Positions 1 to 64,000 of a stretch of DNA of 64,000 nucleotides are shown here, piece after piece (position 1 is the stretch's first letter; each line of letters starts with the position of its first letter). The position numbers were made by a program, and so were the translations under genes. This DNA is from Halostella limicola (GTDB lineage: Archaea; Halobacteriota; Halobacteria; Halobacteriales; Natronoarchaeaceae). The DNA lies in assembly GCF_003675875.1 (NCBI RefSeq), contig NZ_RCDI01000001.1, positions 186,001 to 250,000 of the forward strand, given 5' to 3'. Under the pieces are notes generated by a model, which did no database searches, was not told where the DNA came from, and was given only the letters and a program-made list of their open reading frames with translations.

Positions 1-71
1 CGCTCGTCAGCGGCGACGACCTCGCGGGCATCGTCCGCGACGTCGACCTCCTGGAGGCGCTCTATGACTGA
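1..71 (+). CDS. C-terminal end of an unidentified protein (5' truncated)
   Basis: An open frame enters from the left edge and ends with TGA at 69-71. The visible tail ends in LLEALYD. Its last codons overlap the ATG of glyS at 64, so the two genes are probably co-transcribed and translationally coupled. Too little is present to recognise a family. The frame is supported only by its haloarchaeal composition (GC-rich third positions, acidic residues) and by the tight overlap. Confidence 0.5.
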   Translation, partial: LVSGDDLAGIVRDVDLLEALYD

Positions 72-1827
72 GGACGTCTCGGAGCGCGTCGTTGAGCTCG
101 CCAAGCGGCGAGGCTTTTTCTTCCAGTCGAACGGCGCGTACGGCGGCGTCTCCGGCTTCTACACGTACGGCCCGCAGGGCGCGACGCTGAAGGACAACGT
201 CGAGGACGCCTGGCGCGACCGCTTCGCGGTCAAGGAGGGGCACATGGAGATCGACGCCCCGACCGTGATGCCCGAACCCGTCTTCGAGGCGTCGGGGCAC
301 CTCGACGGCTTCGACGACATGCTCGTCGAGTGCCCGGAGTGCGGCGAGAGCCACCGCGCGGACCACCTGATCGAGGACGGGACGGCCATCGAGGAGGCGG
401 AGAGCTACCCGCTCGACGAGGTCGAGGACCTGATCGCGGAACACGACCTGGTCTGTCCGAACTGCGGCACGGAACTCGCCGGCCAGCCGGTCGAGGACTT
501 CAACCTCATGTTCGAGACGAACATCGGTCCCGGTAGCTCGCAGCCGGGCTATCTCCGCCCCGAGACGGCGCAGGGCATCTTCGTGGAGTTCCCTCGCCTG
601 AAGGAGTACGCCCGCAACCAGCTCCCGTTCGGCGTCACCCAGATCGGCAAGGCGTACCGCAACGAGATCAGCCCGCGGAACTCGATCATCCGCGTGCGTG
701 AGTTCACGCAGGCCGAACTGGAGCACTTCATCGACCCCGAGGAGGACGAGCCGCCGCTGCACCGGGTCGAGGACGTCCAGGTGACGCTGTACCCCGCGAG
801 CGAGCAGGAGAGGGAGGACGGCGGCTACGTCGAGACGACGATCGGCGAGGCCGTCGACGAGGGCATTCTCACGAACGACTGGGTCGCCTACTACCTCGGC
901 GTCGCCAAGCCCTGGTACGACCGCGTCGGCGTCGACATGGACCGGTTCCGCTTCCGCCAGCACCTCTCGGGCGAGCGCGCCCACTACGCCGCGGACTGCT
1001 GGGACGCCGAGGCCGAGATCGACGGCGACTGGTTCGAGCTCGCCGGCTTCGCCTACCGCAGCGACTACGACCTCTCGAAGCACGGCGAGCACTCCGACGA
1101 GGAGTTCACGCTGTTCAAGCAGTACGACGAGCCGAAACGCGTCGAGCGCGCGACGGTCGACCCCGACATGAGCTACCTCGGCCCCGAGTTCGGCGGCGAT
1201 GCCGGTGACGTGGCCGACGCGCTGGAGCGGACGGCCGAGCGCGACCGCGCCGCCTTCGACGCCGACGAGGTGACCGTCGAGGTCGACGGCGAGGAGTACA
1301 CGGTGCCCGTCGAGAAGACCGGCTTCGCCGTCGAGGAGGTCACCGAGTCCGGCGAGCACATCACGCCCCACGTCGTCGAGCCGTCGTTCGGCGTCGGCCG
1401 CGTCGTCTACACGGTCGTGGCCCACGCCTACCGCGAGGACGAGGTCGACGGCGAGGAGCGCACCTACCTCGACCTCGACCCCGAGGTCGCGCCGACGGTC
1501 GTGGGCGTCTTCCCCCTGATGGACAAGGACGGCATGGCCGAGAAGGCCCGCGAGATCGCGGCCGAACTGCGCGAGGCCGGCCTGGAGGTGACCTACGACG
1601 ACTCCGGCGCCATCGGCCGGCGCTACCGCCGTCAGGACGAGGTCGGTACGCCGTTCTGCGTCACCGTCGACTACGAGACGCTGGAGGAGGGCACCGTGAC
1701 CGTCCGCGAGCGCGACACGACCGAGCAGAGCCGCCTTCCCGTCGAGGACCTCGCCGAGACGCTGACCGCACTGCGCGACGGCGAGCGGACCTTCGACGAG
1801 TTGCTCGCCGCGGCCGGCGCGGAATAA
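64..1827 (+). CDS. glyS: Glycyl-tRNA synthetase
   Basis: Class II aminoacyl-tRNA synthetase (587 aa) that charges tRNA-Gly in the cytoplasm. The N-terminus carries the eukaryotic/archaeal GlyRS motif FFFQSNGAYGGVSGFYTYGP. A zinc-binding insertion with CPECG and CPNCG lies near residues 95-140. The class II core follows (LRPETAQGIF, then RNEISPR), with the motif 3 region (SFGVGRV) near 440 and a C-terminal anticodon-binding domain from about 480. Length is normal for archaeal dimeric GlyRS. The ATG at 64 overlaps the end of the preceding gene, and the TAA overlaps the ATG of the next gene by one base, indicating an operon. Confidence 0.97.
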   Translation: MTEDVSERVVELAKRRGFFFQSNGAYGGVSGFYTYGPQGATLKDNVEDAWRDRFAVKEGHMEIDAPTVMPEPVFEASGHLDGFDDMLVECPECGESHRADHLIEDGTAIEEAESYPLDEVEDLIAEHDLVCPNCGTELAGQPVEDFNLMFETNIGPGSSQPGYLRPETAQGIFVEFPRLKEYARNQLPFGVTQIGKAYRNEISPRNSIIRVREFTQAELEHFIDPEEDEPPLHRVEDVQVTLYPASEQEREDGGYVETTIGEAVDEGILTNDWVAYYLGVAKPWYDRVGVDMDRFRFRQHLSGERAHYAADCWDAEAEIDGDWFELAGFAYRSDYDLSKHGEHSDEEFTLFKQYDEPKRVERATVDPDMSYLGPEFGGDAGDVADALERTAERDRAAFDADEVTVEVDGEEYTVPVEKTGFAVEEVTESGEHITPHVVEPSFGVGRVVYTVVAHAYREDEVDGEERTYLDLDPEVAPTVVGVFPLMDKDGMAEKAREIAAELREAGLEVTYDDSGAIGRRYRRQDEVGTPFCVTVDYETLEEGTVTVRERDTTEQSRLPVEDLAETLTALRDGERTFDELLAAAGAE

Positions 1828-2384
1828 TGGCGAACGAAGTCGCGCGCCGACTCGTCCACGCCAGCGGGGCGGTGATACCGCTCGCGTACATCTTCGTCGA
1901 CGCCGTCACGTGGACGGACGTCCGGTGGGTGCTCATCGGGGGCACCGTCGTGACGATACTGCTCGAAGCGATGCGGCTGTTCGCCGGCCTGGAGTGGGTC
2001 GTGTACGACAAGCTCACCCGGGAGTACGAACAGGACAACGTCGCTGGCTACGCGCTGTACGTCTTCGGCGGCACCCTCGTCGGACTGGTGTTCGAACCGC
2101 GGATCGCCGTGCCGGCGATCCTGATGCTGACGCTCGGCGACCCGGTCAGCGGCCTGCTCGGCTCCGGCGAGCTGCGGACGATCAAGCGGTGGCCGGTGCT
2201 GCTGGCGATGTTCGGCACCTGCTTCCTGCTCGCGTACCCGTTCCTACCGGTCCACGCCGCGGCGCTGGCCGCGCTCGCGGCGACGCTGGCAGACGGCGTC
2301 AAACCGGTCGTCGCGACGTACGTCATCGACGACAACATCACGATCCCCATCGCGGCGGCGGTGGCGGCGTTTCTCGTCCTCTGA
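1827..2384 (+). CDS. Dolichol kinase-like CTP-transferase-fold membrane protein
   Basis: A 185 aa polytopic membrane protein with about five or six hydrophobic segments. The motifs LGDPVSGLLGS and TLADGVKP resemble the conserved loops of the dolichol kinase / phosphatidate cytidylyltransferase superfamily, which phosphorylates polyprenols using CTP. In haloarchaea that activity would feed the dolichyl phosphate carrier used in N-glycosylation. The start codon overlaps the glyS stop (TAATG), so translation is coupled. The superfamily is clear; the exact lipid substrate is inferred. Confidence 0.75.
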   Translation: MANEVARRLVHASGAVIPLAYIFVDAVTWTDVRWVLIGGTVVTILLEAMRLFAGLEWVVYDKLTREYEQDNVAGYALYVFGGTLVGLVFEPRIAVPAILMLTLGDPVSGLLGSGELRTIKRWPVLLAMFGTCFLLAYPFLPVHAAALAALAATLADGVKPVVATYVIDDNITIPIAAAVAAFLVL

Positions 2385-2405
2385 GTGGGGAACGCTCCCG
2401 CCGGA

Positions 2406-3584
2406 CTACGGCGCGGGGAGGCGGTCCCACACCGCGTCCGAGTACTGCATCAGCGTCGTCCCGAGGACGCTCATCACCAGCACGTAGCCGACGGTGACCG
2501 ACGGGATCGTGTCGCGGAGCACCTCCGTCCCGCCCGCGGCGGCGAGCGTGGCGATGACCAGCGAGAACTCGCCGCGGGTGACCATGCCCGCGCCGACGCG
2601 GAACGACCGGCGGGCGTCCAGGTCGTACGACCGGCCGCCGAGGTAGCCGCTGACGAGTTTCGTCGGCGTCGTCAGGGCGACCAGGAGCGCGAGCAGGCCG
2701 GCGGTGGCGACGAGCGCGGCGGGGTCCGTCTCCAGACCGATCCAGAAGAAGAAGACGGCCGCGAACAGGTCCCGGATCGGCATCAGCAGGTGCTCGACCG
2801 CGTCGCTGTCCGACGTGCTCCCGACGGCCATGCCGACGAAGAAGGCGGCGACGGCCTCGCTGACGCCGAGTTCGAGCGCGATACCGCCCGCGAGGACCGT
2901 GACGGCCGCCGAGCGCAGGAGTCTGAGCTCCTGGGTCTCGGCGGCGACGAGGCGCTCGACGAGCGACGTTCCGTAGTGGGCGACGGCGAGGAGGGCGAGC
3001 AGGAAGCCCATCGCCACGACGAGGTCGGTGAGGACGTCAGCCAGGTCGCCGCTGTCGAGGACGACGGCGGACATCAGCGTGAGGTAGACGGCGATGGCGA
3101 GGTCCTCGAAGACGAGGGTGCCGAGCATCGGGTCGCTCTCGTCGTTGGCGATCCACCCCAGGTCGATGAGCGACTTCGTGATGACCGCCGAGGAGGAGAT
3201 GTAGACGATGCCGCCGAGGAACATCGCCTCGGTGAGCGACCACCCCAGCGCGAGGCCGATCAGGACGCCGACGGGGAAGTTGATCAGGAGGTCGACCGTC
3301 CCGGCGGCGGTGATCCGCTGGCGGTTCGCGAGCAGGCGGTCCAGGCTGAACTCCAGACCGAGGAAAAAGAGGAGGAAGACGATGCCGAGTTCGGCCAGCA
3401 CCTCGACGAACTCGCCGCTGCTGACGTGCAAGGCGGTGAGCCGACCCAGCGCCTCGGGGCCGACGAGGATGCCCGTGACGACGTAGAAGGGGATCACCGA
3501 CTGGCCCAGCCGCGAAGCGACGGAGCCGCCGATGGCGATGGCCGCCAGCATGATCCCCACTTCCAGCAGTGACGTGGCGGCCAT
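2406..3584 (-). CDS. Kef-type (CPA2) cation:proton antiporter, KhtU-like
   Basis: A 392 aa integral membrane protein with about eleven or twelve transmembrane helices and the CPA2 sodium/hydrogen exchanger fold (for example FFLGLEFSLDRLL and LVFEDLAIAVYL). It has no C-terminal RCK domain of its own. Instead a separate RCK_C protein is encoded directly upstream with no gap (that gene's stop codon abuts this ATG). This matches the KhtT/KhtU arrangement, in which a soluble regulator gates a K+/H+ antiporter. A role in potassium or pH homeostasis is likely and suits a salt-in halophile. Transport direction and ion are not provable here. Confidence 0.9.
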   Translation of the reverse strand: MAATSLLEVGIMLAAIAIGGSVASRLGQSVIPFYVVTGILVGPEALGRLTALHVSSGEFVEVLAELGIVFLLFFLGLEFSLDRLLANRQRITAAGTVDLLINFPVGVLIGLALGWSLTEAMFLGGIVYISSSAVITKSLIDLGWIANDESDPMLGTLVFEDLAIAVYLTLMSAVVLDSGDLADVLTDLVVAMGFLLALLAVAHYGTSLVERLVAAETQELRLLRSAAVTVLAGGIALELGVSEAVAAFFVGMAVGSTSDSDAVEHLLMPIRDLFAAVFFFWIGLETDPAALVATAGLLALLVALTTPTKLVSGYLGGRSYDLDARRSFRVGAGMVTRGEFSLVIATLAAAGGTEVLRDTIPSVTVGYVLVMSVLGTTLMQYSDAVWDRLPAP

Positions 3585-4067
3585 CTACCCGGTGACGTAC
3601 GCCTGCAGTTCGTCGTGTTCTTCTCGGGAGCCGACCGCGACGAGGGTGTCGTCGGGCCGGAGCTCCGTGTCGGGCGCGGGGTTAGTGATCGTCTCGTCGC
3701 CGCGCTGGACGGCGATGATCGACGCACCGGTCTCCTGTCGGATCCGCGCGTCGCGGAGCGTCCGGCCGGCGACGGGGGAGTCGTCGGTCAGTTTCACCCA
3801 CTCTATCAGCGAGTCCTCGGAGATGACCGTCTCGATGGTGTCGGTCTGGATGGGCTGAAAGTACGCGCCCTCCATGATCGTGCCGACCTGCCGGGCGAGC
3901 TTGTCCGACAGCTCGAACAGTTTCTCCGAGTCCGCGTTCGGCTCCGGCCGGAGAAACAGCTCCCGCTTCCCGGTGTTGTGGATGACGACGACGAGTTGCG
4001 ACTCGTCGTTCAGGTCTATCTCGAACTTCTTCCCGACGCCCGGTAGGTCGGACTCGTAGACCGCCAT
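3585..4067 (-). CDS. Antiporter regulatory subunit with TrkA-C (RCK_C) domain, KhtT-like
   Basis: A soluble 160 aa protein. The N-terminal half is a small beta-rich domain starting MAVYESDLPGVGKKFEI. The C-terminal half is an RCK_C/TrkA-C ligand-binding domain (EWVKLTDDSPVAGRTLRDAR, then LRPDDTLVAVGSREEHDEL). This is the architecture and length of KhtT, which controls the adjacent KhtU antiporter. It is first in a two-gene minus-strand operon, and the stop codon touches the antiporter start. The bound ligand (nucleotide or c-di-AMP in other family members) cannot be read from the sequence. Confidence 0.9.
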   Translation of the reverse strand: MAVYESDLPGVGKKFEIDLNDESQLVVVIHNTGKRELFLRPEPNADSEKLFELSDKLARQVGTIMEGAYFQPIQTDTIETVISEDSLIEWVKLTDDSPVAGRTLRDARIRQETGASIIAVQRGDETITNPAPDTELRPDDTLVAVGSREEHDELQAYVTG

Positions 4068-4164
4068 ACCTGAGGATCGGCGGACGACAGCAAAAAGACC
4101 GGTCCCGGATCACTTTCACCGCGCTTTACGAACCCTTAACGCCGGCGGGGTGTAATGGCCGCCA

Positions 4165-6627
4165 ATGGCCGCCACGGACGAGGAACCGGGGTACGTCGAT
4201 CACCCGATGCTGACGCCGAACTTCATCGAGCGCCGCCTCTACCAGATCCGCCTCGCCGGCACCGCCGCGGAGGACCACACGCTCGTCTGCCTGCCGACGG
4301 GGCTGGGCAAGACGACGGTGAGCCTGCTCGTGACCGCGCGGCGGCTCGACGAGGTCGGGGGGAAGGCGCTGTTTCTCGCGCCGACGAAGCCGCTCGTCCA
4401 GCAGCACGCCGACTTCTACCGCGACGCCCTCGACATGCCGAACGACGACATCGTCGTGTTCACGGGCGAGGTCCGCCCGGACGACCGCGCCGAGCTGTGG
4501 GAGGACGCCCGGATCGTCATCGCGACCCCGCAGGTCGTCGAGAACGACCTCGTCGGCAACCGCGTCTCGCTCGCGGACGTGACCCACTGCACGTTCGACG
4601 AGTGCCACCGCGCGACCGGCGACTACGCGTACAACTACATCGCCGAGCGCTACCACCAGGACGCGGAGAACCCGCTCGTGACGGGGATGAGCGCCTCGCC
4701 GGGCGGCGACGAGGAGGAGATCCTCGCGGTCTGTGAGAACCTCGGTATCCGCGAGGTGGAGGTGATGACCGAGGACGACGCCGACGTCGACGAGTACACC
4801 CACGAGACCGACGTCGACTGGAAGACGATCGAGCTCCCCGACACGATCACGGAGATACGGGACGCCCTGAACGAGGTCATCGAGGACCGTCTGGAGAAGC
4901 TGAAGGAACTCGGCGTCACCCGCAAGTCGAGCGCCGACCTCTCGGAGACGGACCTGAAGAAGATGCGGGCGGAGCTCCAGCAGCTGATCGACAACGACCA
5001 GTCCGAGGGGTATCAGGGGATGTCCGCCCACGCCGAGATCCGGAAGCTCCGGACTGCGGTGACGTACGTCGAGACCCAGAGCGTCGAGGCGCTCCGGCGC
5101 TACTTCGAGCGCCAGCGCCAGGCCGCCCGGTCGTCGGGCGCGTCGAAGGCCAGCCAGCGCCTCGTCTCCGAGCCGAAGGTGCGCGAGGCGATGCGGAAGG
5201 CGGAGGAGTACGACGACCTCCACCCGAAGTTCTCGGAGGCCCGGATGCTCATCGCGGAGACGCTGGGCATCGACGACGGCGAGCGCGTCATCGTGTTCAC
5301 CGAGTCCCGCGATACCGCGGAGGTGCTGACGGAGTTCCTGAGTGACCACTTCGACGTCCGGCGCTTCGTCGGGCAGGGCGACAAGGACGGAAGCGACGGG
5401 ATGACTCAGAAGGAACAGCAGAAGACCCTCGACGACTTCCGGGCGGGCCAGTTCGAGGTACTCGTCTCTACCTCCGTCGCGGAGGAGGGGCTGGACGTGC
5501 CGGAGGTCGACCTGGTCATGTTCTACGAGCCCGTCCCGACGGCCATCCGCTCCATCCAGCGCAAGGGCCGGACTGGCCGGCAGACGGAGGGGAAAGTCGT
5601 CGTGCTGATGGCCGAGGACACCCGCGACGAGGCGTACTTCTGGATCGCCCGCCGGAAGGAGTCGGAGATGGAGGACGAGCTCCGGAAGCTGAAAGGCGTC
5701 GCCGACGACTTGGAGGAGGAGCTAGACGACAGCCAGCAGCAGCTGGCGGACTTCGCGGACCCGGCCGGCGGGGCGAACGCGGCCAGCGACGGCGGAGCGG
5801 CCGCCGGCGGGTCGGACGGCGGCGACAGCGGGAACGCTGGAGGCGGCGGGTCGAGCGGCCCGCAACCCGGTCTGCGGGATTTCGCGGGCGAGAGTGACGA
5901 CGGCTCCGCGGACGAAGCCGCAGCCGACGACGACCCGGAGGCCACCGTCGCGACCGCGAAGGGCGACGAGGAGACGCTGGAGGTCGTCGTCGACCAGCGC
6001 GAGCTCGACTCGAACATCGCGCGGAACCTCTCGAAGCGCGACGGCGTCGAGACGCGACTGGAGACGCTGGCGGTCGGCGACTACGTCCTCTCGGACCGGG
6101 TCGCCGTCGAGCGCAAGACGGTGAGCGACCTGCTCGACACGCTCACCGGCGGCGACGAGCGCTCCGTCTTCGAGCAGGTGGGCGACCTGACCCGCCACTA
6201 CTCGCGGGGCGTCCTCGTGCTGGAGGGCGACGACCTCTACGGCGAGCGCAACGTCCACCCGAACGCCATCCGCGGCGCGCTGTCGTCGCTCGCGGTCGAC
6301 TTCGGGGTGAGCGTCCTCCGCACCGAGGACGAGGGCGACACCGCGGACCTGCTCGAAGTGATCGCCGGTCGGGAGCAGCAGGCCGACGACCGCGAGGTGA
6401 GCGTCCACGGCGAGAAGCAGTCGAAGACGCTCGCGGAGCAACAGGAGTACGTCGTCAGCTCCATCGCCGACGTGGGGCCGGTCACGGCGCGGTCGCTGCT
6501 GGAGGAGTTCTCCACTGTCGAGGCGGTGATGACCGCCCGGGAGGAGGACCTCACGGAAGCCGACGGCGTCGGCGAGGTGACCGCAGAGCGGATCCGCGAG
6601 GTCGTGGGGAGCGAGTACGAGGGGTAG
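4165..6627 (+). CDS. hef: Hef: fused SF2 helicase and XPF-like (ERCC4) nuclease
   Basis: An 820 aa fork-processing enzyme that acts on stalled replication forks and branched DNA. The N-terminal helicase has Walker A (PTGLGKTT, K about 49), a DECH box (about 145-148) and the conserved SF2 C-terminal motif GRTGRQTEG. A low-complexity Gly/Asp-rich linker (about 530-600) contains QPGLRDF (567-573), which fits a PCNA-interacting PIP box. The ERCC4 nuclease follows from about 605 with its GD...ERKTVSD catalytic motif, then a tandem helix-hairpin-helix domain (about 760-815). TTTAC/CTTAA promoter-like sequence lies about 30 bases upstream of this ATG. The ATG at 4155 is out of frame. Confidence 0.97.
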   Translation: MAATDEEPGYVDHPMLTPNFIERRLYQIRLAGTAAEDHTLVCLPTGLGKTTVSLLVTARRLDEVGGKALFLAPTKPLVQQHADFYRDALDMPNDDIVVFTGEVRPDDRAELWEDARIVIATPQVVENDLVGNRVSLADVTHCTFDECHRATGDYAYNYIAERYHQDAENPLVTGMSASPGGDEEEILAVCENLGIREVEVMTEDDADVDEYTHETDVDWKTIELPDTITEIRDALNEVIEDRLEKLKELGVTRKSSADLSETDLKKMRAELQQLIDNDQSEGYQGMSAHAEIRKLRTAVTYVETQSVEALRRYFERQRQAARSSGASKASQRLVSEPKVREAMRKAEEYDDLHPKFSEARMLIAETLGIDDGERVIVFTESRDTAEVLTEFLSDHFDVRRFVGQGDKDGSDGMTQKEQQKTLDDFRAGQFEVLVSTSVAEEGLDVPEVDLVMFYEPVPTAIRSIQRKGRTGRQTEGKVVVLMAEDTRDEAYFWIARRKESEMEDELRKLKGVADDLEEELDDSQQQLADFADPAGGANAASDGGAAAGGSDGGDSGNAGGGGSSGPQPGLRDFAGESDDGSADEAAADDDPEATVATAKGDEETLEVVVDQRELDSNIARNLSKRDGVETRLETLAVGDYVLSDRVAVERKTVSDLLDTLTGGDERSVFEQVGDLTRHYSRGVLVLEGDDLYGERNVHPNAIRGALSSLAVDFGVSVLRTEDEGDTADLLEVIAGREQQADDREVSVHGEKQSKTLAEQQEYVVSSIADVGPVTARSLLEEFSTVEAVMTAREEDLTEADGVGEVTAERIREVVGSEYEG

Positions 6628-6691
6628 GATCCGTTTACCGTTCGTTCACGGCCGTACTACTAAGTCGTGAGAATCCCAGGAGTGTCAACAC

Positions 6692-6871
6692 ATGGCGAAC
6701 CCCCGGGCTGAGTTCGACGAGGGCCCCCGGTACGGCCGCCCGCAACACGATAGTCCCGACGAGACGCGAGACGCGGAGCTGTACGGGCGGCCGCAACACC
6801 GCGAGACGGACGGCAGGGGATTCGATCCGTCGGAGTCACCGGTCGGGCGGCGGTGGGCGGGCACCGAGTAA
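6692..6871 (+). CDS. Small repeat-containing hypothetical protein (59 aa)
   Basis: A 59-codon frame starting MANPRAEFDEGPRYGRPQH and ending in WAGTE with TAA. It contains two copies of a short motif (RYGRPQH and LYGRPQH) about 20 residues apart. Composition is charged and hydrophilic, without membrane segments or cysteines. The internal repeat and the haloarchaeal codon pattern argue that it is translated. No family recognised. It sits between hef and a convergent gene whose stop begins at 6877. Confidence 0.5.
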   Translation: MANPRAEFDEGPRYGRPQHDSPDETRDAELYGRPQHRETDGRGFDPSESPVGRRWAGTE

Positions 6872-6876
6872 TCCGG

Positions 6877-7557
6877 TCAGTACGGGAGCGCGTCGAGCGC
6901 TTCCGCGGCTTCACGAGCGGCCGCGAGGTACTCGCGGGCGCGGCGCGGGTCGTCCGCCTCCGCCGCCTTCCGCGAGAACTTCGTCAGCGTGGACCGGAGC
7001 GCCGCCGCGGCCTCGCCCACGTCGCCGTCCCCGGCTGCCGGTCCGCCGACCGCCCCGGAACCACCTCGGTCGTCGGAGGGGGCGCGGTCCGGGTCGGTGC
7101 GGTCGGGCGTCGCCCGCGGTTCGCTACCGGCCGCCCGGGGAGCGCCGGGCTGGGCGACGCCGTCTCCCTGAGAGAGCGGTTCCGACGAACCGGCGGCGTC
7201 CGCGCGCGCGTCTCCCCGCTCGGGGGTGGGCTCGCTCTCCGGTTCCCGGGCGGGCTCCGCCGCTTCCTCCGTCGCGTCTGCTTGCTCCTGATTCCCTGGC
7301 TGCTGGCCGCCTTGGGGCGCACTCTGACCGCCCGCTTGCTGGCCCTGCCCCTCCGCGGGCGCCTGACAGGTGGGGCAGAACGTCTGCCCGTCGTACCGGA
7401 AGATCGGATCGCCGCACTCCTCGCAGTGGGCGTTCGTCATCGTCGCGCCCTTCAGGAGGAGTTCACTCATCTGTTGGGTATGCTTCCGGTCCGCTTCCTC
7501 CGCCTCGAACTGCTCGCGGAGCTTCTCTCGCTCCGCTTCCTTGTCGAAGTCGCTCAT
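6877..7557 (-). CDS. Sjogren's syndrome/scleroderma autoantigen 1 family zinc-ribbon protein
   Basis: A 226 aa protein beginning MSDFDKEAEREKLREQFEAE. A charged N-terminal helix is followed by LLLKGATMTNAHCEECGDP and FCPTCQ near residues 40-70. That four-cysteine zinc ribbon defines the Sjogrens_Auto family. The middle (about 75-170) is a low-complexity acidic, Gly/Gln/Pro-rich linker. A short predicted helical domain (FSRKAAEADDPRRAREYLAA) closes the protein. Function is unknown in archaea. An ATG four codons upstream (7569) is possible, but MSDFDKEAE is the more usual start for the family. Confidence 0.85.
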   Translation of the reverse strand: MSDFDKEAEREKLREQFEAEEADRKHTQQMSELLLKGATMTNAHCEECGDPIFRYDGQTFCPTCQAPAEGQGQQAGGQSAPQGGQQPGNQEQADATEEAAEPAREPESEPTPERGDARADAAGSSEPLSQGDGVAQPGAPRAAGSEPRATPDRTDPDRAPSDDRGGSGAVGGPAAGDGDVGEAAAALRSTLTKFSRKAAEADDPRRAREYLAAAREAAEALDALPY

Positions 7558-7657
7558 ACCCGATAGCACGGCGCCGGGGTCGAAAAGGACTGCGAACCCA
7601 CACGGTTCGACAGGTGACGTACCGCGGAGCGACGAACATCGCTGTAGTCCGGCGTTT

Positions 7658-7670
7658 CGAAGTATTTAAC
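7658..7670 (+). promoter_or_regulatory. BRE/TATA box of mdh
   Basis: CGAAGTATTTAAC fits the archaeal BRE plus TATA pattern and lies 29-41 bases before the mdh ATG. The transcript would therefore have no leader or a leader of only a few bases. Confidence 0.7.
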
Positions 7671-7698
7671 GGGTATCGACGGCCTCTTTTTACGTGGT

Positions 7699-8613
7699 AT
7701 GACGAAAGTTAGCGTGGTCGGCGCGGCCGGAACGGTCGGCGCCGCCGCAGGGTACAACATCGCGCTCCGCGACGTGGCCGACGAGGTCGTCTTCGTGGAC
7801 ATCCCGGACAAGGAGGACGACACCGTGGGGCAGGCCGCCGACGCGAACCACGGCGTCGCGTACGACTCGAACACGACCATCCGTCAGGGCGGCTACGAGG
7901 ACACCGCGGGCTCCGACGTGGTCGTCATCACCGCCGGCATCCCGCGCCAGCCCGGCCAGACGCGCATCGACCTCGCGGGCGACAACGCGCCGATCATGGA
8001 GGACATCGGCTCCTCGCTCGCCGAGCACAACGACGACTTCGTGACGATCACGACGTCGAACCCCGTCGACCTGCTCAACCGCCACCTGTACGAGACGAGC
8101 GAGCGCGCCCGGGAGAAGGTGATCGGCTTCGGCGGCCGCCTCGACTCCGCGCGCTTCCGCTACGTCCTCGCGGAGCGCTTCGACGCGCCCGTGCAGAACG
8201 TCGAGGCGACGATCCTCGGCGAGCACGGCGACGCCCAGGTCCCCGTCTTCTCGAAGGTCCGCGTCAACGGACGCGACCCCGAGTTCAGCGACGACGAGAA
8301 GGAGGAGATCCTCGAGGAGCTCAAGACGAGCGCGATGAACGTCATCGAGAAGAAGGGCGCGACGGAGTGGGGCCCCGCGACCGGCGTCGGCCACATGGTC
8401 GAGGCCGTCCTCCGGGACACCGGCGAGGTGCTCCCCGCCTCCGTCAAGCTGGACGGCGAGTACGGCCACGACGACGTCGCCTTCGGCGTCCCCGTCAAGC
8501 TCGGCGCCGACGGCGTCGAGGAGGTCGTCGACTGGGACCTGACCGCTTACGAGCGCGAGCAGCTCGGCGAGGCCGCGGACAAGCTCTCCGAACAGTACGA
8601 CGAGATCGCGTAA
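7699..8613 (+). CDS. mdh: Malate dehydrogenase
   Basis: A 304 aa NAD-dependent malate dehydrogenase of the LDH-like MalDH group, which interconverts malate and oxaloacetate in the citric acid cycle. Visible features are the Rossmann motif [11 protein letters not shown], substrate residues in [13 protein letters not shown], the TTSNPVDL segment, and the catalytic histidine in [11 protein letters not shown]. Length and sequence closely resemble the well-studied haloarchaeal enzyme. It is monocistronic, with a strong promoter upstream and a hairpin/T-run downstream. Confidence 0.97.
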
Positions 8614-8631
8614 CCCGGCGACGCGGATCCC

Positions 8632-8652
8632 GCGAACCGGTTCGCCATTTTT
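8632..8652 (+). terminator. Hairpin plus T-run after mdh
   Basis: The perfect palindrome GCGAACCGGTTCGC (8632-8645) is followed by CATTTTT. A T-run is the main archaeal termination signal, and the palindrome strengthens the case for the mdh transcript end. Confidence 0.6.
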
Positions 8653-8752
8653 CGGCGGAAACCGGCGGCCAGCGGCCGGTTCGCTGACACCTTCTCGGGG
8701 TGACAAAAGAATTATGCGAAGGCGTGTCGATCCCACTCGTAGGTGACCGACC

Positions 8753-8887
8753 ATGGGTGAGGACGCGAACACGCACGTCACGGAGTGGGCCGAACTGATC
8801 GGCGACTCCGTCCCGGACGCGGACCAGTCGCCCGAGGACGGCGACGACCCACAGGACGCGGAGGACCCCTGGAACGTCGCGCGGTGA
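8753..8887 (+). CDS. Small acidic hypothetical protein (44 aa)
   Basis: A 44-residue acidic frame, MGEDANTHVTEWAELIGDSV followed by a run of Asp/Glu/Pro and ending PWNVAR. It has no cysteines or membrane segment. An AT-rich stretch (ACAAAAGAATTATG, 8702-8715) upstream could be its promoter, and a T-run (GTTTTTC) directly after the stop could end the transcript. No family recognised. The flanking signals support a separate short gene, but comparative data would be needed. Confidence 0.5.
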   Translation: MGEDANTHVTEWAELIGDSVPDADQSPEDGDDPQDAEDPWNVAR

Positions 8888-8908
8888 TCCGGCGTTTTTC
8901 TCCGGTTA

Positions 8909-8928
8909 AGCGGCCGCTAGCGGCCGCT
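8909..8928. terminator. Perfect 20-base palindrome between convergent genes
   Basis: AGCGGCCGCTAGCGGCCGCT is both a tandem repeat and a perfect inverted repeat of one 10-base unit. It lies between the 44-aa gene (+) and the ferredoxin gene (-), so a bidirectional termination or transcript-end role is plausible. Confidence 0.4.
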
Positions 8929-8964
8929 ATCTGGGGACGTCGATAGCCCCACCGAGAACGGGCT

Positions 8965-9210
8965 TCAGGGGACGATCTGTTCCCCGTCGTCGTCGTACAC
9001 CGCGATGGCGTCGACCGGGCAGGCCCGCGCGGCGAACTTCGCATCGAGTTCCTCGTCCTCCGGCACCTCGCGGACGACGAGGTCCTCCTCGACCTCCTCG
9101 CCGTCGACCAGGATCGCCTTGCCAGCGTCGGTGTCCTCCTCGAAGCCGTCCCACTCGGCGACGCACTGGAACATGCCGATGCAGGTGTCGCGGTCGAATT
9201 CGACCTTCAT
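8965..9210 (-). CDS. Single-cluster ferredoxin with three cysteines
   Basis: An 81 aa small electron carrier. The visible cysteines are C10 and C16 in DTCIGMFQC and C64 in RACPVDAI, with Met at position 13 where a fourth ligand would sit in a [4Fe-4S] ferredoxin. This pattern fits a [3Fe-4S] ferredoxin of the single-cluster family, as used with cytochrome P450s and other oxidoreductases. The central part is very acidic. It is transcribed alone, convergent with a small gene and divergent from the propeller-like protein. The redox partner is unknown. Confidence 0.88.
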   Translation of the reverse strand: MKVEFDRDTCIGMFQCVAEWDGFEEDTDAGKAILVDGEEVEEDLVVREVPEDEELDAKFAARACPVDAIAVYDDDGEQIVP

Positions 9211-9301
9211 GCGGGACAGTTGGCGGGGTGTTCACATAGTGATGACGGACCCGCGACCCCGACGCGAACTTTAATGGTCGGCCCGCGAGTCGGCAGGGGT
9301 G

Positions 9302-10642
9302 ATGCCCTCCATCTCCCGCAGACGAATTCTGGCGGCGATCGCCGCGAGCGGTGCAGTCGGCGGTAGCGGCGCCGCGGACGAGGCCTGCGTCGGTCGGGGC
9401 GATCCGAACGGCGGCGTAGTCTGGTCCCGGACGTACGGCGAGGACGCGGACGTCGAGTTGGCGGACGCGGTGGTCCGGAGCGACGGCTACGCGCTCGCCG
9501 GAGCGGGACCAGACGACCGCGGCTGGCTCCGCCGGATCGACGGTGACGGCGCTGAGCACTGGCACCGAGAGTACGGCGCGGACGGGGACCGATCGGTTGA
9601 GGCGCTGACGGCGAGCGACGGCGGCTACGTTCTCGCCGGCGCGGCCGAGGGATACGAGCGGCAGTTCGTCACCAGAACCGACGCGGACGGCCGCGAAGAG
9701 TGGACGGAGACCGTCGAGGTAGCCGGCTACCCGGCCTTCGTCGCCGCCGGTTCCGACGGATCGATCGCCCTGGGTGTGACCGAACGGCGCTGGTCGCAGT
9801 CGTCCGAACGCTGGTCACTGCACCTATCGGCGATCGGTCCCGACGGCGACGTCCGGGAACGGCGGTCGTTCGACGGCTACGAGAACCGGCGGGTCGAGGC
9901 GGGCCTGGCGACCGGCGACGGCGTCCTGGTCGCGGGCGAAGACGATACCGACGACCGGGACGACGGCTGGCTCTGGGAGGTCGCCGTCGACGGCGGGATC
10001 GAGGTCGAGCGGACGGCGACGTTCGACCGCGAGATCGTCGCCATCGACCGGCACGAGGACGGAGCCGTCGTGATCGCCGGGACCAACCAGACGTGGCTCG
10101 CGCGCCTCGACTCGGAGTGGAACGTCGAGTGGGAGCGCTCGGAGTTCGACGGTGCCGTGGAGATCAACGACGTGACCGCCGTCCCGGACGGCGTTCTCGC
10201 GGCCGGGTACCTGTGGGCGGGGTGCGCGAGGAAGCCCTGGGCGTTCCGGACGGACCCCGCGGGGACCGAGTCGTGGGCCGCGAGCGACGAAGAGCCGGCG
10301 AACCGACGGTGGCAGTCGGCCCTCCCCGCGGGCGACGGCGAGCGGGTCGTCGCCGCCGGGACCGACTACGAGGACAACGACGCGGTGCTGTCGCTCGTCG
10401 AGGAACCAGAGCCGAACGAGTCGGAACCATCGACTACCGCGACGACTGCGGTCGGAACCTCGACCGGAGTGACGACCAACGGCACCGAGACGAGCGACGA
10501 CACCGAGACGGGCGACGATCCCGCCACTACGACGGAGGACGAATCGACCGCGGGGACCCTGAACGGCTTCGGTCTCGGCGCGGCCGTCGCCGCCCTGACG
10601 GCGGCCGCCGGGTACCGCGCCCGGCGGAACCGGCGCGACTGA
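9302..10642 (+). CDS. Secreted, membrane-anchored propeller-like protein (Tat signal, Thr-rich stalk)
   Basis: A 446 aa exported protein. The N-terminus MPSISRRRILAAIAASGAVG is a twin-arginine-type signal peptide. Residues about 35-360 contain about six imperfect repeats of the DGGYVLAG / DGYALAGAG type, each followed by a Trp-rich strand, suggesting a beta-propeller. A Thr/Ser/Glu-rich stalk (about 370-415) leads to a C-terminal helix (LNGFGLGAAVAALTAAAGYR) with basic residues after it, resembling the PGF-CTERM archaeosortase signal but with Asn for Pro. A TTTAA box lies about 30 bases upstream; a GTG three bases earlier is equally possible as start. Confidence 0.8.
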   Translation: MPSISRRRILAAIAASGAVGGSGAADEACVGRGDPNGGVVWSRTYGEDADVELADAVVRSDGYALAGAGPDDRGWLRRIDGDGAEHWHREYGADGDRSVEALTASDGGYVLAGAAEGYERQFVTRTDADGREEWTETVEVAGYPAFVAAGSDGSIALGVTERRWSQSSERWSLHLSAIGPDGDVRERRSFDGYENRRVEAGLATGDGVLVAGEDDTDDRDDGWLWEVAVDGGIEVERTATFDREIVAIDRHEDGAVVIAGTNQTWLARLDSEWNVEWERSEFDGAVEINDVTAVPDGVLAAGYLWAGCARKPWAFRTDPAGTESWAASDEEPANRRWQSALPAGDGERVVAAGTDYEDNDAVLSLVEEPEPNESEPSTTATTAVGTSTGVTTNGTETSDDTETGDDPATTTEDESTAGTLNGFGLGAAVAALTAAAGYRARRNRRD

Positions 10643-10654
10643 CCGCCCGAGACG

Positions 10655-10666
10655 ACAGTTTAAACC
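10655..10666 (+). promoter_or_regulatory. TATA box of the hel308-cgi121 operon
   Basis: ACAGTTTAAACC is a good archaeal TATA element centred about 30 bases before the hel308 ATG, implying a leaderless or nearly leaderless message. Confidence 0.65.
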
Positions 10667-10690
10667 GCGGGACGCCCCTACGAAGGGCCA

Positions 10691-12970
10691 ATGAAGACAG
10701 CGGACCTGTCGGGGCTCCCGCCCGGCGTCACGGACCACCTGCGGGACCAGGGGATCGAGGAGCTGTACCCCCCGCAGGCCGAGGCGGTCGAGGCGGGCGT
10801 CACCGACGGCGAGAGCGTGGTGGCGAGCGTCCCGACGGCGAGCGGCAAGACCCTCATCGCGGAGCTGGCGATGCTGTCCGCGGTGAAACGCGGGGGGAAG
10901 GCGCTGTACATCGTGCCGCTCCGGGCGCTCGCCAGCGAGAAGAAGGCGGAGTTCGAGGAGTTCGAACAGTACGGCGTCTCCGTCGGCGTCTCGACGGGGA
11001 ACTACGAGAGCGACGGCGAGTGGCTGTCGACGAAAGACATCATCGTCGCGACGAGCGAGAAGGTCGACTCCCTCGTCCGCAACGGCGCGGGGTGGATCGA
11101 GGACCTCTCCTGCGTCGTCGCCGACGAGGTCCACCTGATCGACGACGCCCACCGCGGCCCGACGCTGGAGGTGACGCTGGCGAAACTCCGGAAGCTGAAC
11201 CCGGGGCTGCAGACCGTCGCGCTGTCGGCGACCGTGGGCAACGCCGCGGACATCGCGGCGTGGCTCGACGCCGAACTCGTCGACTCGACGTGGCGACCCA
11301 TCGACCTGAAGAAGGGGGTCCACTACGGGAACGCGCTCCACCTCGACGACGGCACGCAGCGGGAACTCGACGTTCGAAGCGGCGAGAAACAGACCGCCGC
11401 GGTCGTCCGCGACACGCTGGAGGACGGCGGGTCGTCGCTGGTGTTCGTCAACTCCCGGCGGAACGCGGAGGCGGCGGCGCGCCGGCTCGCCGACACCGTC
11501 GAACCGCACCTCACCGACGAGGAGCGCGACGAACTCGCCGGCGTCGCCGAGGAGATCCGGGACGTGAGCGACACGGAGACGAGCGACGACCTGGCGGACG
11601 CCGTCGCGAAGGGGGCGGCGTTCCACCACGCCGGCCTCGCGAGCGACCACCGGGCGCTGGTCGAGGACGCGTTCCGCGACCGCCTGTTGAAGGTGATCAG
11701 CGCGACGCCGACGCTCGCGGCGGGCGTGAACACGCCGAGCCGCCGGGTCGTCGTCCGCGACTGGCGGCGCTACGACGGCACGGCCGGGGGGATGCAGCCG
11801 CTCGACGTGCTGGAGGTCCACCAGATGATGGGCCGCGCGGGCCGACCGGGGATGGACCCGTACGGCGAGGCCGTGCTGATCGCCAGTAGCCACGACGAGC
11901 TCGACGAGCTGTTCGACCGCTACGTGTACGCCGACCCCGAACCGGTCCGGTCGAAGCTCGCCGCGGAACCGGCACTGCGGACGCACGTCCTCGCCACGAT
12001 CGCGACCGGGTTCGCCGCGTCACGCGAGGACCTGCTCTCGTTCCTCGAAGGGACCCTCTACTTCTCGCAGACGACGGAAGAGGGGCGACTGGAGACGGTG
12101 ACCGACAACGTCCTCGACTACCTGGAGCGCAACGAGTTCGTTGAAGAGGAGGGCGGCACGCTCACGGCGACCAACCTCGGACACACCGTCTCGCGGCTCT
12201 ACCTCGACCCGATGAGCGCCGCCGAGATCGTCGACGGCCTGCGAGCAGTCGAGGGGCGACCGTCGGCGCTCGGCCTCTACCACCTCGTCTCGCGCACGCC
12301 GGACATGTACGAACTGTACCTCCGCTCGGGCGACCGCGAGGAGTACACCGAACTCTGCTACGAGCGCGAGTCGGAGCTGCTCGGGAAGACCCCCAGCGAG
12401 TTCGAGGACGAGCGCTTCGAGGACTGGCTGTCGGCGCTCAAGACGGCGAAGCTGCTGGAGGACTGGGCGAGCGAGATCGACGAGGACCGCATCACCGAGC
12501 GCTACGGCGTCGGTCCCGGCGACATCCGCGGGAAGGTCGACACCGCGGAGTGGCTGCTCAACGCCGCCGAGCAGCTGGCGAACGAACTCGACGTGGGCGA
12601 GGAGGCCGCAATCCGCGAGGCGCGCAAGCGCGTCCAGTACGGCGTCGGCGAGGAACTGCTCGATCTGGCTGGCGTGCGGAGCGTCGGTCGGAAGCGCGCC
12701 AGACGGCTGTACGAGGCCGGCATCGAGACGCGAGCCGACCTCCGCGAAGCGGACAAGTCCGTCGTACTGAGCGCCCTCCGAGGTCGCCGGAAGACCGCCG
12801 AGAACGTGCTCGAAAACGCCGGCCGCGAGGACGCCTCGATGGAGGGCATCGAGGAGGCCGAGGGGGACGCGGCGCCCGGGATCGCGGAGTCGAGCGGCGG
12901 AGCCGACGCCGGATCCGCGGGCGATCCGGAGGAGGAAGACGCCGGCCAGGCCAGCCTGGGTGATTTCTGA
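10691..12970 (+). CDS. hel308: ATP-dependent DNA helicase Hel308
   Basis: A 759 aa Ski2-like SF2 helicase that unwinds lagging strands at stalled forks (archaeal HelQ). Visible parts are the Q-motif region ([12 protein letters not shown]), Walker A PTASGKT (about 48-54), the DEVH box (about 143), [13 protein letters not shown]-like motif VI ([10 protein letters not shown]), a winged-helix/ratchet region, and a C-terminal helix-hairpin-helix [19 protein letters not shown]. The last residues are QASLGDF, a PIP-box-like PCNA-binding motif at the extreme C-terminus. The stop overlaps the start of cgi121 (TGATG). Confidence 0.96.
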
Positions 12971-13482
12971 TGGAACTCGTCGAGGGAACCCTGACGGTCG
13001 CGGACACCGACGCGCTGGTCGAGCGCCTCGGCGAGATCGGCGACGAGCACGGCTGTTCGGTGCAGGCGTTCGACGCCCGCTACGTCGCCGGGCGCGAGCA
13101 CCTCGAACGCGCCGTCGCGCTGGCGGACCGGGCGATCGATCGCGGCGAGAACGTCGCTCGCGACCGCGCCGTCGAGATCCTGCTGTACGCCGCCGGCCGC
13201 CGGCAGATCAACCAGGCACTGGAGATGGGCGTCGGTGAGGGCGAAGGGGCCGCGGTCGTACTGGTCGACGCGGGCGGCGCCGGCGGAGACGAGGCGAGCG
13301 CGGTGGAAGCGGTCAGGGCGGCGCTCGACCTCGAACCGACGCCCACGGTCGGCGTCGAGCACGCCGACGAAGAGCGCCTGCAGGCGTTCTTCGATGTCAC
13401 GGACGCCGAGCGGGCGGCGACCGACGCGACGCTCGCCGACCTCGTGTGCGAGCGCGTCGCCCTCCTCGACGTCGAGAAGTAG
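12970..13482 (+). CDS. cgi121: KEOPS complex subunit Cgi121
   Basis: A 170 aa subunit of the KEOPS/EKC complex, which makes the t6A modification of tRNA; Cgi121 binds tRNA and contacts Bud32. The family signature is visible in the N-terminal and central parts: FDARYVAGREHLERAVALA, then ILLYAAGRRQINQALEMGV. A haloarchaeal acidic tail follows. Its ATG overlaps the hel308 TGA, so the tRNA-modification factor is translationally coupled to a repair helicase. Confidence 0.93.
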   Translation: MELVEGTLTVADTDALVERLGEIGDEHGCSVQAFDARYVAGREHLERAVALADRAIDRGENVARDRAVEILLYAAGRRQINQALEMGVGEGEGAAVVLVDAGGAGGDEASAVEAVRAALDLEPTPTVGVEHADEERLQAFFDVTDAERAATDATLADLVCERVALLDVEK

Positions 13483-13526
13483 AGGGCGGCTGAACGCTTT
13501 TGTCCGCCGCGGCCGAACTCGGGGGC

Positions 13527-14840
13527 ATGTCCCCGCGGCTCGACGATCCGTTCGATATCGGCGGTCTCACCGTCCCCAACCGGCTCTACCGCGCGCCGTT
13601 GCTGGAGTGCGCCGGCAACGGCCCGGACGCCGTCGAGACGCTGATCGCAGACCTCGAACCGGCCGCGGAGTCGGGCGTCGGACTGGTCTGTCAGGGCGCG
13701 ACCATCGTCCGCGGCGAGGGCGGGTGCGCCGCGCCGGGGATGACGCGGGTCCACGACCCCGAGTTCGTCTCCCGACTGTCGGCGCTCACCGACGCGATCC
13801 ACGACCACGGCGGGCGGATCTTCGTCCAGTTGGAGCACGGCGGCCTGCGGAGCATGGAGACGTGGCACGCAGAGTACCGGGCGGAACACCCCGACCTGCA
13901 GCAGCTCGCGGTGTCGCCGCTCCCCCGGCCGCTCCGGGCGCTCGACCGCCTCGGGTTCCTGGAGTACGACCCGCACGTCATGACGACCGAGGAGGTGTAC
14001 GACCTCGCGGAGGACTTCGCGGCCGCCGTGGAGCGAGCGGTCGACGCGGGGTACGACGGGATCCACCTCGCGGGGGCGAACATGGGCGTCGTCCAGCAGT
14101 TCCTATCGCCGTTTTACAACCGCCGCGACGACGAGTTCGGCGGGTCGCTCCGTGACAGGGCGCGCTTTCTGGCGGTCGTCCACGACCGGATCCGGGAGCG
14201 GGTCGGCGACGTGCCGCTGATGACGAAAGTGCCCGCAGAGACGGCCGCGCCCGCCGTCGTCCGGCGGAAACTCTCGCTTTCGGACGGGGTCCGGATCGCG
14301 GAGACGCTGGAAGCGGTCGGCTACGACGCCGTCGTCCCCGTGCAGGGGTCGGTCGTCTGGGACATGAGCATCGTCCGCGGGGAGTACCCCGAACGCGCGT
14401 GGTCGGACGAGCGGTTTCAGTCGGGGTACGACGCGGCGTTCGGCGGGCCGCTGCGCAAGCGCGTCGTCGCCGCGCTCAACCGCCTCCAGTCGCTTCAGTA
14501 CGACTTCGAGCCGGCCTGGAACGCCGAGTTCTGCCGCGAGGTCCGCGACCGGGTGGACGTGCCGGTCCTCGGGGAGGGGGGGATACGGGGGCGGGAGCAG
14601 ATGGATCGCCTCCTCGGCGACGCCTGCGACGCCGTTGGCCTCGGCCGCCCGTTCTACGCCGAACCGCGGATCGGCGCTCGCTTGCTCGACCGCGACGGCG
14701 CGAGGGCGGTCTGCGAGAACTGCAACAACTGCACCGTCCCCCAGGTGACGGGCGCGCCCGGCGTCTGCCGGACGCCATCCGTGCTGGAGGCCCGCGGTCG
14801 ACTCGACCGCGCCGGCGAGTACGATCGCCGCGACGACTGA
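13527..14840 (+). CDS. Old Yellow Enzyme-family NADH:flavin oxidoreductase, single domain
   Basis: A 437 aa FMN-dependent ene-reductase-type TIM barrel. Starts MSPRLDDPFDIGGLTVPNR. The conserved OYE stretch is FLSPFYNRRDDEFGGSLRDR (about 200-220), and the FMN phosphate loop is GEGGIRG with VGLGRPFYAEP (about 350-385). A C-terminal C-x2-C-x2-C-x11-C cluster (about 393-411) resembles the [4Fe-4S] site of 2,4-dienoyl-CoA reductases, yet the FAD/NAD(P) domain that normally follows is absent. A TTG 27 bases upstream is less likely; a CGCTTTT element lies about 28 bases before this ATG. Substrate unknown. Confidence 0.85.
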   Translation: MSPRLDDPFDIGGLTVPNRLYRAPLLECAGNGPDAVETLIADLEPAAESGVGLVCQGATIVRGEGGCAAPGMTRVHDPEFVSRLSALTDAIHDHGGRIFVQLEHGGLRSMETWHAEYRAEHPDLQQLAVSPLPRPLRALDRLGFLEYDPHVMTTEEVYDLAEDFAAAVERAVDAGYDGIHLAGANMGVVQQFLSPFYNRRDDEFGGSLRDRARFLAVVHDRIRERVGDVPLMTKVPAETAAPAVVRRKLSLSDGVRIAETLEAVGYDAVVPVQGSVVWDMSIVRGEYPERAWSDERFQSGYDAAFGGPLRKRVVAALNRLQSLQYDFEPAWNAEFCREVRDRVDVPVLGEGGIRGREQMDRLLGDACDAVGLGRPFYAEPRIGARLLDRDGARAVCENCNNCTVPQVTGAPGVCRTPSVLEARGRLDRAGEYDRRDD

Positions 14841-14967
14841 TTAGACTATTGTCACTTTCACCGCGGTCGTCAGAAAGATAACGGATGAACAAGTAACAAC
14901 AGTGTGATGGTTTCACAGGCATCGAATCCACGAAACGGCCCTTACCGCCCCGTACACGGTCATACCC

Positions 14968-15120
14968 ATGACACAGTGCAATAACTGCACCGACGCGATC
15001 GCGGAGGACGACGAGACGCACGTCGTGGTCGTGAAGCCGATGGAGTTCAAGGGGGAGAACCAGCGCATCGAGCACTACTACTGCTCTATCAACTGCCTGG
15101 TAGAACGCGCCCGCCAGTAA
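14968..15120 (+). CDS. Small CxxC zinc-finger protein (50 aa)
   Basis: A 50-residue frame, MTQCNNCTDAIAEDDETHVV ... HYYCSINCLVERARQ. Two cysteine pairs (C-x2-C and C-x3-C) separated by about 30 residues, with a nearby His, fit a single zinc-binding knuckle like the zinc-finger microproteins common in haloarchaea. No other domain is present. It stands alone between the OYE gene and tfb. A regulatory or protein-protein role is possible but unproven. Confidence 0.75.
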   Translation: MTQCNNCTDAIAEDDETHVVVVKPMEFKGENQRIEHYYCSINCLVERARQ

Positions 15121-15386
15121 CTGACAGAAACGCGTTACGACCGTCGGGGAAACGGGGTCCTACGGCCGCCTAGCGGAGACTAAACTCCGGGAGAAAACCG
15201 CGCTGTGCGGCGCTCTCCCCTCAGTCGGGAGTAACCTTTCGTTGCCGTCAGCGAGGGGATCATAGCGGGTTCATAACAAAGGCTGGGGATCGGTAAGGCA
15301 AAAGCGGACGAGGGGGATGAGGCCGCCGGACGCGGACGGCGTTTTTCGAGGTCTCGAAATCGCCAGTCGCCGCCGTCACCCCCCGG

Positions 15387-16358
15387 ATGCACACAATGTC
15401 ACGACTGAACACTACTCGAACCGGCCGTCGGGCGGAGATCGAACCGGAGAGTAAAGAGGAGGGCTCCGAGTGCCCGGAGTGCGGCACTGAACAGTTCATA
15501 CAGAGCCCCGACCGGGGTGAGCTAGTCTGCTCCGACTGCGGGCTCGTCGTCGACGACGAGGCGATAGACTACGGGCCGGAGTGGCGCGCGTTCAGTCACA
15601 AGGAACGCCAGGAGAAGTCCCGGGTCGGCGCGCCGACGACGAAGACGATGCACGACCGGGGGCTCACGACCGACATCGACTGGCGCAACACGGACGCCAA
15701 GGGCCGCTCTATCGACTCGGAGAAGCGGGGACAGCTCCACCGGCTGCGCAAGTGGCAGCGGCGGATCCGCACGCGGGACGCGGGCGAGCGCAACCTGAAA
15801 CAGGCGCTCTCGGAGATCGACCGGATGGCGTCGGCGCTCGGCGTCCCCCGGTTCGTCCGCGAGATCGCGAGCGTGATGTACCGCCGCGCGCTGGACGAGG
15901 ACCTCATCCGCGGCCGCTCGATCGAGGGCGTCGCCACCGCGACGCTGTACGCCTCCTGTCGCAAGGAGGGCATCGCGCGGAGCCTGGAGGAGATCACCGA
16001 GGTCTCCCGGGTCGACCGTCGCGAGATCGGCCGCACGTACCGCTACATCTCCCAGGAGCTCGGCCTGGAGATGAAGCCGGTCGACCCCAAGCAGTTCGTG
16101 CCGCGGTTCTGCTCGGAGCTCGACGTGAGCGAGAAGGTCCGAACCCGCGCCAGGGAGATCGTCGAGGAGACGGCGAAGGAGGGCCTTCACTCCGGGAAGT
16201 CCCCGACGGGCTTCGCCGCCGCGGCCATCTACACCGCGTCGCTGGACTGCGACGAGAAGCAGACCCAGCGCGAGGTGGCGGAGGTCGCGCAGGTGACGGA
16301 AGTGACCATCCGGAACCGGTATCAGGAACAGACCAACGTGCTCGAAGGCGAGAGCTAA
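15387..16358 (+). CDS. tfb: Transcription initiation factor IIB (TFB)
   Basis: A 323 aa archaeal TFIIB homologue that bridges TBP-TATA-BRE and RNA polymerase. It has an N-terminal zinc ribbon (CPECG about residue 29, CSDCG about 49), a B-reader/linker segment ([20 protein letters not shown]), and two cyclin-fold repeats (about 125-210 and 220-305), the second ending in the recognition helix region [16 protein letters not shown]. Haloarchaea encode several TFB paralogues; which one this is cannot be told. A second in-frame ATG at 15396 ([10 protein letters not shown]) is an alternative start. Confidence 0.96.
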
Positions 16359-16390
16359 CCTTTTCCTCGGCGCGTTCGTAGGTCGCCCGC

Positions 16391-16822
16391 ATGGCAGGGA
16401 CCGATCTCGCGCGCCACGTCGAGGGCATCGTCCACCGGGAGACGCAGGTACACGAGGACGGCCTCGACCTGACCGTCGCCGAGGTGTACGAAGTCGAGAG
16501 CCCCGGCCGCGTCGACTTCGGCGGCGGGGAACTCGAAGCGGCCGACCTCGAACCGCACGAACGGACCTGGCGGAGCGAGGACGACGACTACCAGTGGTGG
16601 CACTTAGACGCCGGCCAGTACCTGATCGAGCACAACGAGTCCTTCGCCGGCGACGCGCGCCTCACCCTCCAGACGCGGGACGAACTGCTCGCGCGCGGCG
16701 CGTTCCACCCGACGCTGACCGTCGCCGAACTCGACCGCGTGCCGCTGTCGGTCGGCGGGGCGGGGATCCGCCTGAAGGAGAACGCCCGGGTGTCGACGGT
16801 CGTGGACGCTGCGGAGCGGTAG
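16391..16822 (+). CDS. dUTPase/dCTP deaminase-family protein
   Basis: A 143 aa protein of the trimeric dUTPase/dCTP-deaminase fold, which removes dUTP or makes dUMP from dCTP to keep uracil out of DNA. The best signatures are LTLQTRDELLARGAFHPTL and, near the C-terminus, PLSVGGAGIRLKENARVS, which matches the last conserved beta strand of the archaeal family. It is shorter than a classical bifunctional dCTP deaminase. It starts 32 bases after tfb and may be co-transcribed with it. Deaminase versus dUTPase activity cannot be decided from this sequence. Confidence 0.75.
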   Translation: MAGTDLARHVEGIVHRETQVHEDGLDLTVAEVYEVESPGRVDFGGGELEAADLEPHERTWRSEDDDYQWWHLDAGQYLIEHNESFAGDARLTLQTRDELLARGAFHPTLTVAELDRVPLSVGGAGIRLKENARVSTVVDAAER

Positions 16823-16829
16823 GGGCGTC

Positions 16830-18083
16830 TCAGGTCCCCGAGAGCCGCGCCAGCGCCCCCGCCAACACCGTGGTCGCGGCCGCGCAGTCCGCCCAGTCCG
16901 TCCACTCCAGGGGGTTGTGCGAGATGCCGTCCCGCGACGGCGCGAACAGCATCCCGGCGTCGGTGACGTCGGCGACGTGCATCGTGTCGTGGGCCGCGCC
17001 GGAGTGCATGTCCAGCGTCTCGATACCGGCGTCGTCGCCCGCCCCGTGCAGCGCGTCCCGACACCGGTCGTCCATCGGGGTCGGCGCGAGGTCGAACGGC
17101 CGAGAGAGTGCCGTCTCGACGCCGCGCTCGCGTTCGAGGCGAGCGAGGCTGTCCCGCGCCCGACCGACGATCGCGTCCATCGATTCCGCCTCCACGTCCC
17201 GGACGTCGAGTCCCAACTCCACCCGTCCGGGGACGACGTTCGTCGCGTTCGGCGAGACGTCGAGCGAGCCGACGGTCCCGACGGCGGCGGGGCTGTCGGC
17301 CGCGACGCGGTCCGTCGCGGCGCGCTCGACGTCGAGGACGAACTCGCTGGCCGCCGCGAGCGAGTCAGTGCGGTCGCCCATCGGCGTGGACCCGGCGTGG
17401 TTCGCCTCGCCCGCGACGGTCACCTCGCAGTGAGTGATGCCGGTGACGGTCGTGACGACGCCGACCGGGACGCCGGCGTCTTCGAGGCGCCGGCTCTGCT
17501 CGACGTGGAGTTCCAGCCAGGCGTCCCACGCCGCCGCGTCGAGGCGGCCGTCGCCGCGGTAGCCGATATCGTCGAGCGCGTCGCCCAGCGCGGTTCCCCC
17601 GTCGTCGCGCAGTTCGAGGGCGTCCTCGGCGGATCGCCGACCGGCGGCGACCGACGAGCCGAGCAGACCCGAAGCGAACCTGCCGCCCTCCTCCTCGGTG
17701 AACGACACCACCTCGACCGGGCGCTCCGGCGAGCAGTCGGCGTCCTGTATCGCCCGGACGGCTTCGAGCGCGGCGTACACGCCCAGCGGTCCGTCGAAGA
17801 TACCGCCTTCCGGAACGGAGTCGAGGTGGCTCCCGGCGGCGACAGGGGCTGCGTCGCCGGTGCCGGGCGGCGACCAGCGCCCGACGACGTTCCCGACGGC
17901 GTCGACGCGGACGTCCAGACCGGCGTCTTCCAGCCGTTCGACGAGGTGATCGCGGGCGCGGCAGTTGGCGTCGGTGCCGGTCCGCACGGTCCGACCGCGC
18001 CCCTCCGGGACGTCGACGGCCCCGAACTCGGCGTTTCGCTCGATGTCCTCGCGGAGTCGCCGTTCGCTGACCGGGAGGTCCAT
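16830..18083 (-). CDS. M20-family amidohydrolase (hydantoinase/carbamoylase type)
   Basis: A 417 aa binuclear metal hydrolase of the N-carbamoyl-amino acid / allantoate / ureidoglycolate amidohydrolase group. Metal-binding and catalytic motifs are visible in order: AAGSHLDSVPEGGIFDGPLG (His and Asp ligands), SFTEEEGGRF (Glu pair), LELHVEQSRRLE, and the C-terminal SRDGISHNPLEWT histidine. A lid/dimerisation domain lies between about 210 and 325 (GEANHAGSTPMGDRTD). The start MDLPVSERRLREDIE is chosen because upstream codons read through unrelated low-complexity sequence. Substrate unknown; purine or pyrimidine nitrogen recycling is likely. Confidence 0.88.
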   Translation of the reverse strand: MDLPVSERRLREDIERNAEFGAVDVPEGRGRTVRTGTDANCRARDHLVERLEDAGLDVRVDAVGNVVGRWSPPGTGDAAPVAAGSHLDSVPEGGIFDGPLGVYAALEAVRAIQDADCSPERPVEVVSFTEEEGGRFASGLLGSSVAAGRRSAEDALELRDDGGTALGDALDDIGYRGDGRLDAAAWDAWLELHVEQSRRLEDAGVPVGVVTTVTGITHCEVTVAGEANHAGSTPMGDRTDSLAAASEFVLDVERAATDRVAADSPAAVGTVGSLDVSPNATNVVPGRVELGLDVRDVEAESMDAIVGRARDSLARLERERGVETALSRPFDLAPTPMDDRCRDALHGAGDDAGIETLDMHSGAAHDTMHVADVTDAGMLFAPSRDGISHNPLEWTDWADCAAATTVLAGALARLSGT

Positions 18084-18241
18084 GCGTTCACCTTCGGACG
18101 AACGGCCTTCGCTGTTCGGGACGAGCGTGTCGCGACGGCCGGCGCTCCGGGAGAATGGACGGGGAGCGACGGGCGCGAAACCGACGGAACGCGGAACCGC
18201 GGTGCGGGAAAACGATAGGGGGCCGACGGCCGGCGGCGAGC

Positions 18242-19156
18242 TTACTGCATCGCCTTGACCCAGCCGGGCACGGCGGCCATCCCGTCCTTGTCCTCCCAGC
18301 CGCTCTCGCGGAGGTAGCCCTCGAGCGTCCGGAACTCGAAGCCGAACCGCTCCTCCAGCGCGTCGACGTCGGCGTCGTAGCCGACCTCGTTGAACCACTC
18401 GCACATGACGGTGAACTCCTCGCCGAAACTCTCGTAGGCGTCCTCGATCGGGACGTGGTAGGCGTCGACGTCGACGCCCGTCACCTCGGAGAGGACGTCG
18501 GCCGTCTCCTCGAGCGTCAGCTCGTCGCCCGCGAGCTCGAAGCGCTCGCCGACGAACTCGTCGGGGTCCGCGAGGGCGACGGCGGCGGCGCGGCCGACAT
18601 CGTCGACATCGACCATCTGGAGCGAGACCCCCTCTGCGAGCGGGAGGGCGATCTGTCCGTCGTCGACGACGTCCTCGGCGAACGCCTCGAAGTTCTGGAA
18701 GAAGAACACCGGCTGGAGGACGGTCATCGGGAGGTCGAGGTCCTGCGCGTGCTGCTCGATATCCCAGGCAGAGTCGAAATGCGGGATCCCGGTGTCCCTC
18801 TCGTGGCTCCCGACGCCGCTGAACACGAACTGGTCGACGCCCTCGTCGGCGGCGACCTCCGCGACGTTCTTCCCCTGCTGGACCTGGGCGTCATACCCCT
18901 GCGTCCAGAAGTTCGTCACGGCGAAGACCGCGTCGGCGTCGGCGACGTGCGGGCGGAGGGACTCCTTGTCGTTCAGATCGCCCTCGACCATCGTCACCCC
19001 GCGGTCAGCCAGTTCCCGTGCCCGGTCGCCCGACGCGTCGCGCGTCAGGCCGCGGACGTCGAACTCGGCGTCCGAGGCGAGGAGGTGTTCGACGACCGCA
19101 CCGCCCTGGTTCCCGGTCGCGCCCGTGACGAGGACGCTTCGTGCATCCGCGGACAT
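18242..19156 (-). CDS. NmrA-like NAD(P)-binding protein
   Basis: A 304 aa atypical short-chain dehydrogenase of the NmrA/HSCARG family. The N-terminal Rossmann motif is VTGATGNQGGAVVEHLL. The segment FVFSGVGSHERDTGIPHFDS and the C-terminal ESFGEEFTVMCEWFNEVGYD stretch are characteristic of the family. These proteins usually sense NADP(H) balance rather than catalyse a reaction. It is divergent from an MFS transporter across a 270-base intergenic region. Confidence 0.85.
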   Translation of the reverse strand: MSADARSVLVTGATGNQGGAVVEHLLASDAEFDVRGLTRDASGDRARELADRGVTMVEGDLNDKESLRPHVADADAVFAVTNFWTQGYDAQVQQGKNVAEVAADEGVDQFVFSGVGSHERDTGIPHFDSAWDIEQHAQDLDLPMTVLQPVFFFQNFEAFAEDVVDDGQIALPLAEGVSLQMVDVDDVGRAAAVALADPDEFVGERFELAGDELTLEETADVLSEVTGVDVDAYHVPIEDAYESFGEEFTVMCEWFNEVGYDADVDALEERFGFEFRTLEGYLRESGWEDKDGMAAVPGWVKAMQ

Positions 19157-19426
19157 CAGGCGGACACCTCGGCGGCGACGGCGCTGTTCGCGGGCGATAC
19201 GGACCGCTGGTCGGCAGGCGACTGTAGTTTCATTACGTTACTTGATTCAGCGGCGAACGTATATGTGCGTTTGGCGATACGAACGCAACCACGTTACACC
19301 GGGGTTACCGACCGGTCGGACGGGCGTCGTGTTCGAGAGGACTGAAGCGGCGACGCCGTACGCGTGTGATTGACACATTCACAACAAGTTAATGGTAGTT
19401 CGGGGGAAACTCTGTCGAGACTGACA

Positions 19427-20689
19427 ATGGCGCGGCTCTCGAAGTCGGCGGTCATCTTCCGGTACTACCTCTACCGGGCGACCGCCCGACCCGGTTTTCA
19501 CTACCCGGTGTACACGCTCTTTCTGCTCTGGAACGGCCTGAGCTTCGCCCAGATCGGGCTCATCGCGACGATCCAGTCGGTCGTCGTGGTGACCGCCGAG
19601 ATCCCGACTGGCTACGTCGGCGACCGGATCGGTCGCCGGAACAGCCTCGCGGTCGGCGCCGCGTTGATGTTGGTCTCGAACGCGAGCTACCTGGTCGCCA
19701 CAGACTTCGTCGGGTTCACCTTCACCTTCGTCATGCTCTCGTTCGGCGGCACCTTCGTCTCCGGGAGCGGTGACGCGTGGCTCTACGACACCCTCAAGGA
19801 ACACGATGTCGAGAACGAGTTCACGCGCGTCAAGGGCCGCGGCAGGGCCATCGGGCAGTGGGTGAGCGCCGGCAGCCTCGTCGCCGGCGGGTTCCTCTAC
19901 GCCGCGAACCGGTACTACCCGTTCTACGCGGGCGTCGCCGTCGCGCTCCTCAGTCTCGCGCTCGTGCTCCGCCTCCCGAAGAACCGGGCGTACGACGCCG
20001 AGAGCGCGGAGGAGGGGGAGCGGATGACGATCGTCGACGCCATCCCGGTCATCCGCGACCAGCTCACCGCGCCCGGGCTCCGGTCGTTCATCGTCTACCT
20101 GGCGCTGTTCAGCGGCGCGATCCTGACGATGGACATGTGGATCCAGCCCATCGCCCAGGACAGCCTCGAGGCCAGCTTCGGCCCGACCCTCGAGGCGTGG
20201 GGACTCGCCGAGCCCGCCATCATCGGCGTCCTGTACGCCGCGTTCACCGTCGTCTCGGCCGTCGCGAGCGACTACGCGAGCGTCGTCGAGGACCTCCTCG
20301 GCGTCCGCCTCTCGATGCTCCTGATCCCCCTCACCATCGCCGTCATGTACGTGCTCGCGGGGCTCGCTCCCGTCCTCGCGTTCCCCATGTTCTTCGTCAT
20401 GAAGGGCGGGAACTCCGTGATCTCGCCGATCTACCAGCGCTACGTCAACGATCAGGTGCAGTCGGTCGGCCGCGCCACCCTCCTGTCGTCGGTCGCGATG
20501 CTGCGGTCCGTCGCCGGCATCCCGTTCCGCGTCGGGAGCGGCGTGCTCGCGACGTGGTACTCCACCTCCGGCGCGGTCGCGATCCTCGGCGCGATCTTCA
20601 TCGTCGGTGCGGTCGTCATCCACGCGGTCTCGCCCCCGGTCAGCGCCGACTACGACCCGTCGCGGGGGACGACCACCGCGACCGACTAG
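19427..20689 (+). CDS. MFS transporter
   Basis: A 420 aa integral membrane protein with about twelve transmembrane helices. The MFS loop 2-3 motif is visible as GYVGDRIGRRNSLAVGA (about 62-78). The central loop (about 185-205) is acidic. The ATG at 19427 (MARLSKSAVIFRYYLYRAT) is preferred over an upstream TTG because the sequence before it is AT-rich and promoter-like. The substrate cannot be predicted. It could be a drug or metabolite exporter, given its divergent arrangement with an NmrA-like sensor. Confidence 0.88.
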   Translation: MARLSKSAVIFRYYLYRATARPGFHYPVYTLFLLWNGLSFAQIGLIATIQSVVVVTAEIPTGYVGDRIGRRNSLAVGAALMLVSNASYLVATDFVGFTFTFVMLSFGGTFVSGSGDAWLYDTLKEHDVENEFTRVKGRGRAIGQWVSAGSLVAGGFLYAANRYYPFYAGVAVALLSLALVLRLPKNRAYDAESAEEGERMTIVDAIPVIRDQLTAPGLRSFIVYLALFSGAILTMDMWIQPIAQDSLEASFGPTLEAWGLAEPAIIGVLYAAFTVVSAVASDYASVVEDLLGVRLSMLLIPLTIAVMYVLAGLAPVLAFPMFFVMKGGNSVISPIYQRYVNDQVQSVGRATLLSSVAMLRSVAGIPFRVGSGVLATWYSTSGAVAILGAIFIVGAVVIHAVSPPVSADYDPSRGTTTATD

Positions 20690-20744
20690 CCGACCGCCGC
20701 CCCGGGCGCGACGCTCTTCACTCCACGCGCCCTACGCCGACCAA

Positions 20745-21398
20745 ATGTCCGTCTCCGTCGTCGTCGACGACCGGGAACCGACCGGCGTCGCCGCGGCGCT
20801 CCGCGCCCACGCCGACGTGGCGTCGGTTGCGGTCCGCCGCCTGGACGCCGGCGACATCGTCATCAGGGACGTGGCGTTCGAGCGCAAGACCGCGGACGAC
20901 TACCTCCGGTCCGTGCTCGACCGCGGCGGCTCGGATCTCGAGGAACAGGTCGCGAAGATGGCCGCGGCGTACGACCACGCCTACGTCCTCGTCGAGGGCC
21001 ACTTGGACGAACTGGAGGACCGCCGCCCGGGCGTCGCCGGCGCGTCGGTCCGCGGGTCGATGGCCTCCATCACCGCCCGGTACGGCACGCCGGTGATCCC
21101 CTGCGGCGACGGCGACCGACTCGTCGACGTGGCCGTCCGGTTCGCTCGCAAGCACACCGAGGAACCGTCGGCCCGGGCGCTATCGACGGGCGCCGTGCCG
21201 TCCCGGGCCGAACCCGTCGCCAAGCGCATGTACGGCTGCATCGAGGGCGTCGGCCCCGGTACCGCGGCGGCGCTGTACGACGCCTTTCCGACCGTCGAGG
21301 AACTCGTCGCGGCGACCGAGGAAGAACTCATGACCGTCGAGGGCGTCGGGCCGAAGCGTGCCGCGGCCATCTACGAGGCGTTTCGCAGTCGGGACTAG
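20745..21398 (+). CDS. ERCC4-domain nuclease with helix-hairpin-helix (XPF/Mus81-like)
   Basis: A 217 aa stand-alone structure-specific nuclease. The ERCC4 fold starts SVVVDDREPTGVAAALR and carries the catalytic GD...FERKTADDY signature (about 42-58). A C-terminal tandem helix-hairpin-helix follows (IEGVGPGTAAALYDAF and VEGVGPKRAAAIYEAF, about 160-215). It lacks the helicase found in Hef, so the genome encodes at least two ERCC4 nucleases, both within this window. A role in cleaving branched DNA is likely. The ATG is about 56 bases after the MFS stop, so co-transcription is possible. Confidence 0.88.
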   Translation: MSVSVVVDDREPTGVAAALRAHADVASVAVRRLDAGDIVIRDVAFERKTADDYLRSVLDRGGSDLEEQVAKMAAAYDHAYVLVEGHLDELEDRRPGVAGASVRGSMASITARYGTPVIPCGDGDRLVDVAVRFARKHTEEPSARALSTGAVPSRAEPVAKRMYGCIEGVGPGTAAALYDAFPTVEELVAATEEELMTVEGVGPKRAAAIYEAFRSRD

Positions 21399-21537
21399 AA
21401 GGGCGGTCGTCGAAGGAAGATGAAATCCAACACAAAGCACGCGATCTGGTTCAAATGACGGATATAGTTGTCATGGACCGGAGCGCTCTCCCGATAGAGC
21501 CGTCATCTTTACTTCAATCAACTGCGAGCAAACATAT

Positions 21538-22671
21538 ATGCGAGCTTACGAGTTACTCGGGGGAGACACACCGACGAAGCGTAATGTTGATCCGTTCCGG
21601 TCAGAGGAAAAACTCGAAGAATTACTCGCCGAGGTCCCGTCCCTGTTGCTGGAGGAGCAGCTCCTGATCGTCGGCCAGCAGGTAGGCGTCGAGACAGGTA
21701 CACTCGATCTCCTTGCCGTTGACAAGTATGGCAACATCGTCGTCTTCGAGTTAAAGAGAGGAGAAAGTGGGACAGGGAGCGCCTCTGAAGGGTCTATCCT
21801 CAGCCAGCCCCAGCAGTACGCGCAAGCCCTGCAATGGTTCTCGTACGATGAGTTGAACGACGTGTATCAGGAGTATCGCACGGATTGTAGCTCGACTGAC
21901 GGAGCAGAAGGGTCGGTGTCCAGAAGCGAGTCCTTGCTCGACGCGTTCATTACTCACTTCGGCACGAGACTGGAGCCAGAGGGCTTCAATCAGCATCAAC
22001 GGATGGTCATCGTGGCCGAAGAGATTACCGATCGAACCGCCACCAATGCACGATATCTGCGAGATGAGGGACTACACCTGCAGTGCGTCGAAGTGCAACG
22101 GTTTCGACTCACCGAAGGCGAGGAGACCCCGCCGATCCTCGTGGCTTCGACGGTTGTCGACTACGACGAAAAGCAGGTTCAACCGAACGAGGATGGAACC
22201 ATCACGTTCCCCGATATCAACGAGGCGATCGCGTCGAAAGCTTTCCCGACCTTTGAGGAGATAACTCACGCGACTGCGCTCAATGATTTGTTCCCGGGTG
22301 GGTTCGACCTCCGCGAACCGCGAATGCGGTCGCTCCACCCAGATCACCCGGATACAGTGCGCTACGTTCTTCGCGTGAAACCGCTGGAGTGTAACCACGT
22401 GCGGATCTCAATCGACGTAACTACTCGTGGACTAGATATCGATACTGTCGACAAGGAATCGCTGACTGATCGGCTTCGAAGCGCCAGCGACCGATTCGAA
22501 CGCGCCGGGTTCGAGGTCAATCACTCTCGGAACACCTTCCGAATCGTCTCAAAGCGTTGGGACATCGACTCCGTAGCCGACGTTCGCAACGACGCATTTC
22601 TCGAAGAAGTAGCCGACCGGTACGCGGAACTAGTCAGAATCGGCCACGAAGTGATGCTGGACACTAAGTAA
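21538..22671 (+). CDS. NucS-like PD-(D/E)XK nuclease domain protein
   Basis: A 377 aa protein starting MRAYELLGGDTPTKRN. The central segment ETGTLDLLAVDKYGNIVVFE, followed by LKRG, is a clear PD-(D/E)XK nuclease core (D, then E-x-K) of the NucS/DUF91 type. Residues about 10-45 (EEKLEELLAEVPSLL) are the usual helix before it. The C-terminal third (about 230-377) is not recognised. Codon use is visibly less GC-biased than in neighbouring genes, suggesting acquisition by transfer. A TTTACTTC element about 30 bases upstream fits a leaderless start. Repair or defence function is possible. Confidence 0.75.
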   Translation: MRAYELLGGDTPTKRNVDPFRSEEKLEELLAEVPSLLLEEQLLIVGQQVGVETGTLDLLAVDKYGNIVVFELKRGESGTGSASEGSILSQPQQYAQALQWFSYDELNDVYQEYRTDCSSTDGAEGSVSRSESLLDAFITHFGTRLEPEGFNQHQRMVIVAEEITDRTATNARYLRDEGLHLQCVEVQRFRLTEGEETPPILVASTVVDYDEKQVQPNEDGTITFPDINEAIASKAFPTFEEITHATALNDLFPGGFDLREPRMRSLHPDHPDTVRYVLRVKPLECNHVRISIDVTTRGLDIDTVDKESLTDRLRSASDRFERAGFEVNHSRNTFRIVSKRWDIDSVADVRNDAFLEEVADRYAELVRIGHEVMLDTK

Positions 22672-22764
22672 TTACGCTCATACGGTTCGTACTATTGACT
22701 TCATCTTCCGTACGTCGAAGACGGTTACTGCAGAAAGTTCCTAAGAGACCGAACCTAACAGAAG

Positions 22765-22837
22765 TAGTCCATCCTGGATTCGAACCAGGGTCGAAGCCCC
22801 CAGAAGGCTTCAGGATTGGCCACTACCCCAATGGACT
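22765..22837 (-). tRNA. tRNA-Gln (anticodon CUG)
   Basis: Reading the minus strand, a 7-bp acceptor (AGTCCAT with ATGGACT), a D arm beginning GGGGTAGTGG, an anticodon stem (AAGCC/GGCTT) with loop TTCTGGG (anticodon CTG), and a T arm CCTGG-TTCGAAT-CCAGG are all present. The discriminator base is A; CCA is not encoded. Length is 73 bases, with no intron. It lies inside the AT-richer island, the usual place for tRNA-targeted integration. Confidence 0.95.
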
Positions 22838-22880
22838 GACATGTATCCCGCCGGCATCGTGCGCCGACGTTCTACTCATT

Positions 22881-22910
22881 CGTAACCCGCTTCTATATTT
22901 GAGTGTTACG
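22881..22910 (-). promoter_or_regulatory. TATA box of tRNA-Gln within an inverted repeat
   Basis: On the minus strand a CAAATATAG TATA-like element lies about 58 bases before the mature tRNA. It is flanked by the inverted repeat CGTAAC (22881-22886) and GTTACG (22905-22910). The distance implies a 5' leader of about 30 bases for RNase P to remove. Confidence 0.45.
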
Positions 22911-22952
22911 AACTCGGCTCGCGACGAGAAACAGTAACGAGTTTTCGTCCCG

Positions 22953-23540
22953 CTATTCGTCCGCTTCCGGCTGCGTCGACGATCTGGCGGCCGGACGGTC
23001 GTAGTGTTCCTTCCGGTGGCAGTTCGCACAGAGGACGGTACACTTCTCGATCTCCTCTTGGAGTCGGTCCTTCCCGTATCCGTACGTGATCATCTTGGCG
23101 ACGTTCATCTCCTTCTCGGCGTCGTCTCGGTGGTGGAAGTCGAGGCATGCCGGGTCCGATTCGTCGCACCGATCACAGCCGCCGCGTTTCCGCTGGATAT
23201 CGTTCGCCCACGCTCTGTGAGCCTCGCGCCGCCGCAACGACCGTTCCGTGTTCCACTCCCGGTTCTTGTAGTGCCACCGCTGGTCCTGCGATAATTTCTC
23301 CCAATCTGTTCCCTCCGGCAGGTCGACGTCATCAGGTTTCTCCTGAACTCGCGGTCCACGGGAGTAGGTCGTCTCCAGACCGGCTTTCTCGTTCGCCGCG
23401 TTCCAGCCACCGACGACCCGGAGGATGGTCGACGCGGACGGCGTCAGTCCCAGATCCTCGTACTGCGCTTTCGTTGGTGATTCGTCGAGTTTCCGTGCGG
23501 CCTCGCGAAGTGCGTCGAGGCAATCTTGTTCGGTGGTCAT
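22953..23540 (-). CDS. HNH endonuclease with homing-endonuclease-associated repeat
   Basis: A 195 aa protein starting MTTEQDCLDALREAARKLDE. The N-terminal region (SPTKAQYEDLGLTPSASTIL, then GGWNAANEKAGL) matches the homing endonuclease associated repeat, a DNA-binding module. The C-terminal HNH nuclease has two cysteine pairs (CDRCDES and CANCHRKEH) and the catalytic LDFHHRD histidines (about 130-185). A TATA box on the minus strand sits 21-30 bases before this start. It is free-standing, not inside an intein or intron as far as can be seen. A selfish or tRNA-locus-associated element is likely. Confidence 0.85.
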   Translation of the reverse strand: MTTEQDCLDALREAARKLDESPTKAQYEDLGLTPSASTILRVVGGWNAANEKAGLETTYSRGPRVQEKPDDVDLPEGTDWEKLSQDQRWHYKNREWNTERSLRRREAHRAWANDIQRKRGGCDRCDESDPACLDFHHRDDAEKEMNVAKMITYGYGKDRLQEEIEKCTVLCANCHRKEHYDRPAARSSTQPEADE

Positions 23541-23560
23541 GGTAGCGTTGGTAACGCTTC

Positions 23561-23570
23561 GGTATTTGAA
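23561..23570 (-). promoter_or_regulatory. TATA box of the HNH endonuclease gene
   Basis: Minus-strand TTCAAATACC sits 21-30 bases before the ATG at 23540, the spacing expected for a leaderless archaeal message. It decides the choice of that start. Confidence 0.6.
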
Positions 23571-23574
23571 CCTC

Positions 23575-23595
23575 AGCGCCCGCCCTTCGGGCGCT
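23575..23595. repeat. Perfect 8-bp-stem hairpin upstream of the HNH promoter
   Basis: AGCGCCCG (23575-23582) pairs exactly with CGGGCGCT (23588-23595) around the loop CCCTT. Position directly upstream of the TATA box suggests either an operator or the transcript end of a vanished upstream gene. Confidence 0.5.
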
Positions 23596-24300
23596 ATACA
23601 AACCGACCCAGAACGAGGATGAGGCGAACACTGACGCATCGAGAGATTTCACGATCGGATCTTGCCGCGAAGCGGTCGGAGAGAGCGGTATGAATCGTCT
23701 CATCCATTCTCTCGGCGTTCATGATCAGATCGAGCCCCGCTAGGAAACAGAACAGCATCGTTCTGAATCGATCTAGGAAAAGCTGAGATCCAAAGAGCCG
23801 CAAAGGAGTAAAACGGTCGATAACGGATTTTAGCGGCGGAACGAGGGTTTGCTGGGAAGACGAACGAGAGGGTAATCCCTCCGAATCACGAATAGAAATT
23901 TTCACAATCGGTTCCCATCTTGCGATCAGGCGTCGCTGTCGGCGTCGAAGAACCACCCCGTAGGGACGAGTATCCGAAATGTGAAGCCCCCGAAATTGCC
24001 AGAAGGCGGAACGGCGTGTCTGCCCCGTCTTTGCGACGCCGCTCGTCGGCCGTGCGAGGTCTGCTTCGCCGTTCCTAGTTCCGATATCTTCGTTCGAAAA
24101 GCGGTTACTAGCGGGGATTTTCGCGATTATGATCGGGTGCAGACGTTCTCATATAGGCTCATGCAGCGCGAAACCTCCAGAGAATCCGTAATCCCGGTCG
24201 TGAAGAGTCAGATCGCTTCTCTTGGCGGTTCACTATCGCTTTTCAGCTAGTACGTGCATGGATCGACACCTCTTTGCCCGAGTTCTGTACACTGTCGTGT

Positions 24301-24876
24301 ATGTACGTCGGACGCTTCGTCGTCGTCGGCCCGGAGATAGGCGCGTACCGCGTCTCTTCCCGATCGTTCCCGAACCGCCGAATCGTCGAACGCGAGGGCG
24401 CGCTGACGGTCGGCCCGACCGAGGACGCGCCGGAGACGGACAACCCGTACATCTCGTACAACTGCGTGCGGACCGCGGGGGACAGCGCCGTGCTCGGCAA
24501 CGGGTCGCACGTCGACCCGATCACCGAGAAGATCGAACTGGGCTACCCGGCGCGGGACGCGCTCGCCGAGAGCCTGCTCGCGCTGGACTACGAGAAGGAC
24601 GACTACGACACGCCGCGGGTGGCGGGCGTCGTCGGCGAGGAGTCCTACGTCGGCACCGTCCGGAAGGACGCGCTGCTGGTCGAGCGGGTCGAGGAGCCGA
24701 CGCTCGTCGCCACGTACGAGACGGACTCGCCGGAGGCGTTCGACTTCGCGGCGACGGACGCCGGGGGGGCCGCCCGCGAGGCGTTCGACCTGGACTTCGA
24801 GCACGCCGTCTGCGCGGCCGGGGTGGCGCGCACGACTGACGGCTTCGAGACGGCGGTCGTCAACGGCGAGGAGTAG
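24301..24876 (+). CDS. purO: Archaeal IMP cyclohydrolase PurO
   Basis: A 191 aa enzyme that closes the purine ring, converting FAICAR to IMP in the last step of de novo purine synthesis. Archaea use this Ntn-hydrolase-fold enzyme in place of the bacterial PurH C-terminal reaction. The start [20 protein letters not shown] and the following SFPNR and ISYNCVR motifs are diagnostic of the PurO family, as is [10 protein letters not shown]. Length is typical. The ATG at 24301 is chosen over one nine codons upstream because family members begin at this methionine. Confidence 0.93.
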
Positions 24877-24937
24877 GGCGGTTCGGGGCGCCCGTCGCCG
24901 GACAACGCTGAAGGGCCCCGCACGCGTCGGTCCCCGT

Positions 24938-25597
24938 ATGCGACTGGGCGTACTTTCGGACATCCACGGCAACCGCGTCGCCCTCGACGCGGTGCTAGAC
25001 GACATGCCCCCCGTCGACGGCCTCCTCTGCGCCGGCGACGTCGTCGGTTACAACCCCTGGCACGCCGACTGCGTGGCCGCGGTGCGCGATCGCGACGTGC
25101 CCTGCGTGAAGGGCAACCACGACCGGGCCGTGGCGACCGGGACGGCGTTCCGGTTCAACAGCATGGCCGGCGCGGGCATCGAACACGCGCGGGAGACGCT
25201 GTCGGACGACCAGATCGAGTGGCTCGCCGGCCTCCCAGACGAGCGCGTCGAGTGCGACGGGCGGGTGAAGATCGTCCACGGCCACCCCGACGACCCGGAC
25301 CGGTACACCTACCCCGACCAGTTCTCGCCGCGACTGCTCGACGAGGAAGATGTCCTGATCATGGGCCACACGCACGTGCAGGGCCACGAGCAGTACGAGG
25401 AGGGGATCGTGATGAACCCCGGGAGCGTCGGGCAACCGCGGGACGGCGACCCGCGCGCGGCCTACGCCGTCCTCGACCTGAACGCGCTGACCGTCGAGGA
25501 GCACCGCGTCGAGTACGACATCGGCGCGGTCCGGCGCGCCGTCGAGGAGGCGGGCCTCCCCGCGAAGATCGGGTCGCGGCTGGAGAAGGGACGGTGA
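24938..25597 (+). CDS. Metallophosphoesterase (YfcE/MJ0936-type)
   Basis: A 219 aa calcineurin-like phosphodiesterase. All five metal-binding blocks are present: LSDIHGN (about 5), GDVVGYNPW (about 33), GNHDRAV (about 60), VHGHPDD (about 113) and GHTHVQGH (about 145). Such enzymes hydrolyse phosphodiesters with two divalent metals; the physiological substrate is unknown. It starts 61 bases after purO, so the two may be co-transcribed. Confidence 0.92.
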   Translation: MRLGVLSDIHGNRVALDAVLDDMPPVDGLLCAGDVVGYNPWHADCVAAVRDRDVPCVKGNHDRAVATGTAFRFNSMAGAGIEHARETLSDDQIEWLAGLPDERVECDGRVKIVHGHPDDPDRYTYPDQFSPRLLDEEDVLIMGHTHVQGHEQYEEGIVMNPGSVGQPRDGDPRAAYAVLDLNALTVEEHRVEYDIGAVRRAVEEAGLPAKIGSRLEKGR

Positions 25598-25716
25598 GCG
25601 GTCGGCGCCGGGAGCCCGTCGGGCGGGAAGTGGCGCGAACGTCCGGACCACGACCGGTCGGCGGCGCGACCGGTTGGCCGAACAGTTAACCCGCCGGACG
25701 GGGTAGAACGGACGCC

Positions 25717-26082
25717 ATGTCCGTCACAGACGTGTTCAGGGGAGGGGGAACGGATTCCAGAGTCTACTTCGCCATCGGGGGGCTCTCGCTGCTGAAGGCG
25801 CTCGTCGTCCGCGGGGACAAGCGCCGCTTTCGGGCGGAACTCAAAGACGCCGCGCTGTTTCTCGCGGTGGGGATGATCCTCCGTCAGGCCAAGCGACGGC
25901 GCAAGGAGAAGGTGTCCGCCAACCTCGGTCAGTTCCCGCAGGAACTCGTCCGGCAGTTCGGCGGCGGGAGCGACAGCGGGAGCGGGTCCGGTGGCATCCG
26001 CGGCCGCATCGGCGGGAGCGGCGACCAGAGCGGCGGTCAGCGGAGCGGGTCCCGGTCGCTCCCCGAGCGACTGCTCGGGTAG
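25717..26082 (+). CDS. Hypothetical protein with hydrophobic N-terminal half and Gly/Ser-rich tail
   Basis: A 121 aa protein. Residues about 15-60 contain two moderately hydrophobic stretches (YFAIGGLSLLKALVV and AALFLAVGMIL) that could be membrane helices, separated and followed by basic residues (KRRRKEK). The C-terminal 40 residues are Gly/Ser/Gln/Arg-rich low complexity. A GTTAACC element about 30 bases upstream supports a short-leader promoter. The next gene begins at the base after its TAG. No family recognised; membrane association is inferred. Confidence 0.65.
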   Translation: MSVTDVFRGGGTDSRVYFAIGGLSLLKALVVRGDKRRFRAELKDAALFLAVGMILRQAKRRRKEKVSANLGQFPQELVRQFGGGSDSGSGSGGIRGRIGGSGDQSGGQRSGSRSLPERLLG

Positions 26083-26274
26083 ATGCCGGACGTCGACTGC
26101 GGCCGCTGGGGGGCGACCGTCGACATGCAGGCACGGCACGCGACCGTCGAGACGGAACTCGTGGAGAGCGACGGCGAAGCGGTCGACCCGTCGTCGCACT
26201 TCCTCTGTCTCGACTGCTACGACGACTTGCGGGGCTTTTTCGGGGAACCGTCGGACGAGAGCGAGGCGATCTAA
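26083..26274 (+). CDS. Small protein with a CxxC motif (63 aa)
   Basis: A 63-residue acidic protein starting MPDVDCGRWGATVDMQ and ending FGEPSDESEAI. It has one C-x2-C pair (FLCLDCYDD, about residue 43) and one further Cys at position 6, compatible with a metal-binding knuckle. The start abuts the stop of the preceding gene with no gap, which argues for coupled expression. Its stop overlaps by four bases the stop of the convergent tryptophanase gene. No family recognised. Confidence 0.65.
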   Translation: MPDVDCGRWGATVDMQARHATVETELVESDGEAVDPSSHFLCLDCYDDLRGFFGEPSDESEAI

Positions 26275-27611
26275 ACCGGCTGGAGGCGGGCGGAGAAGTG
26301 CCGCAGTTCCGCCATCTCCGGCTCGTCGACGACTTCTAACCCGGAGACGGCGTCCGCGCGCTCCGCGACAGCCGCCAGCGTGTCGACCACGTGGTCGAGG
26401 TGCTCGCGGTGGTACGTGCGCCGGGGGAGCGCGAGGCGGACGAGATCGGGGCGGTCAGCGCCGGGGAAGGCGAATTCGCCGAGTTCGACGGCCCGGACGC
26501 CGCCCTCCCGGTACAGTTCGCAGACGAGCGCTTGCCCGGGGAACCGGTCGGTCGGGACGTGCGAGAACATCGCGCCGGCGTCGACGTACACCGCGTGCCC
26601 GCCGGGCGGCCAGTACAGCGGTACGCCCGCCTCGCGGAGGCGCGCGCCGAGGTCGCGGACCTGCTCGACGCGGTCACGGACGTAGGGGAGTTCGACGGCC
26701 TCGCGGAGGCCGGTCGCCATCGCGGCGAGGTCTCGCCCGGCCATCCCGCCGTAGGTGGGGAAGCCCTCGTAGAGGATGGCGCGCTGCTTGACCCGCTCGA
26801 ACAGGTCGTCGCCGCGGACGGCGACGAACCCGCCGACGTTGACCAGCGCGTCCTTCTTGCCGCTCATGACGAGCGCGTCGGCGTAGCCCAGTTGCTCGCG
26901 GGCGATATCGGCGATCGATTCGTTCTCGTAGCCGGGTTCCCGCTCGCGGACGAAGTAGGCGTTCTCGGCGAACCGGCAGGCGTCGATGACGAAGGTCGCG
27001 CCGATCTCGTCAGCGAACTCCCTGACGCCACGCGTGTTCTCGACGCTGACGGGCTGGCCGGCGGCCGAGTTGTTGGTGACCGTGAGGACGACGGCCGGGA
27101 CGTTCTCCGCGCCGACGCGGTCGACCCGCTCGCGGGCGCGCTCGACCGAGAAGTTCCCCTTGAACGGCGCGGCCTCGTCGGGATCGTGGGCGCCCTCGAC
27201 CGGGCAGTCGACGGGGTCGGCGCCCTGATTGGCGATATGTGCGCGGGTCGTGTCGAAGTGGGTGTTGTTGAGGACGACGTCGCCCTCTCCGACCAGCGCG
27301 CCGTAGAGGACGTTCTCGGCCCCGCGGCCCTGGTGCGTCGGGACGACCCTCTCGAACCCCATCACGTCCTCGACCGCGGCCGCGAGTTCGTCGAAGCTCT
27401 CGCTGCCGGCGTAGGCCTCGTCGCCGCGGAGGAGGGCGGCCCACTGCTCGTCGCTCATCGCCCCGGTGCCGCTGTCGGTGAGGAGGTCGACGTACACGTC
27501 CTCCGCGTCCAGGTTGAAGACGTTGTACCCCGCCGCTTCGAGGTTCGCCTCTCGTTCCTCTCGGTCCGGTAACTCGATCCGCTCGACCATCTTGGTCTTG
27601 TACGCTTCCAT
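26271..27611 (-). CDS. tnaA: Tryptophanase (tryptophan indole-lyase)
   Basis: A 446 aa PLP-dependent beta-eliminating lyase that breaks tryptophan into indole, pyruvate and ammonia; tyrosine phenol-lyase is the close alternative. Features: substrate domain start MEAYKTKMVERIELP, the conserved NVFNLDAEDVYVDLLTDSGT stretch, the cofactor region THQGRGAENVLYG, FVIDACRFAENAYF with the PLP-binding Asp, and the Schiff-base lysine in ALVMSGKKDALVNVGG. Length matches bacterial TnaA (about 470 aa). It is monocistronic; an upstream in-frame ATG (27641) would add ten atypical residues. Confidence 0.9.
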   Translation of the reverse strand: MEAYKTKMVERIELPDREEREANLEAAGYNVFNLDAEDVYVDLLTDSGTGAMSDEQWAALLRGDEAYAGSESFDELAAAVEDVMGFERVVPTHQGRGAENVLYGALVGEGDVVLNNTHFDTTRAHIANQGADPVDCPVEGAHDPDEAAPFKGNFSVERARERVDRVGAENVPAVVLTVTNNSAAGQPVSVENTRGVREFADEIGATFVIDACRFAENAYFVREREPGYENESIADIAREQLGYADALVMSGKKDALVNVGGFVAVRGDDLFERVKQRAILYEGFPTYGGMAGRDLAAMATGLREAVELPYVRDRVEQVRDLGARLREAGVPLYWPPGGHAVYVDAGAMFSHVPTDRFPGQALVCELYREGGVRAVELGEFAFPGADRPDLVRLALPRRTYHREHLDHVVDTLAAVAERADAVSGLEVVDEPEMAELRHFSARLQPV

Positions 27612-27775
27612 GGGACGGCGTAGGGCCGCCGCCGTGAACAAGCTAATCGGCGGAATTCGCGAGACAGCGCCCAGACGCGTCGTCCGTCGGCGACGCCGCG
27701 CCGGTGACGGACAGACCTATCCATCGCTCGTCAGGTCCGGCCGTCAGGGATCGGACGCGTCGGAGCGCCGCCCGG

Positions 27776-28195
27776 TCAGAAGCCGATGTGCGAGGTCGAC
27801 TCGGGGCCGTCGTCCCCGTCGTCGATGCCGCCCTCGCGCTCGAACGAGGCGTCGTCGTCGACGAGGTAGACGGCCCCGCGGTTCACGGCGATATCGACGG
27901 ACGGGAGCGTCGTCCCCGCGGCGTCGCCGTTGTCGCAGTCGCCGGAGCAGGTGTCGAACATCGACCCGTGCTTGGGACAGACGAGCTGCCCGTCGCGGAC
28001 GGCGGCGCCGAACCCGCGGTCGAACCGCTGGGCCTCGTGCGTGCAGCGGTTGATCCAGGCTTTCACGTCGTCCTCGCCGTCATCGTCGCAGGGGAGCAAC
28101 AGCACCTCGTCCAGTTCGTCGTACTCGTCGCGGATCGTGAACAGCCACGATCCCTCCTCACGGACCGTCTCAACGGACGTCAGCCGGTCGGGCAT
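27776..28195 (-). CDS. Rieske-type [2Fe-2S] protein
   Basis: A 139 aa soluble Rieske domain. The two ligand boxes are INRCTHEAQRFDRG and LVCPKHGSMFD (about residues 49-80), giving C-x-H and C-x2-H. A further CSGDCDNGDAAG stretch follows and the C-terminus is Asp-rich. Proteins of this kind are ferredoxin-like components of oxygenases or nitrite-reductase-like systems. No oxygenase gene is adjacent, so the partner is unknown. It is preceded (upstream) by the repeat element that follows lysC. Confidence 0.85.
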   Translation of the reverse strand: MPDRLTSVETVREEGSWLFTIRDEYDELDEVLLLPCDDDGEDDVKAWINRCTHEAQRFDRGFGAAVRDGQLVCPKHGSMFDTCSGDCDNGDAAGTTLPSVDIAVNRGAVYLVDDDASFEREGGIDDGDDGPESTSHIGF

Positions 28196-28339
28196 GTTCG
28201 ACGGGAAACGGTGGGCGAGCGGATAACTGTTGGTGGTCGGGAGGGTCCGTACACCCGATACTTGGAGGGGTCGCGCTAGAAGCACGAGGGCGTCTTGCCG
28301 AGCGGGACGAGGCAAGGCTCGGGAGAGCGGAGCTCTAAC

Positions 28340-28451
28340 GGTGGACCTCGAAAGGGCGCAGCGAGTAGCGAGGGAGTTTCGCTCCCTCGGACCACTCGAG
28401 CGGGCCGCAGGTCCGCGAGGAGAGCCTGTCGAGGCCGAGCGAGGGCTTTCA
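28340..28451 (-). repeat. 3'-end repeat element, copy A (after lysC)
   Basis: Begins with the 19-base core GGTGGACCTCGAAAGGGCG (28340-28358, plus strand), shared with copies B and C, and runs to GAGGGCTTTCA, whose last bases are the reverse complement of the lysC TGA. A perfect hairpin (CGAGGGAG-TTTCG-CTCCCTCG, 28369-28389) lies inside. On the minus strand it forms the lysC 3' untranslated region. Function unknown; see findings. Confidence 0.65.
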
Positions 28452-29627
28452 GAACGTGGACTGCATGATCTCCAGCGCCTCCTCGCGGTCGTCCCACTCG
28501 ACGAAGATGGCGACGGAGGTGGCGCTGGTGATCAGGTCGTGGAGGTTGATGCCGGCCTCGGCGATCGGGTCGACGATCTCCCGCATGATGCCCGGACGGT
28601 TCGGGAGTTCGCCGCCGGTGACGCGGATGACCGCGAGGTCGTCCTCGACGGTGACGCTGGAGAGCGGCTCCTGGTCGACGACCTCGCGGTGGAGCACCGT
28701 CTCGGCCTTCTCGGACGCGCTCTCGTCGACGTAGTAGGTGACGGAGTCCATCCCGCTGGCGACGGCGTCGACGTTGACCTCGGCCTCGCCGAGCGCGGTC
28801 GACAGGCGCTGCAGGATGCCGGGGCTGTTGCGGATGGCGCGGCCGGCGACCGTGAGGCAGGCCAGCGGCTCCTCGCGCATGTCGACGAGGCTCTTGAACT
28901 CGCCCTCGATGCGGGTGCCGCCGGTGAGCAGGTCGCCGTGCTGGTAGTGGACGACGCGGACGCCCATGTTGCCGCCCTTGTACGAGAGGGCGCTGGGGGC
29001 GACGACCTCGGCGCCGCGGAACGAGAGGTTGCGGAGCTCGTCGACGGTTATCTCGCCGACGTTGCGTGCGCCCTCGACGACGCGCGGGTCGCCGGTCATG
29101 ACGCCCTCGACGTCGGTGACGATGACGACCTCGTCGGCGTCCATGTACTTGCCGAGCATGACGGCGGTGGTGTCGCTGCCGCCGCGGCCGAGGGTGGTGA
29201 CGTTGCCGTCGTGGTCCTCGGCGAGGAAACCGGTGATGACCGGGACGACGCCGTCGAGATCCGCGGCGAGGTCCTTCGCACGGCGCGTGGTCTCCTCGAC
29301 GTCGACCTCGCCGTCGGCGTCGGTGATGACCGGCCAGCGCTCGCTCCCGGGTTCGAGGAAGATAGCGTCGATGTCCCGGGCGGCCAGCGCCGCCTTGAGC
29401 ATGCGGACGCTGGTGCGTTCGCCCATGCTGACGATCTGGGCGCGGTCCGCCTCGTCGGTCTCGAACGTGATCTCGTCGAGCAGTTCGTCCGTCGTCGACC
29501 CCATGGCGCTGGCGACGACCGCGATCTCGTGACCCTCCTCTACCGCCGTGGCGATCGAGTCGGCGGCGCGGTTGACCCGGTCGCCGCTCCCGAGACTGGT
29601 ACCCCCGAACTTCGCGACTACGCGCAT
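28449..29627 (-). CDS. lysC: Aspartate kinase
   Basis: A 392 aa enzyme for the first step of lysine/threonine/methionine synthesis, phosphorylating aspartate. The N-terminal amino-acid kinase domain has VAKFGGTSLGSGDRV, SMGERTSVRMLKAAL and TLGRGGSDTTAVML. Two C-terminal ACT domains follow (about 260-390: TVAGRAIRNSPGILQRLSTA and IRVTGGELPNRPGIMREI), consistent with feedback regulation by lysine or threonine. Monocistronic, with a GC-rich repeat right behind its stop codon. Confidence 0.94.
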   Translation of the reverse strand: MRVVAKFGGTSLGSGDRVNRAADSIATAVEEGHEIAVVASAMGSTTDELLDEITFETDEADRAQIVSMGERTSVRMLKAALAARDIDAIFLEPGSERWPVITDADGEVDVEETTRRAKDLAADLDGVVPVITGFLAEDHDGNVTTLGRGGSDTTAVMLGKYMDADEVVIVTDVEGVMTGDPRVVEGARNVGEITVDELRNLSFRGAEVVAPSALSYKGGNMGVRVVHYQHGDLLTGGTRIEGEFKSLVDMREEPLACLTVAGRAIRNSPGILQRLSTALGEAEVNVDAVASGMDSVTYYVDESASEKAETVLHREVVDQEPLSSVTVEDDLAVIRVTGGELPNRPGIMREIVDPIAEAGINLHDLITSATSVAIFVEWDDREEALEIMQSTF

Positions 29628-29729
29628 CCTACCACCCGTGAATTCGTGCTAACGACGCTCATGGCGTATCGTATATCTCACCGCGCAGATAACCCTGTCT
29701 ATCTCCGAGAACCTTGAAGGAAGATCATC

Positions 29730-30866
29730 CTACTCGTCGCCGGCGTCGGCGTTGCCGCCGTCCGCGTCGGTCCCGGCCGCGTCCGCGCCCGGCGCGTCCC
29801 GGTTCGAAGCGTCGGCTTCGGCGGGACGACCGTCCGACGCGTCCGCTCCGGTTCCGGGGACATCCGACGGTGGTTGGGGTTCGCCTTCGTCCGAGGGTTC
29901 CTCGGCGGCGGCCTCGTCCTCGGCGGGCTCGAACACGACGAGACCGCTGTCGCCGGCGAACTCGTAGGCGTACCACTCCGCGACGGTCAGCGCGCCGTTC
30001 ATTTTGCGGATGCGAATGCGACGGACGAGCGTGTCGTCCACGACCTCGGCGTTGAGCTCCAGGTCGACGACGCCGTCGACGATGTAGTCCAGGTCGTGGG
30101 GGAAGGTCCCGGGCTCGCCAGTGTAGGTCGCCCCGGCGAAGATCGGGACGAACCGGCCCTTGCAGACGTCGGCGCGGACGTCCTTGACGAAGTCGTACGC
30201 CTGAACCGGCTGGACGAGCGTGCCGAACTCGGTCAGCGAGTCGACCACGACGACGCCCTCGTCGACCATCGACTCGGCCTCGAGGCAGTTGTCGAGTTTG
30301 TTCTCCAGTTCGCTCAGGTCGCTGGGGTCGCGGACGGTTTCGGTCGCCGGCCGGGTGACCTCGTGGATGTGGCGGTTCCACGGGCTCATCCGGTGGAACA
30401 TGCGGTCGCGGTCCTCCATCCGGTAGGTGAAGCAGTCGAGGATCCGGAGCCGGCCGCTCTCGAGGAAGGGGAGGACGTTCCACTCCATCGTGAGGAAGGT
30501 CTCGACGACGGATATCGGCGGCTCCTGAAACGTGACGAAGACGGCGGGCTCGCCCCGCTGCAGCGTCCGCCACACGAGTTCGGCGTCCAGCGCCTCGTGG
30601 CGGGCACCGGCCTGGCCGGAGAGCATGACGAAGGAGTTCCGCGGCAGCCCCTCGGGGAGCGCGGCGTCGAGCGCGGAGACGCCCGGCGAGAACCGCCGGT
30701 GGCCGTGGTACTCGGTGAACACCCGGTCGGAGTCCCGCATCGCGTCGCGACAGGCGCGCGAGCAGAACCGGTAGGTCGTCCCCTCGTGGACGAGTTCGAC
30801 CGAGTCCGCCGCGGCGGGGAGCCGGCAGAAGTCGCACCGGTCCGGCCCGTCGGGTCGACTGGTCAT
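29730..30866 (-). CDS. KaiC/RecA-fold protein with N-terminal zinc finger and degenerate Walker A
   Basis: A 378 aa protein. Residues 11-39 form a C-x2-C ... C-x3-C zinc knuckle (CDFC, CSRAC) like TRASH/YHS fingers. From about 50 a KaiC-like ATPase domain follows, with VMLSGQAGARHEALDAEL where Walker A should be: the invariant Lys-Thr/Ser is replaced by His-Glu. The Walker B-like strand GVVVVDSLTEFG is intact. The C-terminal 65 residues are a disordered Asp/Ala-rich tail. Similar proteins in haloarchaea have no assigned function. Start MTSRPDGPDRCDFC chosen to keep the finger close to the N-terminus. Confidence 0.75.
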   Translation of the reverse strand: MTSRPDGPDRCDFCRLPAAADSVELVHEGTTYRFCSRACRDAMRDSDRVFTEYHGHRRFSPGVSALDAALPEGLPRNSFVMLSGQAGARHEALDAELVWRTLQRGEPAVFVTFQEPPISVVETFLTMEWNVLPFLESGRLRILDCFTYRMEDRDRMFHRMSPWNRHIHEVTRPATETVRDPSDLSELENKLDNCLEAESMVDEGVVVVDSLTEFGTLVQPVQAYDFVKDVRADVCKGRFVPIFAGATYTGEPGTFPHDLDYIVDGVVDLELNAEVVDDTLVRRIRIRKMNGALTVAEWYAYEFAGDSGLVVFEPAEDEAAAEEPSDEGEPQPPSDVPGTGADASDGRPAEADASNRDAPGADAAGTDADGGNADAGDE

Positions 30867-30931
30867 GCCAGACCCTACCGTCCCGCACGCCGAAAGTGTG
30901 CCGCTCGCCGCCGTCCCTCGCACGCCGCGGA

Positions 30932-30940
30932 TTTAAATAT
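30932..30940 (+). promoter_or_regulatory. TATA box fixing a leaderless start
   Basis: TTTAAATAT lies 23-31 bases before the ATG at 30963. ATGs at 30939 and 30954 overlap or sit too close to this box to be used, so the downstream start is favoured. Confidence 0.65.
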
Positions 30941-30962
30941 GTGGAACGATAGCATGGATGTA

Positions 30963-31388
30963 ATGCGAGTACGGGACGCCGTGGAGGCGGACGCGGACGA
31001 CATGGCGGCGATCGCCGACTCCCCCAGCGACGTGATGCGGAACCTCGTCCACGACAGGACGGTGCGGGTCGCCGAGTCCGAGGAGCGAGAGACCGACCCG
31101 AACGCCGACGCGGATGACGAGGACCCCGGCCTGCTCGGGTTCGTCAGCTTCGACGCGCGAGAGGACTGCGTGCACGTGACGCAGGTGGACGGCACCGAGG
31201 AGGCCTGCGAGCAACTGCTCGCCGAACCCGTTCGCTTCGCACAGCAGGAGGGGATGTCGGTCGAACTGATCGCCCCCGAGTCGGTCCCGCACGTCGCCAC
31301 CGCCGCGCGAAGCGTCGGCTTCGACGAGCGGGGGCCGGGGCCGCAGTTCGACGGCACCCCGACGAAGAAGTACCGGCTGGAACCCTGA
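30963..31388 (+). CDS. GNAT-like N-acetyltransferase family protein
   Basis: A 141 aa protein beginning MRVRDAVEADADDMAAIADS, the usual GNAT opening (a beta strand followed by a helix). GLLGFVSFDAREDCVHVTQV is the central strand pair and HVATAARSVGFDERG resembles the late GNAT helix-strand. The A-motif for acetyl-CoA (Q/RxxGxG/A) is not obvious, so catalytic activity is uncertain. An acidic insertion lies at about residues 38-56. Convergent with the PolD small subunit gene. Confidence 0.6.
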   Translation: MRVRDAVEADADDMAAIADSPSDVMRNLVHDRTVRVAESEERETDPNADADDEDPGLLGFVSFDAREDCVHVTQVDGTEEACEQLLAEPVRFAQQEGMSVELIAPESVPHVATAARSVGFDERGPGPQFDGTPTKKYRLEP

Positions 31389-31521
31389 AGCTCGCAGGGG
31401 AGACGGGGCTGTTTCGAGTCGAGCGGTCGATAGTTGTGGGTCCGCGACGAGAAAGTTGAGAGAGTCCGATCGATGACTGACATCGGGAGGCGGCCGCGCT
31501 CGGCGTTTATGCCGAGCGTAC

Positions 31522-31664
31522 GGGGAAGGGCAGGCACTCAGAGCGTGCGCCGTCGACCGACGGCGCTCGCGCAAGCTAGCGGCCTGGAACGAGCGCCGAA
31601 GGCGCTCGTTGGTGGACATTGAAAGGGCGACGCGAGCGCTTGGCAGCGCTCGCGAGGGCTTTCA
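31522..31664 (-). repeat. 3'-end repeat element, copy B (after the PolD small subunit gene)
   Basis: Plus-strand order: GGGGAAGGGCAGGC (31522-31535), GCGGCCTGGAACGAGCGCC (31579-31597), the hairpin AACGAGCGCC-GAA-GGCGCTCGTT (31588-31610), the 19-base core GGTGGACATTGAAAGGGCG (31611-31629), and GAGGGCTTTCA containing the reverse complement of the TGA. The same blocks recur in the same order in copy C, and the core and end also in copy A. Confidence 0.75.
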
Positions 31665-33278
31665 GGTGAACTTCCGGAGCGTCGGCTCCAGCGTGTCCAG
31701 GTCGACGACGGGCGCGTAGCCGGCGTCGGGGTCGATGTTGACGGACTTCTGGAACTCGGTCTGGGCCTGCCAGCAGCCGCTGTTGATCGAGAGAACGTTG
31801 TGGTACTTGCCGACGCCGAGCTTGTGGACGTGACCCGTGTGGAAGACGTCGGGGACGCTGTCGATGGTGAGGTAGTCCTTCTCCTCGGGCGCGAGGCGGA
31901 GGTGGCCCCCGTACTGCGGCGCGACGTGGCGCTTCTTGAGGAGCTGGTACATCGCCTTGTGCGGCTCGTCGTAGCTCGCCTTGTCCTCCGGGAGCTCGGC
32001 GATGATCTCGTCCAGCGAGACGCCGTGGTACATGAGGACTGAGACGCCCTCGATAGTGACCGTCGAGGGATTGCCCGTGAAGCGAGCGTCGTGGGCACTC
32101 ATGATGTTCCGGAGCTCCTCGTCGAAGGCCGGCTGCGGCTCGGCGAGGCGGACCGCGTCGTGGTTCCCCGGGATCATGACGATCTCCATGTCGCCGGGCA
32201 CCTCCTTCAGGTACTCCGAGAAGCGCTCGTACTGCTCGTAGATGTCGACGATGTCGAGCTCCTCGTCCTGGTCGGGGTAGACGCCGACGCCCTCGACCAT
32301 GTCGCCCGCGATGAGGAGGTACTCGACGTTCTCGGCCTCGGGCGTGTGCAGCCAGTCGGTGAAGCGGTGCCAGGCGTCGGCCATGAACTCCTGGCTGCCG
32401 ACGTGGACGTCGCTGATGAGCGCCGCCTGCACGTGGCGGTCGGCGGTGTTCGGCGAGTACGTCCGCGGCACGTCGGGGAAGTGCATCGAGTCGACGAAGA
32501 GGATGCCGGCGTCGTCCGCGAGCGTCCCCTCGACGGCGATCACCTCGTCGCAGAGCAGCTCCTCGACCATGGCGGCGATGTCGCGGTCCTTCATCACCAG
32601 ACAGGGGAAGGTCCCGGTCCGGTCTTCGAGTTCGACCAGCCAGTGGCCGCTGGCGGTCGAGCGGATGTCGCTGACCATGCCGACCATCGACGCCTCGCTG
32701 CCGCCGGGCATCGACTGGATGGCCTCCGCGGGGCGGTGGTTCACGCGGCCGCGGAGCTTTTCGCCGAGGCGGTCGTACCGGTCGCGAAACACCGCGACGA
32801 AGTCCTCGTACTCGCCGGTCCCGGTGCTCCGGCCGGTGATGTCGTTCGCGATGTCGGGGTCGCTGGGCGACCGTTCGACGGTCCCGTCCGGCGATACCGT
32901 CGTTTCGGATGGAGCATTTGTCGCCGCTGAGTCGCCGCCGCTGTTCGGGCCTGCAGTCGAAACGGAGGGGTCTGAAGGATCGGTCGCGCCGTCGGTCTCG
33001 CCGTCCGCACCGGGCGGAGCATCGACGGCCCCCGCCCGGGTAGAGGCGGAGTCGCTCATCGTCGCGGGGTCGCCCGCGGCGTCCGGGTCGCTGTCGAGCA
33101 CCTCGCGCACGTGTTCGACCGAGAGTCTGAGCGCGCCGTCGGGCGCCGCGTCGACGACCTGTTCGAGCGCGCGAGCCGGGTCGTCGGCGGAGGCGATGAG
33201 CGTCACCGCCTCCCGGTCGGCGTTGTACCCCCGGCTCGTGAGTTCGCTGACGATCCTGGCGGGGGCCTCCAGTGGCAC
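31662..33278 (-). CDS. polD1: DNA polymerase D small subunit (DP1)
   Basis: A 538 aa exonuclease subunit of archaeal family-D DNA polymerase, the likely main replicative polymerase. After an N-terminal region and a low-complexity acidic linker (about 75-140), an OB-like domain leads to the metallophosphoesterase core with all motifs: ALISDVHVGSQEF, LLIAGDMVEGVG, VMIPGNHDAVRL, YHGVSLDE and TGHVHKLGVG. Active-site residues are intact, so 3'-5' exonuclease activity is expected. The start is taken as GTG at 33278 (reading PLEAPARIVSELTSRGYN), where family homology begins; an ATG at 33341 is the alternative. The C-terminus PTLRKFT is PIP-like but lacks the Gln. Confidence 0.92.
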   Translation of the reverse strand: MPLEAPARIVSELTSRGYNADREAVTLIASADDPARALEQVVDAAPDGALRLSVEHVREVLDSDPDAAGDPATMSDSASTRAGAVDAPPGADGETDGATDPSDPSVSTAGPNSGGDSAATNAPSETTVSPDGTVERSPSDPDIANDITGRSTGTGEYEDFVAVFRDRYDRLGEKLRGRVNHRPAEAIQSMPGGSEASMVGMVSDIRSTASGHWLVELEDRTGTFPCLVMKDRDIAAMVEELLCDEVIAVEGTLADDAGILFVDSMHFPDVPRTYSPNTADRHVQAALISDVHVGSQEFMADAWHRFTDWLHTPEAENVEYLLIAGDMVEGVGVYPDQDEELDIVDIYEQYERFSEYLKEVPGDMEIVMIPGNHDAVRLAEPQPAFDEELRNIMSAHDARFTGNPSTVTIEGVSVLMYHGVSLDEIIAELPEDKASYDEPHKAMYQLLKKRHVAPQYGGHLRLAPEEKDYLTIDSVPDVFHTGHVHKLGVGKYHNVLSINSGCWQAQTEFQKSVNIDPDAGYAPVVDLDTLEPTLRKFT

Positions 33279-33380
33279 ACCCCTCACGAGCAGTGCAGAG
33301 TGCAAAAACGTAGCGGAACTATCCGTTCGGGGTCGGGGCAAGCAGAAGGTTGATTTCGCGCAGGGGAGTATGCCGTGACG

Positions 33381-34250
33381 ATGACTGACTCCGGTTCCGG
33401 CGACGCCCCAGAGCGCGGACCGCCGGGAGACGACGAGCGCGGGACCGCGGGTGGCGACCGCGGATCGCCAGACGATGACGGCGGTGGCGTCGACGGACCG
33501 ACGCGGGACGACGCGCCGGCGGCCGAGCGCTCCGCGACGGGCCCCGACGGCGAAGCCGCACCCGAGCGGTCACCTGCTGACGCCAACGACGGATCCCCGA
33601 CCGAGCGGTCACCTGCTGACGCCGGCGGCGCGGACCGCGTCACCGGCGAGAACCCCGTCGAGTGGTTCCTGAAGAGCGACAACGAGGGGGTCGCCGCGCT
33701 CCGGGACCTGCTGAGCACGGTCGCGCTGGTGGCGGTCGTCGGCCTGATCCTGTTCGCCGTCAGCGGGATCTGGCCGCCGCTGGTCGCCGTCGAGAGCGGG
33801 AGCATGGAACCGCACATGGAGAAAAACGACCTGGTGTTCATCGTTGACGAGAACCGGTTCACCGCCGACGGCGCGGTCGACGGCGTCGTCACCTACCAGC
33901 AGGGCCAGGAGAACGGCGTCCGGTCGTTCGGCAGTTACGGCGAGGTGATCGTCTTCCAGCCGAACGGGCAGGACGGCGTCCCGATAATACACCGGGCGCA
34001 CATGTTCGTCGAAGAGGACGAGCGCTGGGTGGAGCGGGCCGACGAGGACCACCTCCGCGGGGAGACCTGCGAGGAGGTCCGGAACTGCCCGGCCCCCCAC
34101 GACGGCTTCATCACGAAAGGCGACGACACGCCCTACTACGACCAGGTGGCCGGCCGGTCGACCGTCGTCAAGAGCGAGTGGGTGCAGGGCCGCGCCGAGG
34201 TCCGGATCCCGTGGCTCGGATGGGTTCGGCTCCAGTTCGCGAAGCTGTAG
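33381..34250 (+). CDS. Signal peptidase I (archaeal S26B type)
   Basis: A 289 aa membrane protease that removes signal peptides. The N-terminal 95 residues are an acidic, disordered extension. One transmembrane helix follows (LLSTVALVAVVGLILFAVSG, about 110-130), then the catalytic Ser in ESGSMEPHM and the second catalytic residue, His, in PIIHRAHMF, which is the archaeal/ER Ser-His arrangement in place of Ser-Lys. The Asp-containing box is FITKGDDTPYYD. A second hydrophobic stretch is weak. Start ATG chosen over a GTG two codons earlier. Confidence 0.9.
   Translation: MTDSGSGDAPERGPPGDDERGTAGGDRGSPDDDGGGVDGPTRDDAPAAERSATGPDGEAAPERSPADANDGSPTERSPADAGGADRVTGENPVEWFLKSDNEGVAALRDLLSTVALVAVVGLILFAVSGIWPPLVAVESGSMEPHMEKNDLVFIVDENRFTADGAVDGVVTYQQGQENGVRSFGSYGEVIVFQPNGQDGVPIIHRAHMFVEEDERWVERADEDHLRGETCEEVRNCPAPHDGFITKGDDTPYYDQVAGRSTVVKSEWVQGRAEVRIPWLGWVRLQFAKL
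33567..33624 (+). repeat. Short direct repeat in the signal peptidase extension
   Basis: GAGCGGTCACCTGCTGACGC occurs twice within the disordered extension, 36-38 bases apart, encoding ERSPADA twice. It is probably a recent in-frame duplication that lengthened the linker. Confidence 0.6.
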
Positions 34251-34632
34251 GACGGGGACGCGGCGCTTCTTCCCGCGGTTTTGTGGGTATCTCCATACGA
34301 AATAGAGGGGTCTGGGAAGCGTTCGCGTAACGGATCAACCGACCGGCCGCGCTGGCGTGCGCGAGTGAAACGAGCGCCGCCAGCGGACGGGGAAGGGCAG
34401 GCGCTCCGAGCGTGTCGCCGCGACCGCCGGCGTCTTCACGAGCGAAGCGAGTGAAGGCTCGTGAGGCCTTCGGCCTCACGGCGACTCGCGCAGACTGGCG
34501 GCCTGGAACGAGCGCCTTCGGCGTTCGTTGGCGTCTTCGCGAACGGAGTGAGGGGCGGCTCGGAGCGGCGAAGCCGCTCCGGTGGATATAAAAAGGGCGC
34601 AGCGCGCCGCGCCAACGACGCGCAAGGGCTTT
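34251..34632. other. 382-base gene-free region between signal peptidase and orc1
   Basis: Contains no credible gene. The left part (34251-34330) is less GC-rich and includes GAAATAGAGGGGTCTGG, faintly like an origin recognition box. From 34389 on it is filled by repeat copy C and several extra hairpins, including GTGAGGCC-TTC-GGCCTCAC (34461-34479) and GGAGCGGC-GAA-GCCGCTCC (34562-34580). Confidence 0.7.
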
Positions 34633-34635
34633 TTA
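34389..34635 (-). repeat. 3'-end repeat element, copy C (after orc1)
   Basis: Plus-strand order: GGGGAAGGGCAGGC (34389-34402), two added hairpins, GCGGCCTGGAACGAGCGCC (34498-34516), hairpin AACGAGCGCC-TTC-GGCGTTCGTT (34507-34529), another hairpin, the 19-base core GGTGGATATAAAAAGGGCG (34581-34599), and AAGGGCTTTTTA carrying the reverse complement of the orc1 TAA. It is the longest copy. Confidence 0.75.
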
Positions 34636-36129
34636 GTTGTCGAACCGGGCCTGCACGAACGGCTGGACGTCCTCGATGTCGCCGAGGCGGGAGTCGCTGA
34701 GGAGGACGGCCTCGGTCTCGTCGATCGGGACCGAGAGGCTGATCTCCTTGGTGCGGCCGTAGCGGCCCTTGCTGACGACGACCGCGTTGACGATGCCAAG
34801 CATGTCGAGTTCGCTGATGAGGTCGGTGACGCGGCGCTGGGTGAGCACGTCGGCGTCGATCTCCTCGCAGAGGCGCTTGTAGATGTTGTACACCTCGCCG
34901 GTGTTGACGTTGTGGACGCCGTTTTTCTCCAGGAGGATGATCGAGAAGAGGACGATCTTCGACTGCGTCGGCAGGGTGCGGACCACCTCGACCACGCGGT
35001 CGAGTTCGATCTTGTCCTGGGCCTTGCGGACGTGGTCCTCGTCGACGACCTCGGCCTGGTCGCGCTCGGCGAGTTCGCCCGCGGTGCGGAGCAGGTCGAG
35101 CGCGCGGCGGGCGTCGCCGTGCTCCTGCGCGGCGAACGCGGCACACAGCGGGATCACGTCGTCGGTGAGCGCGTCCGCCTTGAACGCGACGTCGGAACGG
35201 TGCTGGAGGATGTCCCGCAGCTGGTTCGCGTCGTACGGCGGGAAGACGATCTCCTCCTCGCCGAGGCTGGACTTGACGCGGGGGTCGAGGAAGTCGGTGA
35301 ACTTCAGGTCGTTCGAGATGCCCATGATCGACACCCGCGAGTTCGCGAGCTCCGAGTTCATCCGTGAGAGATTGTAGAGGGTGTCGTCGCCCGACTTCTC
35401 GACGAGCTTGTCGATCTCGTCGAGCATGATGACGACCACGCGCTCGTGGTAGTCGACCGCGTCGAAGAAGACGCTGTACACGCGGTCGGTCGGCCACCCG
35501 GTCATCGGGACCGTCTCGAAGTCGTCCTTGTCCGCCTCCAGTTCCGCGATGCGATCGTCGACGGCTTCGAGGGAGTCGAACTCCGCGTCCGCGAGCGCCG
35601 CGGCGTCGTCGGCCGCCGCCTCGCGGAGTTCCCGGAGGTCTTCCAGCCACTCGTCGATGAGCCGCTCGTTCTCCTCGATGAACTTGTTCGCCAGCTGGGC
35701 GAGCACGCGGTACTGGGTGTCGGTCACCTCGCAGTTGATGTACTCGACTTCGCAGGGGACCTTGTACTTCTGGGACGTGCTCTCCAGTTCCTGACTGACG
35801 AACTTCGCGCTCGCGGTCTTACCGGTTCCGGTCTTCCCGTAGATCAGGATGTTCGACGGCGTCTCACCGCGGAGAGCGGCGACGAGTATCGTCGCCATCT
35901 TGTTGATCTGTTCCTTCCGGTGGGGGAGCTCGTGCGGAGTGTACGACGGCCGCAGCACCTCCTTGTTCTCGAAGATGGGCTCGCCGCTCAGGAGATCGTC
36001 GAACAGGCCCTGGCTCTCCTCCTCGTCGTCCTCCAGCACGACGTCGTCCAGGTCGACGTCGAAGTCCCGAGACGAGTCTACGTCGACGCGTCCCGCCGGT
36101 TCGCCCGTTCCCGTGTTCTCGTCGGACAT
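34633..36129 (-). CDS. orc1: Orc1/Cdc6 origin recognition protein
   Basis: A 498 aa AAA+ initiator that binds origin recognition boxes and loads the MCM helicase. N-terminal acidic tail (1-55), then the AAA+ domain with Walker A YGKTGTGKTASAKFV (about 95-110) and Walker B VVIMLDEIDKLVE (about 235), sensor 1 around ISNDLKFTDFLDPRV, and a C-terminal winged-helix domain from about 390 (NIYKRLCEEIDADVLTQRRV). A charged coiled-coil-like insertion (about 165-205) is unusual in length. It reads away from the adjacent 1.5 kb gene-free region holding ORB repeats, the classic initiator-origin pairing. Confidence 0.96.
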   Translation of the reverse strand: MSDENTGTGEPAGRVDVDSSRDFDVDLDDVVLEDDEEESQGLFDDLLSGEPIFENKEVLRPSYTPHELPHRKEQINKMATILVAALRGETPSNILIYGKTGTGKTASAKFVSQELESTSQKYKVPCEVEYINCEVTDTQYRVLAQLANKFIEENERLIDEWLEDLRELREAAADDAAALADAEFDSLEAVDDRIAELEADKDDFETVPMTGWPTDRVYSVFFDAVDYHERVVVIMLDEIDKLVEKSGDDTLYNLSRMNSELANSRVSIMGISNDLKFTDFLDPRVKSSLGEEEIVFPPYDANQLRDILQHRSDVAFKADALTDDVIPLCAAFAAQEHGDARRALDLLRTAGELAERDQAEVVDEDHVRKAQDKIELDRVVEVVRTLPTQSKIVLFSIILLEKNGVHNVNTGEVYNIYKRLCEEIDADVLTQRRVTDLISELDMLGIVNAVVVSKGRYGRTKEISLSVPIDETEAVLLSDSRLGDIEDVQPFVQARFDN

Positions 36130-36382
36130 CTGTTTCGTTGATTCACCCCATCGTTTCGACTGGAGCCCGTGCCACGGAAGGAGAACGTCTCCGACGTGAT
36201 AGCCTCAGATGCCGGATCCGATGCCGAACCGACCCCGTGGACCGTCCAGTTGATGCAAACGAAGCAGAGGTAGACCAGGGTCTTAAAATCTTCCCTCCCG
36301 GTCACGATCCGAACGGCAAATCAGTGAAATCGTATTTATAGCGCCTCACGAACCGTATTTCGGGGATATAGTCACCGAGTAC

Positions 36383-36416
36383 TTTCTCCAGAATTCCGTA
36401 CGTGTTGGAGAAATGA
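36383..36416. repeat. 8-bp inverted repeat in the origin region
   Basis: TTTCTCCA and TGGAGAAA face each other across a 17-base spacer containing GTACGT, about 260 bases from the orc1 start. It could be an operator for orc1 or an initiator site unlike the ORBs. Confidence 0.4.
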
Positions 36417-36854
36417 AACCGCTTCTTGACGGTGTTCACAGCGTCTCGCGGGCGTACCGGAGTTAGACGACGAAGGTTGCTGTACGGACACGACTGTCGA
36501 CCGGAAACGACGGTGTCTCGACGGAGGACGATCGGGCACGCGTCACGTCAGCGGTCGATTCGCGTGGTCCCGGGTGTGTTCGCGGTCGTGCTATCCTGCA
36601 CAACTGTAATCGCGGTCGTGCCGCGTCGTGGGCGATAGAGGCCGCTTTCGGAGCGAGAACTCTGTCCGTGCGGTCCTGTCGGAATGCTCGCTCACCGTTG
36701 GGTCGCCGCGCTCGATACCGGCGGGTGAGAGCGGCCTCCCCTCCTGCGGACGATTGGCGGAAACCGTCGAGCAGCGGGATTATTTCGTCTGGAAGCGTCG
36801 GCCGAATCTCGGATCAGCGAAGCTGTGCCGATCCGCGACGCGCCCCGGCGTATA

Positions 36855-36875
36855 GTGTTGTTTCACTGGCAACAC
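36855..36875. repeat. Inverted repeat with a partial ORB core
   Basis: GTGTTG-TTTCACTGG-CAACAC: 6-bp arms around a loop. GTTTCACTGGCAAC resembles the ORB half GTTTCAAGTGGAAC but lacks the adjoining G-string. Confidence 0.35.
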
Positions 36876-36914
36876 AAATCCCGGGACGTGGTCTCCGAAG
36901 AGCACCCCGAGCAA

Positions 36915-36943
36915 CACCCCCACCCCTCTGTTTCAAGTGGAAC
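36915..36943 (-). repeat. Origin recognition box ORB1 (reverse orientation)
   Basis: Minus strand GTTCCACTTGAAACAGAGGGG followed by TGGGGGTG: the haloarchaeal ORB form of a GTTCCAC-N2-GAAAC core followed by a G-string. Faces the AT-rich segment and ORB2. Confidence 0.85.
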
Positions 36944-37024
36944 TCGCCAAGTGAGGGGGCGGGGGTCGTGCCGGTAGTGGAGTGAATCGCCTGCCGTCCG
37001 TACCGGCCAGCGGATCTCTAGCGG

Positions 37025-37115
37025 TTCCTAACGTATTATTTCGAAACCACATTCTTCTAGAATAGTGTTTTCCGCTAGTGCGGTTTTGGTTGAGTCGCTT
37101 GTATCATAAAACCCC
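37025..37115. other. AT-rich segment, candidate duplex unwinding element
   Basis: Clearly AT-richer than its surroundings (for example ACGTATTATTTCG, GTATCATAAAA) and placed between oppositely oriented ORB1 and ORB2, as expected of the unwinding element. It contains the palindrome TTCTAGAA and a small hairpin CCGC-TAGT-GCGG. Confidence 0.65.
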
Positions 37116-37158
37116 TGCATGCTAGAGAGACGGGATCCCACCTCCCCTCCTCTCCCGC

Positions 37159-37188
37159 GTTCCACCCGAAACGAAGGGGTGGGGGGGG
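37159..37188 (+). repeat. Origin recognition box ORB2 (forward orientation)
   Basis: GTTCCACCCGAAACGAAGGGG followed by TGGGGGGGG: the best match in the window to the haloarchaeal ORB, with an intact G-string of nine G. Oriented opposite to ORB1 across the AT-rich segment. Confidence 0.88.
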
Positions 37189-37255
37189 GTTCGGGTGATT
37201 GTCGGGGGAGTCGGGTTCGGCCCTTTCCCTTCGCTATCGACGTCGAAGGGTTGGT

Positions 37256-37281
37256 CCCACCCCTATGCTTCAGGTCCGAAC
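37256..37281 (-). repeat. Degenerate origin recognition box
   Basis: CCCACCCCTATGCTTCAGGTCC aligns with ORB1 (CCCACCCCTCTGTTTCAAGTGG) at 17 of 22 positions, including the full G-string side. The GTTCCAC half is weaker, so binding strength may be reduced. Confidence 0.55.
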
Positions 37282-37342
37282 GACACAGCAACTCTCAAAA
37301 CTGCCGTACTGCGGCGGGATACCCGACCCGTCTGAACGCCTC

Positions 37343-37365
37343 AACCCCCACGTTTCCAGTGGAAC
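37343..37365 (-). repeat. Origin recognition box ORB3 (reverse orientation)
   Basis: Minus strand GTTCCACTGGAAACGTGGGG ending GTT. The core is intact; the G-string is shorter than in ORB1 and ORB2. Confidence 0.8.
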
Positions 37366-37670
37366 GCCGACGCTTCTCGACCGAAATCAACAATATATTG
37401 ACACCGCATGTCACGGATTATCGATACGGGGTCTCGACCGCGTCGGGTCCGCCCCCGATCACCCGCGACCCAGCGACGAGCTCGCGGCGACCGCGGACGG
37501 AACAGGTACTTTTCCTGATCGGTAGCGAAGAAAGCCGAGTGTAATCACACGACTCCGAAGCGTCGATCGGGGGATCCGTACTTATTTCGGAGATAATACA
37601 TGTCTGACGTACCCTTAAGTGTTTCCGGTGTTGTTACCTGCACAAGCACCTACGGGTGCGTGAAGATAGG

Positions 37671-38312
37671 ATGGGACTGATAAACGGACTCAGAGAAAGT
37701 ATCTCACGGGTTACAGAGAGGCTTTTTGCGGACGACGAACAGAAACGGATCGGTATCTACGGGCCCCCCAACGCGGGGAAGACGACGCTGGCGAACCGCA
37801 TCGCGCGGGACTGGACCGGCGACGCGGTCGGGCCGGAGAGCCACATCCCGCACGAGACGCGACGCGCGCGCCGAAAGGAAGACGTCGAGATCAAGCGCAA
37901 CGGCAAGTCGGTGACGATAGACATCGTCGACACGCCGGGCGTGACGACGAAGGTCGACTACGAGGAGTTCACCGAGTTCGACATGGAGAAGGAGGACGCC
38001 GTTAGGCGTTCCCGCGAGGCGACGGAGGGCGTCGCCGAGGCCATGCACTGGCTCCGCGAGGACGTCGACGGGGTCATCTACGTGCTCGACTCCACGGAGG
38101 ACCCGTTCACGCAGGTGAACACGATGCTCATCGGCATCATCGAGAGCCGGGACCTCCCGGTGCTCATCTTCGCGAACAAGACCGACCTCGACGACTCCAG
38201 CGAGCAGAAGATCAAGAACGCCTTCCCACAGCACGAGACGATCCCGCTCTCGGCGCTGGAAGGCGACAACATGGACGAAGTGTACGACAAGATCGCGGAG
38301 TACTTCGGGTGA
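37671..38312 (+). CDS. oapA: Origin-associated Era-like GTPase OapA
   Basis: A 213 aa small GTPase. G1 is IGIYGPPNAGKTTLANRIA (about residues 27-45), G3 is IVDTPGVTTKVDY (about 85), G4 is FANKTDLDD (about 172) and G5 is ETIPLSALEGDN. It has no KH domain, so it is Era-like only in the G domain. The gene leads a tight three-gene cluster next to the origin. This cluster is known in haloarchaea as oapABC (origin-associated proteins), whose roles are still unclear. The ATG at 37671 is preferred to a GTG five codons upstream. Confidence 0.88.
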   Translation: MGLINGLRESISRVTERLFADDEQKRIGIYGPPNAGKTTLANRIARDWTGDAVGPESHIPHETRRARRKEDVEIKRNGKSVTIDIVDTPGVTTKVDYEEFTEFDMEKEDAVRRSREATEGVAEAMHWLREDVDGVIYVLDSTEDPFTQVNTMLIGIIESRDLPVLIFANKTDLDDSSEQKIKNAFPQHETIPLSALEGDNMDEVYDKIAEYFG

Positions 38313-38316
38313 TACG

Positions 38317-38703
38317 ATGCCGGAAACCAAAGATCCGGACGACGACGGCGTTCAGATAGACCTCATCAGCGGCGAGCGGATGGAGGGTATGACGAGCATG
38401 GAGAAGATCCGGATGATCCTGGACGGCGTCCACGAAGGGAACATCGTCATCCTCGAACAGGGGCTCTCCCCCGACGAGGAGAGCCGTCTCATCGAGGTGA
38501 CGATGACGGAGATCAGTCCGGACGGCTTCAACGGCATCGAGATCGAGACCTACCCCCGCGCACAGACCAGCGATTCGAGCTTTCTCGACCGGCTGATGGG
38601 TCGCGAGTCGACGAACAAGCTCACGGTCATCGGTCCGGCGAACCAGATCGAGACGCTGCACAAGGACGAGACGCTCATCAGCGCGCTCGTCTCCCGCCGA
38701 TAA
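38317..38703 (+). CDS. oapB: Origin-associated protein OapB (DUF2073)
   Basis: A 128 aa protein of the DUF2073 family, starting MPETKDPDDDGVQIDLISGE. Conserved parts include MTSMEKIRMILDGVHEGNIV, LEQGLSPDEESRLIE and GFNGIEIETYP, and a C-terminal LTVIGPANQIETLHKDETLI. It is soluble and acidic with no recognised catalytic residues. It starts four bases after oapA stops, and its stop overlaps the oapC start (TAATG). Co-conservation with OapA and OapC suggests a shared complex. Confidence 0.85.
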   Translation: MPETKDPDDDGVQIDLISGERMEGMTSMEKIRMILDGVHEGNIVILEQGLSPDEESRLIEVTMTEISPDGFNGIEIETYPRAQTSDSSFLDRLMGRESTNKLTVIGPANQIETLHKDETLISALVSRR

Positions 38704-39485
38704 TGCCCCACCAGTGCACGAACTGCGGCCGGACGTTCGCCGACGGTTCCAAGGAGATGCTGTCGGGCTGTCCGGACTGCGGCGGCAACAAGTTCCAGTT
38801 CGAACCCGCCGGCCGGTCGGCCGGTGCGGAGGGCGATGCACCCGAAACGGAGGCCTCCGCCGGCGCGGCCGACGCCGAGTCCGCCGGAGCGAGTTCGAGC
38901 GGTGCGTCCCGGAGCGCCGCCGCGGCGCGAGACGCCCCTCGGTCGTCCGCCGACGCGGAGGGCGGCGTCGCCGGCAAGGTGAACCGCGCGCGCGAAACCG
39001 TCCGGGACTGGGTCGGGACGGACCGACAGACGGACGAGCGGTCCGCTCGGTCGACCGACGATCGTTCGACCGCGAACGCCGGACGCTCGGACACCGCCGG
39101 CGGCCCGTCGAACGCGTCCGCGGAACGCCCGGACGGGCCGGCGACCGCCGACCAGGAGGACTCCGCGCAGGCGAACGCCCGGAGCGACGTCGTCTCGCGC
39201 GACGAACTCCCGGACGACCCGCCGGAGCCGCCCCGCGAACCCGCGGCCGGCGAGGGTGCCCGCGTCGTCGACGAGCCCGACGACGCCGACGCGGAGCGCC
39301 CGGACCTCTCGGAGCTGCGGGAGGAGCTCAACAACCAGTTCGAGAGCATCAAGATCGTCCAGCCCGGGCAGTACGAACTCAACCTCATGGAGCTGTACGA
39401 CCGCGACGAGTACATCATCTCGCTCAAGGAGGACGGCCGATACGTGATCGAGGTGCCGGAGACCTGGCGGTCGCCGGACGAGTGA
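38703..39485 (+). CDS. oapC: Origin-associated zinc-ribbon protein OapC
   Basis: A 260 aa protein. The N-terminal zinc ribbon is MPHQCTNCGRTF and GCPDCGGNKFQFEP (about 5-35). A long disordered Ala/Ser/Asp/Arg-rich stretch (about 40-195) follows. A compact C-terminal domain (about 200-260, LREELNNQFESIKIVQPGQY, then a beta-rich NLMELYDRDEYIISL) is the other conserved part. Coupled to oapB by a one-base overlap. The ribbon-linker-domain layout suggests a nucleic-acid or protein scaffold near the origin. Confidence 0.85.
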   Translation: MPHQCTNCGRTFADGSKEMLSGCPDCGGNKFQFEPAGRSAGAEGDAPETEASAGAADAESAGASSSGASRSAAAARDAPRSSADAEGGVAGKVNRARETVRDWVGTDRQTDERSARSTDDRSTANAGRSDTAGGPSNASAERPDGPATADQEDSAQANARSDVVSRDELPDDPPEPPREPAAGEGARVVDEPDDADAERPDLSELREELNNQFESIKIVQPGQYELNLMELYDRDEYIISLKEDGRYVIEVPETWRSPDE

Positions 39486-39489
39486 TCGA

Positions 39490-39513
39490 CACCCCTCTGT
39501 TTCTACTCCGAAC
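39490..39513 (-). repeat. ORB-like half-site behind oapC
   Basis: CACCCCTCTGTTTC is identical to 14 bases of ORB1 including the G-string side, but the GTTCCAC half is poorly conserved (TACTCCGAAC). An outlying weak initiator site is possible. Confidence 0.35.
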
Positions 39514-39648
39514 CGCTTGAATGTAGTCGACAAGAGTTCTGTAATCCGATTATCGCCTCCAGATGAAAATGGGGATAGGGGGATGGTAGAACCCACCGCC
39601 AGGCGATCTGGTAAGACGTAACTCGGACGAATCCCTATTTCGGTTCGA

Positions 39649-41124
39649 ATGTTGGAGGCAGCGCAACGCCGCGTCCGCGAGGCGCTCTTCCTGTTCCCGG
39701 CGGTGCTCTCCCGGCTGGGAGTCGTCGACCGGAAGAAGGGGTCGGAGGCGTTCGACCTCGCCGTCCCCGTGATGGTGACCGGGGCGATGCGCACGCTGTT
39801 GCGCACGGCCGACTTCCTGATGGTGAGCCTCGCTATCGGCGACACCGCCGTCGCGGCGCTCGAACTCGGCTTCCAGTACTACTTCATCCCGTTCGGCCTC
39901 TCGCTGGCGCTGACGAGCGGAACGATCAGCGTCGTCTCCCGGTTCAAGGGGTCCGGCGACCACGAGCGCGCGGACCTGGCGATCAAGCAGTCGCTGTGGC
40001 TCTCACTCGCCGTCTCGCTGCCCATCACCGTCGCGACGTGGCTGTACGCGGAGCCGCTGATCGCCGCGCTGACCGACGACCCGCGGACGGTCGAACTCGG
40101 GGCGGTGTACCTCAAGATCGTCATGCTCGCGCTGGCGTTCCGGTTCTGGAGCCTCGTCGCCGCCCGCGCGCTGGCCGGCGCGAGCGACACACGGACGCCC
40201 ATGTACGTCCGGCTCGTCACCCTGCCGACGAACATCGTCCTGAACGCCGTCCTCATCTTCGGCGTCGGGCCGTTCTCCGAGTGGGGGGTCACGGGGGCGG
40301 CGTGGGGGACCGCCATCGCCAACACGGGCGCGGCGCTCATCTTCCTCGCCTTGCTCCTCTCCGGGCGGTTCTCCGTCCGGCTCCGCCTCGGCGGACAGCA
40401 GTGGGACGCGGGCATCGTCCGCGAGATCGTGCGGGTCGGGGCGCCGCTCGCGGGGACGCGGCTCTCCCGGACGTTCGGACGGTTCCCGTTCCTGTTCATC
40501 CTGGGAACGCTCGGCACGCCCGTGCTCGCGGCGTACGCCATCGGCCGGCGGGTGATGCTGCTCGCGCTCATGCCCGCGTGGGGCTACTCGACTGCCTCCA
40601 GCACGCTGGTCGGCCAGAGCATCGGCGCGGGGAACGCGGACGAGGCCGACGAGTACGGCTGGCAGACGCTCCGGATCGCGCTGGCGACGCAACTGCTCAT
40701 CGCGGGCGTCATCTTCGCGTTCGCCCGGCAGATCGCGCGGGCGTTCGGCACCGCACACGTCGGCCTCACCGTCGACTTCATCCGGATGTTCGGCGTCGGC
40801 GTCGCCGCGTTCTCCGTCTCGCGGACGATGCGGGGCGGGCTGCGGGGCGCGGGTGACACGCGCTGGCCGCTGTACGGCACCGTCGCGGGCACCTACCTGT
40901 TCAAACTCCCCATCGCGGCGCTGGCCCTGCCCGCGGGCGCGGTGACGCTCTCCGTCGCCGGCGTGGCGGTCGACCCCGGTCTCGGCCTCGGCCTCGCCGC
41001 CGTCTACGCCGCCATCCTCGCGGATATGTACGTCCGCGCGGCGGTCAACACCCTCCGATTCTGGTCCGGCGGCTGGCGCCGCGTCGCGCGCGAGTCCGAC
41101 CTGGGGACGGCGGGCGCGGACTGA
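39649..41124 (+). CDS. MATE family efflux transporter
   Basis: A 491 aa polytopic membrane protein with about twelve helices and the two-lobed MATE/MOP fold. The first lobe begins about residue 30 (FDLAVPVMVTGAMRTLLRTA), the second about residue 265 (VRVGAPLAGTRLSRTFGRF). Conserved glycines and GWGYSTASSTLVGQSIGAGN-like MATE repeat motif (WGYSTASSTLVGQSIGAGN) are visible. It probably exports cationic compounds in exchange for Na+ or H+. Monocistronic. Confidence 0.92.
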   Translation: MLEAAQRRVREALFLFPAVLSRLGVVDRKKGSEAFDLAVPVMVTGAMRTLLRTADFLMVSLAIGDTAVAALELGFQYYFIPFGLSLALTSGTISVVSRFKGSGDHERADLAIKQSLWLSLAVSLPITVATWLYAEPLIAALTDDPRTVELGAVYLKIVMLALAFRFWSLVAARALAGASDTRTPMYVRLVTLPTNIVLNAVLIFGVGPFSEWGVTGAAWGTAIANTGAALIFLALLLSGRFSVRLRLGGQQWDAGIVREIVRVGAPLAGTRLSRTFGRFPFLFILGTLGTPVLAAYAIGRRVMLLALMPAWGYSTASSTLVGQSIGAGNADEADEYGWQTLRIALATQLLIAGVIFAFARQIARAFGTAHVGLTVDFIRMFGVGVAAFSVSRTMRGGLRGAGDTRWPLYGTVAGTYLFKLPIAALALPAGAVTLSVAGVAVDPGLGLGLAAVYAAILADMYVRAAVNTLRFWSGGWRRVARESDLGTAGAD

Positions 41125-41211
41125 GTCGCCGGTATCCGACTCCGGCGATCGGAACAGACCCGACGACCGGCACACACGCTTATTTTCCCCACCGGTGCAT
41201 CCGGAACCGAG

Positions 41212-41979
41212 ATGTCTCTGCCCGATACCGTGCTCCTGGAGGAGTACACGTGGACCGACGTGCGGCGAGCGCTCGACGAGGGAACGCGGACGGTGGTCGT
41301 CGCCGTCGGGTCGATCGAACAGCACGGCCCCCACCTCCCGTTGATGATGGACTCGCTGGCGGGCGACGAACTCTCCCGACGCATCGCGGAGCGACTGGGG
41401 GACGCCCTGGCCGCGCCCACGATCCGCCCGGGCTGTTCGGGCCACCACATGGAGTTCCCGGGGACGATCACGGTCCCGCCCGAGACCCTGATGGACGTGA
41501 TCCGCTCGTACTGTCGGTCGCTCGACGCCCACGGCTTCGAGCACGTCGTCCTCGTCCCCACGCACGGCGGGAACTTCGCGCCCGTCAATACGGTGGCGCC
41601 GGAGGTCGCCCGCGAGATAGACGCGAACGTGATCGCGCTCGCCGACCTCGAGGAGCTCATGACCCTGCAGAACGAGGGGCTCCGCGACGGTGGCGTGGCG
41701 TACGAGGAACCCGTGATCCACGCCGGCGCGGCCGAGACGTCGACGGTGCTCTCGATCGACGAGGACCTCGTCCGGACGGACCGCCTCGAAGCGGGACACG
41801 AGGGGGCCGTCTCCACGTCCCGGTTGCTCAGCCGCGGTTTCAGGTCGATCACCGAGAACGGCGTCCTCGGCGACCCACGGAAGGCGACGGCGGAGGCTGG
41901 GGAGGCGATTCTGGAGGCGGTTACGTCCGCGTACGCCGAGCGGATCGAATCCGAGCGCGACGCCGTCGAAGTGGACTGA
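41212..41979 (+). CDS. Creatininase family amidohydrolase
   Basis: A 255 aa metal-dependent amidohydrolase. Metal ligands are seen in GSIEQHGPHLPLMMDSLAGD (Glu, His, Asp), RPGCSGHHMEFPGTIT, LVPTHGGNF and the late IHAGAAETSTVLSID Glu. Archaeal members include creatininases and the FAPy deformylase of riboflavin/F420 synthesis (ArfB). The substrate here is not certain. TTATTTTC about 30 bases upstream fits a leaderless promoter. Confidence 0.9.
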   Translation: MSLPDTVLLEEYTWTDVRRALDEGTRTVVVAVGSIEQHGPHLPLMMDSLAGDELSRRIAERLGDALAAPTIRPGCSGHHMEFPGTITVPPETLMDVIRSYCRSLDAHGFEHVVLVPTHGGNFAPVNTVAPEVAREIDANVIALADLEELMTLQNEGLRDGGVAYEEPVIHAGAAETSTVLSIDEDLVRTDRLEAGHEGAVSTSRLLSRGFRSITENGVLGDPRKATAEAGEAILEAVTSAYAERIESERDAVEVD

Positions 41980-42010
41980 GCGGCCGATTGGGCGCCGCCG
42001 ATTGAGGTGG

Positions 42011-42016
42011 TTTTAT
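42011..42016 (+). promoter_or_regulatory. TATA box before the microprotein gene
   Basis: TTTTAT lies 26-31 bases before the ATG at 42042, the normal distance for a leaderless archaeal transcript. It supports the microprotein as first cistron. Confidence 0.55.
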
Positions 42017-42041
42017 GCGCTCGCGGGCACTTCCGCCGAGC

Positions 42042-42131
42042 ATGAGCCAAGCAACGAAAGTCGTCATCGGAACCGTCGCCGTCTCGGCGCTGCTGGCGGT
42101 CGTCCTCGTCGCGCAGAGCCTGCTGGCCTGA
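42042..42131 (+). CDS. 29-residue single-span membrane microprotein
   Basis: MSQATKVVIGTVAVSALLAV plus VLVAQSLLA: a short hydrophilic start followed by one transmembrane helix and nothing else. It has its own TATA box at leaderless distance, and its TGA overlaps the ATG of the next gene by one base, the usual sign of translational coupling. Function unknown; it could anchor or regulate a membrane partner, or it could be a leader whose translation opens the downstream start. Confidence 0.65.
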   Translation: MSQATKVVIGTVAVSALLAVVLVAQSLLA

Positions 42132-42907
42132 TGTTCGACGAGCGCGACCTCCCCGACGACGTCGCGGCCGTCCGCGACGAGCACGCGCCGGAGTCGCTCG
42201 TGTTCGACGTCGCCACCGACTTCGAGACGCTCCGGCCCGAGGTCGCGGAGGACCTGGGACTGGTCGTCGACGAACTCGACCCGGCGACGTATCCGGCCGA
42301 CTGGCTGCCGGCGGACGCGCCGCGCCTGCTCGCGCGCTACGCCGGCAGCGACTTCACTATCGGCATGCCGGGCGACGGGAGCGTCGCGTGGACCCGCCAG
42401 ACGGTCCCGCCGGTCGTCCTCGTGAAGCCGCGGGTCGAGGGGTCGCCGGAGTCGTTCGTCGACTTCCTGGTCGCCGAGGCGCTCGTACAGGTCGGCCTCG
42501 GCGAGCCGGAGCACTTCCTCGGGTTCTTCCGCGAGTCCTACCGCGACCTCGACGCGGCGCTCCCGCTGGATCCGAACGCCACCTATCAGGTCGCCGCGGC
42601 GCTGTACGACGGCTGGATCGGCTTACACACTCGCGAGACGTTCGCCGACTGGCCGGACGAGCGCCCGCGCCTGGGCGAGGCCTGGCACGACGCTGGCGCC
42701 CGCATCGAGGGGCGCCTGGACGGACTCCCCGGCGAGGTCGCGCGCAACGAGACCGACTTCTCTGACGCGACGGAACTCGCCTGCGCCGCGATCAAGCACG
42801 GGCTGGAGCTCCCGGCGCCGTTCGCGGCGCTGGACACGAGCGCCTACCGGTCGCACGGTGCCGAGTACGCCGTCACGTGGGCGGAGAAGACCTTCGAGAA
42901 ACTCTAA
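42131..42907 (+). CDS. Acidic hypothetical protein coupled to the microprotein
   Basis: A 258 aa soluble, acidic protein starting MFDERDLPDDVAAVRDEHAP. A Trp/Pro-rich middle (SVAWTRQTVPPVVLVKPRVE) leads into a helical half (SFVDFLVAEALVQVGLGEPE ... YRDLDAALPLDPNATYQVAA). No catalytic motif or known family was recognised, but composition and length are those of a real conserved haloarchaeal protein. Its ATG overlaps the TGA of the 29-aa membrane protein. It overlaps the convergent gene by four bases at its 3' end. Confidence 0.8.
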   Translation: MFDERDLPDDVAAVRDEHAPESLVFDVATDFETLRPEVAEDLGLVVDELDPATYPADWLPADAPRLLARYAGSDFTIGMPGDGSVAWTRQTVPPVVLVKPRVEGSPESFVDFLVAEALVQVGLGEPEHFLGFFRESYRDLDAALPLDPNATYQVAAALYDGWIGLHTRETFADWPDERPRLGEAWHDAGARIEGRLDGLPGEVARNETDFSDATELACAAIKHGLELPAPFAALDTSAYRSHGAEYAVTWAEKTFEKL

Positions 42908-43482
42908 AAGGAGACGTCGACGGAGCCGTCCTCGTCGAGGTCGATGACGCCGTCGAACAGATCGCGGTAGTCGTCGACGACCTCGTCGCTGTGGACCTCG
43001 GTGGCGAGGTGGAACAGGCCGACGGCGTCGTGTTCGTCGAGCAGGCCGAGGATCGCGCGGATTGCGTCCTTCGTCGGCTCCTCGCCCGCGTAGTAGGCGA
43101 GTTCGGTGATGGAGTCGAGGCTGACGCGGAGCTTCCCCTCGTGCGAGGAGAGGAACTGCTCGGTCTGCTCGACGATGCCGTCGAGGTCGTCGGGGCTGCC
43201 GACGTAGTGGACGTCGTCGCCGCTCCGCCGGGAGTAGCCGCGGTCGACCGAGAGCGTATCGAGGATGACCGCCCGGTCCTCGTCGACGTCGTAGTAGTCG
43301 AGCTTCTGGTTGACCTCCCGCGCGGTGGTTCGTGTGGAGATCACGAGAAATCGGTCCGTGTCCTGTTTCAGAAAGTCGGTGTCGATGCGGTCGGTCTCGC
43401 CGGTGCTCGGGTGGAGGAGCAGTACGCCAGTCCCGCCCGGAATCGTCTCGGGACTGCCGTCGATCGCGAGCGCGTAATCCAT
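42904..43482 (-). CDS. RecA/KaiC-like fold protein without Walker A
   Basis: A 192 aa protein starting MDYALAIDGSPETIPGGTGV. The order of strands (GVLLLHPSTGETDRIDTDFL, RFLVISTRTTAREVNQKL, KLRVSLDSITELAYYAG) looks like a compact KaiC/RecA domain, with a Walker B-like SLDSITEL, but the N-terminal P-loop is replaced by PGGTGVLLLHPSTGE with no Gly-Lys-Thr. Such ATPase-like proteins are numerous in haloarchaea and have unknown roles, perhaps in signal transduction. It is convergent with the previous gene. Confidence 0.65.
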   Translation of the reverse strand: MDYALAIDGSPETIPGGTGVLLLHPSTGETDRIDTDFLKQDTDRFLVISTRTTAREVNQKLDYYDVDEDRAVILDTLSVDRGYSRRSGDDVHYVGSPDDLDGIVEQTEQFLSSHEGKLRVSLDSITELAYYAGEEPTKDAIRAILGLLDEHDAVGLFHLATEVHSDEVVDDYRDLFDGVIDLDEDGSVDVSF

Positions 43483-43542
43483 ACAGCCTGAAGCGGCGGG
43501 AATCGACTTAAGCGTGCTGGGTCCGGAAAGTCCCCGAACCCG

Positions 43543-43986
43543 TCAGAAGACGCTGTCGGCGGTCGCCGCGCCGACGACGCTGAAGATCGCCCCGACCGAG
43601 ACGGCCTTGAGCGTCGTCAGGGCGACGGCCGTCCTCGTCGGGTCAGCGAGGATCTCGGCCTCCACCAGGAACGTGTTCGGAGCCGTAAACGCGACGGCCA
43701 ACAGCGTGACGGAGCCGTACGACACCAGCATCAGCGAGAGGAACCGCACCGGGATCCCGGCGACCTCCGCCTCCCTCTCGACGTCGCGGTCCGCGTCGGC
43801 CTTGTACAGCGCGCCGTAGCCGATGCCGGCGACGATGCCGACCGTCAGCAGCACGTGCCAGGCGGTCATGTTGGCGGCGAGCACCCACACCTCCTCGGTG
43901 ACGACGAACGGGCCCGCGAGCAGGAACCCGCCGACGACCTGCTGGGCGGAGTCCGCGACCCGGTAGCGCTTTCGGCGACCGACCAT
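43543..43986 (-). CDS. DUF2391-family integral membrane protein
   Basis: A 147 aa membrane protein with about four transmembrane helices (QQVVGGFLLAGPFVVTEEVW, WHVLLTVGIVAGIGYGALY, FLSLMLVSYGSVTLLAVAFT, ALTTLKAVSVGAIFSVVGA). The GPFVVTEEVW motif and layout fit the DUF2391 family. It begins MVGRRKRYRVADS, with an Arg-rich cytoplasmic N-terminus. Function unknown. Monocistronic, about 60 bases upstream of the previous minus-strand gene. Confidence 0.75.
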   Translation of the reverse strand: MVGRRKRYRVADSAQQVVGGFLLAGPFVVTEEVWVLAANMTAWHVLLTVGIVAGIGYGALYKADADRDVEREAEVAGIPVRFLSLMLVSYGSVTLLAVAFTAPNTFLVEAEILADPTRTAVALTTLKAVSVGAIFSVVGAATADSVF

Positions 43987-44067
43987 ACCACTCGTCGGAG
44001 GGGTCGGCTAATAAGGGCGACGACCGACTCCGAACCCGTTTAGTCGCGGCGCCACCACGTGTCGAGC

Positions 44068-44748
44068 ATGAGCGTCAGAGCCGAGTTCGACGAGTGGGCC
44101 GCCGACGGCCGCGACCGCGGCATGGAGGAGCGACACTGGCACACCGCGAAGCACGCCCTCGCGCGGATGCCGGTCGAACCGGGTGACGTCGTCCTCGACA
44201 TGGGCTGTGGCAGCGGCTACGCCGGCCGCGCGCTCCGGGACAACAAGGACGCCGGCCGGGTGTACGGCCTCGACGGCTCGCCCGAGATGGCCCGCAACGC
44301 CAGCGAGTACACGGACGACCCCGCGGTCGGCTACCTCGTCGGCGACTTCGGCGCGCTCCCGTTCGCGGACGACTCGGTCGACCACGTCTGGACGATGGAG
44401 GCGTTCTACTACGCCAGCGACCCCCGCGAGACGCTGTCGGAGGTCCGTCGGGTCCTGAAACCCGGCGGCACGTTCTACTGCGCCGTGAACTTCTACGAGG
44501 AGAACGTCCATTCCCACGACTGGCAGGACCGGATCAGCGTGGACATGACCCGCTGGTCCCGCGAACAGTACCGCGACGCCTTCCGCGAGGCGGGCCTGCG
44601 CGTCGCCGAGCAGGACGCCATCCCGGACCTCGAGACGGAGATCCCGCCCGAGTCGGCGTTCCCGACCGACGAGTGGGAGACCCGCGAGGACATGGTCGAG
44701 CGCTACCGCGAGTACGGCACGCTCCTGACCGTCGGCGTCGCCCCCTGA
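44068..44748 (+). CDS. Class I SAM-dependent methyltransferase
   Basis: A 226 aa Methyltransf_11-type enzyme. Motif I is VVLDMGCGSGYAGRAL (about 43-58), the acidic loop DGSPEMARNA follows, motif II is LPFADDSVDHVWTMEAFYY and motif III is VLKPGGTFYCAVNFYEE. The C-terminus is helical. Substrate unknown (small molecule or ubiquinone/menaquinone-like pathways are the commonest for this group). A GTTTAGTC element about 30 bases upstream supports the ATG at 44068 rather than a GTG three codons earlier. Confidence 0.9.
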   Translation: MSVRAEFDEWAADGRDRGMEERHWHTAKHALARMPVEPGDVVLDMGCGSGYAGRALRDNKDAGRVYGLDGSPEMARNASEYTDDPAVGYLVGDFGALPFADDSVDHVWTMEAFYYASDPRETLSEVRRVLKPGGTFYCAVNFYEENVHSHDWQDRISVDMTRWSREQYRDAFREAGLRVAEQDAIPDLETEIPPESAFPTDEWETREDMVERYREYGTLLTVGVAP

Positions 44749-44880
44749 GCCCGCTTCCTCCGTCCCGCCAGACCGCTCGCATCATCGCCCCGACGTATCG
44801 ACGGTCGTCGAACCCCTTCGCTTCGTGTGGAGATACTGAAAACACGTCCCGGCAACGCGTCCGCCGGGACGACGCCGCTT

Positions 44881-45324
44881 TCACGGGGGTGACCGCTGGC
44901 GAACGATGACCACGTCGTAGGCCTCGTTCGAGGCGATGGTCCCGCCGACGCTCGTTATCCCCACCACGAGCCTGCCGGCGTTCTCGCTCCCGACGAAGAC
45001 CATCGAGGCGTTCTCCTCTCTCGCCACCGCGCGGACGCGGCTCGCGATCGTTCCGGTCGGCGCGTATCGATCGACGGTCTCGTGGCGGTGCTCGGCGCTT
45101 GCACACAGACCGTGTACCTGCTCTTGCAGCCTCGACACGATAGCTTCGGCGTCGAACGGCTCGTCCGGTTCGATCCAGCCGCGTTCCCTCGCGTAGTCCG
45201 CGTTGCCGTCGGGAATCACGGTCACTGCTACCACGTCCTCCGCGAACGCGGCGCTGAACTCCCGCGCGCGGAGGAGCGCCCCCTCGGCAAGGTCCGACCC
45301 GTCGAACGGAACGAGCAGCGTCAT
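44881..45324 (-). CDS. Universal stress protein (UspA family)
   Basis: A 147 aa single-domain Usp starting MTLLVPFDGSDLAEGALLRA. The ATP-binding loop near the C-terminus is VFVGSENAGRLVVGITSVGG, slightly different from the canonical G-x2-G-x9-G-S/T. It is a cytoplasmic nucleotide-binding stress protein. Family proteins start at this methionine, so an ATG 25 codons upstream is not used. Confidence 0.88.
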   Translation of the reverse strand: MTLLVPFDGSDLAEGALLRAREFSAAFAEDVVAVTVIPDGNADYARERGWIEPDEPFDAEAIVSRLQEQVHGLCASAEHRHETVDRYAPTGTIASRVRAVAREENASMVFVGSENAGRLVVGITSVGGTIASNEAYDVVIVRQRSPP

Positions 45325-45421
45325 ACCCGGAGCTCGGTCCGCGCGGGGTAAATACCGGCTGGCGGGTTCTCGTGCCGCGATAACCGCCCTATCGGACATG
45401 GTCCACCGTCGGCGGACGGAC

Positions 45422-45970
45422 CTACGGCGCTCGCTCGCCGGCCGCGACCGCGACGTCCAGCCAGTTCTCCTCCGGCGGGAGCGGGCAGGCGAACGTCTCG
45501 CTGTAGGCGCAGAAGGGCGAGTACGCGAGGTTGAGGTCGAGCGTTATCTCGTCGCCGTCCGAGAGGTCCCGCTCGGTCTCGAACTCCATGTACCGGCCGC
45601 CCTCGTACGTTTGCTGGCCCGTCGTCTTGTCGCGGAACGGGACGAAGTACTGGTCGTCGTCCTCCTGGCGGTACGCCGCGAGCTCCTGTTCCTGCCCGTT
45701 CACCGCGAACGAGAGCGTCAGTTCGCGCAGGTAGCGCACCTCGGTGCCGGCCGTGGTGTCCATCGTGACGGGTTCCGGGTCGTCGTGGACGGTGACGGTC
45801 GCCGCGACGCGGTAGTCCGGGTCGGGGTCGAAGTAGTCTAACCCGTCGAAGTCGTCGCGCTCCTCCGGCGGCACCGGGGACTGGCGGTGCTCGGCGAAGA
45901 ACTGGTCTTTCTGGTCGCGCTGCGTCTCCAGTTCCCGCCGCCAGGCGTCCGCGTCGAAGTCGTCGGTCAT
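45422..45970 (-). CDS. DUF1684 family protein
   Basis: A 182 aa protein. The DUF1684 signatures are visible in order: KDQFFAEHRQSPVPPEER, PFRDKTTGQQTYEGGRYME, and near the C-terminus LAYSPFCAYSETFACPLPP with NWLDVAVAAGE. No signal peptide or membrane helix is evident. The molecular function of the family is unknown. The start MTDDFDADAWRRELE is favoured because upstream sequence is unrelated low complexity. Confidence 0.88.
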   Translation of the reverse strand: MTDDFDADAWRRELETQRDQKDQFFAEHRQSPVPPEERDDFDGLDYFDPDPDYRVAATVTVHDDPEPVTMDTTAGTEVRYLRELTLSFAVNGQEQELAAYRQEDDDQYFVPFRDKTTGQQTYEGGRYMEFETERDLSDGDEITLDLNLAYSPFCAYSETFACPLPPEENWLDVAVAAGERAP

Positions 45971-46060
45971 GGCCGGACGTTCGCGTGGGCGTCGGGTAAC
46001 GGTTGCGTCTGGAGCCGGAGCGGGTGAGAGAAAGTGGGACAACGAACGACGCCCGGACTG

Positions 46061-46067
46061 TTTATTG
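46061..46067 (+). promoter_or_regulatory. TATA box of the hotdog thioesterase gene
   Basis: TTTATTG, 25-31 bases before the ATG at 46092, so transcription should begin at or just before that start. Confidence 0.55.
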
Positions 46068-46091
46068 TGATCCGCGACCGTGAGGTGGGGT

Positions 46092-46544
46092 ATGGACGGT
46101 ATGGACGCGCTGACGCTGTTCGACGAACTCCCGTTCGCGAACCGGCTCGGGATCGAAATGGAGTCGGCCGCGGACGGGGAGGCCGTCGGCACCCTCGAAC
46201 TGCAGGAGCACCACTCGTCGGTCCCGTGGAAGACGGTGGCCCACGGCGGCGTCACGTACTCGCTGGCGGACACCGTCGGCGGGGCCGCGGTGTTCTCGCT
46301 CAACCGGAAGCCGACGCCCACGGTCGACATGCGCATCGACTACCTCTCGCCGGGGACCGACCTGCTCCGGGCCGAGGCCGAGGTGGTCCGCGACGGCGGG
46401 AGCGTCGCCGTCGTCTCCGTCGACGTCACGGACGCGGACGGGGAGATGGTCGCCGACGCCCGCGGCGTCTACAAGACCGGCGGCGGCGAGGGGGAGACGA
46501 CGTGGGGCGACGGCGACCGCGTCGACGACCGGACGAGCGAGTAG
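46092..46544 (+). CDS. PaaI-family hotdog-fold thioesterase
   Basis: A 150 aa acyl-CoA thioesterase with a hotdog fold. The helix and active-site segment VAHGGVTYSLADTVGGAAVF (about 50-70) and the strand TVDMRIDYLSP are typical of PaaI/YdiI proteins. It hydrolyses small or aromatic acyl-CoAs, substrate unknown. The start at 46092 is set by the TATA distance; 46101 is a possible alternative. Confidence 0.85.
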   Translation: MDGMDALTLFDELPFANRLGIEMESAADGEAVGTLELQEHHSSVPWKTVAHGGVTYSLADTVGGAAVFSLNRKPTPTVDMRIDYLSPGTDLLRAEAEVVRDGGSVAVVSVDVTDADGEMVADARGVYKTGGGEGETTWGDGDRVDDRTSE

Positions 46545-46674
46545 CCGACGGGCGACGCCGTACCGTACGGCGGTTTCGGTTCCCGCGCCCCGGGGCTTCG
46601 CGGTTCGTCCCTCCAAAGCAGTTACCCCGAACGTTTTCCACGGTCTGCGTGGACACTCCCGACGGGAGAGACCG

Positions 46675-47235
46675 ATGAGTACAACGATATCACAGGACCG
46701 GAAGGAGCAGCTCGCGGTCGTCGCCGGGGGAATCGTTCGCGAGGCGCTGAAGGAAGTGTTCAGGGAGGCGATAGACGAGGCCAACACGGGGCGGACGTCC
46801 CCGGGGTCGGACGGCGTCCTCCGCGCGACGCTGAAGCAGGCGATGCGGGAGGCGATGGAGGAGTCCGAAACCGCGGAGACCTCCGTGAGACGCGGCGACG
46901 ACGGCGGGAGCAGCGCCCTCCCGATGCTGATACTCGCGGGCGCCGGGCTGGCGCTCGCCTACGCGCTGCGGCAGCGAAACGAGTCGCTCGACGAGGTCGT
47001 CGGCAATGCGAGCGAGCGGGCCCAGTCGATGTCCGAGGAGACGGCGGGGCGCTCCAGCGAGGCCGCCCAGAAGACGGAGTCGGTCGCCGACAAAGCGGCC
47101 GACACGATCCAGGAGACCGGCGAGTCGGCCGCCGACAAGATCGACGAGGGGGGCGACCGGGCAGCCGACAAGATCGACGAATCGGCCCAGAAGGCGGACG
47201 AGAAGGCGGACGAAGTCGGCTCGGACGACGAGTAA
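46675..47235 (+). CDS. Membrane-anchored protein with amphipathic helical repeats
   Basis: A 186 aa hypothetical. Residues 1-70 are soluble and helical, 82-100 form one hydrophobic helix (LPMLILAGAGLALAYALR), and 105-180 are a run of Ala/Asp/Lys/Glu repeats (SVADKAADTIQETGESAADK, then DRAADKIDESAQKADEKADE) with about an 11-residue period, like apolipoprotein/LEA or YtxH-type tails. Possible membrane or desiccation-stress role; family not recognised. Confidence 0.7.
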   Translation: MSTTISQDRKEQLAVVAGGIVREALKEVFREAIDEANTGRTSPGSDGVLRATLKQAMREAMEESETAETSVRRGDDGGSSALPMLILAGAGLALAYALRQRNESLDEVVGNASERAQSMSEETAGRSSEAAQKTESVADKAADTIQETGESAADKIDEGGDRAADKIDESAQKADEKADEVGSDDE

Positions 47236-47470
47236 CCGGGGACCGGTAGCGACCAGACGCCACGCGGCCGCGGCGGTCGCCGCGGACCCTTTCTCGACCG
47301 CTGTGGGGCTACCCGCCGGGCTCGGACGATCGATCCGCCGCTCCGCCGCCGACCACCGATGCGGCGCAGTCGGTCGCCATCGGAGCGGTGGCGAAGCCTT
47401 ATCCGGGGAGCCGCGGCAACCTCGCTCCGACAACCCTATGGCTCGCCGACCGGTGGTAACTGACGAGACG

Positions 47471-49843
47471 ATGGCAGGCTCCTGGCGGGACGTGTTCGGA
47501 CACGACGAGCCGTACGACGACCAGGTCGACGGCATCGAGACCGCGATCCAGACGGCCGAGGACGGCGGGTTCACGGCGCTTGAGGGAGCCTGCGGCACCG
47601 GAAAGACGATGCTCGCGCTGACGGCGGGCATCTCGCTCGTCCGCGACCCCGAGAGCGACTACGAGCGCGTGGTCGTCCTGACGAGCGTCAAGCAGCAGCT
47701 TCGCCAGTTCGAGGAGGACCTGCGGACGATAAACGAGAACCTGCCCGACGACTACCGGCCGGTGTCGGGCCTGACCCTGGTCGGCAAGGCCGACGTCTGC
47801 CCCTACAACCGCGAGGGGGCAGGCCGGATCAACGACGAGAACGTCTACGAGCGCTGCGAGGACCTCCGCGACCGCACGCGCGACCTCACCGGCGACGGGC
47901 CGACCACGGCTGACGCGCTGACCGCCGACGCCCGGAGCCAGCAGGTCGGCCTCGCGGACTCCGGCGGCGCGGGCGCGACGTACCTCGAAACGGCGGAGAC
48001 GCCGACGCCGTACCCCGAGACGATGCCGGAGTACGAGGGCACGGAGTACTGTCCGTTCTACGCGCAGTACCTCTCTGACCTGCCCGAGGACGGCGACCCG
48101 GCGGAGGCCGTCCCGTTCGACTTCACCGCCGCCGGCCACCTGACGCCGGACGACCTCGTCGCGCGCTCCGTCGAGCACGGCACCTGCCCGCACTCGATGA
48201 TGGGCGCGATGCTCGGCCACGCCGAGGTCGTCGTCGGAAACTACTACCACGCGTTCGACCCGACGACGACTGGCTCGTTCACCGGCGCCCTGCTCGACGA
48301 CTCCACGTTCGTCGTCTGCGACGAGGCCCACATGCTGGAACCGCGCGTCCGGGACCTCGTCAGCGACGCCGTCGGCGACGCAACGCTCCGCGACGCCGAG
48401 ACGGAGCTGTCGCGGGTCATCCAGCCGCTCCGGTTCGATGAGGGCGAGGGACGCGAGGCGGCCAACGAGGACGTCGACCTCATCCGCTCCGAACTGGAGG
48501 ACACGGACGTCTCGCTCCGGGAACTGGAGGCGACCCGCGAGTTCGTCCGGGACCTCCGCGAGGAACTGGACCGTCGTGTGACGGCGTACCTGGAGCGGGA
48601 GCACCGCGGGTGGAAGGCGAACCTCGCGAACCTGCCGGACGAGGAGATCCCCCTCCGTGACCCCGAAACGCCCGAGAAGGACGACGTGACGGAGTGGGCC
48701 GAGCGCGAGGGGTACGACGGCGGCGTCTGGGCGCGCGCCGAGACGGTCGGCGCGGTCGTCGAGCGGATCCTGAACGAGGCCGAGGACGAGCAGAAGCAGC
48801 GAGCGACGCCCGCGGTCGGCCGCGTGCTCGGCGAGTGGTACCGCAACGACCACACGAACTACTTCCGGGAGATCGAACTGGAGCGGACCTGGGACTCGAC
48901 GGAGCCGGACGGCTCCTGGCGGCGGGCGTACAACGCCAGCCTCTCGATGCACAACTGCGTCCCGAGCGACGCCATCGGCGAGCGCCTCGCGGAGTTCGGC
49001 GGCGGCGTGCTGATGAGCGCGACGCTCGAACCGCTCGACGTGTTCGCGGAGGTCACCGGCCTCCGCCACCTCGAACGCGAGGAGGACCGCCCGGTCGTCG
49101 AGCGGACGTACGGCCTCGACTTCCCCGAGGAGAACCGCGAGAGCTTCGCGGTCGACGCACCGAAGTTCACGTATCAGAACCGCGGGGGCCCGGGCGAACA
49201 GAACCAGACGCGACAGATCTACTCGGACGCGATCGTCGAGGTGGCGCGCTCGCCGGGCAACGTCCTCGTCGGGATGCCCAACTACGCCGAGGCGGAGTGG
49301 GCCGCCGAGGCGCTGCGCGAGCGCGTGGACAAGCCCGTCCTCATCGACGAGTCGAGCGGCGACGACGCCACCGAGGACCTGAAGGACGACTTCTTCGCCG
49401 GCGAGTCGAAGGTGCTCGTCACCAGCCTCCGGGGGACGCTCACCGAGGGCGTCGACTATCAGGGGGACAAGCTCCGCGCGGCGGTAGTCTGCGGCGTCCC
49501 CATCATCAACACCGCGAGCCCGCGGACCCGGGCGGTCCGGACCGCGTACGACCGCGAGTTCGGCGACGTGCCCGCGAGCGGGGGCTCGCGGGGCGGGTCA
49601 GCGTCCCGCGGTGGATTCGAGTACGCACTGACGATCCCGGCGGTCCGCAAGGCCCGGCAGGCGATCGGCCGCGTGATCCGCGGCCCGGAGGAGGTCGGCG
49701 CGCGCGTCTTCGTCGACGAGCGCTACGCCCGGGACTCGTGGGACAGCGTCCGCGAGTACCTCCCCGAGAACGACGAGTTCCAGCCCGTCAGCCCGGACAT
49801 GCTGTCGCTCGGGCTGGACCGCTTCTGGTCGAGCGTGGAGTGA
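47471..49843 (+). CDS. XPD/DinG-family Fe-S DNA helicase
   Basis: A 790 aa SF2 helicase of the Rad3/XPD/DinG type. Starts MAGSWRDVFGHDEPYDDQVD. Walker A is EGACGTGKTMLAL (about 40), the DEAH box is VVCDEAHMLE (about 285), and the helicase C-terminal motif is RKARQAIGRVIRGPEE. Four cysteines between motifs I and II (DVCPYN, YERCEDL, EYCPFY, GTCPHS) fit the [4Fe-4S] domain. 5'-3' unwinding in repair is expected. An ATG 11 codons upstream (47438) is an alternative start. Confidence 0.93.
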   Translation: MAGSWRDVFGHDEPYDDQVDGIETAIQTAEDGGFTALEGACGTGKTMLALTAGISLVRDPESDYERVVVLTSVKQQLRQFEEDLRTINENLPDDYRPVSGLTLVGKADVCPYNREGAGRINDENVYERCEDLRDRTRDLTGDGPTTADALTADARSQQVGLADSGGAGATYLETAETPTPYPETMPEYEGTEYCPFYAQYLSDLPEDGDPAEAVPFDFTAAGHLTPDDLVARSVEHGTCPHSMMGAMLGHAEVVVGNYYHAFDPTTTGSFTGALLDDSTFVVCDEAHMLEPRVRDLVSDAVGDATLRDAETELSRVIQPLRFDEGEGREAANEDVDLIRSELEDTDVSLRELEATREFVRDLREELDRRVTAYLEREHRGWKANLANLPDEEIPLRDPETPEKDDVTEWAEREGYDGGVWARAETVGAVVERILNEAEDEQKQRATPAVGRVLGEWYRNDHTNYFREIELERTWDSTEPDGSWRRAYNASLSMHNCVPSDAIGERLAEFGGGVLMSATLEPLDVFAEVTGLRHLEREEDRPVVERTYGLDFPEENRESFAVDAPKFTYQNRGGPGEQNQTRQIYSDAIVEVARSPGNVLVGMPNYAEAEWAAEALRERVDKPVLIDESSGDDATEDLKDDFFAGESKVLVTSLRGTLTEGVDYQGDKLRAAVVCGVPIINTASPRTRAVRTAYDREFGDVPASGGSRGGSASRGGFEYALTIPAVRKARQAIGRVIRGPEEVGARVFVDERYARDSWDSVREYLPENDEFQPVSPDMLSLGLDRFWSSVE

Positions 49844-49903
49844 CGTAGCGCGGGCCGGGTGACGCCGCGGACCCGCCCTGCGCGGCAGAACGGGACCGGC
49901 CGC

Positions 49904-51679
49904 TCAGTCGTCGGCAGGCGCGGCCTCGCTGACCGCGTCCGGGTCGACGGGCGCGTGCCGGACGATGGCGTCGAACCGCTCGACCGGCGTCCGATCGCCG
50001 CCCGCGATCCCGCGGGCCTCGCGGTCGGCGAGGTGGGTGTCGACGAACCGGCGGGCGACCAGCGCGGTGCGCCCGTCGCCGTCGTCGATCCCGGCCTGCG
50101 CCTCCGAGAGCAGCAGCGCGGCCGCGAACACCTCGAAGGTGTAGTGCGCGAGCCGCTTCGCCGATAGCTGCGCGTACTCCTCGTCCTCGCCTGCGAGCGT
50201 GGCGAGCGCGGTCGCGAGGTCGTGGTACTCCGCCTCAACGGTCGCGGCCGCGTCCGCGAGGCCGGGGTGAGAGACGTCGTCCAGTCGCGACTGGATCGCG
50301 TCGAGCAGCGGCTCGTGGGCGTCCTCGCGGTCGAGCGCGCGCAGGAGGTCGAGCGAGAGGACGTTCTCCGTCCCCTCCCAGATGGGCAGCACCTGCGCGT
50401 CCCGGAGCAGGCGGTTGGTGACGAAGTCGTTCACGTAGCCGTTGCCGCCCTGGACCTCCATCGCGTAGGACGCGGTGTCGACCGCCATCCGCCCCGTCCG
50501 GAGCTTCGCGATCGGGATCAGCGCGCGCATCAGGCGGTATGCCTCGTCGGCGTCCTCGCCCGCGCGCTCGGCGCGCTCCCGCGCCGAGAACAGCCGCGCC
50601 GCCTCGAAGACGAACGCCGTCGCGGCCTCGTGGTCGACGGTCATGTCGACGAGGTCCTCGCGCATCAGCGGGTACTCCTGGATGGGGTTCCCGAACGCCT
50701 CCCGGTTGGCGGCGTGGATCGCGCTTTCGAGGAGGCAGCGGCCCATGATCCCACAGGACGCCGCCGCGTTCGAGAGCCGTTCGAGGTTGAGCATGTCCGC
50801 CATCTGCCGGAACCCCGCCTCCTCCTCGCCGACGAGGTACGCCTCCGCGCCCCGGAACTCGACCTCGCCGGTCGGCACGGAGATAGTGCCGAGCTTGTCC
50901 TTCAGGCGGCGGTAGAGCTGGTCGTTCAGCTCCCCGTCGGTCGTGGTGTGCGGGACCAGAAACATCGACAACCCCGCGGTCCCGTCGGGCGCGTCAGGCG
51001 TCCGGGCGAGCGCGAGCGTCCCCTCGGCGTCGATGTTCGAGCAGAACCACTTCTCGCCGTCGAGTCGAAAGCACTCGGTCTCGTCGTCGTACGTCGCCGT
51101 CGTCTCGGTCGCTCCCACGTCGCTCCCGCCCTGCTTCTCCGTGAGGAACATCGCCCCCTCGATGAGGTCGCCATGATCGCGCGCCGTCAGCGAATCGTAG
51201 TACGCCGCGAGGTCGCCGTCATCGTACTTCTCTAAGACAAGCGCCGCGCCGGCCGTCATGGCGACGGGGCAGGCGAGGCCGGGGTCCGCGTAGCTGAGCA
51301 GGTACAGCATCCCGAGGTAGTGGCTGAACGGCATCGGCTCAGCCCGCCCCGGCGGGGCGCGGAACGCGTCGGCGACGATCCCCGACTCGTAGACGAGCCG
51401 CTCGTTCTCGACGTGTTCGGCGGGGTAGCGGACCCGGTTCGCCGCGTCGCCGTGCTTGTCGTACGTGTCCAGTTCCGGGCCGTGGTCGTCGACGTAGTCC
51501 GCGTTGTCGGCGACGGTCCCCCCGACGACTTCGCCGAACTCCTCCAGACGGGGCCGTGCCCACTCGAACTCGTCTGCGGCGTACACCCGCTCCAGTTCCC
51601 GCCGGAGCGCCGGGTCGAGCGCCCAGTAGTTGACGTGTCGCCCCTCCTCGTGGTCGGCGTAGTCGAACGCATCTTCCAT
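49904..51679 (-). CDS. Acyl-CoA dehydrogenase (AidB-like)
   Basis: A 591 aa flavoprotein. An N-terminal extension (EGRHVNYWALDPALRRELER) and the fold FLTEKQGGSDVGATETTA, GEKWFCSNIDAEGTLALAR, and NLERLSNAAASCGIMGR resemble the AidB branch of acyl-CoA dehydrogenases, whose C-terminal domain binds DNA in E. coli. The conserved late motif is QVLPIWEGTENVLSLDLLRA. The substrate is unknown (short- or branched-chain acyl-CoA is most likely). Monocistronic. Confidence 0.9.
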   Translation of the reverse strand: MEDAFDYADHEEGRHVNYWALDPALRRELERVYAADEFEWARPRLEEFGEVVGGTVADNADYVDDHGPELDTYDKHGDAANRVRYPAEHVENERLVYESGIVADAFRAPPGRAEPMPFSHYLGMLYLLSYADPGLACPVAMTAGAALVLEKYDDGDLAAYYDSLTARDHGDLIEGAMFLTEKQGGSDVGATETTATYDDETECFRLDGEKWFCSNIDAEGTLALARTPDAPDGTAGLSMFLVPHTTTDGELNDQLYRRLKDKLGTISVPTGEVEFRGAEAYLVGEEEAGFRQMADMLNLERLSNAAASCGIMGRCLLESAIHAANREAFGNPIQEYPLMREDLVDMTVDHEAATAFVFEAARLFSARERAERAGEDADEAYRLMRALIPIAKLRTGRMAVDTASYAMEVQGGNGYVNDFVTNRLLRDAQVLPIWEGTENVLSLDLLRALDREDAHEPLLDAIQSRLDDVSHPGLADAAATVEAEYHDLATALATLAGEDEEYAQLSAKRLAHYTFEVFAAALLLSEAQAGIDDGDGRTALVARRFVDTHLADREARGIAGGDRTPVERFDAIVRHAPVDPDAVSEAAPADD

Positions 51680-51810
51680 GTGCTGTGGTGACTATTTCCA
51701 CGACATAAACCGCGGCGAAACGAACGGCAAGCGAGTTCACTGCGGTTGTTCGCCGACGGCGCGGGCGACCCCTTCGTTTCCTCTGGAGGTAGTGATAGCT
51801 CGGCGCGCCG

Positions 51811-52908
51811 TCACCGCTCCACGACGTGCGCCGCCGCGGGATCGAAGCCGACGGTCAGTTCGTCGGCGTCGGGGTCGTCCGGGAGCCGCACGACGAGGTC
51901 GCGGCCGTTCCAGGTCGCGTGGACCCGCACCGCCTCGCCGAGGAACTCCGCGTACTCCACCTCGGCGGTGAGGCGGTTCGCGGACTGAGCGGCCGGCCCG
52001 CCGACCGCGGTGCCGCTGCCGTCCGCCTCGCCGGTCGTCGTCCGGTCGACCACCGACAGCGCCTCCGGCCGGACGCAGAACGTGACGGACTCCCCTTCGG
52101 CGGCGTCGACGCGGGGGATCCGGAGGTCGGCGTCACCGACCGCTACCGACGTCGTCTCGCCGTCGTGCCCGGCGACGCGGCCGTCGAACGCGTTGTTCTC
52201 GCCGACGAACTCCGCGACGAACCGCGTCTCGGGGCGGCGGTACACCTCCTGCGGTGTGCCGACCTGCTCGACGCGCCCCTCGTTCATGACGGCGACGCGG
52301 TCCGAGACGGCGAGGGCCTCCTCCTGGTCGTGGGTCACGTACAGCGTCGTGATGCCGAGTTCGGACTGGATGCGCTTGACCTGCCGGCGGAGGCGCTCGC
52401 GCAGGCGAGCGTCCAGCGCGCTCATCGGCTCGTCGAGCAGGAGGAGGTCGGGTTCGGGGGCCAGCGCGCGGGCGAGGGCGACGCGCTGCTGCTGGCCGCC
52501 CGAGAGTTCGTCGGGGTCGCGATCGCCCGTTCCGGGGAGGTCGACGAGGTCGAGCAGTTCGCTCACGCGCTCGTCGACGGACTGCCCAGCGGGCGGGTCC
52601 CGGAAGCGCAGGCCGTAGGCGACGTTCTCCGCGACGCTCATGTGCGGGAACAGCGCGTAGGACTGGAACACGATCCCCACGTCCCGGTCCTCGGGCGGGA
52701 CGCCGGTCATCTCGTGGCCGCCGAAGCGGACCGCGCCGGTCGTGGGGGTCTCGAACCCGGCGACGAGCCGGAGCGTCGTCGTCTTCCCGCAGCCGGAGGG
52801 GCCGACGAGCGTGAAGAACTCGCCGTCCGCGACGCGGAGGTCCACCTCAGCGAGCGCCGTCGCGTCGCCGTAGCGCTTCGAGACGCCGTCGAGCGAGAGG
52901 TCAACCAC
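51811..52908 (-). CDS. ABC transporter ATP-binding protein (CUT1/thiamine-spermidine type)
   Basis: A 365 aa ATPase of a binding-protein-dependent importer. Walker A is GPSGCGKTTTLRL (about 38-50), Q-loop VFQSYALFPH, signature LSGGQQQRVALARAL, Walker B LLLLDEPMSALD, and an H-loop. The C-terminal 110 residues form an OB-like TOBE domain (FVGENNAFDGRV). The start is GTG at 52908, overlapping the permease stop codon by eight bases; upstream codons in the same frame give Ser/Arg-rich nonsense. Last gene of a three-gene operon. Confidence 0.9.
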   Translation of the reverse strand: MVDLSLDGVSKRYGDATALAEVDLRVADGEFFTLVGPSGCGKTTTLRLVAGFETPTTGAVRFGGHEMTGVPPEDRDVGIVFQSYALFPHMSVAENVAYGLRFRDPPAGQSVDERVSELLDLVDLPGTGDRDPDELSGGQQQRVALARALAPEPDLLLLDEPMSALDARLRERLRRQVKRIQSELGITTLYVTHDQEEALAVSDRVAVMNEGRVEQVGTPQEVYRRPETRFVAEFVGENNAFDGRVAGHDGETTSVAVGDADLRIPRVDAAEGESVTFCVRPEALSVVDRTTTGEADGSGTAVGGPAAQSANRLTAEVEYAEFLGEAVRVHATWNGRDLVVRLPDDPDADELTVGFDPAAAHVVER

Positions 52909-54727
52909 GCTCGAACCGCCCCCCGATGCGGTCGATGACGACGAAGCTGACGCTCGTGACGACGAGCAGCACGGTCCCCATCGCGGTCGCCGGGCCGAGT
53001 CGGCGGCCGCGGTAGCGCTCCACGGCGACGGGCATCGTGTAGCTCTGGGCGCCCTCCGCAAGTATGACCGTCGAATCGAACTCGCCGACGCTGATGGCGA
53101 AGGCGAACGCCGCGCCCGCGACCACGCCAGCCGCGACGAGCGGCAGTTCCACGTCGACCAGCGCCCGGGCGCGGCTCGCGCCGAGCGCCCGCGCGGACTC
53201 GACCATCGCGGGGTCGAGGCGACCGAGCTGCGGCGCGACGGACCGGGTGACGAACGGGTACGCCGCGACGGCGTGGGCCGCGACGATCGCCGTCGCGCCG
53301 GTCACCTGCAGGCGGTAGCCGCCGCCGAGCGGGACGCCGAAGACGGGGCCGAGCAGGAGGCCGACGCCGGTGACGATGCCGCTGACGGCGATGGGTCCCA
53401 TCGCGGCCGCGCCGACCACCGCGCGGCCCCGGAACTCGCGGGTCGTCAGCACGGCGACGGCGACGCCCATCGGCAGGGCGACGGCGAGCGTCCCGACGCC
53501 GAACAGCAGGGAGTTACGCACCGCCGGCCACGGTTTCACCTGCACGGCGGTCCCCTCGATCTGGCGCTGCACGAGGAACTCGTAGTACGCGAGCGTGAAG
53601 CCGTCGGGCCCGACGACGCTCGTCCACACCATGCTCAGGACGGGCCCGACGAACACGACGGCGGCGACGGCGGCGTAGGCGAGTACACTGAGACGGACCG
53701 GCGTCAGGAGCGCCCGGAGCGACGGGACCAGCGGCTCGCGCGGCGGCGGGTTCGCGCCGCGGCTCCCCGCGGCCTGCGCGGTCTCGTAGCGGAGGTAGGC
53801 GTACGTCAGCGCGAGCGATAGCAGGGTCTCCAGCGTCGCCAGTGCCGCCGCCTCCTCGTAGTCCAGGTTCCGCAGGAGCGCGTACACCCACACCTCGACG
53901 GTCGCCAGGTCGAGGCCGCCGAGCGCGAGCACGATGGGGAACGTCATGAAGGTGAACACGAACGTCAGCAGTGCGCCGGTCAACACGGCGGGGAGCAGCT
54001 GCGGGACCACCACGTCGACGAACGCCCGCCGCCTGCTCGCGCCGAGGCTCCGGGCGGTCTCGACGGCGCGGGCGTCGACGCTCTCCCAGGCGGCCACGGT
54101 GACCCGCGTCACGAGCGGCGCGTTGTAGAAGGCGTGGGCCACGACGACGATCCCGAGCGTCCCCATCACGTCGACGGGACCGAGGCCGAGTGCCCCGAGA
54201 ACGCCGTTCGCGACGCCCCGGCGGCCGAACATAGCGATGAAGCCGATGGCGACCATGATCGACGGGAGGATGAAGGGGAGGATGGTCAGCGAGCGCAGCG
54301 TCCGGCGGCCGGGGAACTCGAAGCGCGCGAGGACGTACGCGCCGGGGAGGCCGAGCGCGACGCTGGCGACGGTCGAGACCAGCGCCTGATAGGCGGTGAA
54401 GCCGAACAGGCCGAAAGCGGGGAGCGATTCGTCACCCGCGACGAACGCGGCGGCCCACGCGGTGACGTTGCTCGCGTGGCGACCGACCGCCAGCGGGTCC
54501 TCCACGACGCCGGCCAGCGCGCCGACGTAGAACGGATCGGTGAGCACATCGGCGAACGGTGCGAGCGAGACGCTCGGCGGGAGGCCCGGCGCGACCCTGA
54601 CCGCCTCGGAGAGGACGATCCCCACCGGCAGGTAGAACAGGACCGTGATGAGCGCGGCGGTGGCGACCGCGGTCGCGCCGAGCGCGCGGCGTTCGAGCCA
54701 CGCGAGGGCTCGTTCGGCGGGGTGCAC
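52901..54727 (-). CDS. ABC transporter permease, two fused domains (ThiP-like)
   Basis: A 608 aa inner-membrane permease containing two BPD_transp_1 domains in one chain, like ThiP and Fe3+ FbpB. Each half has the EAA motif: ETARSLGASRRRAFVDVVVP (about 225) and ESARALGASRARALVDVELP (about 530). About twelve membrane helices. A Pro/Arg-rich linker (about 325-345) joins the halves. It is preceded by the binding protein and followed by the ATPase (overlap), so the three form a complete importer. Confidence 0.9.
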   Translation of the reverse strand: MHPAERALAWLERRALGATAVATAALITVLFYLPVGIVLSEAVRVAPGLPPSVSLAPFADVLTDPFYVGALAGVVEDPLAVGRHASNVTAWAAAFVAGDESLPAFGLFGFTAYQALVSTVASVALGLPGAYVLARFEFPGRRTLRSLTILPFILPSIMVAIGFIAMFGRRGVANGVLGALGLGPVDVMGTLGIVVVAHAFYNAPLVTRVTVAAWESVDARAVETARSLGASRRRAFVDVVVPQLLPAVLTGALLTFVFTFMTFPIVLALGGLDLATVEVWVYALLRNLDYEEAAALATLETLLSLALTYAYLRYETAQAAGSRGANPPPREPLVPSLRALLTPVRLSVLAYAAVAAVVFVGPVLSMVWTSVVGPDGFTLAYYEFLVQRQIEGTAVQVKPWPAVRNSLLFGVGTLAVALPMGVAVAVLTTREFRGRAVVGAAAMGPIAVSGIVTGVGLLLGPVFGVPLGGGYRLQVTGATAIVAAHAVAAYPFVTRSVAPQLGRLDPAMVESARALGASRARALVDVELPLVAAGVVAGAAFAFAISVGEFDSTVILAEGAQSYTMPVAVERYRGRRLGPATAMGTVLLVVTSVSFVVIDRIGGRFERG

Positions 54728-54751
54728 GGGCTGTGATCCGGGGGTTCGCGC

Positions 54752-55864
54752 TTAATTCCCGGCGATCTCCCGGGCCCAGTCGTCGACCCAGCCGTCGACG
54801 TTACCCTGCAGCTCCTCGTAGCTGAAGACGACGGCCTCCTCGGGCTCGTGAGCGTACCGGTCGAACTCCTCGGGCAGGTCGGCGTGGTCCGTCGCCGGTA
54901 ACTGGACGTTCCGGACCGCGATCTCGGACTGGGCCTCCGCCGAGAGCAGGAAGTCGACGAACTCGAAGCCGAGCGCGGGGGCGTCGCTGTCCGCGAACAC
55001 GGCCGCGCCCTCGGGGTTGGCGTACCCCTGTCCGTTCGGGAACGCGACCTGGTGGCGGCTCATGTCCTGGTCGTACTGGTTCGCGTACACCTGGTCCGTC
55101 GAGTACGAGACGACCATCGGGCGCTCGCCCTGGCTGTAGGCGTCGTAGGAGTCGCTCCAGGAGTCGAAGATGCGCACGTCGTTGTCCTGCAGGGCCCGCC
55201 AGTAGTCGAGGTAGCCGTCCTCCCCGAACTGGTCGACCGTCCAGAGCATGAACGCGCGGCCGGGGTCGCTGGACTGGGCGTTCTGGGCCAGCAGCGTCCC
55301 CTCGTAGGGGTCGGTCGTCAGGTCGTCGAACGTCCCCGGCTCCTCGACCTCGTTCTCGTCGTAGACCAGCGCGATGTAGCCCGTGTCGTAGGGGACCGCA
55401 CGGTTCTGCGGGTCGAACGCGAGGTCGTCCCGGACGTGGCTCCGGTTCTCCATCTCCGCGACGTCGCTCGACATGAACAGCGAGTCGTCGAGGCGGTCGT
55501 CGGCACGGACGAGGTCGTCGACGTTCAGGCCGAGGTAGACGTCGGCGTCGATGCCGGCGTCCTGCTGGCTCCGCTGGATGAACTCGTTGACGCCGTTCTC
55601 GGCGATCTGCCACTCCAGCGTGACGTCCTCGTGTTCGGACTCGAACGCCTGCTTCACCCACTCGCCGGGGCTGGAACTCGGCGCGTCGACGAACGCCTCG
55701 TAGGTGGCGACCGTCAGCGTCCCCTCGAAGCTCTCGGGGGTCGTGAGCGTGGTGCGCTCGTCGCCACCGCCGTTTCCGTCGCCCTCGCCGTCCTGCGTGA
55801 TACAGCCGGAAAGTAGCGTGCCGGCCGCGCCGACGCTCGCAGTCAGGAACGTTCGCCGTCTCAT
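54752..55864 (-). CDS. ABC substrate-binding lipoprotein, thiamine-binding-like (ThiB type)
   Basis: A 370 aa exported binding protein. The N-terminus MRRRTFLTASVGAAGTLLSG, then C, is a Tat signal with lipobox (LLSGC). After a Gly/Asp-rich spacer the fold starts GTLTVATYEAFVDAP. The segments VPYDTGYIALVYDENEVE, GRAFMLWTVDQFGEDGYLDYW and PMVVSYSTDQVYANQYDQ are close to ThiB/TbpA, which binds thiamine and its phosphates. First gene of a three-gene minus-strand operon. A GTTTTTAACC box lies at leaderless distance. Confidence 0.85.
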   Translation of the reverse strand: MRRRTFLTASVGAAGTLLSGCITQDGEGDGNGGGDERTTLTTPESFEGTLTVATYEAFVDAPSSSPGEWVKQAFESEHEDVTLEWQIAENGVNEFIQRSQQDAGIDADVYLGLNVDDLVRADDRLDDSLFMSSDVAEMENRSHVRDDLAFDPQNRAVPYDTGYIALVYDENEVEEPGTFDDLTTDPYEGTLLAQNAQSSDPGRAFMLWTVDQFGEDGYLDYWRALQDNDVRIFDSWSDSYDAYSQGERPMVVSYSTDQVYANQYDQDMSRHQVAFPNGQGYANPEGAAVFADSDAPALGFEFVDFLLSAEAQSEIAVRNVQLPATDHADLPEEFDRYAHEPEEAVVFSYEELQGNVDGWVDDWAREIAGN

Positions 55865-55885
55865 TACTCGGTGGTTGCACCGTGT

Positions 55886-55895
55886 GTTTTTAACC
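55886..55895 (-). promoter_or_regulatory. TATA box of the thiamine-type ABC operon
   Basis: Minus-strand GGTTAAAAAC, 22-31 bases before the ATG at 55864. No TPP riboswitch motif (CTGAGA with ACCTGA) is present, so regulation, if any, is at the promoter. Confidence 0.6.
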
Positions 55896-55975
55896 CCGCC
55901 GATCCGCCGCGACCGTCTCGGGGGCGGCTTCGGTTCGGCGCAAAACTCAAATGGATGATCGTTGGGGATTCGCGT

Positions 55976-57625
55976 ATGTCTCTCGACTACGAGCGCGAGT
56001 GCGAAACCTTCGAGTGGGACGTCCCCGCGGACTACGCCCTCCCGGCCGTTCTGGAGCGACACGCCGATTCCTTCGGCGACCGCCTCGCGGTCAGGTACCG
56101 CGACGCCGACGGCGGCGAGGCGGAGCGGACGTTCGGCGAGGTCCGCGACGACGCGAACCGCTTCGCGGCGGCGCTCGCCGACCTGGGCGTGGGCGAGGGC
56201 GACCGCGTGATGCACCTGTTCCCGCGCCACCCCGACGCGTTCGCCGTGCAGGTGGGCGCGCTCGCCCGCGGGGCGCTCCTCGTTCCCTGCTCGTCCATGC
56301 TCAAGCCCAACGACGTCGCCTTCCGGGCGAACGACTGCGAGGCCGACACCGTCGTCGTCCACGCGGAACTGACGGACATGGTCGAACCGGTGCTCGACGA
56401 GACGCCGCTGGAGACCGTGATCGTGCTGGACGCAGGGGCAGACGGGACCGGCGGCGTCGCCGACCGCGAGGGCTGGCACGCCTACGCTGACCTCGTCGAG
56501 GGCCGTGACCCGGACCACGAGGGACCGGACCTCGGCGCGTCGGACCCGATGTCGATCAACTACACCAGCGGCACGACGGGCAAGCCGAAGCCCGTCCTCC
56601 ACCGCCACCGCTGGCTCTACTGCTTCGAGCGCATCAACGGACCGTACTGGTGGGGCGTCGACCGCGACACGGACTTCTCGGACGAACTCCTCTGGGCGAC
56701 GACCGGCACGGGGTGGGCCAAGTGGTTCTGGAGCCCCGTCGGGGTCGCGCTGACGACCGGCGCGCCACAGTTCCTCTACGAGGGGGAGTTCGACCCGGAG
56801 ACGTTCCTCGACCTCATGGCCGAGGAGGCGGTCACCCGCCTCTGCGCCGTGCCGACCCAGTACCGGATGTTCACCCAGGCCGACCTCGCCGACTACGACC
56901 TCGCCCTGACGGAGGCGGTGTCGGCCGGCGAACCCCTCAACCGCGAGCCGATCCGGGCGTTCGAGGACGCCGTCGGCGTCACGCCGCGGGACGGCTACGG
57001 CCAGACCGAGACCGTCGCGCTGGTGACGAACTACCCCGGCATCGACGTGAAGCCCGGGAGCATGGGCAAGCCCGCCCCCGGCGTCGGGACGACGATCCTC
57101 GACGTGGACGAGGAGACGGAGGTCGAACCGGGCGAGACCGGCGAGATCGCCGTCCCGATCGACAGCCCCGCCATCTTCGACGGGTACTATGAACAACCGG
57201 AGCGCGACCGCGAGACCTTCCGCGGCGACTACTACCGCACCGGCGACCTCGCTCGCGCGGACGAGGACGGCTACTTCTTCTTCGAGGGGCGGGCCGACGA
57301 CATCATCATCTCGTCGGGCTACCGCATCGGCCCCTTCGAGGTCGAGGACGCGCTCGTCGACCACGAGGCCGTCGCGGAGGCCGCGGCGGTCGCCAGCCCC
57401 CACGACGAGCGGGGCAACGTCGTGAAGGCCTACGTCGTCCTCGCGGACGGTCACGAGGGGAGCGACGACCTGGTCGAGGAGCTTCAGAGCTACATGAAAG
57501 CGGAGACGGCACCGTACAAGTACCCCCGCCGGATCGAGTTCGTCGACGAGCTCCCGAAGACCTCCAGCGGGAAGATCCGCCGGATCGAGCTCCGCGAGGC
57601 CGAACAGCGTCAGTTCGGGGAGTAG
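55976..57625 (+). CDS. Acyl-CoA synthetase (AMP-forming)
   Basis: A 549 aa ANL-superfamily enzyme that activates an organic acid to its CoA thioester through an acyl-adenylate. The AMP-binding P-loop is YTSGTTGKPKPVLH (about 197-210), the core motif GYGQTE lies near 341, and YYRTGDLARADEDG with RADDIIISSGYRIGPFEVE holds A8. The late catalytic lysine is in KTSSGKIRR. Sequence style fits the medium-chain / acetyl-type group. Divergent from the thiamine-type ABC operon. Start chosen by an ATG at good distance from CAAAACTCAAAT. Confidence 0.93.
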   Translation: MSLDYERECETFEWDVPADYALPAVLERHADSFGDRLAVRYRDADGGEAERTFGEVRDDANRFAAALADLGVGEGDRVMHLFPRHPDAFAVQVGALARGALLVPCSSMLKPNDVAFRANDCEADTVVVHAELTDMVEPVLDETPLETVIVLDAGADGTGGVADREGWHAYADLVEGRDPDHEGPDLGASDPMSINYTSGTTGKPKPVLHRHRWLYCFERINGPYWWGVDRDTDFSDELLWATTGTGWAKWFWSPVGVALTTGAPQFLYEGEFDPETFLDLMAEEAVTRLCAVPTQYRMFTQADLADYDLALTEAVSAGEPLNREPIRAFEDAVGVTPRDGYGQTETVALVTNYPGIDVKPGSMGKPAPGVGTTILDVDEETEVEPGETGEIAVPIDSPAIFDGYYEQPERDRETFRGDYYRTGDLARADEDGYFFFEGRADDIIISSGYRIGPFEVEDALVDHEAVAEAAAVASPHDERGNVVKAYVVLADGHEGSDDLVEELQSYMKAETAPYKYPRRIEFVDELPKTSSGKIRRIELREAEQRQFGE

Positions 57626-57686
57626 GCGGTCGGCGGCGGACGTGTCGGCGGTCGGCGGCGTCGACCGTTCGCACGCGGGGGAAGCG

Positions 57687-57694
57687 TTTTATCG
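57687..57694 (+). promoter_or_regulatory. TATA box deciding a GTG start
   Basis: TTTTATCG lies 22-29 bases before the GTG at 57716, so the message is leaderless and GTG is the probable initiator. Confidence 0.55.
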
Positions 57695-57715
57695 TCTCCG
57701 CGTCTCGATAGGTTC

Positions 57716-58858
57716 GTGTCACGCAGTCGTCGCTACGCCCTCTCGGGCATCGTCATCGTCCTCGCCGCCGTCGCGGCGGTCATCCTCCGCGACGTGTTAG
57801 CGACGGTGTTTCTCGCAGTCACGGTCGCCGCCGTCTGCGCGCCGCTGTACCGACGGCTGGTCGCCCGCGGCGTCCCCGAGTGGTGGGCGAGCGCCGTCAC
57901 GACGACGGTCGCGTTCAGCGCCGTCGTCGCCGTGTTCGCGCCGCTCGTCGGCGTGCTCTACCGGCGGCGAGAGCAGTTGATCGGTCTGATACAGGACCTC
58001 CCGTCCTCGGTCACGTTCGACGTGCTCGGCTTCCAGCGGGTCGTCCGCGCGACCGAAGTGCGCGACGCGCTCGTCGGCTACGTCGGCGACGCCGCAGTGA
58101 ACGTCCTGGGGGCGACGCCCGTCCTCGGCATCAAGCTCGCGCTGTTCGCGTTCGTCGTCTTCGGCCTCCTCCTCGGTCAGGACCGGGCCTACAGCGCGGT
58201 GGTCGGGACGGTCCCGCCCGAGTACCGCGGCGTCGTCGAGGCGCTGCACGCCCGCGGCCGGTCCATCCTCTTCGCCATCTACGTCCTGCAGGCGGCGACG
58301 GCCGCGGGGACCTTCGTCATCGCCGCGGCGGTGTTCGCGCTGCTCGGCTACTCCGGCGTCCTCACGCTCGCGGCCGTCGCCGGGATCTTGCAGTTCCTCC
58401 CCGTGGTCGGCCCGAGCGTCCTCATCGCTCTGCTGGTGATCTTCGAACTGGCCGCCGGCGACGTCGCCGCCGCTGTCCTCGTCGGCCTCTTCGGCGCGGT
58501 GTTCATCGGCTACCTCCCCGACGTGCTCATCCGCGCCCGCCTCGCCCGCCGGAGCGCCGACATGCCGAGCACGCTCTACTTCACCGGCTTCACGGGCGGC
58601 CTCCTCAGCCTCGGCCCCATCGGCATCATCGCCGGCCCGCTCGCGGTCGCCCTCCTCGTCGAGGGGATGGAACTGCTCTCCGAGGAGACGGGCGTCCACC
58701 GGCAGTCGACGCTGTCTGACGCCGACGCGTCGGCCGGGTCGTCGGCACCGGGGGGCGCGACATCCTCGGAGGAGGGTGCGTCGCCGCCTGATGCTAACGC
58801 GGGTGACGCGTTCGGATCCGAGGGGAACTCCCCGCCGTCCGACAGCGACTCCGCTTAG
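57716..58858 (+). CDS. AI-2E family transporter
   Basis: A 380 aa membrane protein of the AI-2E (PerM/YtvI) family with about eight helices. Motifs: LATVFLAVTVAAVCAPLYRR, LQFLPVVGPSVLIALLVIFE (the conserved LPVVG loop, about 220), and FTGGLLSLGPIGIIAGPLAV. The C-terminal 55 residues are an acidic Ser/Gly-rich disordered tail. Family members act in quorum-signal, lactone or Na+/H+ export; the substrate here is unknown. Starts with GTG. Confidence 0.88.
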   Translation: MSRSRRYALSGIVIVLAAVAAVILRDVLATVFLAVTVAAVCAPLYRRLVARGVPEWWASAVTTTVAFSAVVAVFAPLVGVLYRRREQLIGLIQDLPSSVTFDVLGFQRVVRATEVRDALVGYVGDAAVNVLGATPVLGIKLALFAFVVFGLLLGQDRAYSAVVGTVPPEYRGVVEALHARGRSILFAIYVLQAATAAGTFVIAAAVFALLGYSGVLTLAAVAGILQFLPVVGPSVLIALLVIFELAAGDVAAAVLVGLFGAVFIGYLPDVLIRARLARRSADMPSTLYFTGFTGGLLSLGPIGIIAGPLAVALLVEGMELLSEETGVHRQSTLSDADASAGSSAPGGATSSEEGASPPDANAGDAFGSEGNSPPSDSDSA

Positions 58859-58937
58859 CCAGACGGCGACTCCGCGCCGCCGAACGCCGAGTGACGGCGG
58901 CCGTGGCGGTCGCGTCGAGCCGTCTCGACGACTAGCA

Positions 58938-58946
58938 GTTATATAG
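58938..58946 (+). promoter_or_regulatory. TATA box of the hydrolase gene
   Basis: GTTATATAG, about 26-34 bases before the ATG at 58972. Confidence 0.6.
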
Positions 58947-58971
58947 TGTCGTGTGGTAACGAGTAACATCT

Positions 58972-59913
58972 ATGGCGTCGACGCTCGACCCGCAGGTCGA
59001 GGAGTACCTGCACGACCTCTCCGATCGGGGATTACCGCCGCTGTACCGCCTGTCGCTCGAAGAGGCCCGGGAGACGTACCGGGACCTCTGCGTCCCCGAT
59101 GGACCGCCGGAGCCCGTCGCCGACGCGTCCGAGCGGTCGATCCCCGGCGGGGACGGCGACGTACGGATCCGGAGTTACGAACCGACCGGTGACGGACCGC
59201 ATCCAGCGGTCGCCTTTTTCCACGGCGGCGGCTGGATACTCGGCGGACTCGAGACCCACGACGCGCTCTGTCGGGCGCTCGCGAACGAGAGCGGCTGCGT
59301 CGTGACGGCCGTCGACTACCGGCTCGCGCCCGAACACCCGTTCCCGGCGGGGCTGGAGGACTGTTACGCCGCCGTCCGGTGGCTCGACGACAACGCCGAG
59401 ACGGTCGGGGCCGACGCCGACGGGCTCGCGGTCTGCGGCGACAGCGCCGGGGCGACGCTCGCGGCCGGGGTCTCCCTGCTCGCGCGCGACCGCGGCGGTC
59501 CCGACATCGACTACCAGGCCCTCGCCTATCCGGTCACGGACCACGCGTTCGGCACGGACTCGTACACGGAGAACGCGCAGGGGTACTTCCTCACCCGCGA
59601 GGACATGAAGCGGTTCTGGAACGGCTACCTCCGGTCCGAACACGACGGGAGCCACCCGTACGCCTCACCGCTCCGAGCGGAGAGCCTGCGCGGCCTGCCG
59701 CCGTCGCTCGTCGCCACCTGCGGCTTCGACCCGCTCCGCGACGAGGGCCGCGCCTTCGCGGACCGGCTGGAAGCGGCGAGCGTGCCGACCCGTCAGCGCC
59801 ACTACGACGACATGATCCACGGGTTCCTGACGATGCTCGCCGACCCGGAACTCGACCGAGCGCGGGAGGCCATCGGCGAGGTGGGTGACGAACTGGCGCG
59901 TGCGCTCGACTGA
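58972..59913 (+). CDS. Alpha/beta hydrolase of the hormone-sensitive lipase family
   Basis: A 313 aa esterase. The oxyanion-hole motif is FFHGGGWILGG (about 83), the nucleophile elbow is VCGDSAGATLAAG (Ser about 158), the acid is in CGFDPLRDEG (about 254) and the histidine in YDDMIHGFLTM (about 284). This is the HSL/family IV bacterial-type esterase pattern for short acyl esters. Monocistronic, before the E2 gene. Confidence 0.93.
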   Translation: MASTLDPQVEEYLHDLSDRGLPPLYRLSLEEARETYRDLCVPDGPPEPVADASERSIPGGDGDVRIRSYEPTGDGPHPAVAFFHGGGWILGGLETHDALCRALANESGCVVTAVDYRLAPEHPFPAGLEDCYAAVRWLDDNAETVGADADGLAVCGDSAGATLAAGVSLLARDRGGPDIDYQALAYPVTDHAFGTDSYTENAQGYFLTREDMKRFWNGYLRSEHDGSHPYASPLRAESLRGLPPSLVATCGFDPLRDEGRAFADRLEAASVPTRQRHYDDMIHGFLTMLADPELDRAREAIGEVGDELARALD

Positions 59914-59994
59914 CGACGGCTCGGGGCGCGACGCGTCGCTCTGGTCTCGCGGCTCGGGCATATCCTTTTGTCAGACCATGTGGTGTGGTATCGC

Positions 59995-61455
59995 ATGGGA
60001 TACATAGTCCGAATGCCGAAACTGGGGCTCGAGATGGAACAGGGGACGGTGCTCGAGTGGTCGGTCGGAACCGGCGACGAGATAGCGGAGGGGGACCAGG
60101 TGGCCGAGGTGGAGTCCGAGAAGAGCATCGGCGAGGTCGACGCCCGAGAGGACGGCGTGCTCCGCCGCGTCTACGCCGAGGAGGGCGAGAGCGTTCCGCC
60201 CGGGACCCCAATCGGCATCGTCGCGGCCGCCGACGCCGAGATCTCGGACCTCGAAGCGGAGGCGGAAGCCGACCTCCGCGAAGACGCCCCCGAACTGGCG
60301 CCAGGGGGCGACGCGGCCGAAGCGACCGGCGCGGCGGCTGACCCGACGCCCGAAGCCGGCGCGTCGGCACCGGCCTCGACGGGCGACGCGGGGGGGAGCG
60401 CAGCGGCCGGCGGTGCGTCGTCGGCGTCCGCGTCAGGCGGTTCCGGGAGCGCACCCGACGTGCGGGCCTCGCCGCGGGCGGAGAAGCGAGCCGAGGAGCT
60501 GGGCGTCGACCTGACGGCGGTCGACGGGACGGGACCGCAGGGCGCGATCACCGCGGGCGACGTGGAGGCGGCCGCCGAAGCGAGCACGGACGCCGACGAG
60601 CAAACGAGCGCCGGCGAGGCGGTGAAAGCCTCGCCGCGGGCGGAGAAGCGCGCGGAAGAACTCGGCGTCGACCTGACGACCGTGGACGGGACGGGGTTCG
60701 AGGGCGCCGTCACCGAGGACGACGTCGAGGCCGCCGCGGACGCCGCCGAATCGGCGGACGCCGGCGATTCGGCTGAGCCGACACCGCCGTCCGCGGTCGA
60801 CGAGGCGGCGGGGGTCCGCCGGATCGACGAAGCGCCCGAAGCGCACCGGTACCGACGCGCCACGTCCGTCGCCGATCCGGCGGTCGGCGAGGCGCTCTTC
60901 GAGACGATGGACGCGGTCCGGGCGGCGTTCGAGGAGCGCGTCACGATGACCGACGTGCTGCTCGCCGTCGCCTCGGCGACACTCAAAGACCATCCGGCGC
61001 TGAACGGGACGTACGCGGAGTCGACGCATCAGGTCCGCGAGACCCAGAACGTCGCGCTCGCCGTCGCCGTCGACGGAGACGGACTGACGACCGGCGTGAT
61101 CGACGACGTCGACGAGCGGTCGCTGACCGAGATCGTCGAGGCTCGAACCGACATCGGAGGCGGCGGGGGCGAGACGCAAGGTGCCACGTTCACCCTCGCG
61201 AACGCCGCTGGCGTCGAGGCCGACGGTCGCCTGATCAACCCGCCCTGCGTCGCGTCCCTCGAAGTCGACCCGAGCGGAGAGCGGGCGGTCCCGGACGGCG
61301 ACGGCGTCGACCTCCGCCCGCTCGTGACCGCCGGCCTCACCTACGACTCCCGGGCGGTGTCCTCCGCCGAGGCGGCGGCGTTCCTGGACGGGTTCTTCGA
61401 GCGCGCCGAGGCGGCGTCCGAGCTGGTCCTCTCGACGTATCGCGGCCACGAGTAA
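59995..61455 (+). CDS. 2-oxoacid dehydrogenase E2-like protein with two subunit-binding domains and lost catalytic His
   Basis: A 486 aa dihydrolipoamide acyltransferase-like protein. Lipoyl domain 1-80 (MPKLGLEMEQGTVLEW; lipoyl Lys in EVESEKSIGEV). A long Ala/Gly-rich linker carries two copies of the E3/E1-binding domain: ASPRAEKRAEELGVDLTAVD (about 156-190) and ASPRAEKRAEELGVDLTTVD (about 212-247). A C-terminal acyltransferase-fold domain (about 265-480) lacks the DHRxxDG motif: the aligned stretch is TYDSRAVSSAEAAAFL, with Ser in place of both catalytic His and Asp. Fold expected, transferase activity doubtful. Start ATG at 59995 is where the lipoyl fold begins. Confidence 0.88.
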   Translation: MGYIVRMPKLGLEMEQGTVLEWSVGTGDEIAEGDQVAEVESEKSIGEVDAREDGVLRRVYAEEGESVPPGTPIGIVAAADAEISDLEAEAEADLREDAPELAPGGDAAEATGAAADPTPEAGASAPASTGDAGGSAAAGGASSASASGGSGSAPDVRASPRAEKRAEELGVDLTAVDGTGPQGAITAGDVEAAAEASTDADEQTSAGEAVKASPRAEKRAEELGVDLTTVDGTGFEGAVTEDDVEAAADAAESADAGDSAEPTPPSAVDEAAGVRRIDEAPEAHRYRRATSVADPAVGEALFETMDAVRAAFEERVTMTDVLLAVASATLKDHPALNGTYAESTHQVRETQNVALAVAVDGDGLTTGVIDDVDERSLTEIVEARTDIGGGGGETQGATFTLANAAGVEADGRLINPPCVASLEVDPSGERAVPDGDGVDLRPLVTAGLTYDSRAVSSAEAAAFLDGFFERAEAASELVLSTYRGHE

Positions 61456-61502
61456 AAACTCAGAGAAGGGCAGGCTACGGGGCCGACGTGGACCGGCGGC
61501 GG

Positions 61503-62525
61503 TCAGCGCCGGTCCTCGATCGCCGCCTCGTCGCGGTAGAGGACGCCCGCCTCGGCGGCGGCTTCGAGCGCGGCGTCGACGTCCACGAGCCGCGGCCCGT
61601 CGGCCACCGGCGCGATCTCGACGGTCGCGTCGACGACCTCGATCTCGCGCTCTCCGTCGGCGCCGACGACGACGTCGGACACCTGGAAGGTCGCGGGCTC
61701 GCCCCAGCCGAGCGGTTCGTGCGACGCGACGCCGACCGTGGTCGTCATCCCGGGAGCGACGATCGCCCGGACGCGCCGCGCCGCGTCGTCGGGATCGCCG
61801 AGTCGGAGCGCGGCGCCGCCGGGCGCGTCCGGCGCGACCGGGTCGATACAGCCGGCCACGCAGCTGAGGCCGATCTCGGACGGGTGGGCTCGCGAGACGA
61901 CGCCGCCGAGCAGTTCGGCGGGGTCGATCACCGCGCGCGTCCCGACGAACGACCGGTCGGTGATCTCGACCGCCGCGAGGCCGGTGAGTCGCTTCTCGCC
62001 GTTGACGCCGTCGGCCCGCGCCTCCACCGCGCCGTGCCGGTAAGTCGCCGCGCCGGCGTCGACGACGCCGGTCGCCACGACCGCCGCAGCGGCGCCGGCG
62101 ACGGTGCCGTCGACGGGCGTCGGCACGACGTTGTTCGTCCCCGTCGAGACGCTGACCATCGGCACATCCCCGAGTTCGAGCGCGGCGTCGCGGCTCGTCC
62201 CGTCCCCGCCGAGCACCACGACGACGTCCGCCCGATCGCGGAAGTGCGCGGCCGCGCGCCGCGTGTCCGCCGCCGACTCCTCGACCGGCATCTCCACCTG
62301 CTCGACCGATAGCCCTGCCGGCGCCTCCGCGACGGCGTGGTCGGCGATCCCGGTCCGGTCCGGCATCAGCTCGACGTCGGGCGGGTCGTCGACGAACGTC
62401 AGGCCGTCGAGCACGCACTCGGCGACCCGGCGCTTCGCGTGGTTGTCGACGACGCTCGCGCCGCCCGTGAGGCGGCGGATGTCGCGACCGGCCGCGGGGT
62501 TGACGACGAGTCCGACGCGGGCCAC
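61503..62525 (-). CDS. acoX: ATP-NAD kinase-like protein AcoX
   Basis: A 340 aa protein of the NAD kinase/diacylglycerol kinase superfamily, AcoX branch. N-terminal VGLVVNPAAGRDIRRL and VVVVLGGDGTSRDAALELGD (the GGDGT motif, about 103) are clear. The C-terminal half has the AcoX-type TGLAAVEITDRSFVGTRAVI. AcoX genes are found in acetoin catabolic loci, where the precise role is unknown. Downstream of the E1 genes by only 5 bases, so the three form one operon. Confidence 0.85.
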   Translation of the reverse strand: MARVGLVVNPAAGRDIRRLTGGASVVDNHAKRRVAECVLDGLTFVDDPPDVELMPDRTGIADHAVAEAPAGLSVEQVEMPVEESAADTRRAAAHFRDRADVVVVLGGDGTSRDAALELGDVPMVSVSTGTNNVVPTPVDGTVAGAAAAVVATGVVDAGAATYRHGAVEARADGVNGEKRLTGLAAVEITDRSFVGTRAVIDPAELLGGVVSRAHPSEIGLSCVAGCIDPVAPDAPGGAALRLGDPDDAARRVRAIVAPGMTTTVGVASHEPLGWGEPATFQVSDVVVGADGEREIEVVDATVEIAPVADGPRLVDVDAALEAAAEAGVLYRDEAAIEDRR

Positions 62526-62530
62526 GGGGA

Positions 62531-63532
62531 TCAGGCGATCCGCTCGATGGCGTCCCGGACCCCCTCGCCGTCGGGCAGGACTTCCTGTTCCAGCGGCGGA
62601 CTGAACGGCATGTGTGTGTCGGGCGTGCCGACGCGCTGGATGGGGGCGTCGAGGCTGTAGAACCCGTTCTCCATCACGCGCGTCGCGACCTCGGCGTGGA
62701 TGCCGTACGAGAGCGGGCTCTCGTCGGCCACCACGAGGCGGCCGGTCTTCCGGACGCTCTCGACGATCGTCTCGGTGTCTAGCGGGTACAGCGACCGCGG
62801 GTCGATCACCTCGACGCTCGTCTCGGCGTCGAGGCGCTCGGCCACGTCCAGCGACTCGCCGACGAGGCGCTGGGTCGCCACGACGGTCACGTCCTCGCCC
62901 TCGCGCTCCACGTTGGCCTCGCCGATGGGCACCGTGAAGTCCTCGTCGGTCGGCACCTCCCCTTCCTGCTCGTAGATCATCTTGTTCTCGAAGACGAACA
63001 CGGGGTCGTCGGAGCGGACGGCGGCCTTCGTCAGCCCCTTCGCGCTCGCGGGCGTCCCCGGCGCGACGGCCTTGAGGCCGGGGAAGTGCGCGATCCAGGC
63101 GTGGACGGTGCCGGAGTGCTGGCTGGCCGCGCCCATGCCGCCGCCCTCCGTCGTGCGGACGGTGACGGGCATCTCGGTCTTCCCGCCGAACATGTAGCGC
63201 ATCTTCGCCATCTGGTTCATCGTCTGCTCCATCGAGACGCCCATGAAGTCAGAGAACATGATCTCGACGACCGGCCGCGTCCCGGTCGCCGCCGCACCGG
63301 TCGCCGCGCCGACGAAACCGGCCTCGGCGATCGGCGTGTCGCGGACGCGCTCCTCGCCGAACTCCTCGTAGAGACCGCCAGTCACCTCGAGGACGCCACC
63401 GAACAGGCCGACGTCCTCGCCCATGACGTACACGTCCTCGTCGCGCTCCATCTCCTCGCGCAGGGCCTGTCGGATCGCCTCGCGGACGGTTCTGGTCTCG
63501 GTCTGTTGCTCGAGCTCCGCCTGAGCGGTCAT
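62531..63532 (-). CDS. 2-oxoacid (acetoin/pyruvate-type) dehydrogenase E1 beta subunit
   Basis: A 333 aa transketolase-fold subunit. VREAIRQALREEMERDEDVY, VMGEDVGLFGGVLEVTGGLY, and the dimer/thiamine-binding region ATGTRPVVEIMFSDFMGVSM are conserved in PdhB/AcoB. The C-terminal transketolase domain begins about 205 (EVIDPRSLYPLDTETIVESV). It acts with the alpha subunit in a thiamine-diphosphate-dependent E1. The ATG overlaps the alpha stop (ATGA). With AcoX behind it, an acetoin-type or 2-oxoacid complex is likely. Confidence 0.93.
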   Translation of the reverse strand: MTAQAELEQQTETRTVREAIRQALREEMERDEDVYVMGEDVGLFGGVLEVTGGLYEEFGEERVRDTPIAEAGFVGAATGAAATGTRPVVEIMFSDFMGVSMEQTMNQMAKMRYMFGGKTEMPVTVRTTEGGGMGAASQHSGTVHAWIAHFPGLKAVAPGTPASAKGLTKAAVRSDDPVFVFENKMIYEQEGEVPTDEDFTVPIGEANVEREGEDVTVVATQRLVGESLDVAERLDAETSVEVIDPRSLYPLDTETIVESVRKTGRLVVADESPLSYGIHAEVATRVMENGFYSLDAPIQRVGTPDTHMPFSPPLEQEVLPDGEGVRDAIERIA

Positions 63533-64000
63533 GAGGAATCACCTCCCTTCGCGCCGCCGTCGGCGCGTGGCCTGTTCGCGAACGCTTCGATCTCCGGCAC
63601 CGGTTCGCCGAACATGTCCTCGTACGCCTCCTCCGGGGCGGGCGGTTCGGCCTCCTGCGCGTACTCGACCGCGTCGGCGATCGTCGCCTCGACCTCAGCC
63701 CGCAGGTCCTCGAACTCCTCCTCGGTGAGTTCGCCGCGGTCGATCAGCCGCCCTTTGAACGACTCGATGGCGTCCCGCTGCTTCCACCGCTCGATCTCGT
63801 CCTCGTCGCGGTACGGCTGTTCGTCGCCCTCGTAGTGGCCGCGGTACCGGTACGTCTCGGCCTCGATGAACGTCGGCCCGTCGCCGGCACGGGCTCGCTT
63901 GCGCGCCTCCTCCACCGCCTCGGCGACTGCCGTCACGTCCATCCCGTCGACCGTCACGCCGGGGATGTCGTACGCCCCCGCGGTGTCGCTGAGGTTGTCG
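63529..64000 (-). CDS. 2-oxoacid (acetoin/pyruvate-type) dehydrogenase E1 alpha subunit, 5' end outside the window
   Basis: The C-terminal 156 or so residues of a PdhA/AcoA-type E1 alpha, running off the right edge. Visible conserved parts are YDIPGVTVDGMDVTAVAEAV, GPTFIEAETYRYRGHYEGDE (the conserved YRYxGH segment) and the phosphorylation-loop-like DEDEIERWKQRD. The stop overlaps the E1 beta start by four bases, so expression is coupled. The start lies beyond base 64000. Confidence 0.92.
   Translation of the reverse strand, partial: DNLSDTAGAYDIPGVTVDGMDVTAVAEAVEEARKRARAGDGPTFIEAETYRYRGHYEGDEQPYRDEDEIERWKQRDAIESFKGRLIDRGELTEEEFEDLRAEVEATIADAVEYAQEAEPPAPEEAYEDMFGEPVPEIEAFANRPRADGGAKGGDSS

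Follow-up and report, generated by a model that had tools for sequence, protein, structure and literature searches.

The window analysed here is a stretch of 64,000 nucleotides, positions 186001-250000 of contig C2, from a 4.12-Mb haloarchaeal genome of nine contigs. The orc1/cdc6-1 initiator gene is found at 34633-36129 on the reverse strand. Its product contains all of the AAA+, Cdc6 lid and C-terminal winged-helix domains (Pfam AAA, Cdc6_lid and Cdc6_C) and can be aligned, in both of its parts, to Sulfolobus Cdc6-1 (2QBY_A, chain A of the entry) and Aeropyrum ORC1 (2V1U_A). The oapABC operon (Pfam MMR_HSR1, OapB and OapC) occupies 37656-39485 on the forward strand, with OapB and OapC matching the Pfam families of the same names, so that orc1 and oapABC diverge from an intergenic region of 1.5 kb. 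The gene for DP1, the small subunit of DNA polymerase D (Pfam DNA_pol_E_B and Metallophos), is present at 31662-33341 on the reverse strand. For comparison we took the best 80 of 446 loci with an Orc1 relative, all from named genomes, which together with the window make 81 loci. The nearest named relative as judged by Orc1 is a metagenome-assembled Halobacteriales archaeon (L017), with an Orc1 identity of 95%. The oapA gene is within reach of orc1 in 71 of the 80 relatives and is divergent in all 71, which bears out the flanking gene arrangement given in the preliminary description of this DNA.

The oapABC operon is now also named arvABC. According to the excerpted text of PMC10927574, OapA drives the formation of extracellular vesicles in Haloferax volcanii, with no established role in replication. 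This vesicle GTPase operon (37656-39485) has a fixed position beside oriC1. In the gap after oapC there is a weak ORB-like match (39482-39515, score 7.9), which has the 14-mer GAAACAGAGGGGTG in common with ORB1. Elsewhere, two stretches are lower in G+C than their surroundings (about 57-62% against about 70%), at 21000-25000 of the window and at C2:260001-280000; these are possibly acquired elements.

The intergenic region contains two high-scoring ORBs, ORB1 at 36913-36946 on the reverse strand (matrix score 43.5) and ORB2 at 37156-37189 on the forward strand (44.0). Their TTCCA ends point inwards and their G-strings outwards. Between them is an A+T-rich segment at 37029-37128 (60% A+T over 100 nt), which is presumed to be the unwinding element. 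The best 50-mer between the ORBs, starting at 37030, reaches 66% A+T compared with 31% for the window, a value attained by 0.01% of the 50-mers of the window; the entire stretch from ORB1 to ORB2 is 44% A+T, and the segment is one of the most A+T-rich in the window. The preliminary description had two ORBs facing each other over an AT-rich stretch with their G-strings outwards, and the scores and composition agree with it. An imperfect inverted repeat is found just inside the ORBs, consisting of a G-rich half at 36953-36965, the counterpart of the enhancer element III of Haloarcula hispanica (PMC3936714, in excerpt), and a C-rich half at 37137-37155, an imperfect counterpart of element IV. This repeat, like the ORB in the orc1 leader at 36136-36169, had gone unnoticed in the preliminary description.

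A third ORB is located on the oapA side, at 37335-37368 on the reverse strand (matrix score 31.6). It had been described as one more clear reverse copy, and it is a real ORB, but it consists of the core only and has no G-string. A further copy at 37250-37283 on the reverse strand, proposed as a degenerate ORB, scores 4.2, no better than background matches elsewhere in the window, and is therefore not established as an ORB.

The same replicator architecture is present in almost all of the loci compared. In a fixed pair search, 78 of the 81 loci yield two inverted ORBs whose tails point outwards; contig ends cut the three remaining loci (L074, L080 and L088). Among the 80 loci that could be scored, the pair ranked highest has this inverted arrangement in 76, with a start-to-start distance of 184-303 nt. 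Under a loose run criterion, both halves of the G-rich inverted repeat inside the ORBs are found in 26 of 76 loci and one half in 40 of 76. The window has, in imperfect form, the G-rich inverted repeat characteristic of haloarchaeal oriC1. GC skew passes from plus to minus over C2:220-260 kb, a weak change of sign. Helical phasing of the ORB1-ORB2 spacing was considered and rejected. The best period over 78 spacings is 10.5, but after de-duplication within genera (38 values) the p value for periods 10-11 is 0.065; a wider scan, of periods 8-14, reaches p 0.014, although its best period, 13.1, does not correspond to a helical repeat. The pairs of L029 and L083 were set by hand in this analysis, although another pair ranks top in those loci. 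The initiator gene with its divergent oapA and the inverted G-tailed ORB pair in relatives identify this locus, by its architecture, as almost certainly the oriC1 of the main chromosome, in agreement with the preliminary description. As an oriC1 it belongs to a described family and is unremarkable within it.

The preliminary description had placed the ORB system within 36915-37365, but the ORBs extend far beyond it. We searched for ORBs with a 34-column weight matrix, trained on the orc1-oapA intergenic regions of the relatives with the window and L017 excluded, and with a 21-nt core matrix, which defines an ORB without regard to its tail; reversed or complemented matrices served as controls. 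In the 400 kb around the window the core matrix gives 16 matches above 8, and the reversed or complemented matrix none. A pattern search of the window finds nine ORB matches against 0.04 expected from shuffles. When up to three mismatches are allowed, the genome as a whole has 17 pattern matches, of which 15 fall on C2, and the reversed pattern has no match.

Within the window the 34-column matrix finds five strong cores beyond the oriC1 ORBs, and the next-best match scores only 7.9. The leader ORB (36136-36169, reverse strand, score 26.0) lies 7-40 nt before the orc1 start codon. Two of the satellites occur in convergent gaps, one 3' of orc1 (34287-34320, forward strand, score 25.9) and one at 44803-44836 on the reverse strand (score 23.5). 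Another (51759-51792, reverse strand, score 22.4) is in an intergenic gap, with an acyl-CoA dehydrogenase-like gene on one side and a gene for an ABC ATPase on the other, both named from their translations without a family search. The fifth is the stronger arm of an inverted pair inside DP1 (32947-32980, forward strand, score 25.5). All five have the core only and lack the G-string.

Absence of the G-string is nearly general outside the replicator. In the intergenic region, where sites were defined by the 21-nt core only, the G content of the tail is two-peaked. Sites with at least six G in the eight tail positions number exactly two in 65 of 80 loci (one of the 81 loci is truncated and was dropped from these counts), one in 12 and three in 3. 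Outside the intergenic region just three of 172 sites have such a tail. The G-string is therefore close to exclusive to the replicator ORBs.

A forward ORB on the orc1 side occurs in 75 of 76 loci, and a site no more than 600 nt from the end of orc1 in 20 of 81. Judged by position, each of the other four genomes of the same genus retains one or both DP1 arms, together with a site on either side of orc1, one between it and the origin and one on its 3' side. The outlying sites mostly differ within the genus, and the site at 44.8 kb is clearly matched in only one of these four genomes.

The distribution of core ORBs along the chromosome was examined in 11 named genomes, chosen among the loci for complete or long chromosomes. 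With up to two mismatches the core pattern gives 136 matches and the reversed pattern 3. Three of the 136 are on other contigs and were dropped, leaving 133 on the oriC1 contig. The number within 10 kb of oriC1 is 74, rising to 94 at 50 kb and 105 at 100 kb, where uniform placement would give 0.8, 4.0 and 7.9, respectively; the p values for this clustering presuppose independence and uniformity and are to be taken only as very small. When the origin region and DP1 are excluded, 37 of the remaining 76 matches are still within 50 kb, against 2.2 expected, and 28 are beyond 100 kb. The orientation of satellites relative to the origin is random in these genomes (22 of 52 outward, p 0.33). In 66 genomes of other classes of the phylum, the pattern with one mismatch has 0-4 matches per genome, compared with 3-9 in the 14 haloarchaea drawn. 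In one genome of the same phylum from outside the order (G222:C1:146353-165745) an inverted ORB pair is accompanied by two ORBs 7 and 12 kb away, a layout which suggests that satellites may extend beyond the haloarchaea.

It might be argued that this locus is a plain oriC1 only, and that its satellites are chance matches or relic ORBs that do nothing. The 28 of 76 outlying matches that lie beyond 100 kb in the 11 genomes are where chance matches with two mismatches are expected, and the far satellites differ between species, as such a reading would have it. The clustering is strong, however, and the reversed and complemented controls are nearly empty; to this is added a codon-level constraint with an exact 57-nt spacing over 36 genera, described below. 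We consider lack of function improbable, and satellites of this kind are very probably functional.

Another idea, that satellites mark further origins, was discarded. On the oriC1 contig of the 11 genomes none of them is directly beside another orc match, as compared by eye with the orc matches listed at E<=1e-15; the nearest that we noticed is at about 13 kb (G002). The genome that contains the window has about nine distinct orc/cdc6 loci on contigs C2-C6. About 2.5 kb from one orc paralogue, and 132 kb from oriC1, three core ORBs in the same direction, 85 and 75 nt apart, precede a MutS-like gene named by its translation (C2:90710-90890; L117:10710-10890). Given its closeness to the paralogue, this array may belong to the paralogue.

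The ORB pair inside DP1 is found in the linker of the protein, about 1.3-1.8 kb past the end of orc1. The weaker arm (32885-32918, reverse strand, core score 9.5) corresponds to a pattern match at 32894-32914 with three mismatches, and the two arms of the window are unequal (strong 27.3, weak 9.5). Its two arms are inverted in the same sense as those of the replicator pair and are separated by 36 nt of coding sequence. A match in DP1 is present in 65 of 81 loci; the best pair has a start-to-start spacing of exactly 57 nt in 39 of these 65, and eight further loci have spacings of 54, 69, 72 or 75 nt, each divisible by three. Haloferax loci often have one weak arm, and Halorubrum loci have mostly kept the forward arm alone.

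We recoded the encoded peptides synonymously in 47 loci, leaving aside 16 of the 81 without a DP1 match and 18 of the 65 whose best spacing is not 54, 57, 69, 72 or 75 nt. Recoded sequences equal the real score only rarely, with p<0.001 for 46 of the 47 reverse arms and 44 of the 47 forward ones; p<0.05 holds for every arm tested, and both arms of the window give p 0.0005. Codon choice in DP1 is fitted to the ORB. Since the pair had been picked as the best in its region, a control for selection bias was needed. Pairs with summed scores above 30 are found in DP1 in 41 of 65 loci, in contrast to 0 of 65 with the reversed matrix and 0 of 65 in the orc1 coding sequence.

Across the class, the pair at 57-nt spacing with up to three mismatches is present in 97 of 194 Halobacteria genomes, from 36 of 65 genera, and the reversed pair pattern is present in none of the 194. 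The 97 do not include the genome of the window, in keeping with its weak arm. In all 16 genomes fetched from the 97 the pair is between the matches to the N-terminal and C-terminal parts of DP1; in one locus (L171) a stop interrupts the reading frame between these two matches. The position in the linker, the exact spacing and the fit of the codons together lead us to regard the pair as a DNA element that overlaps a coding sequence.

The inverted polarity shared by the DP1 pair and the replicator pair could mean that the DP1 pair and the satellites are further places of MCM loading by Orc1, auxiliary or dormant initiation sites within an initiation zone. The DP1 arms, however, are only 36 nt of coding sequence apart, and these sites lack the G-string, which a minimal oriC1 needs in order to fire (PMC3936714, in excerpt). 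Of the roles considered here this is the least probable.

Satellites could instead be operators through which Orc1 or an Orc paralogue controls transcription of orc1 and nearby genes. An ORB is present in the orc1 leader, the three same-direction ORBs near the orc paralogue precede the MutS-like gene, and Sulfolobus Orc1-2 is a transcription regulator according to PMC9738581. Sites in convergent gaps (34287 and 44803) or in the coding sequence of DP1 are not in promoters, and transcription control seems a rather unlikely role for the satellites.

The parS sites number about ten per chromosome and are concentrated around the origin. The number of satellites and their concentration at oriC1 recall this layout, and their random orientation would suit a binding platform, so that satellites might nucleate Orc1 or another ORB-reading protein and thereby arrange or segregate the origin region. 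No partner protein was identified, the core of the sites is the Orc1 ORB itself, and the leader and DP1 sites hug orc1. A role of this kind is unlikely, if a little less so than transcription control.

The interpretation that we prefer, tentatively and on the sequence evidence, is that core-only ORBs, which may hold and titrate Orc1, surround a replicator made of two G-tailed ORBs. G-strings are essential for autonomous replication of the minimal oriC1 (PMC3936714, in excerpt), and tail-less ORBs are for this reason predicted to bind Orc1 without firing. In the proposed mechanism, Orc1 would bind the inverted pair of G-tailed ORBs that flanks the A+T-rich segment, with the internal G-rich repeat boosting firing, and the core-only ORBs would also bind Orc1 without being able to fire. 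Because the satellites adjoin oriC1 they would double in number directly after firing and would then soak up Orc1, and the leader ORB would let Orc1 repress its own gene. Titration and autorepression together would restrain re-initiation, in the manner of DnaA titration in bacteria. The sites, their conservation and clustering, the near-lack of G-strings beyond the intergenic origin and the codon constraint in DP1 are observed, and Orc1 binding, inability to fire, titration and autorepression are inferred. The satellites probably help to control how often the chromosome is copied, and titration could well be their main role, a suggestion in which we place slightly less than even confidence. 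The random orientation of satellites and the turnover of the far ones between species count against this model, as do the single DP1 arm of Halorubrum and the often weak arm of Haloferax. The leader ORB, moreover, lies anywhere from about 30 to more than 600 nt from the start of orc1 in different loci, which weakens a simple promoter-blocking model. Its fullest form, an initiator-titration clock at haloarchaeal oriC1 in which core-only decoys, including the DP1 pair, are joined to an autoregulatory loop at the leader ORB and the G-string distinguishes ORBs that fire from those that hold Orc1, is a conjecture that we regard as somewhat doubtful.

To our knowledge, how archaea prevent a second firing of oriC1 is poorly understood. 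A conserved group of ORBs around the origin that are apparently unable to fire opens the question of re-firing to direct testing, in Haloarcula or other laboratory haloarchaea; among them, the overlapping code in the polymerase gene can be removed by synonymous changes that leave the protein untouched.

The oriC1, its G-strings and its internal repeat are already known. The origin described here resembles those of Haloferax volcanii and Haloarcula hispanica in being adjacent to orc1, in having an A+T-rich segment flanked by inverted ORBs whose halophile G-strings point outwards, in its internal G-rich repeat and in its synteny with oapABC and DP1. In Haloarcula hispanica the enhancer inverted repeat is just inside the ORBs (PMC3936714, in excerpt), the same place as the G-rich and C-rich blocks of the window. 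Nothing essential differs; the window departs from them in the imperfection of its repeat and in carrying an additional core-only ORB towards oapA. For dispersed or coding-embedded ORBs around oriC1 we found no report in the open-licence literature searched, supplements aside, and prior notice elsewhere is possible; the excerpts of PMC3528665, PMC4010727, PMC7776575, PMC4595724, PMC12141716, PMC3119063 and PMC3936714 contain none. Earlier surveys, as described in the excerpts of PMC3528665 and PMC4595724, covered only the intergenic regions next to orc genes, which suggests that they would have missed the satellites.

The closest precedent is oriC2D, downstream of cdc6E in Haloarcula hispanica, where extra ORBs outside the replicator and near an initiator gene are thought to titrate the initiator. 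According to PMC3936714, the ORB-rich region of oriC2 cannot be deleted unless oriC2 is also removed, and the ORB cluster restrains its origin, probably via titration. Titration is experimentally backed for oriC2 and not for oriC1. The locus described here shares with oriC2D the presence of initiator sites beyond the minimal origin and enriched near it. oriC2D is one intergenic block with 11 ORBs for another initiator, whereas the Orc1 sites here, single or paired, are dispersed across tens of kilobases, one pair is embedded in coding sequence, and the arrangement is conserved across families; directly downstream of orc1 there are single sites and a pair over kilobases in place of a dense cluster.

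In Escherichia coli, titration of DnaA by datA and DnaA boxes is combined with autorepression of dnaA. The proteins and sites are unrelated to those of haloarchaea, and the similarity is one of mode only. Titration by datA and DnaA boxes is mentioned in the excerpts of PMC4010727. The logic proposed for oriC1 is the same, with initiator decoys that are replicated together with the origin and an initiator that regulates its own gene. If such a titration clock does operate at oriC1, it would be convergent with bacterial control by DnaA.

Follow-up and report, generated by a model that had tools for sequence, protein, structure and literature searches.

In the archaeon Halostella limicola, an E2 protein of a 2-oxoacid dehydrogenase-type complex has, as read from its sequence, had its classical acyl-transfer site erased while the catalytic fold was retained, and an alpha/beta-hydrolase of the hormone-sensitive lipase (HSL) family is encoded directly beside it. 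We put at about 0.6 the probability that this hydrolase carries acyl groups from the lipoyl arm to CoA, with the degenerate E2 core serving as a scaffold in a complex of the acetoin dehydrogenase (aco) type. As the hydrolase accompanies every dead E2 and is sometimes fused to a lipoyl arm, it probably took over the step that the E2 lost. Coordinates below refer to the window, the whole stretch of 64,000 nucleotides that we analysed.

The degenerate E2 and its catalytic core

The E2 gene (59995..61455, +) is an unbroken open reading frame of 486 aa that encodes a lipoyl domain, two E3-binding domains, and a catalytically stripped 2-oxoacid_dh core. Pfam places the lipoyl domain (PF00364 Biotin_lipoyl, 3.4e-15) at aa 5-74 (60007..60216, +), with the lipoyl Lys K43 inside it (60121-60123, +), and matches the E3-binding domain (PF02817) in two stretches, copy 1 at aa 156-191 (60460..60567, +) and copy 2 at about aa 210-247 (60622..60735, +), the boundaries of the latter being set by alignment. 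At the protein level the copies differ by a single A/T over 'ASPRAEKRAEELGVDLT[A/T]VDGTG', though about one DNA position in six differs between them, so that a fresh duplication does not explain the likeness. The degenerate core (aa 305-477; 60907..61425, +) was delimited by PF00198 (2-oxoacid_dh) and by alignment with canonical sister E2s; because the PF00198 match (78 bits) begins only at model position 45 and ends at 230 of 232, the catalytic fold is present without its start. An AlphaFold model of the core (four sequences), used for fold recognition only because of its low confidence (pLDDT 55), found E2 cores as its fold matches.

Aligned with canonical E2s, the motif DHRxxDG reads DSRAVSS in the window E2 (aa 451-457; 61345..61365, +), with Ser452 in place of the catalytic His, Ser456 in place of the second Asp, and D451, which precedes the catalytic His position, retained. 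The initial annotation had reported this motif, an intact lipoyl Lys, and two near-identical binding domains in a gene at these coordinates, and the open reading frame, Pfam, and alignment agree with it on each; to its two losses the alignment adds a third, as TFTx[ST]N reads TFTLAN (A402). The first helix of the catalytic fold (GMRxTIxxRL) is also gone when the core is aligned with its canonical sisters. The protein thus resembles the classical E2s of PDH, OGDH, and BCDH (CAT fold, PF00198) in its lipoyl domain and lipoyl Lys, its E3-binding domains, and a CAT fold recognized by sequence and model, and differs from them in lacking both DHxxxDG, with its catalytic His and second Asp, and TFTx[ST]N, with its hydroxyl, as well as the first helix. 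That classical transfer is impossible without the His and Asp, as had been claimed, is too strong a statement for these two residues alone: in E. coli E2o, Ala at His375 or Asp374 lowers activity about 54-fold each and His375Trp retains 60% of activity (PMC5986005), so that this enzyme keeps residual activity after either loss. It is because the His, the second Asp, the oxyanion hydroxyl, and the first helix are lost together that we predict the core to be inactive.

Orthologs of this E2 occur in Natrialba taiwanensis, N. aegyptia, one Haloarculaceae MAG, Haladaptatus halobius, Halocatena marina, Natrinema gelatinilyticum, and many other haloarchaeal genomes, where two kinds of E2, degenerate and canonical, occupy one type of cluster, mostly convergent to AcoX-E1b-E1a. 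In an alignment of the kind the initial annotation had suggested, the change proved common to 19 degenerate haloarchaeal orthologs and absent from 27 canonical sisters: the catalytic His is found in 0/19 versus 27/27, the second Asp in 4/19 versus 27/27, and the TFTx[ST]N hydroxyl in 1/19 versus 27/27, while the degenerate proteins share common deletions and lack the GMRxTIxxRL helix that 27/27 canonical sisters retain. Asp stands at the D451 position in 19/19 degenerate E2s. The replacement of both residues by Ser, as first described, holds for the window E2 and not for its orthologs, in which the His position is occupied by Thr, Ala, or Pro and the position of the second Asp can be Gly or Asp. 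The degenerate cores form one clade (support 100/100), and since the orthologs of this clade, drawn from several haloarchaeal families, have the same losses, the loss of the motif is a family trait, and sequencing error or chance is ruled out as its cause. A genuine His/Asp pair at another place in the domain had been named beforehand as evidence against an altered active site; the ortholog alignment contains no such pair, the only near-case being the plasmid E2 of Natrinema gelatinilyticum (L108), which reads DTHAIDG, with the His one place late and the second Asp kept, and is unique among the degenerate relatives.

Lipoyl and binding domains are equally conserved in the two groups, and the lipoyl Lys is present in 18/19 degenerate E2s, the exception being a disrupted gene. 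The degenerate E2 of genome G158 (L175, C1:1810075-1811561) is split over two frames, by a frameshift or an assembly error, and is the only disrupted copy seen. Two or three E3-binding domains are also found in active E2s of the same family (L078, L083, L086, L089), and one degenerate E2 (L107) apparently has a single one. Paired binding domains are therefore not the special feature of this protein, and the earlier proposal of a scaffold that recruits double the usual partners through its duplicated domain loses its specificity.

The gene cluster and its hydrolase

Convergent to the E2 gene lie genes for an AcoX-like protein (NAD_kinase N-terminal family; 61503..62525, -), an E1-beta subunit identified by profile match (62531..63532, -), and an E1-alpha subunit (63529..64000, -) that runs beyond the window (L041:14530-15576) and has 348 aa in all. 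The E1-alpha is 50% identical to that of a bacterial acetoin-type cluster versus 33% to the host's canonical E1-alpha, and the AcoX-like protein, whose gene separates those of E1-beta and E2, shares 35% identity with its counterpart in the same bacterial cluster; acoX is a typical member of acetoin dehydrogenase clusters (PMC3543383). Genes for E3, butanediol-dehydrogenase-like, and IclR proteins adjoin the cluster in several relatives, and oadhAB3 of H. volcanii (HVO_0669/0668), for which experimental work identified no substrate, has 54% and 47% identity to the acetoin E1 of B. subtilis (PMC8305020). Because of these identities, the typicality of acoX, the neighbouring genes, and the likeness to oadhAB3, and with Aco-type E1-alpha and E1-beta joined by AcoX in one cluster, the locus most likely encodes an aco-type complex, for which acetoin is the predicted substrate. 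It differs from AcoABC(X) in being archaeal and in that its E2 gene and E1 operon are convergently arranged. The genome holds one other E2 (C2:25847), intact, in a usual LipA-E1a-E1b-E2-E3 cluster. Upstream of the window cluster is a gene for an AMP-forming acyl-CoA synthetase (55871-57625, +), a position not conserved in relatives.

The initial annotation had raised the possibility that another protein performs acyl transfer, and comparative genomics lends support to this, with the HSL-family alpha/beta-hydrolase (313 aa; 58972..59913, +) encoded 81 nt upstream of the E2 as the candidate. The protein carries HGGG, GDSAG, D253, and H283, passes the 350-bit cut-off of NF058653 (LipP1 hormone-sensitive lipase family) with 428.6 bits, and shares its triad and oxyanion Gly with every one of the 26 cluster HSL rows compared, of which four are repeat records. 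Cluster HSLs are members of a general esterase family with many paralogs per genome. A second HSL in the window's genome (L112, G000:C5:70740-71642), 56% identical, lies outside the dehydrogenase clusters and outside the cluster-HSL clade.

Within the clusters, an HSL ortholog is present at 21/21 distinct degenerate loci and 0 canonical loci, and the genomes that hold some 52 active-E2 loci lack it. Of 117 haloarchaeal genomes sampled order-wide, nine have a degenerate E2, and the ortholog group, taken as matches of 368 bits or more against at most 341 for the next paralog, is found in all nine and nowhere else in the sample. When 67 E2-carrying genomes from further families were examined, 11 had the ortholog and the rest lacked it; ten of the 11 carry a degenerate E2, and in one (G119) the end of a contig holds a lipoyl-HSL fusion. 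In a plasmid collection, the four best HSL matches (67-71% identity, the next at 57%) all come from the four records that encode a degenerate E2. In a comparison of all open reading frames, the HSL alone among gene families tells degenerate from canonical loci by its presence, a distinction taken from HSL labels because single linkage had joined HSL with E2 via the fusions. The SDR, butanediol-dehydrogenase-like MDR, IclR, E3, and acyl-CoA synthetase genes were considered as replacements, and none separates the two groups.

Phylogenies link the hydrolase to the type of E2. Cluster HSLs form one clade (support 100/98) with two subclades that match those of the degenerate E2s. The E1 tree does not group the degenerate loci as a clade: a set of 29 rows forces three switches of E2 type (AU p 3e-142) and a set of 51 rows forces four, fewer independent switches than a formal sign test requires. 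At every switch the HSL goes with the E2 type, and E2 type and HSL therefore move jointly relative to E1.

The HSL is a separate gene with no visible tether to the complex in most genomes. Fusions of an HSL to a lipoyl domain were found in three related genomes: G054 (lipoyl, E3_binding, and Abhydrolase_3 by Pfam), where the HSL lies C-terminal behind an E2-type lipoyl arm; G110 (lipoyl and Abhydrolase_3, with the middle masked), where the HSL is likewise the C-terminal part of a protein that starts with such an arm; and G119. The hydrolase thus occupies the usual CAT position, and an HSL fused to its own lipoyl arm would physically stand in the place of the catalytic core. A similar layout is seen in the bacterial AcoC of the AcoX-E1-E1-AcoC cluster, which combines a lipoyl domain with Abhydrolase_1 in place of a 2-oxoacid_dh core. 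The parallel is one of architecture and not homology, as AcoC uses Abhydrolase_1 and the fusions Abhydrolase_3/HSL, and the window differs further in having separate genes for lipoyl-E2 and hydrolase and in keeping a dead CAT. Against NF011457 (AcoC), the window E2 reaches 78 bits where the cut-off is 307, through its lipoyl and binding domain only, and the G054 fusion reaches 80 bits. We found no paper in the open-access literature that links AcoC to the alpha/beta-hydrolase fold.

Acyl transfer and competing explanations

In the mechanism that we propose, E1 would cleave what is probably acetoin or a similar alpha-hydroxyketone, and the acyl group would be loaded on the lipoyl arm of an E2 whose core, devoid of an active site, acts as a scaffold. 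Ser158 of the HSL would then take the acyl group off the lipoyl arm and hand it to CoA, the main variant being hydrolysis instead, and the E3 of the complex may come partly from elsewhere. Such a transfer is chemically plausible because the closest PDB match of the window HSL (1.9e-90), Est8, was the earliest bacterial HSL for which acyl transfer in water was demonstrated, with the related PestE and EST2 also tested (PMC7383625, PMC8402108), and because the alpha/beta-hydrolase Eat1 accepts thiols as acyl acceptors (PMC7658179). The Est8, PestE, and EST2 esterases are the nearest solved structures to the HSL, and promiscuous acyl transfer in water is reported for several; unlike the proposed enzyme, they are not known to use lipoyl thioesters or to work alongside a dehydrogenase complex. 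A hydrophobicity score that predicts acyltransferase activity (PMC7383625) rests on non-polar acceptors, and acidic haloarchaeal proteins would bias it. The fuller version of this proposal falls just short of an even bet: a non-homologous replacement in which the HSL acts as a lipoyl-to-CoA acyltransferase via a covalent acyl-enzyme on a dead CAT scaffold, with bacterial AcoC having arrived independently at the same solution through another hydrolase family.

Should the HSL instead be an acyl-lipoyl thioesterase, the complex would bypass CoA and yield NADH, an aldehyde, and a free acid (acetate) that an acyl-CoA synthetase would activate later. All of the co-occurrence of HSL and E2 fits this explanation equally, HSL proteins are hydrolases by default, and the synthetase in the window could reactivate the acid; a distant one is found in L074. 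We nevertheless regard it as unlikely, as the synthetase is not conserved in the cluster, discarding a thioester is costly, and the corresponding clusters at sister loci retain an E2 that transfers to CoA.

Somewhat less probable again is a role for the HSL in supplying or clearing a metabolite, by freeing acetoin from an ester or cleaning adducts from lipoyl groups, with transfer proceeding through residual activity of the core or without an enzyme. The human alpha/beta-hydrolase ABHD11, which associates with OGDHc and has a protective effect on the lipoyl groups of that complex (PMC7426941), offers a precedent, and both the Asp retained in every aligned degenerate E2 and the tolerance of E2o for single active-site substitutions (PMC5986005) are consistent with remaining activity. 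This explanation leaves unaccounted for the restriction of the HSL to dead-E2 loci and its fusion to a lipoyl arm, and several catalytic features and a helix have been lost together.

It is improbable that the degenerate E2 plays in archaea the part of mitochondrial protein X (PDHX), inserted in the core of the canonical E2 (C2:25847) and borrowing its active sites. Human protein X has Ser in place of the catalytic His, and the window E2 resembles it in being E2-like, with lipoyl and E3-binding domains in identical order and a non-catalytic core; protein X structures are among its sequence and fold matches, and the genome does hold one other, intact E2. However, haloarchaea examined that have an active aco-type E2 also tend to have other E2s, the degenerate core is strongly diverged (31% identity to sister cores), and the link to the HSL would go unexplained. 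The window protein further differs from protein X in its two E3-binding domains, its own E1 operon, its hydrolase partner, and a cluster that contains no canonical E2.

That the core is a decaying remnant with no role is very improbable, and a decayed pseudogene domain is ruled out by purifying selection: although the degenerate core evolves under looser constraint than that of its active sisters (dN/dS 0.17-0.42 versus 0.08-0.21; identity 0.50 within the degenerate group versus 0.66 within the canonical), each of the eight pairs tested shows clear purifying selection, the full length persists across deep divergence, a group-specific C-terminus is conserved, and a single copy is disrupted.

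Wider context and other E2 architectures

E2 acyl transfer is taught as one reaction carried out by a conserved His/Asp motif. Dead E2-like cores (protein X) and E2s that join a lipoyl arm to a hydrolase (AcoC) are each already known; to our knowledge, as far as the open-access literature goes, the strict pairing of a dead E2 core with a separate or fused HSL is undescribed. If the HSL does perform the transfer, a central E2 step would be replaceable by different chemistry while the complex persists, the odd lipoyl-hydrolase layout of bacterial AcoC would be accounted for, and caution would be needed before such degenerate E2s are annotated as active acyltransferases. The proposal would also lend itself to a simple genetic and biochemical test.

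Other E2 architectures were observed among the haloarchaeal clusters. Another type of E1a/E1b cluster (L097, L098, L100, L102, L103, L105) encodes a CAT-only E2 in frames of about 180-350 aa, with DHRxVDG intact; as these frames contain no lipoyl domain, the lipoyl carrier for such clusters must be encoded elsewhere. Active E2s of the same cluster type as the window's often bear a C-terminal OsmC-like domain (L078, where it is PF02566, L079, L083, L089, L090, L095, and many of L148-L201), and of 65 E2 open reading frames whose motif is intact, 41 extend into a tail of >120 aa, mostly with OsmC-like Cys motifs. Ohr/OsmC peroxidases are connected with lipoyl proteins as reductants (cf. PMC4486171), and the tail of these active E2s may be a built-in lipoyl-dependent peroxidase.
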